Origin: Burkholderiales bacterium
Lineage (GTDB): Bacteria > Pseudomonadota > Gammaproteobacteria > Burkholderiales > Burkholderiaceae
Assembly: GCA_018971155.1 (NCBI GenBank)
Contig: JAGXBI010000004.1
Coordinates: 1-34,453 of the forward strand
Direction: 5' to 3'
Length of the DNA: 34,453 bases
The stretch's first letter is position 1; every line of letters begins with the position of its first letter. Shown here one piece after another: positions 1 through 34,453 of the stretch. The position numbers and the translations under genes were made by a program. A model generated the notes under the pieces. The model was not told the DNA's origin and ran no database searches. It worked only from the letters and a program-made list of their open reading frames with translations.

Positions 1-286
1 GCGCCGTCTGGCGAGCAGCCGGCGCCGGCGCGGTCCGGGGAGGCGTTCCCCGTCCAACGAAAAACGGATCCGGCAGCTCACCGCCGAGCTGCCCCGGCTC
101 GGCGATCGCCGGCAACTCGGCCAGCGCCGGTAGTGCGTGCTGCGGACTTTGCGCCGCTGCCTGGCTGGCTTCCTCGTGCCACTCCCGCAAGCCAGCCAGG
201 GGTTCCGCGCGACACCCGCACACCGCCACGCCAAGCAATACGACACACCGCGACAGGCGATATCCGCCCCGGCATTGCCGCATCAT
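1..286 (-). CDS. pilP: PilP, type IV pilus inner-membrane lipoprotein (3' end outside window)
   Basis: This frame is open from an ATG at 286 to the window edge, so only about 95 N-terminal residues are visible. It starts with a short basic, hydrophobic signal segment ending in VAVCGC, a plausible lipobox. An Ala/Pro-rich stretch follows, then ELPDPFF, a segment typical of PilP. The ATG overlaps the pilO stop as ATGA, and a GAGG lies 7 nt upstream, which supports the start and translational coupling. In the family, PilP is a periplasmic lipoprotein that links the PilM-PilN-PilO inner-membrane platform to the PilQ secretin. pilQ would be expected just beyond the left edge. Confidence 0.85.
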   Translation of the reverse strand, partial: MMRQCRGGYRLSRCVVLLGVAVCGCRAEPLAGLREWHEEASQAAAQSPQHALPALAELPAIAEPGQLGGELPDPFFVGRGTPPRTAPAPAARQTA

Positions 287-939
287 CTCGGTACCTCGGC
301 AACTGGGCCCGGCGACGATGCGGGGTCCGCATAGGCCTGCGCCGAGAGAGTAAGGCGTAGCTCGGGCGGCAGATGACCGGCGGCCTCGTGCCGGGGCGAT
401 GCAAAGACCTGCACTGCGCTGAAAGCGACAACGCGCGGCAAACTAGCCAGCTCGGCGAGAAAACCCGCGATGTCATGATATCGGCCAGCGGCGTGAATCT
501 CGAACGGCACAACGATCAGTTGGTTCTTCGTTTCGGGCTTGCTTGGTCGAATCGACTCAAGTTGCATGCGGTGCGCCTGCCCAAGTCGATGCAGCGTCTC
601 GAGCAATCGCTCGCTATCGGCGTGGCCAGGCAAGCGATCGCGCAATGCGCTGTTCCTGACAGTCATCGCAGCATGCCGATCGCGCCATGCCCCCAGCCCC
701 GCCACGTGCGTGGCCTGTTGACGATATGTCGCCTTGAGTGCCACCTCCTGCTGCTCGTATGCGGTAAGCAACTCGCGCCGCGACTCGGCTACCAACCACC
801 ACGCCAGCAAACCTGTCGTGAAACTAACGGCAAGTCCAAGCCCATAGTGGGCAAGCGTCGGCCAGTCGCTTGGCGCCATGCGTGCGATGGCCATCAGAGA
901 TCGCATTCGACGCGCGGCATGCAAAGGTAGCGCTCTCAT
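283..939 (-). CDS. pilO: PilO, type IV pilus alignment protein
   Basis: The product is 218 residues. It has a short cytoplasmic N-terminus, one membrane helix at about residues 32-52, a charged heptad-like region after it (about 53-100) and a mixed alpha/beta C-terminal domain, which is the usual PilO build. I start at ATG 939 because it overlaps the pilN stop as ATGA; an in-frame TTG two codons upstream is less likely. PilO pairs with PilN in the inner membrane and together they align the pilus motor with the outer-membrane secretin. The call rests on architecture and position between pilN and pilP, since sequence identity in this family is low. Confidence 0.9.
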   Translation of the reverse strand: MRALPLHAARRMRSLMAIARMAPSDWPTLAHYGLGLAVSFTTGLLAWWLVAESRRELLTAYEQQEVALKATYRQQATHVAGLGAWRDRHAAMTVRNSALRDRLPGHADSERLLETLHRLGQAHRMQLESIRPSKPETKNQLIVVPFEIHAAGRYHDIAGFLAELASLPRVVAFSAVQVFASPRHEAAGHLPPELRLTLSAQAYADPASSPGPVAEVPR

Positions 940-1574
940 GACCAAGACGATCGATCCGCGCTGCCGTCGCTCGCCGGCAGGACTTTGCGAGACAACACAA
1001 GGCTTGTTTCGCCGGCGGTGCGATCTGGTGCGGGCGGCTTCACGAGAATATGAATTTCAAATGCGAAGCGGGACTCGCCAGTCGCGCCGACCAAGGCCTT
1101 GGTTTCGACGAGCGACGTCTCGGCCGCCCAGGGCACGCCGCCAAGTCGCCGCTGGTATTGCAAAATCACGGCCTGCGTATGCGCGCGTCCGGATAGGCTC
1201 AGTTGCCCCGCTTGATACCGTATCTCCTGAAGATGCATGGTCGGCGGCGTGGACTTCGCCAAATCGGCAAAGATGCTCCCCCAAGGCGGCCGCTGCCCCG
1301 CCAAGCGCTGCAGCCGGCTCACCTGTTGTTCATATTGTTCGATGGCTTTTTCCATTTGAAGACGCTCCCGCAATGACGGCTGCAACTCGGCCAGGGCTCC
1401 TCTGACGAAATCGTTACGCAGATCCTGCCGGACAATGCGCCGCTCGAGCACGGCCCAGGCGAGCGCCGAGATGGCCAGGCCGCTCACTGCGGAAATCAGC
1501 AATACGCGCTGCAGGCGAGCGCTGCGCATCGATCGTCGTTGCGCCCGCGACGGCAGCAGATTGGCCGACGTCAT
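936..1574 (-). CDS. pilN: PilN, type IV pilus alignment protein
   Basis: The product is 212 residues and begins MTSANLLPSRAQRR. The NLLP motif near the N-terminus is the conserved PilN segment that docks into the groove of PilM. One membrane helix follows at about residues 22-43, then a periplasmic coiled coil and a small alpha/beta domain ending in a Pro/Thr-rich tail. The frame is open further upstream, but the ATG at 1574 overlaps the pilM stop (ATGA), so the longer version is rejected. It acts with PilM, PilO and PilP in the inner-membrane alignment complex of the type IV pilus. Confidence 0.92.
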   Translation of the reverse strand: MTSANLLPSRAQRRSMRSARLQRVLLISAVSGLAISALAWAVLERRIVRQDLRNDFVRGALAELQPSLRERLQMEKAIEQYEQQVSRLQRLAGQRPPWGSIFADLAKSTPPTMHLQEIRYQAGQLSLSGRAHTQAVILQYQRRLGGVPWAAETSLVETKALVGATGESRFAFEIHILVKPPAPDRTAGETSLVLSRKVLPASDGSADRSSWS

Positions 1575-2542
1575 GAAACAATGCCGTGCATCGCCAGGCC
1601 GCAGGCCGCGGCGTAAGCGGAGCGTTGCGTCACCGGGGGCAAGGCGACGCCTTTCGCCGACGACAAATTCGCAAAGGGATCGAAGCTCCTGGTTGGCAAC
1701 TGCGTGACTTGCTCGATCGCCTGATCCAGGCTGGCTTGCCCCGAGCCTTCGCCTGCCAGCCAAAGCGTGCTGACAGTTGCCGGGAGCTGCATCAAGACCT
1801 GAGTCACGCTCTCGCCTGCAGCAAGCCAACGTGTCGTGTTGTCGCCATCGACGGGATTCACGACGACATCTTCAAACGGCAAAATCTGCTCTGCAACCAG
1901 ACGGGGTCCGCTAAACACCGAGAGATAGGCGCCGCTGCCATCCACGACCAACAGGCCACCCGAGGTGCCTGCGGGCTCGCCTGTGGCGGACTGCGCGTGG
2001 CCGAAGGCACGCTGAACCGCCAGACGCTCGGCGTCGATCGCGTGTGGTTTCAGGCTCGCGGCTTCCGCGACGGCCGCACGTTCGTCGACACAATCGTCGA
2101 GCGCGGCGATCAGCAGCCGCCCATCACGCTTGCCATGCAGGCGCATACTGGAACTCACCACGTCGTACCGCACGGACATCGCGTCGCCGCCGAGCAGACG
2201 GGCCGCGCGGGCCTCGATCGCGGGCTCGGCCAGGTGCCAGGTCGCCGGCATCCGCTGCCGCATCAATTGATGTTCCGGCATTGCCAACACCACGGGCGGC
2301 CACGTCCGTGGCTCCGCCCATTGCTGCAATGCCGCGACGACCGCATCGAATTGAACCGCCCGCCCACCAGCCATCGCGCCCTCCGGCAGTGCGATCTCGC
2401 CGACGTGCTGCAACGAGAATTCGCCACCATTGCGCGCGAGCGCCACCAGTCGCACCACGGCGTCACCGATGTCGATGCCGAGCAACTCGCGCGGCCGCGC
2501 CGAACGGTGAGCCGCGGAAATGGAAAACGAAGCGAATGACAA
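1571..2542 (-). CDS. pilM: PilM, actin-like cytoplasmic pilus assembly ATPase
   Basis: This is an actin/FtsA-like protein of about 323 residues. The segment GIDIGDAVVRLVAL near residue 22 is the phosphate-1 loop of the fold, and LLVVDGSGAYLSVFSG in the middle is the second phosphate loop. PilM binds nucleotide and the N-terminal peptide of PilN on the cytoplasmic face. The start is uncertain. No ATG lies close to the conserved N-terminus; an ATG at 2671 would add about 43 unrelated residues and run into the mrcA promoter region. I chose TTG 2542 because GGAG lies 9 nt upstream. It is first gene of pilMNOP and divergent from mrcA, a common proteobacterial arrangement. Confidence 0.88.
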   Translation of the reverse strand: MSFASFSISAAHRSARPRELLGIDIGDAVVRLVALARNGGEFSLQHVGEIALPEGAMAGGRAVQFDAVVAALQQWAEPRTWPPVVLAMPEHQLMRQRMPATWHLAEPAIEARAARLLGGDAMSVRYDVVSSSMRLHGKRDGRLLIAALDDCVDERAAVAEAASLKPHAIDAERLAVQRAFGHAQSATGEPAGTSGGLLVVDGSGAYLSVFSGPRLVAEQILPFEDVVVNPVDGDNTTRWLAAGESVTQVLMQLPATVSTLWLAGEGSGQASLDQAIEQVTQLPTRSFDPFANLSSAKGVALPPVTQRSAYAAACGLAMHGIVS

Positions 2543-2682
2543 GTCAGCTAACTCCGAGCGGCGTGATGTGCCAACGCATGGCCCGCCGATGATTCGATGA
2601 ATCCTAAGGAAATGGCATATGCCGGAAAATAGTCCCACTCTGAAACCCCCGCCCATCGGACAAGAGCGCAAATGGCGGAGGC

Positions 2683-2688
2683 TATAAT
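2683..2688 (+). promoter_or_regulatory. -10 element of the mrcA promoter
   Basis: A perfect TATAAT lies 27 nt before the mrcA ATG in the pilM-mrcA divergent gap. No good -35 hexamer is visible 16-18 nt upstream. The leader would be only about 20 nt and shows no Shine-Dalgarno sequence. Confidence 0.5.
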
Positions 2689-2715
2689 CTCAGCACTGCT
2701 TAGTTCGCTTTTCAT

Positions 2716-5100
2716 ATGGCAAACCACAACCCTTCAGGCAAGCGACGCGCCCACCGCGCCCCTCGTAAAACACGCTCGCTGCCGGTTTCCGTCGCGCTGT
2801 GGTTTGGCGGCCTGATCGCCGCCCTGGCGCTGATCGGGTCGCTACTGGCGGCATACGCGCTGGTGGTCATGGCACCGCATCTGCCGTCGCTGGACAGCGT
2901 CGTCGACTACCATCCCAAGATCCCGCTGCGCATCTACACCGCCGACGACGTGCTGATCGGCGAGTTCGGCGAGGAGCGCCGCAATCTGGTTCGCCTGCAA
3001 GACATTCCCGCCGTGATGAAACAGGCCGTGCTGGCGATCGAGGACGATCGCTTTTACCAGCATGGCGGTGTCGATTACATCGGGATCTTGCGTGCCGGCG
3101 TCGCCAACCTGATCAAGGGCGGATCCTCCCAGGGCGCCAGTACGATCACGATGCAGGTGGCGCGGAATTTTTTCCTGTCGAGCCAAAAAACCTACACGCG
3201 AAAAATCTACGAGGCGCTACTCGCCTACAAAATTGAATCGCGCTTGACCAAGGATCAGATTCTCGAGTTGTACATGAATCAGATTTATCTTGGCGAGCGT
3301 GCCTACGGTTTCGCCAGCGCGGCTCGTGTGTATTTTGGCAAGGATCTCAAGGACCTCACGCTTGCCGAAGCCGCGATGCTCGCGGGTCTGCCCAAAGCGC
3401 CCTCGGCGTACAATCCGATCGTCAATTTCAAGCGCGCCAAGATACGCCAGGAATACATCCTCAGGCGCATGCTCAACCTGCGCTACATCACGCAGACACA
3501 GTATGACGATGCGATCGCCGAGCCGATCAAGGTGCGCGCCATTGGCAACGAGTTCAGCGTGCACGCAGGGTATGTCGCCGAGATGGTGCGTCGATTGTTG
3601 TATGCGCAGTATAAGGACGAGATTTATACGCGCGGCTTCAACGTCTATACGACGATTACCTCGGCCGACCAGGAAGCGGCCTACAACGCGGTGCGCGCGG
3701 GGGTGATGAACTACGAGCGCCGCCACGGCTATCGTGGGCCGGAGGCCAATATCGATCTCCCCCGCGACACCGACGCACGGCAGCAATTGATCGACGATAC
3801 GCTGGCGGAGCACCCCGACAGCGGCAAGCTCATCGCTGCCGTGGTACTGTCCGCCACAGCGCAAAAAGTGACGGCCGCTTTGCTCAGCGGCGATGAAATC
3901 TCGGTTACCGGGGCCGGCCTGCGCTTTGCCGCGGCGGGCCTGAGCCCGAGCGCGCAGCCCAAGCAACGCATCCGCCCGGGTTCGGTGATTCGCGTCATGC
4001 AGGACGCAAAGCAGGAGTGGCAGATCACGCAAATGCCGGAAATCGAGGCCGCATTTGTCTCGCTTGATCCGCGCAACGGCGCCATCCGCTCGCTGGTCGG
4101 CGGTTTCGATTTCAATCGCAATAAATTCAACCACGTCACGCAAGCCTGGCGACAGCCCGGCTCCAGCTTCAAGCCCTTCATCTATTCGGCAGCGCTGGAA
4201 AAAGGCTTTGCGCCGACCACCATCATCAATGATGCGCCGCTTTATTTCAGCGCGGCACAAACGGGCGGCCAGCCATGGGAGCCCAGGAATTATGGCGGAG
4301 GTTTCCATGGTCCGATGACGATGCGAACCGCGCTCATGAAATCGCGCAATCTGGTATCGATCCGGATTTTGCAGAGCATTACGCCGACCTATGCGCAACA
4401 GTTCATCACGCGCTTCGGCTTCGACGCCGACAAACACCCTGCCTATCTCCCCATGGCGCTGGGCGCGGGTGCCGTCACGCCACTGCAAATGGCCACGGCT
4501 TACGCGGTATTCGCGAATGGCGGTTTTCGAATCAATCCATTTATCGTGGCCCGCATCACCGATTCGCGTGGGCACCTGCTGATGGCGGAACAGCCGGTGC
4601 AGGCTGGCGAACAGTCACATCGCGTGATCTCGGCCGGCAACGCCTTCATCATGAACAGCATGCTGCATGACGTAGCGACGCGCGGTACCGCGGCAAAGAC
4701 CAATGTCCTCAAGCGCGACGACCTGGCCGGGAAGACCGGCACCACGAACGACTCGCACGACGCATGGTTTGCCGGCTATCAGGCGCATCTGGTCGGTATT
4801 GCGTGGATCGGCTTTGATCAGCCGCGCAATCTAGGCGACCGTGAAACGGGTGGCGGGTTGGCGTTACCGATCTGGGTCGATTATATGGCGAAGGCCTTGC
4901 GGGGCATACCGGAGCAGACACAGCCCATGCCGGCTGACGTCATCATGGCCAACGGCGATTACTACCTGGATGAATATCCACCGGGAAAAACCGTTACCGC
5001 GGTAGGAATGAATAACGGGGATGGCCGCGACGAGCCGGCCACGGCGCCATCGGAAACACAGGAGCGCCAGCGCATCATCGACCTATTCAAAAATCCGTGA
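2716..5100 (+). CDS. mrcA: Penicillin-binding protein 1A (bifunctional transglycosylase/transpeptidase)
   Basis: This 794-residue class A PBP polymerises lipid II into glycan strands and cross-links them in the periplasm. A basic cytoplasmic tail precedes one membrane anchor at about 24-52. The GT51 domain has the catalytic Glu109 in AIEDDRFYQHGG and the GASTITMQ motif at 140-147. An OB-like insert lies at about 320-440. The transpeptidase domain has Ser483 in SSFK, SRN at 543-545 and KTGT at 673-676, so both active sites look intact. Length fits PBP1a. The ATG at 2716 follows a TATAAT closely and has no clear ribosome-binding site. It is divergent from pilM and convergent with cyaY. Confidence 0.97.
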   Translation: MANHNPSGKRRAHRAPRKTRSLPVSVALWFGGLIAALALIGSLLAAYALVVMAPHLPSLDSVVDYHPKIPLRIYTADDVLIGEFGEERRNLVRLQDIPAVMKQAVLAIEDDRFYQHGGVDYIGILRAGVANLIKGGSSQGASTITMQVARNFFLSSQKTYTRKIYEALLAYKIESRLTKDQILELYMNQIYLGERAYGFASAARVYFGKDLKDLTLAEAAMLAGLPKAPSAYNPIVNFKRAKIRQEYILRRMLNLRYITQTQYDDAIAEPIKVRAIGNEFSVHAGYVAEMVRRLLYAQYKDEIYTRGFNVYTTITSADQEAAYNAVRAGVMNYERRHGYRGPEANIDLPRDTDARQQLIDDTLAEHPDSGKLIAAVVLSATAQKVTAALLSGDEISVTGAGLRFAAAGLSPSAQPKQRIRPGSVIRVMQDAKQEWQITQMPEIEAAFVSLDPRNGAIRSLVGGFDFNRNKFNHVTQAWRQPGSSFKPFIYSAALEKGFAPTTIINDAPLYFSAAQTGGQPWEPRNYGGGFHGPMTMRTALMKSRNLVSIRILQSITPTYAQQFITRFGFDADKHPAYLPMALGAGAVTPLQMATAYAVFANGGFRINPFIVARITDSRGHLLMAEQPVQAGEQSHRVISAGNAFIMNSMLHDVATRGTAAKTNVLKRDDLAGKTGTTNDSHDAWFAGYQAHLVGIAWIGFDQPRNLGDRETGGGLALPIWVDYMAKALRGIPEQTQPMPADVIMANGDYYLDEYPPGKTVTAVGMNNGDGRDEPATAPSETQERQRIIDLFKNP

Positions 5101-5147
5101 GTCGGGGCGTTTGCGCGCCAGAGCGCGCAGCATGGCGCCATGCCGAT

Positions 5148-5471
5148 TCACGCCGACGGAGAAAAGCTCACGGCCTCGCCAGCCTGTTGCGTCGCATAAC
5201 GCGATAGCGCGGCAAACAGCTCGGTGTCGTCGCGGGTGTCACGCCACGCCTGGCCAACGAGCCTGAAGTGGTACCCGCCGGAGCGCGCAGCGACCCAGAT
5301 CTCCTGCATCGGTGTTTGCAGATTCACAATGATTTTGCTGCGATCCTCGAATTCGAGCGCAAGCACATTGCCGCTGCGTTCGCATTCGATATCGGCGTCG
5401 GACCGCTCCGCAGCCGCTTCGAGCTGGTCCAGCACGCGTTCGGCCACGGCCAGGAATTCACTTTCCGTCAT
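5148..5471 (-). CDS. cyaY: CyaY, bacterial frataxin
   Basis: The 107-residue product matches frataxin in length and layout: an acidic first helix (MTESEFLAVAERVL), then the sheet with SKIIVNLQTPMQEIWVA and GGYHF, and a C-terminal TQQAGEAVSF. CyaY binds iron through acidic residues and modulates IscS-dependent Fe-S cluster assembly. I start at ATG 5471 because it aligns with the family N-terminus and has GGAG 6 nt upstream. ATGs at 5492 and 5498 are in frame, and 5492 also has a GAGGG 6 nt upstream, so a protein 7 residues longer is possible. The gene is divergent from lptM-lysA, the classic cyaY neighbourhood. Confidence 0.93.
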   Translation of the reverse strand: MTESEFLAVAERVLDQLEAAAERSDADIECERSGNVLALEFEDRSKIIVNLQTPMQEIWVAARSGGYHFRLVGQAWRDTRDDTELFAALSRYATQQAGEAVSFSPSA

Positions 5472-5532
5472 GCTAAACTCCAAGGTTGACATCGACATCC
5501 CTCATTGATACCGCCTGGCGCGGTTCCACACC

Positions 5533-5748
5533 ATGACAGCGCTTACCCGAATCTGCGCGATTGTAGCGCCGATCGTCCTCGTTGGCGGCCTTGCCGGTTG
5601 CGGCCAAACGGGGCCGCTTTACTTGCCCAGCGTGCCGCCGGTACCCGTGCCGCCAGCCACCCCAATCCAGCCCGACACGATGCCGCCGGCCAGCGCGCCG
5701 CCATCGATGATTCCACCCGTGCCGGCGAGTTCGGCGCAATCCAAGTAA
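5533..5748 (+). CDS. lptM: LptM-like small lipoprotein (YifL family)
   Basis: This is a 71-residue lipoprotein. A hydrophobic signal segment ends in a clear lipobox LAGC with the lipidated Cys at residue 23. The mature start CGQTGPLYLP is the conserved segment of the LptM/YifL family, and the rest is a Pro-rich tail. In E. coli LptM binds the LptDE translocon and helps native LptD disulfide formation. The gene lies 6 nt upstream of lysA and is divergent from cyaY; in enterobacteria the neighbour is dapF, so linkage to diaminopimelate/lysine genes is kept. Function in this organism is inferred from the motif. Confidence 0.88.
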   Translation: MTALTRICAIVAPIVLVGGLAGCGQTGPLYLPSVPPVPVPPATPIQPDTMPPASAPPSMIPPVPASSAQSK

Positions 5749-5754
5749 AACATC

Positions 5755-7026
5755 ATGACCGCTTCCTTTTTCGCTTACCGCGACCAAACGCTTTTCGCGG
5801 AAGACGTTTCGCTGTCGGAGCTGGCCGAGCGTTTCGGCACACCGCTTTATGTCTATTCCCGCGCCGCCCTGCAAGCAGCGTTCGAGGCCTATGCGCGCGC
5901 CTGCGTCGGCCGCAATGCTGCCGTGCATTATGCCGCCAAGGCCAATTCAAATCTTGCGGTGCTCAACGTGTTCGCCAAGCTTGGAGCCGGTTTCGACATC
6001 GTCTCGGCCGGCGAGCTGCAACGCGTCATCGCTGCGGGCGGCGACCCGCGCCGCGTGGTTTTCTCGGGCGTGGGCAAGAGCGAGGACGAAATGCGCTTTG
6101 CGCTGGCCCAGGACGTGATGTGCTTCAATGTCGAGTCGCGGCCCGAGCTCATTCGGCTCAACGAGGTAGCCGGGCAAGTCGGCCAACGGGCGCGCGTGTC
6201 GATTCGCGTGAACCCTGACGTGGATGCCAAGACCCACCCGTATATTTCAACGGGGCTGCGCAGCAACAAATTCGGTGTGGCGTTCGATGAGGCGCTGAGC
6301 ACCTATCGCGACGCCGCGACCTTGCCGCATCTGGAGGTCGTCGGCATCGACTGCCACATCGGCTCGCAGATTACCGAGATCGCTCCCTATCTGGACGCCC
6401 TGGACAAGGTGCTGGAACTGGTCGAACAACTCGAGCGCGAAGGTATTTCCATCCACCACCTCGACGTCGGCGGCGGCTTGGGAATCCGCTATGCGGACGA
6501 GGCGCCGCCCGCGATCGGCACTTTTGCGACTGCGCTGCTCGATCATGTGGCGCGGCGCGGCCACGCGCACCGCACGGTCCTGTTCGAACCGGGTCGCTCG
6601 CTGGTCGGTAATGCCGGCGTGCTTGTAACGCGGGTCGAATACGTCAAGCCGGGCGAAGCGAAGAACTTTGCCATCGTGGACGCGGCGATGAACGACTTGG
6701 CGCGGCCGGCCATGTATGAGGCTTACCACGATATCGTGCCGGTCAAGCAGGACAGCAGCGCGCCGGCGCTCAACTGCGACATCGTCGGTCCGGTGTGTGA
6801 AAGCGGCGATTGGCTTGGGCGCGACCGTGTTCTGCGCGTAGCCCAGGGTGATCTGCTCGCGATCCGCTCGGCGGGGGCTTATGGCTTCGCAATGAGCTCG
6901 AACTACAATACCCGCCCGCGCGCGGCCGAAGTGATGGTGGACGGCGCCAATGCGTATCTGGTGCGGGCTCGCGAAACCATCGAATCGCTGTTTGCTGGCG
7001 AGAGCGTGCTGCCCAAGGACGCTTGA
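5755..7026 (+). CDS. lysA: Diaminopimelate decarboxylase
   Basis: This 423-residue PLP enzyme of the alanine-racemase-like fold (group IV decarboxylases) converts meso-diaminopimelate to L-lysine and CO2, the last step of lysine synthesis. Lys62 in HYAAKANSN is the expected PLP Schiff-base residue. The phosphate-binding GGGLG motif, CHIGSQI, EPGRSLVGNAG and the C-terminal active-site CESGDWL are all present. Length is normal (about 415-425). It follows lptM by 6 nt and is probably co-transcribed with it. It converges on msrQ with only 18 nt between the stops and no visible terminator. Confidence 0.97.
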   Translation: MTASFFAYRDQTLFAEDVSLSELAERFGTPLYVYSRAALQAAFEAYARACVGRNAAVHYAAKANSNLAVLNVFAKLGAGFDIVSAGELQRVIAAGGDPRRVVFSGVGKSEDEMRFALAQDVMCFNVESRPELIRLNEVAGQVGQRARVSIRVNPDVDAKTHPYISTGLRSNKFGVAFDEALSTYRDAATLPHLEVVGIDCHIGSQITEIAPYLDALDKVLELVEQLEREGISIHHLDVGGGLGIRYADEAPPAIGTFATALLDHVARRGHAHRTVLFEPGRSLVGNAGVLVTRVEYVKPGEAKNFAIVDAAMNDLARPAMYEAYHDIVPVKQDSSAPALNCDIVGPVCESGDWLGRDRVLRVAQGDLLAIRSAGAYGFAMSSNYNTRPRAAEVMVDGANAYLVRARETIESLFAGESVLPKDA

Positions 7027-7044
7027 CTCGCCGCCGCCAAACCG

Positions 7045-7752
7045 TCAGAAACCATCTTCTCGCCGGTTGACGGCTTGCCGGGCACGCATCAGACGCCACC
7101 ACAAACGCAGGCTGAGCAACATGACAATGATGCCGCCGTAAATTGCCGGCGCCTCGAAATTGTGTTTGCCAGCCCGCATCCACCAGAAGTGCAGCACCGC
7201 CAGCACGGCGATCGGATAGATCATCCGATGCAGCGTTTGCCAGCGCCGCCCCAACCGCCGCATCATCGCAAGGGGGGAGGTCGCCGCGAGCGGGATCATC
7301 AAAACGAAGGCAGCAAAGCCAACCGTAATGAAGGGTCGCCTGATGATGTCATGCACCATTGCCCCCACGTCGAACCACTGATCGAACCACACGTAGGTGA
7401 GAAAGTGCAGCGTGCCGTAAAAGAAAGCGAATAGGCCCAGCATGCGCCGCATTCTGGCCACATCGCTCCAGCCACTCAGACGCCGCACGGGCGTTACCGC
7501 CAAAGTGATGCAGAGGAATACCAGCGTCCATAATCCTGTGGAGCGCGTGATGAACTCGATCGGATTGGCGCTGAGCCGGTCGAGCATGCCCAGCACGGCC
7601 AGGCGTCCCAGCGGTATGAGCGCCGTCAAAAAGACCAGCGCTTTGAGCCATTTGAGGTAGCGCGGTAGCGCAGCTGCGCTACCGCGCAAACGCCCCGTGC
7701 CGGCAGGACGCGCCACGGAGTTACGGCGCCGCACGCAGACTGTTGGCATCAT
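7045..7752 (-). CDS. msrQ: MsrQ, haem-binding membrane subunit of the MsrPQ system
   Basis: This is a 235-residue integral membrane protein with about six hydrophobic helices, starting near LKALVFLTALIPLGRLAV. Conserved histidines in FFYGTLHFLTYVW, RWQTLHRMIYPIAVLAVLHFWW are the likely b-haem ligands. MsrQ passes electrons from the respiratory chain or a flavin reductase to MsrP. An open frame extends 35 codons upstream into msrP, but ATG 7752 lies 7 nt after the msrP stop with AGGTGGGG just before it, so I start there. msrP and msrQ form a two-gene minus-strand operon. Confidence 0.93.
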   Translation of the reverse strand: MMPTVCVRRRNSVARPAGTGRLRGSAAALPRYLKWLKALVFLTALIPLGRLAVLGMLDRLSANPIEFITRSTGLWTLVFLCITLAVTPVRRLSGWSDVARMRRMLGLFAFFYGTLHFLTYVWFDQWFDVGAMVHDIIRRPFITVGFAAFVLMIPLAATSPLAMMRRLGRRWQTLHRMIYPIAVLAVLHFWWMRAGKHNFEAPAIYGGIIVMLLSLRLWWRLMRARQAVNRREDGF

Positions 7753-7759
7753 TCCCCAC

Positions 7760-8749
7760 CTAAAAATAGGTGCGCAAGTCCATACCCGCGTACAACGATG
7801 CGACTTGTTCGTACCCGTTGAACATGAGCGTCTTGCGCTTGGGCGCAAAGAAACCATCGCCGATCCGTCGCTCGGTGGCCTGGCTCCAGCGGGGGTGGTC
7901 GACGTGCGGGTTGACGTTGGCGTAGAACCCGTATTCGTCAGGCGCCGCGCGGTTCCAGCTCGTCAGCGGCATTTTTTCGACAAAGCTGATCTTGACCAGC
8001 GACTTGGCACTCTTGAAGCCATATTTCCATGGCACCACGACGCGCACCGGCGCACCGTTCTGATTGGGCAGCACCTCGCCGTACAAGCCGAAAGTCAGCA
8101 ATGTGAGCGGATGCATGGCCTCGTCCATGCGCAAGCCCTCGACGTACGGCCAAGCCAATACAGGGTAGGACAATCCGCGCATCTCTTTGGGATCGGCCAA
8201 GGTCGTGAACTGCACGAATTTGGCGTTTCCGGTCGGCTCGACCTGCCTGATCAAACCGGCCAGCGAGTAGCCGATCCAGGGGATCACCATCGACCAGGCC
8301 TCGACGCAACGGTGCCGATACACCCGCTCTTCGAGCGGCATCAGTTTCATCAGGGTGTCGATGTCAAATGTCTTGGGACGCTTGATCTCTCCGTCGACGA
8401 TGATCTGCCACGGCCGGGTTTTCAGCGATCCCGCGTACTCGGCCGGATCGCTCTTGCTCGTGCCGAACTCATAAAAGTTATTGTAGCCAGTGACATCCTT
8501 GAGTGGCGTCAGCTTGTCGGGCACGACGTAGGCGCGGTTGGGCGCCGCATGCAACGACGGCCCGCCGGCGCCATTGGTCGATGCGCCGGCAAGTCGTGCG
8601 TGCCCGGCTGCCAGGGCGGCACCGGTCGCGCTCAGCATCGATAATCGCAGGAAATTCCGGCGAGCCTCGAAGACCTCGCGCGGCGTAATCTCGCTCGCTG
8701 GAATGTCGTTGCCATACAAGGCGGCTCTCGTCGATGCGTCGGGTTTCAT
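7760..8749 (-). CDS. msrP: MsrP, periplasmic methionine sulfoxide reductase catalytic subunit
   Basis: This 329-residue molybdoenzyme of the sulfite-oxidase family repairs oxidised methionines in periplasmic proteins. The N-terminal ARRNFLRL (Arg30-Arg31) followed by a hydrophobic Ala-rich stretch is a Tat signal, as expected for export of a folded Mo-cofactor protein. Cys148 in [11 protein letters not shown] is the molybdenum ligand. Other conserved blocks are [40 protein letters not shown] and [27 protein letters not shown] 8749 has GGAG 9 nt upstream; an ATG at 8824 would add 25 residues unlike the family. It lies upstream of msrQ. Confidence 0.97.
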
Positions 8750-8820
8750 GGCGAATATCTCCGTTTGTGCGACAGTCGATCCGCATCCGTCGCTCCTTGC
8801 AATGTCACGCTCATAAGATA

Positions 8821-8855
8821 ACAAAAAAGCCGCTGCCAGGTGGCGAGCGGCTTTT
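8821..8855 (-). terminator. Rho-independent terminator of resB-ccsB
   Basis: AAAAGCCGCT at 8825-8834 pairs perfectly with AGCGGCTTTT at 8846-8855. Read on the minus strand the stem is followed by a T-rich tract (TTTTTTGTTATC). It lies 21 nt past the ccsB stop and just upstream of msrP, so it separates the two operons. Confidence 0.85.
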
Positions 8856-8875
8856 GCCCCGGAGCGCTGCGGAGC

Positions 8876-10060
8876 TTATAGGTGGCCGTAGCTGTGAAGC
8901 CCCGACAGGAACATATTGACGCCGAGGAAGGCGAACGTCGTGATAACCAGCCCGATCAGGGCCCACCAGGCCGCCACGGCGCCGCGCAAGCCTTTCATCA
9001 GGCGCATGTGCAGCCACGCAGCGTAATTGAGCCAGACGATCAGCGCCCAGGTCTCCTTTGGATCCCAACTCCAGTATCCGCCCCAGGCTTGCGCCGCCCA
9101 CAGCGATCCAAGGATGGTCGCAATGGTAAAAAAGGCAAAGCCGACCGCGATCGACTTGTACATCACGTCGTCGAGCAACTCCAGCGACGGCAGGCGCGAG
9201 CCGAAGAACCCGCTCCCGGCTTTGCCGCCGGCAAGTTTGATCTGCCTTTCCTCGCGATCGACGAGCAAATAGGCGCTCCCCACCATCGCCGCCAGCGAGA
9301 AGGTGCCATAGCCGATGAAGTTGGCCGGCACGTGAATTTTCATCCACCAGCTCTGCAACGCCGGTACGAGCGGCAATATCGCGTAGGCGTCGCGCGCGAT
9401 GCTGTACCACAACAGGAAACCCACTGCGGCACTGATCACCAGCAGTACGAAGGCCCCCAGGGCTCGCGTGGCATAGCGCTGCTCGTAATAAAGATAGAAC
9501 AGGGCAGTGATCATGCAAAACAGCACGAACACTTCATAGAGATTGGAAATCGGGATGTGGCCGACGTCGGTGCCCAGCAGATAGGACTCGTACCACCGTA
9601 CCATCATGCCTGTAAAGCCGAGCAGCACGGCGGACCAGCACAGCTTCGAGCCGACGCTGGCGCCAAACGGCGAACGGGCCAGCAAGCCCCCCCAGTAAAA
9701 CAGCGTGGACAGCAGGAACAGCACGCTCATCCAGAGAATCGCCGACTGGCTGGAGAGGAAGTATTTCAGCAAAAATACTTCCTCGGCTCGGGCCAATTGC
9801 CCGTGATACAGATTGATGGCGGTGAGCGCCAGCACGGCAATGCCCAGCATCAGGGCTCGTACCGCCCGCCAGTGCCATCCAAGACCCGCAAAGACCGGCA
9901 CCGCAGCGATCAGAATGCCTTTTTCGTAGCCGCCCATGTACGCACCGTAACGGTCGAGAGCAAAACCGGCTCCGGCGGCCAAAGCCACGGCGAACATCCA
10001 ATCCACCCATGAGCGGCGCTTGAGCCATGGGCCATCAGGGTAGACGTGTATCAGTTCCAT
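8876..10060 (-). CDS. ccsB: CcsB/CcsA-type cytochrome c haem lyase subunit (system II)
   Basis: This 394-residue multi-pass membrane protein carries the tryptophan-rich haem-handling WWD signature, GGYWSWDPKETWALIVWL, near residue 335, with conserved histidines such as KIHVPANFIGYG and LNYAAWLHMRL. With ResB it moves haem to the periplasm and attaches it to CxxCH motifs. In system II the proteins are variously named ResC, CcsA or CcsB. GTG 10069 overlaps the resB stop, but ATG 10060 has GAGGTGA, a strong anti-SD match, 5 nt upstream, so I use the ATG. That ribosome-binding site includes the resB stop codon, so the two genes are probably coupled. Confidence 0.93.
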   Translation of the reverse strand: MELIHVYPDGPWLKRRSWVDWMFAVALAAGAGFALDRYGAYMGGYEKGILIAAVPVFAGLGWHWRAVRALMLGIAVLALTAINLYHGQLARAEEVFLLKYFLSSQSAILWMSVLFLLSTLFYWGGLLARSPFGASVGSKLCWSAVLLGFTGMMVRWYESYLLGTDVGHIPISNLYEVFVLFCMITALFYLYYEQRYATRALGAFVLLVISAAVGFLLWYSIARDAYAILPLVPALQSWWMKIHVPANFIGYGTFSLAAMVGSAYLLVDREERQIKLAGGKAGSGFFGSRLPSLELLDDVMYKSIAVGFAFFTIATILGSLWAAQAWGGYWSWDPKETWALIVWLNYAAWLHMRLMKGLRGAVAAWWALIGLVITTFAFLGVNMFLSGLHSYGHL

Positions 10061-10065
10061 GTTTG

Positions 10066-12210
10066 TCACCTCGGGGGGGGCGAGACTATTTTGTGAATCC
10101 TGTCTCGCAACTGGGCAAATTCTTTTTCGAAATCCAGCGTCTTGCGGGTGGTCGAGGCCGCAAAAAGAATATTACTACCGCCATCCGGCATATCCTTGAC
10201 CCAGATCCATAAGCGGCGTTCCCTGATGTAGAACATCGAGAAAATCCCAAGAACCAGCAGCAAGCTACCGGTAAATACGACCGTCTTGCCCGGCGAGCGC
10301 GTCAGCTGGAAGACGCTGGCCTGAACCTGCTGGAACGAGTCGAGCTGCAAGTAAACGGGCGCGCCATAGTAGAAGTTATCGGACAGCGCGTTGATTGCCG
10401 TGCGGATGAAACGTGCATGGTCCGGCGTGGCGGTCGCGGGCGGCTGGCCAGTCTGCTGGCGCGCCACTTGCCAAAGTTGCCAGATGGCGCCGTCGAGCAT
10501 GCGCAGCAGCAGATTGGCCGCCTTTTTCTGCTGATCGGCCGGCACCGAGGCACTCACGAAATCGGCGATGGCCTGAAAACCGCCGATCGGCGGTTTGCCG
10601 TTGCCGGCCGGTTCTGCCCCGGCGAACAGATCCAGTGCACGCTTGGCGCTGAGTTCGAGCTGGTCTTGCAACTGTGGCGAGTCGTTTTGCTGCAACGCGC
10701 TTGCGGCGAATTGGCGTGCGGCAGCTGCGCGCGCCGCCGGGTCGGCCAGCGCGGCGCGCAGGAGCATCCATTGCTTGACGGTACCGTCGTCGTCGGCAGG
10801 AATGCGCAAGTACCGGAACGGCCCGTCCGGCGTATCGCGCATGCCGGAGAGAAACACGCGCTCACCACCTTCGAGCGCCACCGGCAGCATGTAGTTGTTG
10901 TATTCGCGTGCCTGTCCGTCCCGATCACGAATCTTGTATTGGACCGATGGGCCGACATTGCGAAGGTCTTTATTGAGACCCAATTTGACGCCCGCACCCA
11001 ACTGCCGCTCGAGATCCCGGCGCAGATTGCTGCGCGCGACACCGCGCGTGTCCTGCTGGCCGCCGGCATCGCTCATGTCTTCGACGTTGATGGCACGAAA
11101 ATCGGTAAATTCCACATCATCGCCGGCCGTCTTGGCGGCTTCGGCGGGCGACAACGACGCCTGGCCACCCACCTCGCCGGCCAGCGAAAACGGCGTCGCG
11201 CTCTGGCCAGCCATCGGGTATCCGGTCAGTTGGAGCTTGCTGCCGCCATCCTGGAAGCTGGATTGATAGATCTCGACCCCTTTGTAGCTGAACGGATGAT
11301 TCACTTCGACCGTCGCGTCGATGCGCTTACCCGTTTTCGGATCGATGACCACGATATCGCTGGCGAACAGCTTGGGCATGCCCGTCGAGTAATAAGCGAC
11401 GTGGAACTTCTTGAGATGAATCGTGAAGGGCAAGTCCTGGACCAGGGAGCCATTCTGGAAATTCAGGATCGCAGTCGAAGTATCGCTGCCCTCCGGCACA
11501 AACGCATAACCACGGAATGCCGGGTTACCGGCGCCCAGGCGATGCTGGGCCGAGATCTGCGAGATGACAGCGTTACCCTGGAGCAGCGATTTGCCTTGCG
11601 CCCACATTTGCGCGCGAATCAGCAGGTTGCTGTCGAGCAGCCCCCCGAGGCAAATAATCACAATGGCGCTATGCGCGAAGATGTAACCGATCTTGTTGAT
11701 GGCGCCCGCTTTGGCGGCAATCAGCGTGGCGCCCTCTTTGTCGCGGGCAACCCAACGATAGCGGGAACGGCCCACCAATTCGGTGAGCCGCGCCACTGCC
11801 TCGTGGCGTGGCAGTGTGCTGCCGAATTCGCCCTTGTTGCCGAACGCTCTGAGACTGCCTTCGCGCACCTGGTCTTTCCAGCTTCGGATGTCGCTGAGCA
11901 TTTTCGGCGTGTTGCGCACCAGACACAGCGTGGTCGAAATCAACAGAAAGGCCAGGATCAGCAGGAACCACCAGGCGCTGTAGACCGTGTAGAAGTCGAG
12001 CGTGCGGAAAATGGCCGCCCAGAACGGGCCGAACTGATTGACGTAATTGGGATACGGATCGCTCTGTTTGAGCACGGTGCCGATTATGCTGGCCACAGCC
12101 AGGATCGAGAGCAGGCTGATGGCAAACCGCATCGAACTGACCAGTTCGACGCCATCGCGCACTACGCGATGGGAGGATTTGACTTCGATACCGGCGGTAC
12201 TCAGGCTCAT
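10066..12210 (-). CDS. resB: ResB-family cytochrome c biogenesis protein
   Basis: This 714-residue protein has three hydrophobic segments in its first part (SMRFAISLLSILAVASIIGTV, WWFLLILAFLLIS, YIFAHSAIVIICLGGLL), a large periplasmic region, and a last membrane helix near FTGSLLLVLGIFSMFY, which is the ResB plan. It is the partner of CcsB in system II cytochrome c maturation and holds apocytochrome or haem at the periplasmic face. ATG 12210 has a GGA 6 nt upstream; an open frame 16 codons longer has no family-like residues. Its stop overlaps the start region of ccsB. The cytochrome c4 gene upstream on the same strand is a likely client. Confidence 0.93.
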   Translation of the reverse strand: MSLSTAGIEVKSSHRVVRDGVELVSSMRFAISLLSILAVASIIGTVLKQSDPYPNYVNQFGPFWAAIFRTLDFYTVYSAWWFLLILAFLLISTTLCLVRNTPKMLSDIRSWKDQVREGSLRAFGNKGEFGSTLPRHEAVARLTELVGRSRYRWVARDKEGATLIAAKAGAINKIGYIFAHSAIVIICLGGLLDSNLLIRAQMWAQGKSLLQGNAVISQISAQHRLGAGNPAFRGYAFVPEGSDTSTAILNFQNGSLVQDLPFTIHLKKFHVAYYSTGMPKLFASDIVVIDPKTGKRIDATVEVNHPFSYKGVEIYQSSFQDGGSKLQLTGYPMAGQSATPFSLAGEVGGQASLSPAEAAKTAGDDVEFTDFRAINVEDMSDAGGQQDTRGVARSNLRRDLERQLGAGVKLGLNKDLRNVGPSVQYKIRDRDGQAREYNNYMLPVALEGGERVFLSGMRDTPDGPFRYLRIPADDDGTVKQWMLLRAALADPAARAAAARQFAASALQQNDSPQLQDQLELSAKRALDLFAGAEPAGNGKPPIGGFQAIADFVSASVPADQQKKAANLLLRMLDGAIWQLWQVARQQTGQPPATATPDHARFIRTAINALSDNFYYGAPVYLQLDSFQQVQASVFQLTRSPGKTVVFTGSLLLVLGIFSMFYIRERRLWIWVKDMPDGGSNILFAASTTRKTLDFEKEFAQLRDRIHKIVSPPPR

Positions 12211-12281
12211 GCGGATTCCACAAACGAAAAAGGCGGCGGCGCTGGCCGCGCACGCCACCCTAGCTCAGACAATTGTAGTGC

Positions 12282-12297
12282 GGCCGGCGGACCGGCC
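12282..12297 (-). terminator. Hairpin after the cytochrome c4 gene, possible terminator
   Basis: GGCCGG at 12282-12287 pairs with CCGGCC at 12292-12297 around a 4-nt loop, and a GTG/CAC pair lies outside it. It sits between the cytochrome gene and resB. The minus-strand tail TACAATTGTC is only weakly T-rich, so termination may be partial. Confidence 0.4.
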
Positions 12298-12311
12298 CAC
12301 AACTATTTTTA

Positions 12312-12950
12312 TTATCGGAGTCCAGCTATGTAGTCGGCTACAGCCTGGATTTCCTTGGTCGTCAAACGCGAGGCTATATCGTGCATCGGCACGCTGTTCA
12401 TGCGAGTACCTTCGCGAAAGGCCACCAACTGCGTTTGCGTGTATTCGGCCCATTGGCCGCCCAAGCGAGGATACTGGGTCGGAATGCCGGCTCCCGTGGG
12501 TCCGTGACAGGCCGCGCAAGCGGGAACCCCTTTCTCCGCAATGCCGCCACGGAAAATCTTCTGGCCCAGCGGCACGGTGCTCTTGTCGGTCGCAAACCCC
12601 GGCTTTTCCTTTTGCGAGGCGAAGTAAGCGGCGACATTTTGCATGTCCTGGTCGGACAGCGCGGAGGCCATTCCCATCATGATCGCGTTATTGCGAGCGT
12701 GGGATTTGAATTCCTTGAGCTGTTTGTAGAGGTACGCCGCGTGCTGTCCTGCGAGTTTCGGATAGGTTCCCACGGCGCTATTGCCGTCAGCCCCGTGGCA
12801 GGCCGCGCAAACTTGAGTGGCAATTGCCTGCCCTCGGTTGAGATCGGGTTTGGCTGGCGGCTGAGCGTCTGCGCCCCACGCGCTACCGGCCAAGGCGGCC
12901 AGTGTCAGTGCCAACGGTGCTATCGCCAGAAACTTCCACACTCGGTTCAT
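12312..12950 (-). CDS. Dihaem cytochrome c4
   Basis: This 212-residue exported protein has a Sec signal (hydrophobic to AWGADA, cleavage near residue 27) and two similar c-type domains. Haem sites are CAACH at 48-52 and CAACH at 145-149. Methionines in MMGMASAL and [11 protein letters not shown] are the likely sixth ligands. The AYF-spaced helix after each domain and the [13 protein letters not shown] / [13 protein letters not shown] pair mark it as cytochrome c4, an electron carrier to terminal oxidases. ATG 12950 has AGGTG 5 nt upstream; an upstream in-frame GTG is less likely. It lies next to resB-ccsB, which would mature it, and is divergent from engB. Confidence 0.93.
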
Positions 12951-13083
12951 TCGCACACCTTGTTTTGTTTTGTCGAGGAATCGGTCGTTGGAAAATTACC
13001 GCCCGGGAACATGTCTCCGCGCCCCGCAGCACTCGCCATACCCTGTCCCGCCGGTCGTCTGGGTAGGCTAAGGTTAACTTTCA

Positions 13084-13095
13084 TATTGTACAATA
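13084..13095. promoter_or_regulatory. 12-bp perfect palindrome in the cytochrome c4 / engB gap
   Basis: TATTGTACAATA is a perfect inverted repeat in the 225-nt divergent gap between the cytochrome gene (start 12950) and engB (start 13176). It contains TACAAT, a -10-like hexamer, on both strands, but neither strand has a convincing -35 at 17 nt. It could be a shared promoter core or an operator. The surrounding 12951-13175 region shows no gene. Confidence 0.3.
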
Positions 13096-13175
13096 ACTTA
13101 TTGGCCGATTTTAACGGCATTCTACGCCACAGACCGCGTTCTCCCAGGGCGGCTGTTCTCTCTCTCGCCCCAATC

Positions 13176-13916
13176 ATGTCCCTATTGCATCAGGCGCGTT
13201 TTTTTACGACCGTCAATCATTTGCGCGATCTACCGCCGACCTCGGTACCCGAGGTGGCCTTCGCCGGGCGCTCCAACGCCGGCAAGTCGAGCGCACTCAA
13301 TACTTTGTGCAACCAGAAGCGTCTGGCGTTCTCAAGCAAGACGCCGGGGCGCACGCAACACATCAATTACTTCGAGATCGCCAAAGCGGAGCACATCTTC
13401 GGCTATTTGGTCGATCTGCCCGGCTACGGCTACGCGCAAGTGCCTGGTGCGGCCAAGGCTCACTGGCAGGCACTGCTCGGAGATTACCTGCGCCAGCGGC
13501 CGCAACTGCGCGGCCTCGTGCTGGTGATGGACGCGCGCCGCCCTTTTACCGAGCTCGATGAGCAGTTGATCGAATGGTTCCTGCCGACGGGGCGGCCAAT
13601 TCACGCGATTTTGACCAAGGCGGACAAGTTGACGCGACAGGAAGGTGCGCTGGCTTTGCGCAAGGCCCGCGAGACGTTTGGCCAGTACGGCCGCTCGGAC
13701 GGCTTGCCCGAAGATCATCCTGATGCGCCGCCCCAATTCACGGTGCAACTCTCTTCGTCGCTCAAACGAACCGGCATAGCGGAAGCCCAACGAATGCTCG
13801 AGCATTGGCTCGATATTCCCTCGCGCGATCAGTCAGTCGACCCGCCGGTGGCGTCGGGGGCGGCCGCGGGTGCGGTCGACGCCAGCACCGAGGGCGCGCC
13901 GAACGATGCTCAATAG
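13176..13916 (+). CDS. engB: EngB (YihA/YsxC) ribosome-biogenesis GTPase
   Basis: This 246-residue TRAFAC GTPase is needed for a late step of 50S subunit assembly. G1 is GRSNAGKSS (31-39), G3 is DLPGYGYA (80-87), G4 is TKAD (147-150) and G5 is SSSLKRTG (193-200). An insert, [16 protein letters not shown], precedes G5. The last 30 or so residues are a low-complexity Ala/Gly/Asp tail beyond the usual end of about 210-220, probably disordered. The frame is open far upstream, but the conserved N-terminus begins at ATG 13176. No obvious ribosome-binding site is visible. It is divergent from the cytochrome c4 gene. Confidence 0.95.
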
Positions 13917-13943
13917 TGTGACGCGAATCACGGCGTCTGCCCA

Positions 13944-14056
13944 CATAAAAAAACCGCCGTGTCTTACCACGGCGGCATTAAACAAGCCTTATCGTAGTCA
14001 CGACAGGCACCCGCTCAGGGAGGAGAAGCGGGGGACGCAGCACACGTGCAGCATCC
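13944..14056 (-). ncRNA. Candidate small RNA with anti-Shine-Dalgarno loop, antisense-oriented between engB and hemB
   Basis: No protein gene on the minus strand can supply the transcript ended by the strong terminator at 13946-13975, so an independent minus-strand RNA of about 110 nt is likely. Seen directly: stem CCCGCT/AGCGGG (plus positions 14010-14015 and 14027-14032) with an 11-nt loop reading UCUCCUCCCUG in the RNA, which contains CCUCC, the complement of GGAGG ribosome-binding sites. An alternative stem pairs AAGCGG at the 5' end with CCGCUU, sharing one arm with the first stem, so two folds compete. The 5' end is estimated from a promoter guess. An 18-codon Cys-rich ORF (ATG 14054) lies inside it, but its coding status is unknown. 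Confidence 0.55.
13946..13975 (-). terminator. Rho-independent terminator oriented to the minus strand
   Basis: CCGCCGTG at 13954-13961 pairs perfectly with CACGGCGG at 13968-13975. On the minus strand it is followed by T7 (plus 13947-13953 is an A tract). On the plus strand the tail is CATTAAAC with no T run, so this is built to stop minus-strand transcription rather than engB. Confidence 0.8.
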
Positions 14057-14062
14057 GCTTGA

Positions 14063-14090
14063 TATGATATACCATGCATCCGAAAGTTTC
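14063..14090 (-). promoter_or_regulatory. Possible sigma-E-like promoter for the small RNA
   Basis: On the minus strand GAAACTT (plus 14084-14090) is followed after 16 nt by TCATA (plus 14063-14067). This resembles the sigma-E pattern GGAACTT-N16-TCAAA with one mismatch in each element. A sigma-70 reading with TATCAT as -10 lacks a -35. This is weak evidence, resting on motif likeness and its position just upstream of the RNA. Confidence 0.3.
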
Positions 14091-14113
14091 TTGGAACGTC
14101 GGATCTTTGCAGT

Positions 14114-14143
14114 CGCGGATTCTCATAATCCGAGACCTTTTTT
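14114..14143 (+). terminator. Terminator-like hairpin in the hemB leader
   Basis: CGGATT at 14116-14121 pairs with AATCCG at 14127-14132 around a 5-nt loop, and T6 follows at 14138-14143. Only 24 nt remain to the hemB ATG, too few for a promoter, so the hairpin should lie inside the hemB transcript. GTCGGAT at about 14098-14104 can also pair with the 3' arm (ATCC-GAC with a 2-nt bulge), giving a competing fold. Confidence 0.5.
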
Positions 14144-14167
14144 CATGCTTTCCATAGGCGTGTCTGA

Positions 14168-15169
<1,002 letters not shown>

Positions 15170-15197
15170 CGGGCGTTGCACGCCAGCCGAAGCCTCG

Positions 15198-15214
15198 CTC
15201 GGCCATCGGCCGAG
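15198..15214. terminator. Hairpin between convergent hemB and dsbD
   Basis: CTCGGCC (15198-15204) pairs perfectly with GGCCGAG (15208-15214) around ATC. It lies in the 96-nt convergent gap and could end both transcripts, but no T tract follows on either strand. Confidence 0.35.
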
Positions 15215-15265
15215 AATCGCATGACGCGCCCGCGATCGCGCATGGGCATCGAACGCCACATCGAA

Positions 15266-17158
15266 TTATGTGTGGTTTGACGAGGCTGTGCTGCCCGGGC
15301 CGAATGCCTGATCGAGACTGCGCAGAAATCTGGCTGAATCCTGGTAACCGATGACTCGAGCACCGGCGATTTGATGTCCACTCGCATCGAAGAAAAGAAT
15401 GCCCGGCGGCCCAAACAATCCGAACTGCTTGAGCAACGCCTGATCGGCTGGATCGTTGGCGGTAACGTCCGCCTGGAGCAGCAAAACGTGATTAAGGCGA
15501 TGTTGGATGCGGGGGTCGCTGAAAGTGAATTTCTCCATTTCTTTGCAGCTTACACACCAATTGGCGTAGAAATCCAACATGACCGGCCGCTTTGCCGAAG
15601 CGACCGCATGCTGCAGATCGGCGACTGTTTTGACGCGCTCAAAGTGCAAGGAACTGGTCGGATTTTCGCTCGCAACCCCGGCAAGCCCGACGGCAGCGAC
15701 CGGCGCCAGCGGCTGCAGCGGGTCACGCGCACCGCGAGCGAGGCCAATCAGCAATATCACGGCCGTCACCGCAAGGCCAACGCCAAAACCTTTCCATAAG
15801 CGATGCCAGCCGGATGCACCGTCCGGCAAGGGATCGAACACGCGCAAATAGGAAGCGCTGACCAGCAGCAATGCGGCCCACGCCAGCATGGACAACCATG
15901 TTGGCAGCACAGTGCGCAGAATCCAGAGCGCCACCCCAAGCAGCACAACGCCAAAAAAACGTTTGACGCTCTCCATCCAGGGTCCGCTGGATGGGAGGAC
16001 GGCGCCCGCCCCAAGGCCGACGAGCAGCAGCGGGATGCCCATGCCGAGTGACATGGCGAACAGCGCCGCGCCGCCGAAAATCGCATCTCCCGTCTTCGCA
16101 ATGAATGCCAGCACGGCCGCCAGAGGCGCGGTCACGCACGGACTCACGATCAGCGCCGACAGCACCCCCATGATAAGAGCGCCCCCCCACTGCCCGCCAC
16201 GCTGACGTCGCGAGATGTCGTCGATGCGACTACGCAGAGCCGCAGGCAACTGAAGCTCATAAAAACCAAACATCGATCCCGCAAGCACGGCGATCAACAG
16301 CGCAAACGCGCTCAGCACCCAGGGGTTTTGCAGCACCGCGGTCAGGCCTTGTCCCAGCAGCCCGGCTGCCACGCCAATTGCCGTGTTGACCGACGCCATG
16401 CCCAGAACATAGGCGGTCGACAAGCCCAAGGCTCTTCCTCGCCGAGCCCCCTGACCCACAACGATTGACGACAGGATCGGCACCATGGGCAATACACACG
16501 GCGTAAACGTCAGCAGCAAACCGAGGCCCAGGAAGATCGCCAAGGTAAGCCATAGGCTGCCACCGGACAGCCATCGCTCGATTTGACCAAAGTCGTCGCG
16601 GCCGGCCAGCACCTGCGCCCACCCGGAGCCGGCGATCGGGGGGGACGGCGAGGCCACTGTCACGCCAGCCGCGTCGCCGGCGCCGAGGGCCTGCAGCGCC
16701 GCGCCGGCAAAATGGAAGGTCTTGTGCATTGGCGGGTAGCACAACCCCTTGTCGGCGCAACCCTGCATCGTGACCTGAAGGTCGAACGGTCCTGCGGCAT
16801 GCTCGATGGGTATGCGTACGGCCATTGAGCGATGATAGACCTCGAGCTCTTTCTGAAAGGTTGGATCGTACTTGAGCTCGCCCTTGGGATATTCTGGAGC
16901 ACCCAGTACGACGCCTGGCGTGGTCGTGGCAAAGGCAAAGCGCTCACGATAGAGGTAGTACCCCGGGGCAACGGTGAACTGTATCTGCAATGCGCCGGGG
17001 CCCGCTTCGCTCAGTTGAGCATGAAAGGCAGCGTCCGGCGGGAGAAAATCCGTGTCCGCACGTGCTGAAACAGAGAAAAAAAGCGATAACGTCGTCACCC
17101 ATCCCAGTATGACGAGGATCACCGCGATGCCCGGCAGCATCCGTACCGGCCTAAACAT
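15266..17158 (-). CDS. dsbD: DsbD, transmembrane thiol:disulfide interchange protein
   Basis: This 630-residue protein carries reducing equivalents from cytoplasmic thioredoxin to the periplasm. A signal peptide ends at SARA (residue 34). The alpha domain has Cys134/Cys140 in CADKGLC. The membrane domain has about eight helices with cysteines in TFTPCVLPMVP and IVSPCVTAPLA. The C-terminal thioredoxin-like domain has Cys535/Cys538 in NWCVSCKEME. All three cysteine pairs of full-length DsbD are present. ATG 17158 overlaps the cutA stop by 8 nt and has GGAG upstream; the open frame extends 20 codons further without family likeness. It probably also keeps apocytochrome cysteines reduced for ResB-CcsB. 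Confidence 0.96.
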   Translation of the reverse strand: MFRPVRMLPGIAVILVILGWVTTLSLFFSVSARADTDFLPPDAAFHAQLSEAGPGALQIQFTVAPGYYLYRERFAFATTTPGVVLGAPEYPKGELKYDPTFQKELEVYHRSMAVRIPIEHAAGPFDLQVTMQGCADKGLCYPPMHKTFHFAGAALQALGAGDAAGVTVASPSPPIAGSGWAQVLAGRDDFGQIERWLSGGSLWLTLAIFLGLGLLLTFTPCVLPMVPILSSIVVGQGARRGRALGLSTAYVLGMASVNTAIGVAAGLLGQGLTAVLQNPWVLSAFALLIAVLAGSMFGFYELQLPAALRSRIDDISRRQRGGQWGGALIMGVLSALIVSPCVTAPLAAVLAFIAKTGDAIFGGAALFAMSLGMGIPLLLVGLGAGAVLPSSGPWMESVKRFFGVVLLGVALWILRTVLPTWLSMLAWAALLLVSASYLRVFDPLPDGASGWHRLWKGFGVGLAVTAVILLIGLARGARDPLQPLAPVAAVGLAGVASENPTSSLHFERVKTVADLQHAVASAKRPVMLDFYANWCVSCKEMEKFTFSDPRIQHRLNHVLLLQADVTANDPADQALLKQFGLFGPPGILFFDASGHQIAGARVIGYQDSARFLRSLDQAFGPGSTASSNHT

Positions 17159-17483
17159 TGGGAGTCTCTCCGGTTTCCTGTGCGACCCAGTCAGCGTAGG
17201 CGGGCAAAGCCTGCTCAAGGGGCCAGGCCACTATTTCAGGCACCTGATACGGATGCCGGGTCTGGATATATTGTTCGAGCGCTGGATAGCGGAGTGCGCA
17301 GGTGGCGATGAGCAAAGGGACCTCCTGCTCGGACTCGATGCTGCTCTGCCAGCGATAGGTGGACGTGCACGGCGCGAGCTGCTTGACGCATGCGCCAAGG
17401 CGCTGCGCAATGATACCTTCGGCGGCGGCTTGCGCCGTCGCCACGTCGGGAAAGGTGGTCATGACCATCAGTAACTTGTCCAT
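17151..17483 (-). CDS. cutA: CutA1-family divalent-cation tolerance protein
   Basis: This 110-residue protein has the CutA1 trimeric ferredoxin-like fold signatures: MVMTTFPDVATAQAAAEGIIAQRLGACVKQL at the start, STYRWQSSIESEQEVPLLIAT in the middle and YQVPEIVAWPLEQALPAYADWV at the end. CutA1 is linked to copper tolerance in E. coli, but its molecular role is unclear. I use ATG 17483; an in-frame TTG at 17492 has AAGGG 4 nt upstream and is possible. It overlaps dsbD, the common cutA-dsbD pairing, and lies downstream of the rplQ terminator with its own likely promoter. Confidence 0.93.
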   Translation of the reverse strand: MDKLLMVMTTFPDVATAQAAAEGIIAQRLGACVKQLAPCTSTYRWQSSIESEQEVPLLIATCALRYPALEQYIQTRHPYQVPEIVAWPLEQALPAYADWVAQETGETPNV

Positions 17484-17521
17484 CGTTTGCAATTGACCCT
17501 TTGCACCGGTCGAATGTTCAC

Positions 17522-17530
17522 TTTATACCA
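17522..17530 (-). promoter_or_regulatory. Extended -10 element for cutA-dsbD
   Basis: On the minus strand TGGTATAAA forms an extended -10 (TGN plus TATAAA). No clear -35 is seen. It lies 39 nt before cutA and after the rplQ terminator, where a promoter for cutA-dsbD is needed. Confidence 0.4.
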
Positions 17531-17576
17531 GCCCCAGACGCGACGGTGGGCGTCGATGATTTTTGCAACATTCAAT

Positions 17577-17602
17577 GCAAAAAGCCAGGCTTTCGCCTGG
17601 CT
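17577..17602 (-). terminator. Rho-independent terminator of the alpha operon
   Basis: AGCCAGGC at 17583-17590 pairs perfectly with GCCTGGCT at 17595-17602 around a 4-nt loop. On the minus strand it is followed by TTTTTGC. It lies 38 nt past the rplQ stop and ends the long ribosomal protein cluster. Confidence 0.92.
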
Positions 17603-17640
17603 CTTTGATGACCTTGTTGCAACTGCTCGGAGTCGTGCGC

Positions 17641-18030
17641 TTACTCTTCGGCGGCAGCTTCTTCCTGAACTTCCGGGCGATCAACCAGTTCGACCAATGC
17701 CATCGGTGCATTGTCGCCAACACGGAACCCGAACTTCAGGATGCGCAGGTAGCCGCCTGGACGATTCGCATAACGCGGGCCCAGTTCATCGAACAGCTTC
17801 GCAACCGAATCGCGGTCACGCAAACGGTTGAACGCCAGCCGGCGATTGGCCAGCGACGGCTTCTTGCCGAGCGTGATCAGCGGCTCGACGACTTTGCGCA
17901 GTTCTTTGGCTTTCGGCAGGGTCGTCTTGATCGCTTCATGGGCGATCAAAGAATTAGACATGTTACGCAGCATTGCCAGACGGTGGCTGCTGGTGCGGTT
18001 GAGCTTACGCAAACCATGACGGTGACGCAT
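17641..18030 (-). CDS. rplQ: 50S ribosomal protein L17
   Basis: This 129-residue protein begins [17 protein letters not shown], the highly conserved L17 start, and contains [20 protein letters not shown]17 sits near the exit side of the 50S subunit. A short acidic tail (EEAAAEE) follows the conserved end. ATG 18030 has AAGGA upstream. It is the last gene of the alpha operon, separated from rpoA by 145 nt holding a strong hairpin and followed by an intrinsic terminator. Confidence 0.98.
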
Positions 18031-18133
18031 TTTTCGATTCCTTTGTATAACAGCAGTTTTTCGCCAGCTCTTCTATCGCTTCGACAGCAAATCGTGTCGT
18101 GCGCGGGCCGGTAGTACAAGTGCTTCAATCAAT

Positions 18134-18162
18134 TGGCCGGGTATATCGCTATATCCCGGCCA
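18134..18162 (-). other. Intercistronic hairpin between rpoA and rplQ
   Basis: TGGCCGGG (18134-18141) pairs with CCCGGCCA (18155-18162), and inside it ATAT pairs with ATAT, leaving a short CGCT loop. It is G+C rich and lies 14 nt past the rpoA stop. The minus-strand tail is only weakly T-rich, so it is more likely an RNA-stabilising or partial-termination element than a full terminator. Confidence 0.5.
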
Positions 18163-18175
18163 GATGCCGGCAGGA

Positions 18176-19153
18176 TTATTTTTCCAATCCTGCAGGCGGC
18201 CAATTTTCAAGCTTCATCCCCAAGGTCAGGCCACGCGAGGCGAGCACTTCCTTGATTTCATTGAGCGACTTCCGACCGAGATTCGGCGTTTTAAGCAACT
18301 CGTTCTCGGTGCGTTGGATCAGATCGCCAATGTAGTAAATGTTTTCCGCCTTCAAGCAATTAGCCGAGCGGACGGTCAACTCGAGATCATCGACCGGACG
18401 CAACAGAATCGGATCGATTTGCGGCGCACGCGACGGCGCTTCGCTGGCGGCCTCGGTACCTTCCAGTGCAGCGAATACCGACAACTGATCGACCAGGATC
18501 CGGGCAGATTGGCGAATCGCTTCCTCCGGCGAAACAACGCCGTTGGTTTCGATATTCATGACCAACTTGTCCAGGTCGGTGCGCTGTTCGACGCGCGCGC
18601 TTTCGACTGCGTAGCTGACACGCTGCACGGGTGAGAACGAAGCGTCCAGCACGATACGCCCGATGATCTTGGCACTGTCGTCACCGTAGCGGCGCACATT
18701 CCCCGGCACATAGCCACGACCGCGTTCCACCTTGATCTGAACGTCGAGCTTGCCACCCTTTGCCAGGTGAGCGATCACATGATCAGGGTTGATGATCTCG
18801 ACATCATGGGGCACTTCGATATCGCCGGCGCGCACTACGCCTTCACCTTCCTTGCGCAATGCGACGGTCACTTCGTCGCGATTGTGCAGCTTGAATACCG
18901 CACCCTTCAGGTTCAACAGGAAATTGACTACGTCCTCTTGCACGCCGTCGATAGTGGAATATTCGTGCACCACACCGGCAATCGTGACCTCGGTAGGCGC
19001 ATAACCGACCATCGAAGACAAAAGCACGCGGCGCAACGCGTTCCCCAAGGTGTGGCCGTAACCGCGTTCGAAGGGCTCCATCACGACTTTGGCGTGATGT
19101 TCACCGATCGGCTCAACCGCAATGATCTTGGGTTTCAACAAACTGGTTTGCAT
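18176..19153 (-). CDS. rpoA: DNA-directed RNA polymerase subunit alpha
   Basis: This 325-residue protein has the N-terminal dimerisation/assembly domain ([23 protein letters not shown] near residue 30) and, after a linker at about 235-245, the C-terminal DNA- and activator-binding domain with [23 protein letters not shown] and the helix-hairpin-helix [16 protein letters not shown]. Both are complete and length is standard. ATG 19153 has AAGGAAA upstream; an in-frame ATG at 19216 adds 21 residues unlike the family. It lies between rpsD and rplQ in the alpha operon. Confidence 0.98.
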
Positions 19154-19223
19154 AGGTTTCCTTTTCAATACCCTCGGCTCGTTACACCGATAAGGCTGAC
19201 GGCTGACAACCTGCACGAAGCGC

Positions 19224-19248
19224 CAGGCACGCCAAACCGGCGCGCCTG
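19224..19248 (-). other. Intercistronic hairpin between rpsD and rpoA
   Basis: Positions 19224-19233 pair with 19239-19248 over 10 bp with one G-T wobble around a 5-nt loop. It lies 7 nt past the rpsD stop in the 102-nt gap before rpoA. No T tract follows on the minus strand. Confidence 0.5.
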
Positions 19249-19255
19249 TGCTCGA

Positions 19256-19879
19256 TTAACGCGAGTACAACTCGACAATCAGGCTTTCATTGATATCACC
19301 TGCGATATCGCTGCGTTCCGGCAATTGCTTAAAGGTACCTTCCATCTTCTTCGCGTCTACCGCCACCCAAATCGGAAACCCGATCTGCTCGGCAAGCGAC
19401 AGAGCTTCCTGAATACGCGTTTGCTTGCGCGCTTTCTCACGCACCGCCACAACATCACCAGCCTTGACCTGCATCGACGGAATGTTGGCGACCTCACCGT
19501 TGATGGTAATGGCTTTGTGTCCAACCAATTGGCGTGCCTCGGCACGGGTGGAACCAAACCCCATCCGATATACAACGGTGTCGAGACGCGACTCCAGCAA
19601 TTGCAGCAAATTCTCACCAGTGTTTCCGCGGCGGCGTTCAGCAGCCGCAAAATAACGGCGGAACTGGCGCTCCAACACACCGTAAATGCGCTTGACCTTC
19701 TGCTTTTCGCGCAACTGGTTCCCGTAATCCGACGTACGGGCGCCAGACGTACGGCCGTGTTGGCCGGGTTTGCTGTCGAGCTTGCATTTGTCGGACAGCG
19801 AGCGACGGGCGCTCTTCAAAAAGAGGTCGGTTCCCTCGCGACGCGAGAGTTTGGCCTTGGGGCCTGTGTAACGTGCCAC
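19256..19879 (-). CDS. rpsD: 30S ribosomal protein S4
   Basis: This 207-residue primary 16S-rRNA-binding protein begins [20 protein letters not shown]. The S4 RNA-binding domain lies at about 97-160 ([32 protein letters not shown]). The zinc-ligand cysteines of the C+ form are absent, with only Cys32 present, so it is the zinc-free type. In E. coli S4 is the translational repressor of the alpha operon. ATG 19879 follows AAGGAAC. A terminator-like hairpin with T7 lies just upstream, in the 128-nt gap to rpsK. Confidence 0.98.
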
Positions 19880-19890
19880 GGTAGTTCCTT

Positions 19891-19923
19891 AAAAAAACTC
19901 ACGCAGCGGAGAAATCCGCTGCG
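19891..19923 (-). terminator. Terminator-like hairpin in the rpsD leader
   Basis: CGCAGCGGA (19902-19910) pairs perfectly with TCCGCTGCG (19915-19923) around GAAA (TTTC on the transcript). On the minus strand it is followed by TGAG and T7, then directly by the rpsD ribosome-binding site. It sits inside the alpha operon, so it must be read through or regulated for rpsD, rpoA and rplQ to be made. Confidence 0.65.
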
Positions 19924-20007
19924 CTAGTCTGCTCGCCAAGGCGTCAGACGGTGGGCTTATGGGTGAAAACGATAAAAATTAAACGCAGCCAAGTATTCTA
20001 GCAGAAC

Positions 20008-20412
20008 TCAGATCCGGCGGCGCTTAGGCGGACGGCAGCCATTGTGCGGGACCGGGGTCACATCCGAGATCGCCGTGATCTTGATGCCGAGGGCATTCAG
20101 CGCGCGCACAGCGGACTCGCGTCCCGGGCCCGGGCCCTTGATACGCACTTCGAGGTTCTTGACGCCATACTCGAGCGCCACCCGGCCAGCTGATTCAGCG
20201 GCAACCTGTGCTGCAAACGGGGTGGACTTCCGCGATCCTTTAAAGCCTTGGCCACCAGACGTCGCCCATGCCAATGCATTACCTTGACGGTCAGTAATGG
20301 TAATGATCGTGTTATTAAACGACGCGTGCACGTGGACCACACCCTCAGCCACGTTCTTTTTGACTTTCTTGCGCACGCGCTGCGATGCAGCATTGTTAGG
20401 TGCTTTAGCCAT
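20008..20412 (-). CDS. rpsK: 30S ribosomal protein S11
   Basis: This 134-residue platform protein contains [54 protein letters not shown] and the conserved C-terminus [17 protein letters not shown]. Length is normal. S11 contacts mRNA near the E site together with S7 and S18. It follows rpsM by 24 nt and is separated from rpsD by 128 nt, an unusually long gap for this operon. Confidence 0.98.
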
Positions 20413-20436
20413 TCCTGTTCCTGTGTCTCTTCAACG

Positions 20437-20802
20437 TTACTTCTTCAACGACACGCCGGCCTTACGCGGACCCTTCCGCGTGCGCGCATTGGTGCGCGTA
20501 CGCTGTCCGCGGACGGGTAAGCCCTTGCGATGACGCACACCTCGGTAGCACCCCAGATCCATCAGGCGCTTGATGCTCATCGTTACCTCACGACGAAGAT
20601 CACCTTCCACGGTGAGCAGCCCCACTTGCTCACGCAGCTTCTCGAGATCAGCGTCATCCAGGTCTTTGACCTTCTTTGAATACGCCACGCCTGCTGCGTC
20701 ACAAATCTGACGAGCACGCGTACGACCAACACCGTAAATAGCGGTCAGACCGATTTCGGTATGCTGGTGGTTTGGGATGTTCACCCCTGCGATACGAGCC
20801 AT
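20437..20802 (-). CDS. rpsM: 30S ribosomal protein S13
   Basis: This 121-residue head protein begins [20 protein letters not shown]. It has the helix-two-turn-helix [11 protein letters not shown] and the C-terminal [19 protein letters not shown] block that reaches toward tRNA in the A and P sites. It is the first alpha-operon gene after rpmJ. Only 34 nt lie between rpmJ and rpsM, too short to hold the S4-binding pseudoknot found in the E. coli rpsM leader. Confidence 0.98.
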
Positions 20803-20836
20803 TCGTAATTCCCCAACTATATAGCGTTAAATGCGG

Positions 20837-20953
20837 TCAACCCTGACGCTGTTTATGGCGCGGGTCCGAGCTGCAGATCACTCGCACCACACCATTGCGC
20901 TTGACGATTTTGCAGTTGCGGCAAATGCGCTTAACTGATGCCAACACTTTCAT
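20837..20953 (-). CDS. rpmJ: 50S ribosomal protein L36
   Basis: This is a 38-residue gene. The product begins [15 protein letters not shown] and ends [11 protein letters not shown]. Cys11, Cys14, Cys27 and His33 form the zinc site of the C+ form of L36. L36 binds 23S rRNA in the 50S subunit. It lies between infA and rpsM, its usual place in the spc/alpha region. ATG 20953 lies 18 nt after the infA stop with GAGGGAA upstream. Confidence 0.97.
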
Positions 20954-20971
20954 GACAATTCCCTCTTTTAA

Positions 20972-21190
20972 TCACCGCGCCCTAAACACGATCCGCGCCC
21001 GCGAAAGATCGTAGGGCGTCAATTCCACCGTGACTTTATCACCCGGTAAAATGCGAATGTAGTGCATGCGCATCTTGCCGGAAATATGCCCGAGTACCAC
21101 GTGGCCATTTTCCAGTTTGACCCGGAACGTGGCGTTGGGCAGGTTCTCCACAACCTCGCCCTGCATCTGTATTACGTCGTCTTTCGCCAT
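20972..21190 (-). CDS. infA: Translation initiation factor IF-1
   Basis: This 72-residue OB-fold protein begins [22 protein letters not shown] and has the conserved [39 protein letters not shown]-1 binds the A site of the 30S subunit and aids IF-2 and IF-3. It lies 8 nt after secY, before rpmJ, the arrangement usual in betaproteobacteria; in E. coli infA lies elsewhere. Confidence 0.98.
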
Positions 21191-21198
21191 GCTTATGC

Positions 21199-22536
21199 TT
21201 ACCGGAGCGTCATATTGCCACCGCCCTTGAAGTTCGCCTTCCGGAGCAGAGATTCATATTGTTGCGACATCACGTAAGACTGCACTTGTGCCATGAAATC
21301 CATTGTCACGACAACGATAATCAACAACGAAGTACCACCAAAATAAAACGGCACGTTCCAGCGCAGCACGAGAAATTCGGGTAGCAAACAAACCAGGACA
21401 ACGTATAAAGCACCAGCGAGCGTAAGACGGGTCAAAATCTTATCGATGTATCTTGCCGTTTGATCGCCGGGACGTATGCCGGGAACAAATGCGCCGCTCT
21501 TCTTCAGGTTATCTGCCGTTTCCTTGCTGTTAAAGACCAGCGCGGTGTAGAAAAAGCAGAAAAACACAATGGCCAAGGCATAGAGCATCACGTAAATCGG
21601 CTGCCCGGGCGACAATTTGCTGGCGACATCTTTCAACCAACGCATGCTACCGCTTGCGCTAAACCAGTTGGCAATCGTCGCCGGGAACAAGATGATCGAC
21701 GACGCGAAGATAGGCGGAATCACCCCAGCCATGTTCAACTTAAGCGGCAAATGCGATGCCTGACCGCCGTACAACTTGTTTCCGACTTGCCGCTTGGCAT
21801 AGTTGACCAGAATTTTGCGCTGGCCTCTTTCGACAAATACAACGAAGTACGTTACGGCAACCACAAGCACGCAGATGACGATGGCCGAAAAGATGCCGAT
21901 GGAGCCGGTACGAACCAGCTCGAACAAACCGCCAATGGCATTCGGTAGTCCTGCGGCGATACCGGCGAAAATAATCAACGATATGCCGTTGCCCAAGCCA
22001 CGCTCGGTAATCTGTTCACCCAACCACATCAGAAACATCGTCCCGGTAACCAGGGTAATGACCGTCGTCAGCCGGAACATCAAGCCGGGATCCACTACCA
22101 ACCCGGGCTGGCTCTCGAGCGTGACGGCTATCGCAAGCGCCTGGAACAGGGCAAGGCCTACCGTGAAGTAACGGGTGTACTGCGTGATCTTGCGCTGCCC
22201 TGCCTGTCCTTCCTTACGCAGCGCTTCTAGCTGCGGAGACACCATCGCCAACAACTGCATGATGATCGACGCCGAAATATACGGCATGATCCCCAACGCG
22301 AAAATCGTGAAACGGGACAAGGCCCCGCCCGAGAACATGTTGAACATGCCCAGGATGCCGCCCTGCTGCCGCTGAAAAAGCTGCGCCAGTTGGTCCGGGT
22401 CGATACCGGGCACAGGAATGTGCGCCCCAATACGATAGACCGTCAGCGCCAGCAGCAGGAAAACCAGCCGCCGACGCAAATCGGTATATTTCGGACCTTG
22501 AGTGCTACCTTTCGCTTGGTTAGAAGTCTTGGCCAA
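21199..22536 (-). CDS. secY: SecY, preprotein translocase channel subunit
   Basis: This 445-residue protein has ten hydrophobic helices. It begins near [26 protein letters not shown] and includes the plug/TM2 region [45 protein letters not shown], the TM5/TM6 segment and [13 protein letters not shown]. SecY forms the inner-membrane channel with SecE and SecG. It follows rplO by 26 nt in the spc operon. No odd feature is seen. Confidence 0.98.
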
Positions 22537-22562
22537 GGATGGCTCCGTATAAACCTATACAG

Positions 22563-22997
22563 TTAAGCCGCAATCGATCCGCCAGCCGCTTCAATCGCTG
22601 CTCGCGCACCTTTCGTCGCCCCCAAACCCTTGAGCGAGATTTTGCGCGTCAATTCGCCAGAGGCAACCACCTTCGCGCTTTGACAGAGCTCGCCGACAAC
22701 CCCCGCCTGCTTGAGGACCAACAAATCGATCTCGTCAACCGGCAACTTCTCGATGTCGGAAAGGCGCACCTCACCGACAAACGCGCGCGTCAACGACGTG
22801 AACCCGCGCTTGGGCAAACGCCGTTGCAGAGGCATTTGCCCCCCCTCGAATCCAACCTTATGGAAGCCGCCTGCGCGCGATTTCTGGCCTTTGTGCCCAC
22901 TGCCTGCGGTTTTGCCCAGACCAGACCCAATGCCACGGCCAACTCGCCGTTTCGCGTGTTTGGCACCTGCAGCAGGCTTCAACGAATTCAATTCCAT
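22563..22997 (-). CDS. rplO: 50S ribosomal protein L15
   Basis: This 144-residue protein begins [32 protein letters not shown], and contains [19 protein letters not shown]15 has a long basic N-terminal extension that threads into 23S rRNA. ATG 22997 has GAGGGTAAT immediately upstream; an in-frame ATG at 23027 would run into rpmD. It lies between rpmD and secY. Confidence 0.98.
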
Positions 22998-23019
22998 ATT
23001 ACCCTCGCTCCCTCGTGAG

Positions 23020-23202
23020 TCAGCCAACGACCTTCACCAGGTACGACACCTTGTTGATCATGACTCGCACAGCAGGTGTATCTTGCAACTCACTGACTGA
23101 ATTGAGGCGGCGCAGACCCAGGCCACGAACCGTAGCGCGATGCGACTCGCGAGTACCGATAAGGCTCCGGATCAATTGTACTTTGATGGTATTTTGCGAC
23201 AT
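23020..23202 (-). CDS. rpmD: 50S ribosomal protein L30
   Basis: This 60-residue protein begins [35 protein letters not shown], the L30 core, and ends [10 protein letters not shown]. An in-frame start three codons upstream (23211) is possible but the family starts at 23202. It lies 14 nt after rpsE and before rplO, the standard spc order. Confidence 0.97.
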
Positions 23203-23216
23203 GGTGCCCACCCGGT

Positions 23217-23735
23217 TTAGCCCAAAATCTCTTCAACCGACTTACCGCGCTTGGCGGCAATGTCAGATGGCGTTGACTGCTTGCTCAAACCATCAAGCGT
23301 CGCTCGAACCAAGTTGTAGGGGTTGGTCGAGCCGAAGCTCTTGGCCACCACGTTCGTCACGCCCATGACGTCGAAAACAGCCCGCATCGGACCACCGGCG
23401 ATGACGCCGGTACCATCCTTGGCCGGTGCCAACAATACCTTCGACGCACCGTGACGACCGCTGATTTCATGCTGCAGAGTACCGTTCTTCAGGGGCACTT
23501 TGAACATGTTACGGCGAGCCTGTTCCATCGCTTTTTGCACGGCAACGGGGACTTCCTTCGCCTTACCCTTGCCCATGCCGATACGTCCGTCGCCATCGCC
23601 AACCACGGTCAGCGCGGCGAACCCGAGAATCCGGCCACCTTTCACCACCTTGGTCACGCGATTGACCGAGATCATTTTCTCGCGAAGGCCGTCATCACGT
23701 TCGTCAGCCTGAACTTTCGCTTGCATCTTTGCCAT
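23217..23735 (-). CDS. rpsE: 30S ribosomal protein S5
   Basis: This 172-residue protein has the double-stranded-RNA-binding N-terminal domain ([46 protein letters not shown]) and the C-terminal domain with [39 protein letters not shown]5 helps shape the mRNA entry and decoding region. An N-terminal extension of about 20 residues ([17 protein letters not shown]) is ordinary for this group. Confidence 0.98.
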
Positions 23736-23748
23736 GACGAATCCTTAC

Positions 23749-24114
23749 TTAAAACTTGAGGCCGGCATCGCGCGCGGCATCAGCAAGCGCCTTCACACGG
23801 CCGTGATAGCGAAAACCGGCGCGATCGAAAGCAACGCTTTCCACGCCAGCGGCCTTCGCCTTTTCGGCGATACGGCGTCCGATCAGTTCGGCTGCGGCGA
23901 CGTTGCCACCCTTGCCCTCTTTCCCTGCCAGCTCTTTGCGTACATCCAACTCGACAGTCGAGGCGCTCGCCAGCACTTTCGTGCCGCAAGGCGAAAACAC
24001 CTGTGCGTAAATGTGCAGGTTGGTGCGATGCACTGAGAGACGATGCACCTTGAGCTCTGCCAACTTGATACGAGTCTGGCGAGCACGGCGCGAACGAGCT
24101 TGTTTCTTGTCCAT
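23749..24114 (-). CDS. rplR: 50S ribosomal protein L18
   Basis: This 121-residue 5S-rRNA-binding protein begins [17 protein letters not shown] and contains [17 protein letters not shown] and the C-terminal [29 protein letters not shown] 24114 is the family start; an in-frame ATG five codons upstream overlaps rplF and is rejected. L18 and L5 attach 5S rRNA to the central protuberance. It lies between rplF and rpsE. Confidence 0.98.
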
Positions 24115-24125
24115 GGTTGCACCCT

Positions 24126-24659
24126 TCACTTCTTCTTGGTTTCCTTGAGGATCACCACCTCATCGGCGTAGCGCACACCCTTGCCCTTATAGGGTTCGGG
24201 AGGCCGGTAGCCGCGCACTTCCGCAGCAACCTGACCAACGCGCTGCTTATCAACGCCTTTGATGATGATCTCGGTTTGTGACGGAGTCTCAGCCTTGATG
24301 CCTTCGGGCATCGCATGGATCACGTCGTGAGAAAACCCCAGTTGCAATTTCAGCGCATTGCCCTGAGCCTGAGCGCGATAACCCACGCCAACCAGGTTAA
24401 GCTTCTTCTCGAAACCTTGCGTCACGCCCTTCACCATATTGGCGACCAGCGCACGCATGGTCCCAGAAAGGGCGTTGGCTTCGCGACCATCGTCTGCGGG
24501 CTCGAACATCAGCGAACCGTTTTCGTTCTTGACGCGGACCAAGCCGTGAATGGCCTGGACCAACGTGCCCAACGGGCCCTTGACCGTCAACTCGCCCTCT
24601 CCGAGGGTGACTTCCGCGCCCTTTGGGAGAACGATAGGACTTTTACCTACACGAGACAT
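24126..24659 (-). CDS. rplF: 50S ribosomal protein L6
   Basis: This 177-residue protein has the two repeated L6 domains. It begins [19 protein letters not shown] and the C-terminal signature is [13 protein letters not shown] after [16 protein letters not shown]6 lies near the factor-binding site of the 50S subunit. It lies between rpsH and rplR with short gaps on both sides. Confidence 0.98.
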
Positions 24660-24681
24660 GCTTCACTCTCCTAACGGGCAA

Positions 24682-25077
24682 TTACGCGACGTAGCAGATG
24701 ACTTCGCCGCCCACGCCAGTGGCGCGCGCTTTGCGATCGGTCATCACACCTTTCGGGGTCGACACAATTGCAACACCCAGTCCATTCATGACCTGGGGAA
24801 TGTCATTGCGATTCTTATATACGCGCAACCCGGGCCGGGAAACTCTTTCCAGACGTTCGATAACGGGACGGCCGGCGTAATACTTGAGCGAAATGTTAAG
24901 CTCCAATTTCGCGCCGTCTTCCTTGACCGCGTAGTCGTCGATATAGCCTTCGTCCTTCAACACCTTTGCGATCGACACCTTCAATTTCGAGGAAGGCATA
25001 GCCACCGACACTTTTTCAACCGCTTGGGCATTGCGAATGCGGGTCAGCATGTCGGCGATAGGATCACTCATACTCAT
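24682..25077 (-). CDS. rpsH: 30S ribosomal protein S8
   Basis: This 131-residue primary 16S-rRNA-binding protein begins [18 protein letters not shown] and ends [36 protein letters not shown] 25077 has AGGAGAAG upstream. The open frame extends 22 codons into the rpsN gap, which is rejected. In E. coli S8 represses the spc operon by binding the rplE start region. Confidence 0.98.
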
Positions 25078-25090
25078 ATTGCTTCTCCTA

Positions 25091-25396
25091 TTACCAGCTT
25101 GCTTTGGTGACACCCGGAATTTCGCCTCTGAAGGCAATTTCACGGATCTTGTTACGCGCCAGACCGAACTTACGGAAAGTTCCGCGCGGACGGCCAGTCA
25201 AATCGCAACGATTGCGTTGCCGAGTAGGATTGGCGTTGCGCGGCAACTGCTGGATTTCCAGACGCGCTGCGTAACGCTCTTCTTCCGACTTGCTGGTATC
25301 TTCGATGATTGCCTTGAGGGCGGCGCGCTTGGCAGAATATTTCTGCGCCAAACGGGCGCGCTTCTTCTCGCGTTCGATCAGTGCCAGTTTAGCCAC
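25091..25396 (-). CDS. rpsN: 30S ribosomal protein S14
   Basis: This is a 101-residue, long-form S14. It starts [20 protein letters not shown] and has [39 protein letters not shown]. The CxxC zinc motifs of the short form are absent (the site has NRCDLTGR with a single Cys), so it is the zinc-independent type. It lies 7 nt after rplE and before rpsH. Confidence 0.98.
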
Positions 25397-25403
25397 GATA
25401 ACC

Positions 25404-25943
25404 TCAGTTTCTGAACGGAAATTTAAATGCCGACAGAAGCGCCTTGGCCTCTTCGTCGGTTTTTGCTGTCGTGGTAATGCTGATATTCAGACCACGCAGA
25501 GCATCAATTTTGTCGTACTCGATCTCGGGGAAAATAATCTGTTCTTTTACCCCGATGTTGTAGTTGCCGCGACCGTCAAACGCACGACCCGAGATACCCC
25601 GGAAATCTCGCACCCGCGGCAGCGAGACCGTGATGAAACGATCCAGGAACTCGTACATGCGCTGACCGCGCAAAGTCACCATGCAGCCGATCGGATAGCC
25701 CTGACGAATCTTGAACCCTGCAATTGCCTTGCGAGCCTTCGTCACAACTGGTTTCTGACCAGCGATTTTGGTCAGGTCACCGGTGGCGTTCTCGATGACC
25801 TTCTTGTCGGCGACCGCCTCGCCCAAGCCCATGTTGAGGGTGATCTTGGTGATGCGCGGCACTTCCATGATCGACTTGTAGCCAAACTGCTTCACCAGTT
25901 CAGCGACGATCTTGTCTTTGTAGATCTCTTGCAAACGAGTCAT
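25404..25943 (-). CDS. rplE: 50S ribosomal protein L5
   Basis: This 179-residue 5S-rRNA-binding protein contains [58 protein letters not shown] and the C-terminal [31 protein letters not shown]. It contacts P-site tRNA from the central protuberance. It lies between rplX and rpsN. In E. coli the repressor S8 acts at the start of this gene; I did not see a clear copy of that site here. Confidence 0.98.
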
Positions 25944-25961
25944 TCGTTATACTCCTTGCGC

Positions 25962-26270
25962 CTAGGCACCGACGACCGCGCCGGTCGTCTTGAGGAAGCG
26001 CACCTTCTCGCCACCCTCGACCTTGATCCCAACGCGCGAAGGCTTGCCGTTAGCATCCACCAACGCAACATTCGAAATATGGAGCGGCATCGCCTTGTCC
26101 ACAACGCCACCCGTCGTACCCTTCATCGGGTTCGGTTTGACGTGCTTTTTGACCAGATTGATGCCTTCAACGACCAGGCGGTCGCCGTCAACACTCAGAA
26201 CGGTGCCGCGCTTGCTCTTGTCTTTGCCGGTCAAAACGATGACCACGTCACCTTTACGAATCTTATTCAT
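25962..26270 (-). CDS. rplX: 50S ribosomal protein L24
   Basis: This 102-residue protein has the KOW motif near its start ([25 protein letters not shown]) followed by [36 protein letters not shown]24 initiates 50S assembly and sits by the exit tunnel. It lies 9 nt after rplN and 18 nt before rplE. Confidence 0.98.
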
Positions 26271-26279
26271 GGCGACCCC

Positions 26280-26648
26280 TTACAGAACCTCAGGCGCCAA
26301 CGACACGATCTTCATAAAGCGCTCGGTACGCAACTCACGCGTCACCGGCCCGAAGATGCGAGTGCCAATCGGCTCAAGCTTGTTGTTCAACAAAACGGCG
26401 GCGTTGCCATCGAATTTGACGAGCGAGCCGTCCTGGCGACGAACGCCTTTCGCGGTACGCACAACGACCGCGTTATAAATTTCGCCCTTTTTGACGCGAC
26501 CACGCGGGGCCGCATCCTTGACGGTGACCTTAATGACATCGCCAATACCAGCGTAGCGACGCTTCGAGCCGCCCAATACCTTGATACACATCACTTCACG
26601 AGCACCGGTATTGTCGGCTACATCGAGCCGGGTTTCAGTCTGAATCAT
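26280..26648 (-). CDS. rplN: 50S ribosomal protein L14
   Basis: This 122-residue protein begins [33 protein letters not shown], and contains the [22 protein letters not shown] signature. L14 is at the subunit interface and a docking site for ribosome silencing factor. ATG 26648 is the family start; an in-frame ATG at 26684 is rejected. It heads the spc segment behind a 233-nt gap that carries a good promoter. Confidence 0.98.
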
Positions 26649-26747
26649 GGTGTTATCTTCCCAACTTAATCCAGTGCATCGCACCGGTCAGTCTTGGCCC
26701 CGTCAACGCTTACTCAGCGTCGCTTGGGTTGAATCGATCAAGAGGAA

Positions 26748-26826
26748 CCACTTTCACTGGGCTGCCGGGCCAAAAAACCAAGCAACCCCCACAGAATGAG
26801 CAAAAGAGAATTTACTCAGAAAGTGG
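26748..26826 (-). other. Long-range complementary arms in the rplN leader
   Basis: GAAAGTGG (26819-26826) near the predicted RNA 5' end is complementary over 8 bp to CCACTTTC (26748-26755), with about 60 nt between. If they pair, the spc leader forms a large hairpin or multi-stem fold before rplN. The 26649-26881 gap holds the promoter and this leader and no ORF that looks real. Confidence 0.35.
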
Positions 26827-26836
26827 AAAGTCCGTG

Positions 26837-26865
26837 ATTATACATCGAAGATCGCGGACTTGCAA
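26837..26865 (-). promoter_or_regulatory. Sigma-70 promoter for the spc segment (rplN onward)
   Basis: On the minus strand TTGCAA (26860-26865) is followed after exactly 17 nt by TATAAT (26837-26842). Its -35 box lies 16 nt past the rpsQ stop. It would drive rplN and the genes after it with a leader of about 180 nt. Confidence 0.8.
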
Positions 26866-26881
26866 GCGTTAAAAGGGCGCA

Positions 26882-27154
26882 TTAAATGATACGGGCACTT
26901 TCAAGCAGGCGCGAAACAGTCCACGCTTTCGTCCTGGAAATAGGGCGAGTTTCCTCGATTTCCACCGTGTCGCCTTCCTTGTACTGATTTGTCTCGTCGT
27001 GGGCGTGATACTTCTTCGAGCGCACGACGTACTTCCCGTACAAGGGATGCTTCACCTGGCGCTCCACCAACACGGTCACCGTCTTGTCCATTTTGCTGCT
27101 CACCACCTTGCCAACCAAGGTGCGCTTCAGCGCGGTCTTTGCGGTATCGTTCAT
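26882..27154 (-). CDS. rpsQ: 30S ribosomal protein S17
   Basis: This 90-residue OB-fold primary binder of 16S rRNA contains [39 protein letters not shown] and [21 protein letters not shown]. Its ATG overlaps the rpmC stop as ATGA, so the two are translationally coupled. It is the last gene of the S10 segment before the internal spc promoter. Confidence 0.98.
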
Positions 27155-27345
27155 TTTTGGCTCGCCTTCTCATTCAACACGGTACGCACACGCGCGATAT
27201 CCCGACGCACATTTTGCAATTGGCTGGTGTTGCTCAACTGTTGCGTGGCCAGTTGCATGCGCAGACCGAATTGCGCTTTCAGCAGATCCGACAGCTCCTT
27301 GTTCAGAGCCGCGGAATCCTTATCACGTAGTTCGGATGCTTTCAT
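27151..27345 (-). CDS. rpmC: 50S ribosomal protein L29
   Basis: This 64-residue two-helix protein begins [39 protein letters not shown] and contains [16 protein letters not shown]29 lies at the tunnel exit near the docking sites of SRP and trigger factor. It overlaps rpsQ by 4 nt and follows rplP by 14 nt. Confidence 0.98.
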
Positions 27346-27359
27346 TTCAAATCCCTCAC

Positions 27360-27776
27360 TCAGGCGCCGATCTGGCGAGCGACGAAAACGGTGGCGATAG
27401 GCAGTTTAGCTGCCGCAAGGCGAAAAGCCTCGCGCGCCAACTCTTCATTGACACCATCCATTTCGTACAGCATTTTACCCGGCTGAATTTCAGCCACATA
27501 GTATTCCGGATTGCCCTTACCGTTACCCATACGAACTTCGGCGGGTTTTTGGGAAATCGGCTTGTCCGGGAAAATCCTGATCCAGATACGACCACCGCGC
27601 TTGATGTGACGAGTCATGGCACGACGAGCAGACTCGATTTGGCGCGCAGTCAATCGCCCGCGCCCTACCGCCTTCAAGCCATATTCACCAAACGACACGG
27701 CATTGCCACGCGTGGCCACACCAGTGTTACGGCCTTTCTGTTCTTTACGATATTTTCTGCGTTTCGGTTGCAGCAT
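27360..27776 (-). CDS. rplP: 50S ribosomal protein L16
   Basis: This 138-residue protein begins [17 protein letters not shown]. It contains [59 protein letters not shown], with the basic loop that contacts A-site tRNA. It lies 2 nt after rpsC and before rpmC. Confidence 0.98.
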
Positions 27777-27778
27777 CT

Positions 27779-28576
27779 TTATTCTCCAGCCTTGGCGTCG
27801 CTGTCGGCCGGCTTGCCGCCTGCCTTGCGTACGCGCTTGACGCCCGCACGATCATCAGGGGCACCACGGCCTCGACGATCCCCAGGACGCGCATTACGAC
27901 GAGGGCGTTTGTCTTCCGCGGGTTCTTCCACCACCGGCGCATCGTTGCGGCCGAGAGTATCGCCCTTGTAAACCCAAACCTTGATCCCGATAGCGCCGTA
28001 GGTGGTTTGCGCCTCCGATGTCGCGTAATCGATGTCAGCCCGCAACGTGTGGAGCGGTACTCGCCCCTCGCGATACCATTCGGTTCGCGCGATTTCAATG
28101 CCGTTCAAACGACCGGAACTCATGATCTTGATGCCTTGCGCCCCAAGCCGCATAGCGTTTTGCATGGCTCGCTTCATCGCACGGCGGAACATGATGCGTC
28201 GCTCCAGCTGCTGCGCGATCGAATCCGCGATCAACTGGGCATCGATTTCGGGCTTACGAATTTCCTCGATGTTGACGTGCACCGGCACGCCCATGCGCTT
28301 CTGCAATTCGGTTTTGAGGATTTCGATATCCTCGCCCTTCTTGCCGATGACCACGCCAGGACGCGAACTGAAAATCGTGATACGCGCGTTACGGGCAGGG
28401 CGCTCGATGAGCACTCTCCCGACAGACGCGTTTTTCAGCTTCTTCTTCAGAAACTCGCGAACGCCAATATCCTCTTTCAGCATTTTCGCGAATTGCGTAT
28501 TGTTCGCGTACCACCGAGAGGCCCAATTACGGCTGACTGCCAGACGGAAGCCAGTCGGATGAATTTTCTGTCCCAT
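27779..28576 (-). CDS. rpsC: 30S ribosomal protein S3
   Basis: This 265-residue protein has an N-terminal KH domain ([20 protein letters not shown] carrying the GxxG loop) and the S3 C-terminal domain ([31 protein letters not shown]). S3 lines the mRNA entry tunnel with helicase activity. It is about 30 residues longer than E. coli S3: the end from about 215 is a charged, Arg/Gly/Pro-rich tail, probably disordered and of a kind common in Burkholderiales. Confidence 0.98.
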
Positions 28577-28585
28577 CGTGACCCC

Positions 28586-28915
28586 TTAATTGCCCAGCGT
28601 CACAGTAATGTGACAGGTTTGTTTCTCGATGCGATTTCCGCGGCCTTTGGCGCGCGCAGTGAATCGCTTGAGTGAAGTCGCTTTGTCGACGTGAATGCCC
28701 TTGACGCGCAACTCGTCAATGTCGGCACCTTCGTTATGCTCGGCATTCGCGATGGCCGACTCGACCACCTTCTTAACAATGCCTGCAGCCTTCTTCGGCG
28801 AAAACGACAGGATATTCAACGCGCGCTCCAGGGGCAGACCACGGATCTGATCTGCAACCAGACGCGTCTTTTGCGCCGAAATACGAGCGCCACGATGTAT
28901 TGCTTTCACTTCCAT
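28586..28915 (-). CDS. rplV: 50S ribosomal protein L22
   Basis: This 109-residue protein begins [26 protein letters not shown] and has the beta hairpin that reaches into the exit tunnel with [33 protein letters not shown]. The hairpin is the site of macrolide-resistance changes in other bacteria; nothing unusual is seen here. It lies between rpsS and rpsC. Confidence 0.98.
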
Positions 28916-28924
28916 GATCGCCCC

Positions 28925-29200
28925 TTATTTCTTCGCCTTCTTATCGGCCGCATGGCCTTTGAAGGTACGGGTGAGCGCAAACTCACCCAGCTTGTGACCA
29001 ACCATATTTTCCGAGATGTAAACCGGAACGTGCTGGCGGCCGTTGTGAACGGCAATGGTATGCCCGATGAATTCAGGCAGAACGGTGGAACGACGCGACC
29101 ACGTCTTGATCGGCTTCTTGTCGCGCGTCGCTTGCGCCGCTTCGACTTTTTTCAGCAAATGCGCGTCGCAGAACGGGCCCTTCTTAATTGAACGTGCCAT
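28925..29200 (-). CDS. rpsS: 30S ribosomal protein S19
   Basis: This 91-residue protein begins [20 protein letters not shown] and contains [51 protein letters not shown]19 forms the head contact with S13 and the B1 bridges. It lies 10 nt after rplB and 9 nt before rplV. Confidence 0.98.
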
Positions 29201-29210
29201 AGCTTACCCC

Positions 29211-30038
<828 letters not shown>

Positions 30039-30039
30039 A

Positions 30040-30354
30040 TTACTTGGCCTCCGCTTCAAAATTGATTTCCTGCCCCGGCTTCAGGCTGACATATGCTTTC
30101 TTTGCATTGTCGCGACGCCCCATGAAACGGCCAAAGCGCTTCTGTTTGCCCTTGCGGTTCAGAATCTGCACGGATTCGACTTCAACCTTGAACAGCAACT
30201 CAACTGCAGCCTTGACTTCCTGTTTGTTGGCGTCGCGCGCAACCTGAAAAACCACTTGCTCGTTCTTGTCCGCCACCAGGGTCGCCTTTTCGGAGATTAC
30301 CGGCGCGAGCAGGACCTGCATCAAACGATGATCGTTTTTGCGAACGTCGGTCAT
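30040..30354 (-). CDS. rplW: 50S ribosomal protein L23
   Basis: This 104-residue protein contains [49 protein letters not shown], the L23 core, and [21 protein letters not shown] at the end. It is the main chaperone (trigger factor) and SRP docking site at the tunnel exit. Its ATG overlaps the rplD stop as ATGA. Confidence 0.98.
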
Positions 30355-30971
30355 GACAGCATCTCCTCGATTTTGGCGATCGCACCCTTGGTCACCAACA
30401 CTTTCTTGTAGTGAATCAGAGATAGTGGATCGGCATGACGCGGTTCCAGAACCGCGACGTTGGGGAGATTGCGCGAGGCGAGATACAAATTCTCATCGAC
30501 GCTATCGGTGATCAACAACACCGAATCCAACCCCATGGTCTTGAATTTCTGCGCCAGCAACTTAGTTTTCGGCGCCTCGATCTTGAGGTCGTCCACGACA
30601 CTCAGACGGCCTTCGCGCGCCAACTGCGACAGAATCGAGCACACGCCTGCGCGATACATCTTCTTGTTGACCTTGTGGCTGAAATTCTCTTCGGGCGAAT
30701 TTGGGAAAATTCGACCACCCCCGCGCCACAGCGGGCTGGAAGTCATACCGGCACGGGCACGGCCCGTTCCCTTTTGACGCCACGGCTTATGGGTTGTGTG
30801 CTTGACTTGTTCGCGATCCTTCTGGGCGCGGTTTCCGCTGCGGGCGTTGGCCTGATAGGCGATAACGACCTGATGGATCAGCGCTTCATTGTAGTCACGC
30901 CCGAAAACGACGTCCGACGCAGCAAAACCCGCGCCTTCTTTGCCCTGCTCATTGAGGAGCTTCAGTTCCAT
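30351..30971 (-). CDS. rplD: 50S ribosomal protein L4
   Basis: This 206-residue protein begins [20 protein letters not shown]. It has the tunnel-reaching loop [15 protein letters not shown] equivalent ([25 protein letters not shown]) and the C-terminal [19 protein letters not shown]. In E. coli L4 represses the S10 operon through the rpsJ leader. Here rplD lies 2 nt after rplC and is coupled to rplW. Confidence 0.98.
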
Positions 30972-30973
30972 CG

Positions 30974-31636
30974 TTATGCTCCCTTCTCAGTCTTGGCGCG
31001 CGCCTTCACTGCCGGGGTCACAAACACCTTGCCATCCTTGGCGCCGGGAACGGCGCCCTTGACGAGCAACAGCTTGCGATCGGCATCGATGCGTGCGATT
31101 TCGAGATTTTGCGCGGTGCGGGTCACGTCACCGAGATGGCCGGTCATACGCTTGCCGGGAAAAACACGGCCCGGATCCTGCGCCATACCAATGGAACCCG
31201 GCACGTTGTGCGAACGGGAGTTACCGTGACTGGCGCGCCCCGAAGCAAAGTTGTAGCGCTTGATGGTACCGGCATACCCCTTACCGATCGTCACGCCCTG
31301 CACGTCGACTTTTTGCCCGACTTCGAACAACTCGACGCCGACGATCGAGCCCGGCTGCAGCTCAGCGGCCTTGGCGGCATCGAGGCGAAATTCCTTGAGG
31401 ATCTCGCCGGCTTCGACACCGGCTTTCGCCAGATGCCCGGCGATCGACTTGGCAACGCGCGAAGCACGGCGCTTGCCGAAAGCCACCTGGACGGCGCTGT
31501 AGCCATCCGTTTCGTTTGTCTTGATTTGCGTTACGCGGTTGTCCGACACGTCCAAAACGGTGACGGGAATCGAATCGCCGTCATCCGTAAAAATACGGGT
31601 CATACCAACCTTGCGACCGACAAGTCCAAGGCTCAT
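30974..31636 (-). CDS. rplC: 50S ribosomal protein L3
   Basis: This 220-residue protein begins [16 protein letters not shown] and contains [40 protein letters not shown], including the Gln that is methylated by PrmB in other bacteria. L3 is one of the first proteins in 50S assembly. ATG 31636 has GGAG with normal spacing; ATG 31648 is in frame but less likely. The gene follows its own strong promoter in the gap to rpsJ. Confidence 0.98.
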
Positions 31637-31734
31637 GATTTTCTCCATTCCCGACTGCGATTGGCCGGGGCTAAATGACAAAAGATCGGGCCGCAGACGC
31701 GCCCCAACTCTTTGATACACACGAAAAGCTGAGT

Positions 31735-31763
31735 ATTATAAAAGCATTCTCAGCATTTGACAA
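31735..31763 (-). promoter_or_regulatory. Sigma-70 promoter between rpsJ and rplC
   Basis: On the minus strand TTGTCA (31758-31763) is followed after exactly 17 nt by TATAAT (31735-31740), a near-consensus promoter. The leader to rplC is about 90 nt. Its 3' part can pair GGGGC with GCCCC. It lies 15 nt before the -35 from the end of rpsJ, so rpsJ is separated from the main S10 transcript. Confidence 0.85.
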
Positions 31764-31778
31764 GCCGCACGATTTCGT

Positions 31779-32090
31779 TTATTGCAGCTTGATTTCGACA
31801 TCAACGCCGGCAGGCAAATCGAGTTTCATCAACGCGTCGACCGTCTTGTCGGTCGGGTCAACGATGTCCATCAGACGCTGGTGAGTACGAATTTCCAGCT
31901 GGTCGCGGGACGTTTTGTTGACGTGCGGAGAACGCAGAATGTCGAAACGCTGAATGCGAGTCGGCAGCGGCACGGGACCACGCACAATGGCGCCAGTCCG
32001 CTTTGCGGTATCGACGATTTCCGCCGCGGATTGGTCGATAAGGCGATAGTCGAACGCTTTCAGGCGAATGCGAATTTTTTGGTTCTGCAT
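31779..32090 (-). CDS. rpsJ: 30S ribosomal protein S10
   Basis: This 103-residue protein begins [20 protein letters not shown] and contains the loop [36 protein letters not shown]10 is a head protein and also the NusE partner of NusB in antitermination. It lies 113 nt after tuf. The strong promoter downstream suggests it is transcribed with tuf more than with rplC. Confidence 0.98.
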
Positions 32091-32166
32091 GATTTTCCTC
32101 TAAAGAGCGAGGCGACCCATGGTGAATGGAGGGTTCGCCGGGTTTTAACAAAGAACGGCAGACTGA

Positions 32167-32189
32167 CCGAGCGCGACCGTCGCGCCCGG
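32167..32189 (-). other. Hairpin between tuf and rpsJ
   Basis: Positions 32167-32177 (CCGAGCGCGAC) and 32179-32189 (GTCGCGCCCGG) are near-perfect inverted repeats with one internal mismatch. The fold is G+C rich and lies 14 nt past the tuf stop. The minus-strand tail is not T-rich; it may dampen read-through from tuf into rpsJ. Confidence 0.4.
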
Positions 32190-32203
32190 CTCGCATTCCT
32201 CTT

Positions 32204-33394
32204 TTACTCGATCACTTTAGCGACGACGCCGGCGCCGACGGTGCGGCCACCCTCACGGATGGCGAAGCGCAGGCCCTCTTCCATCGCGATCGGCGCAATC
32301 AACTTGACCGTAATGGCCACGTTGTCGCCCGGCATCACCATTTCCTTGTCTTTCGGCAATTCGATCGAGCCCGTCACATCCGTCGTACGGAAGTAGAACT
32401 GCGGACGGTAGTTGTTGAAGAACGGCGTATGACGACCACCCTCTTCCTTGCTCAGCACGTACACTTCCGCCGCAAAATGCGTGTGCGGCGTGATCGAACC
32501 CGGCTTGGCCAACACCTGGCCACGCTCCACGTCCTCGCGCTTGGTGCCGCGCAGCAGAATACCCACATTGTCGCCAGCCTGACCTTGGTCCAGCAGCTTG
32601 CGGAACATTTCCACGCCCGTGCAGGTCGTCTTCACCGTCGGCTTGATACCGACGATTTCGATTTCCTCGCCAACCTTGACCACCCCGCGCTCGATACGGC
32701 CAGTCACCACCGTGCCGCGGCCCGAAATCGAGAACACGTCTTCGATCGGCATCAGGAACGCGCCATCGACCGCACGCTCAGGCGTCGGAATGTACGTGTC
32801 CAGCGCCTCGGCCAGCTTCATGATCGCCTGCTCGCCCAACTCGCCCTTGTCGCCCTCGAGCGCCAGCTTCGCCGAACCCTTGATGATCGGAATGTCGTCG
32901 CCCGGAAATTCGTACTTGCTCAGCAGCTCGCGCACTTCCATTTCCACCAGCTCGAGCAACTCCGCATCGTCAACCATGTCGCACTTGTTCAGGAACACGA
33001 TGATGTACGGCACGCCCACTTGGCGTGCCAACAGGATGTGCTCACGCGTTTGCGGCATCGGACCGTCTGCGGCCGAGCACACCAGGATCGCGCCGTCCAT
33101 CTGCGCCGCACCCGTGATCATGTTCTTCACGTAGTCGGCGTGACCAGGGCAGTCAACGTGTGCGTAGTGACGGTTGGCCGTCTCGTATTCCACGTGCGCC
33201 GTGTTGATCGTGATACCACGCGCCTTCTCTTCCGGCGCCGCATCGATCTCGTCGTACTTCTTCGCCTCGCCGCCAAACTTCGACGACAGAACCGTCGCAA
33301 TCGCCGCCGTCAGCGTCGTCTTGCCATGGTCAACGTGCCCAATCGTCCCTACGTTCACGTGCGGCTTCGTCCGCGAAAATTTTTCCTTTGCCAT
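32204..33394 (-). CDS. tuf: Elongation factor Tu
   Basis: This 396-residue translational GTPase delivers aminoacyl-tRNA to the ribosome. G1 is GHVDHGKT near residue 19, G3 is DCPGH, G4 is NKCDMVDD, and domains 2 and 3 are complete ([44 protein letters not shown]). ATG 33394 has AGGAG 6 nt upstream. Upstream lie tRNA-Thr, -Gly and -Tyr, the context of tufB; downstream lies rpsJ, the context of tufA. rpsL, rpsG and fusA are absent on the upstream side. The single gene therefore joins two normally separate contexts. Confidence 0.98.
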
Positions 33395-33456
33395 TTTCGA
33401 CTCCTAACAGGTTAGATTTCGTCGTACTCGCGCACGCCTATTGGCGGCAATGCTTT

Positions 33457-33531
<75 letters not shown>

Positions 33532-33554
33532 GAAAATCAGTCTGCGCAAATGCT

Positions 33555-33628
33555 TGGAGCGGGTGAAGGGAATCGAACCCTCGTCATAAGCTTGGAAGGC
33601 TTCTGCTCTACCATTGAGCTACACCCGC
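33555..33628 (-). tRNA. tRNA-Gly (anticodon TCC)
   Basis: This is a 74-nt gene including CCA. Acceptor GCGGGTG pairs with CACCCGC. The anticodon loop CTTCCAA carries TCC, which reads GGA and GGG. The T arm GAGGG-TTCGATT-CCCTT is normal. It lies 23 nt upstream of tRNA-Thr and in the same cluster. Confidence 0.97.
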
Positions 33629-33662
33629 TTAGCTCCCTTTCCGCGTCGCAACAACTGCATTT

Positions 33663-33748
33663 TGGTGGAGGAGGTTGGATTCGAACCAACGTAGGCGTAA
33701 GCCAACAGATTTACAGTCTGCCCCCTTTAGCCACTCGGGCACCCCTCC
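33663..33748 (-). tRNA. tRNA-Tyr (anticodon GTA)
   Basis: This is an 86-nt gene including CCA, with the long variable arm of a class II tRNA. Acceptor GGAGGGG pairs with CTCCTCC (one G-T pair). The anticodon loop CTGTAAA carries GTA. T arm GTTGG-TTCGAAT-CCAAC. It is the first gene of the tRNA-tuf transcript. Confidence 0.97.
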
Positions 33749-33760
33749 GGCGAACCTCAA

Positions 33761-33789
33761 AGTATAGCGCACATTTGCGCAATTATCAA
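33761..33789 (-). promoter_or_regulatory. Sigma-70 promoter of the tRNA-Tyr-Gly-Thr-tuf operon
   Basis: On the minus strand TTGATA (33784-33789) is followed after exactly 17 nt by TATACT (33761-33766). It lies 12 nt before the tRNA-Tyr 5' end and past the ung stop. A consensus TTGACA also occurs at 33792-33797 but is too far from the -10. Confidence 0.8.
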
Positions 33790-33807
33790 AATGTCAACGT
33801 AAAGTCT

Positions 33808-34453
33808 TCATAAAGACCAGTCAAGGGCGAAACCACGCTCGGCCAACCAGTCCCGCGCCTTGGAGAAGTGACCGCAGCCGATAAAGGGGGCTGGCGGGCG
33901 CAGGGCGGAGAGAGGAGATGGGTGGTTGGCCTTAAGAATCAAGGCTTGTCTAGCTGCTGAAACTTGGGCTTGGGTTTCGACCACAGCCCTAGAACCACCA
34001 AAGCCCTTAGCCATAGCCGTTGTTTCGCGCAAACCCAAAAAATCTGGCGCCATCTGGGTGGTCGATACCTCAATCAATTCCGTTTTTGCTTGGGCGTGCC
34101 CACCCCACAGCATGTAAACGCAAGCGGGCGCTTTTAGCGCCACCTCTCGCAAAATCGCGTCGCTCAAACTCTCCCAACCGTGTTTGGCGTGGCTTGCGGG
34201 CAGGCCATCTTCCACCGTGAAACTGGTGTTGAGTAACAACACCCCGCGCCGGGCCCATGCCTCCAAAGAGCCGCTCATGGGCACGGGTTGTTGCAAATCG
34301 CGCTGCAATTCTTTGAAGATGTTGCGCAAAGACGGCGGGAACTTCACACCGTCTGCCACGGAAAAAGACAAGCCCTGCGCTTGGCCAGGCCCGTGATAAG
34401 GGTCTTGACCCAAGATCACGACGCGCACGGCAGACAGTGGCGTCAGCTGAAGC
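33808..34453 (-). CDS. ung: Uracil-DNA glycosylase, family 1 (5' end outside window)
   Basis: The frame stays open to the right edge ([21 protein letters not shown] at the start of the visible part), so the true start is outside; a GTG at 34428 inside the conserved core is not the start. The catalytic motif [18 protein letters not shown] has the general-base Asp, and the C-terminal motif HPSPLSA is present, so the enzyme looks active in removing uracil from DNA. The usual His of QAHGLSF is Gln. Codon style differs from the rest of the window: AGG, AGA, TCT and GCT occur close together near 33950-33990, and local G+C is near 50-55 percent. Confidence 0.96.

Follow-up and report, generated by a model that had tools for sequence, protein, structure and literature searches.

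What does the minus strand of the gap between engB and hemB encode in this Burkholderiales genome, and what controls it? We addressed this question in a window of 34,453 nt (the whole stretch of DNA that was analysed), in which a sequence-only reading had pointed to a candidate small RNA (sRNA) with an anti-Shine-Dalgarno loop. We consider it likely that this strand carries a stand-alone regulatory sRNA of the Rfam family RF02837, about 113 nt in length, which would act as an ErsA-like, sigma-E-controlled repressor. The features of the locus are given below; the 5' end of the sRNA was placed by projecting the 105-nt length of its relative ncS04 onto the B. ambifaria sequence.

13945..14057, minus strand: sRNA gene of the RF02837 (anti-hemB / ncS04) type; cmscan match at 13945-14035, 5' end estimated at ~14057
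14084..14090, minus strand: sigma-E-type -35 element GAAACTT (motif)
14063..14067, minus strand: sigma-E-type -10 element TCATA, after a 16-nt spacer (score 9/11)
14033..14056, minus strand: 5' hairpin GGATGCTGCACGTGTGCTGCGTCC (predicted fold)
14010..14032, minus strand: hairpin 1, CCCGCT, loop TCTCCTCCCTG, AGCGGG, with the anti-Shine-Dalgarno loop (conserved loop and helix counts)
13986..14008, minus strand: hairpin 2, GCCTGTCGTGACTACGATAAGGC (Rfam alignment and fold)
13947..13975, minus strand: intrinsic terminator, 8-bp stem and T7 (stem scan)
13176..13916, plus strand: engB (TIGR03598, 207.3 bits, cut-off 124.45), the convergent neighbour, common to loci outside the order
14168..15169, plus strand: hemB (NF006762, 513.8 bits, cut-off 297), the divergent neighbour
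12312..12956, minus strand: cytochrome c gene with two haem domains (PF00034, two stretches), adjoining engB; c4-like by our own label

The HemB protein of the window shares 87% identity with its Pandoraea cepalis counterpart. The proposed RNA between engB and hemB is indeed present: cmscan assigns minus strand 13945-14035 to RF02837 (anti-hemB, "Burkholderia RNA 7") with 64.7 bits against a gathering score of 49.5 and an E-value of 4.1e-13 for the whole window. The match is full length (model positions 1-81), while its 91 nt differ from the 81 positions of the model. The window sRNA shares with RF02837, with ncS04 and probably with Bc7 its sequence, structure, loop and terminator, as well as its arrangement, in which one flanking gene is divergent and the other convergent; the Rfam label says Burkholderia, whereas the spread of the family is wider. 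Two further families, ncS54 (E 0.86) and 6C (E 8.6), also match this stretch, below gathering. The Betaproteobacteria toxic small RNA (RF02278), which had been mentioned as a possible identity, likewise combines a CU-rich hairpin with a following terminator, yet it is a different family: the window sRNA does not match it at the gathering score (50), nor is it among the three matches obtained up to E 10, and membership was rejected.

Elsewhere in the window's genome, one copy of RF02278 is over its cut-off (L003:1501-1565, minus strand; G000:C170:1625-1689), and the same locus is a weak RF02837 match (29.8 bits). This copy lies near the RNase P RNA and has a TATAAT -10 and a weak TTGCAT -35. 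Another weak RF02837 match of this genome (L002, 33.5 bits), at which no Rfam family matches at gathering, was judged by eye to be a terminator stretch beside another gene and was set aside.

The relative ncS04 of Burkholderia cenocepacia is reported as a 105-nt RNA whose start was mapped by dRNA-Seq, whose 3' end was confirmed by RACE and which was seen on a Northern blot (PMC5688073); it also co-purified with Hfq (PMC4603805). The term "candidate" was therefore too modest, since the family is in Rfam and has been seen experimentally in a relative; that the element is an sRNA stands. These data on transcription, 3' end and Hfq binding come from a relative of the window strain. Sass et al. suggested that unpaired CU-rich segments in sRNAs of this sort may mask ribosome-binding sites; given this and the ncS04 data, neither the sRNA itself nor its likely mode of action is new.

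The terminator stem CCGCCGTG/CACGGCGG was found where it had been described, with 13975-13968 pairing perfectly over 8 bp with 13961-13954, followed by T7 at 13953-13947 on the minus strand. A search of both strands of the window for perfect 8-bp stems (5 or more G/C, a loop of 3-8 nt, 6 or more T among the 7 positions that follow) returned no other. The plus side of the stem has no T run and hence does not look like an engB terminator, and there is no minus-strand gene upstream in the gap that it could serve. The 6-bp stem with an exposed loop upstream of it also proved to be as described: CCCGCT/AGCGGG pairs 14032-14027 with 14015-14010 around the 11-nt loop at 14026-14016. The predicted fold of the RNA reaches -52.3 kcal/mol, against -35.6 ± 3.1 for shuffled sequences (z -5.3; 0/200 shuffles).

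The covariation check that had been suggested was run on 97 aligned sequences, 73 of them distinct. This set was compiled without further same-genus loci, without L173, L197, L198, L201 and L465 (no usable anchor), without L463 and L472, and without extra copies. The CTCCCT core of the loop is invariant in all 97, and the six-pair loop helix has 92.9% of its cells paired, with changes on both sides in five of the six pairs; 0/500 shuffles reach either this count or the pairing fraction, although the shuffles overstate the case for the helix because the sequences are related. Sliding the helix by one, two or three columns leaves no more than 52.1% of cells paired. The +3 slide also yields five double-changed pairs, and more pair types, but pairs 47.7% of cells and has a covariation score of 0.086 vs 0.182 for the helix. 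In a 92-row count, without L161, L167, L184 and L467 (odd loops) and L067, pairing rises to 94.7%. RNAalifold recovers hairpin 1 alone, since the terminators align poorly. A minus-strand sRNA with an anti-Shine-Dalgarno loop is supported by the RF02837 match, the fold energy and the helix counts, with ncS04 as its experimental counterpart (PMC5688073).

The 5' hairpin is readable by eye in many relatives. A second CU-rich stretch resembling CUCCCCUUU was often seen by eye in the terminator loop of relatives (for example L143, L128 and L466); the window's terminator loop is without it, and such loci are known both in and outside the order. In Variovorax and Polaromonas, GTGTGACAGCAAAA is found in hairpin 2.

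RF02837 is over its cut-off in 240 of 299 sampled genomes of the window's family and in 245 of 399 sampled genomes of the order (GTDB Burkholderiales, which holds the Betaproteobacteria). Among 369 sampled genomes of the class the number is 21, three of them in the order and 18 outside it. None of 14 control genomes is over the cut-off, and three of these, E. coli included, match at E 0.001. Among the 80 best named hemB loci, 28 have the motif CTCCTCC within 320 nt upstream of hemB; they range from Pandoraea to Gallionella and Sideroxydans, and the Rfam model accepts all 11 such loci outside Pandoraea, Burkholderia, Paraburkholderia, Caballeronia and Cupriavidus. Five of the 20 genomes behind named loci (19 of which are without CTCCTCC upstream of hemB) are also over the cut-off, namely Roseateles (two matches), Variovorax, Polaromonas, Methylophilus and Sideroxydans. 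None of the four named gammaproteobacteria is (Marinomonas, Methylophaga, a Lysobacteraceae bacterium and NORP60), which counts against our best reading.

As to what drives the RNA, the upstream motif resembling a sigma-E promoter had been called weak, and it turned out to be better supported than this. Promoters were scored over seven -35 positions (GGAACTT) and four -10 positions (TCTnA), with a spacer of 15-17 nt and a maximum of 11, the consensus being the enterobacterial sigma-E one. The window's GAAACTT-N16-TCATA scores 9/11, a value reached by 2/100 shuffles, and that it scores only 9 counts against our reading. Across 118 loci (89 from the best-scoring order matches listed, 60 of these picked for family spread, plus 28 named loci and the window), 93 score at least 9 and 65 at least 10, and none does so at 9 or above on the reverse strand; the positive fraction may be lower among lower-scoring RF02837 matches. 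Of 475 windows drawn at random from the same loci, 12 reach 9. When the first locus of each unnamed genus is taken, 55 of 64 score at least 9, and 34 of 36 families have at least one such locus. The distance from the start of the -10 element to the CCTGA core downstream is 36-46 nt in most families and 48-62 nt in the Burkholderiaceae. Outside the order, 26 of 34 copies score at least 9 (reverse strand, 0/34), and a Methylophilus copy has the motif with neither hemB nor engB within 1.5 kb. The motif, at 9/11 in the window and stronger in many relatives, suggests sigma-E-class control of the window sRNA.

Since rpoH is a classic sigma-E target, its upstream regions (280 nt) served as a positive control: 16 of 18 score at least 9, against 0/18 on the reverse strand and 14/180 equal-length random stretches. 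The control covers these 18 regions, the window's own genome having no rpoH over the cut-off. The rpoE genes failed in the same role, with the motif within 400 nt upstream in just 3 of 15, which speaks against our reading, as does a search for the exact GGAACTT-N16/17-TCTnA, which gave 16 matches in 14 genomes and 33 for the reversed control pattern. Two of these 16 are RF02837 sRNAs, three rpoH and one htpX (NCBIfam); given the 33 reversed occurrences, the exact motif alone proves little.

The most serious alternative is that the RNA is indeed a trans-acting anti-Shine-Dalgarno sRNA of RF02837, but that in the window's genus it is driven by a housekeeping sigma factor, the sigma-E motif being an ancestral remnant. 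The sequence TATATCAT, which overlaps the motif, could be an alternative sigma-70 -10 element, and the -35 is missing in both Burkholderia loci read (L037 and L039). These two loci are among the motif exceptions in the set of 118, together with f18, f49 and part of f5; the motif is likewise missing at the Roseateles, Variovorax and Polaromonas loci (L477, L479 and L480), in all three of which the RNA still adjoins hemB. Expression of ncS04 was also reported as unchanged in seven conditions: biofilm, stationary phase, starvation, glucose medium, osmotic stress, low pH and low iron (PMC5688073, Table 2). The possible sigma-70 element, the Burkholderia, f49 and other motif-free loci, and the flat expression all count against sigma-E control. 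Against the housekeeping alternative, GAAACTT-N16-TCATA is identical in the window and three named Pandoraea (L036, L038 and L043), the rpoH genes of the same-genus genomes G072 and G031 carry GAAACTT-N16-TCTAA with the same -35 variant, and a consensus scan of 13900-14200 found no sigma-70 pair. On balance, we regard housekeeping control as unlikely. Further RF02837-like copies occur elsewhere in Roseateles without the motif; Roseateles has five matches, two of them over the cut-off. In favour of our reading, the 105-nt length of ncS04, projected onto B. ambifaria, puts its start ~6 nt after a -10-like element. RybB is a sigma-E-dependent RNA, and a review describes Bc7, probably the same RNA as ncS04, with RybB as its homologue (PMC6321483), which likewise speaks for our reading.

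The Rfam name anti-hemB implies another alternative, in which the RNA regulates hemB in cis as a leader antisense or by promoter interference. The review on Bc7 names hemB as a predicted target (PMC6321483), and in the window the sRNA is divergent from hemB, with ~110 bp between the estimated start and the hemB start codon. Complementarity to the hemB leader is nonetheless at chance level (64/200 shuffles are as good), and 20 loci outside the order show no hemB match within 3 kb; cis action was rejected on the former ground and strikes us as very improbable. Least credible of all is the RNA switch proposed between the loop hairpin and a second fold, AAGCGG with CCGCUU, the complementary arms of which do exist, because AAGCGG (14060-14055, minus strand) straddles the estimated start (~14057) at about -3 to +3, so that only part of it would be transcribed, because the three named Pandoraea carry AACCGG there, and because the predicted fold spends the region on the 5' hairpin.

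The position beside engB bears on whether the RNA has known kin. ErsA of P. aeruginosa is reported to lie between polA and engB and to depend on sigma-22 (PMC8575079, PMC7565897), a sigma-E homologue, and to repress the porin mRNA oprD in an Hfq-dependent manner (PMC7565897, PMC8575079, PMC7264166, PMC8395346). The window sRNA lies beside engB as ErsA (RF01719, Pseudomon-1/ErsA) does, whereas its other neighbour is hemB and that of ErsA is polA; RF01719 (gathering 50) does not match the window up to E 10. The Xanthomonas RNA sX13 is reported downstream of polA, with C-rich hairpin loops acting on G-rich sites near start codons and independence from Hfq (PMC3771888). Its loops are thus akin to that of the window sRNA, while its Hfq-independence differs, and sX13 (RF02232, gathering 50) also has no window match up to E 10. 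In E. coli the order is polA, spf (Spot 42, RF00021) and yihA/engB, with spf convergent with engB, as is the window sRNA; the Spot 42 region has no RF02837 match at gathering score, and Spot 42 is reported to regulate carbon-metabolism targets (PMC3771888).

The 20 loci outside the order were picked from class matches with tandem copies preferred, and 12 of them hold an over-cut-off match. Sixteen lie within 3 kb of polA and/or engB (eight both, three polA alone, five engB alone, four neither), including 9 of the 12 over-cut-off loci and 7 of the 8 others. A relative of the window's cytochrome c gene occurs in nine of the 20, and in seven of those nine engB stands between it and the RNA, in the window's order and orientation. 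Tandem copies, two to four per locus and many of them below the cut-off, occur in nine outside-order loci. The four-copy array of L471 matches sX13 at 48.3 bits (E 3e-6; gathering 50), ErsA at 37.1 (8e-4) and ar14 at 38.0 (0.001), all sub-gathering. ErsA is further matched by L466 (30.3 bits, E 0.06) and L459 (30.0 bits, E 0.07), sX13 by L462 and ar14 by L465 (E 0.3-0.4), and RF02278 and suhB by L461 (E about 0.1), so that the cross-matches are spread over several CU-rich families; 0/18 loci of the window's own order match ErsA or sX13 up to E 0.5.

At L471:3001-3739, L472:3001-3723 and L473:3001-3623, three to four RF02837-like sRNAs, below gathering, stand in tandem beside polA, those of L471 and L473 also beside engB, and most copies have their own sigma-E-type motif. 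Two copies in another place, less than 2 kb from a tmRNA gene, were seen at L461 and L463:3001-3272, where neither polA nor engB is matched within 3 kb.

Kinship with ErsA is suggested by the place, the type of promoter and the loop, together with these weak cross-matches, and in our best reading the window sRNA would be to the Betaproteobacteria what ErsA is to Pseudomonas in its position, its kind of promoter and its design. We lean, if only slightly, towards a broader view in which one old sRNA superfamily, fixed at the engB/polA locus in the beta-/gammaproteobacterial ancestor, has RF02837, ErsA, sX13 and perhaps ar14 as its branches. Its founding RNA would be of the anti-Shine-Dalgarno type and under sigma-E control, and it would sometimes be found as a tandem array of two to four copies, most of them with a promoter motif of their own. 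No paper linking RF02837 to sigma-E or ErsA was found in the open-access PubMed Central literature.

Under the mechanism that we propose, envelope stress would lead RNA polymerase with an RpoE-type sigma factor to transcribe the sRNA along with rpoH. With Hfq, the RNA would then present UCUCCUCCCUG, which may pair with GGGAGG-like ribosome-binding sites and so block translation of a set of mRNAs. Targets were sought as TCAGGGAGG before ATG in 20 genomes. Two of the five matches in G011 are porins, and a porin test was therefore made with all 16 porins of G072 and 24 of the 35 porin matches of G011 (L435 being dropped for its doubtful start), against a codon-position-filtered background. The G011 porin sites pair better with the loop than the background does (23 vs 108, p 0.001), and 11/200 permuted loops do as well. 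Those of G072, which is of the window's genus, do not (16 vs 98, p 0.41), which counts against our best reading. A recurrent 66-aa frame among the TCAGGGAGG matches lies, by our reading, out of frame in rsmH and was discarded.

That the sigma-E response has an sRNA arm is well established in enterobacteria and, through ErsA, in Pseudomonas. If RF02837 belongs to this arm, a catalogued RNA would gain a regulator, a probable mechanism and a role that can be tested across a large part of the Betaproteobacteria. This would also bear on a question raised in the sX13 paper, namely whether related sRNAs exist at the polA locus of other bacteria (PMC3771888). Should the superfamily hold true, RF02837 would form the betaproteobacterial branch of the envelope-stress response, and its name "anti-hemB" would be a misnomer.
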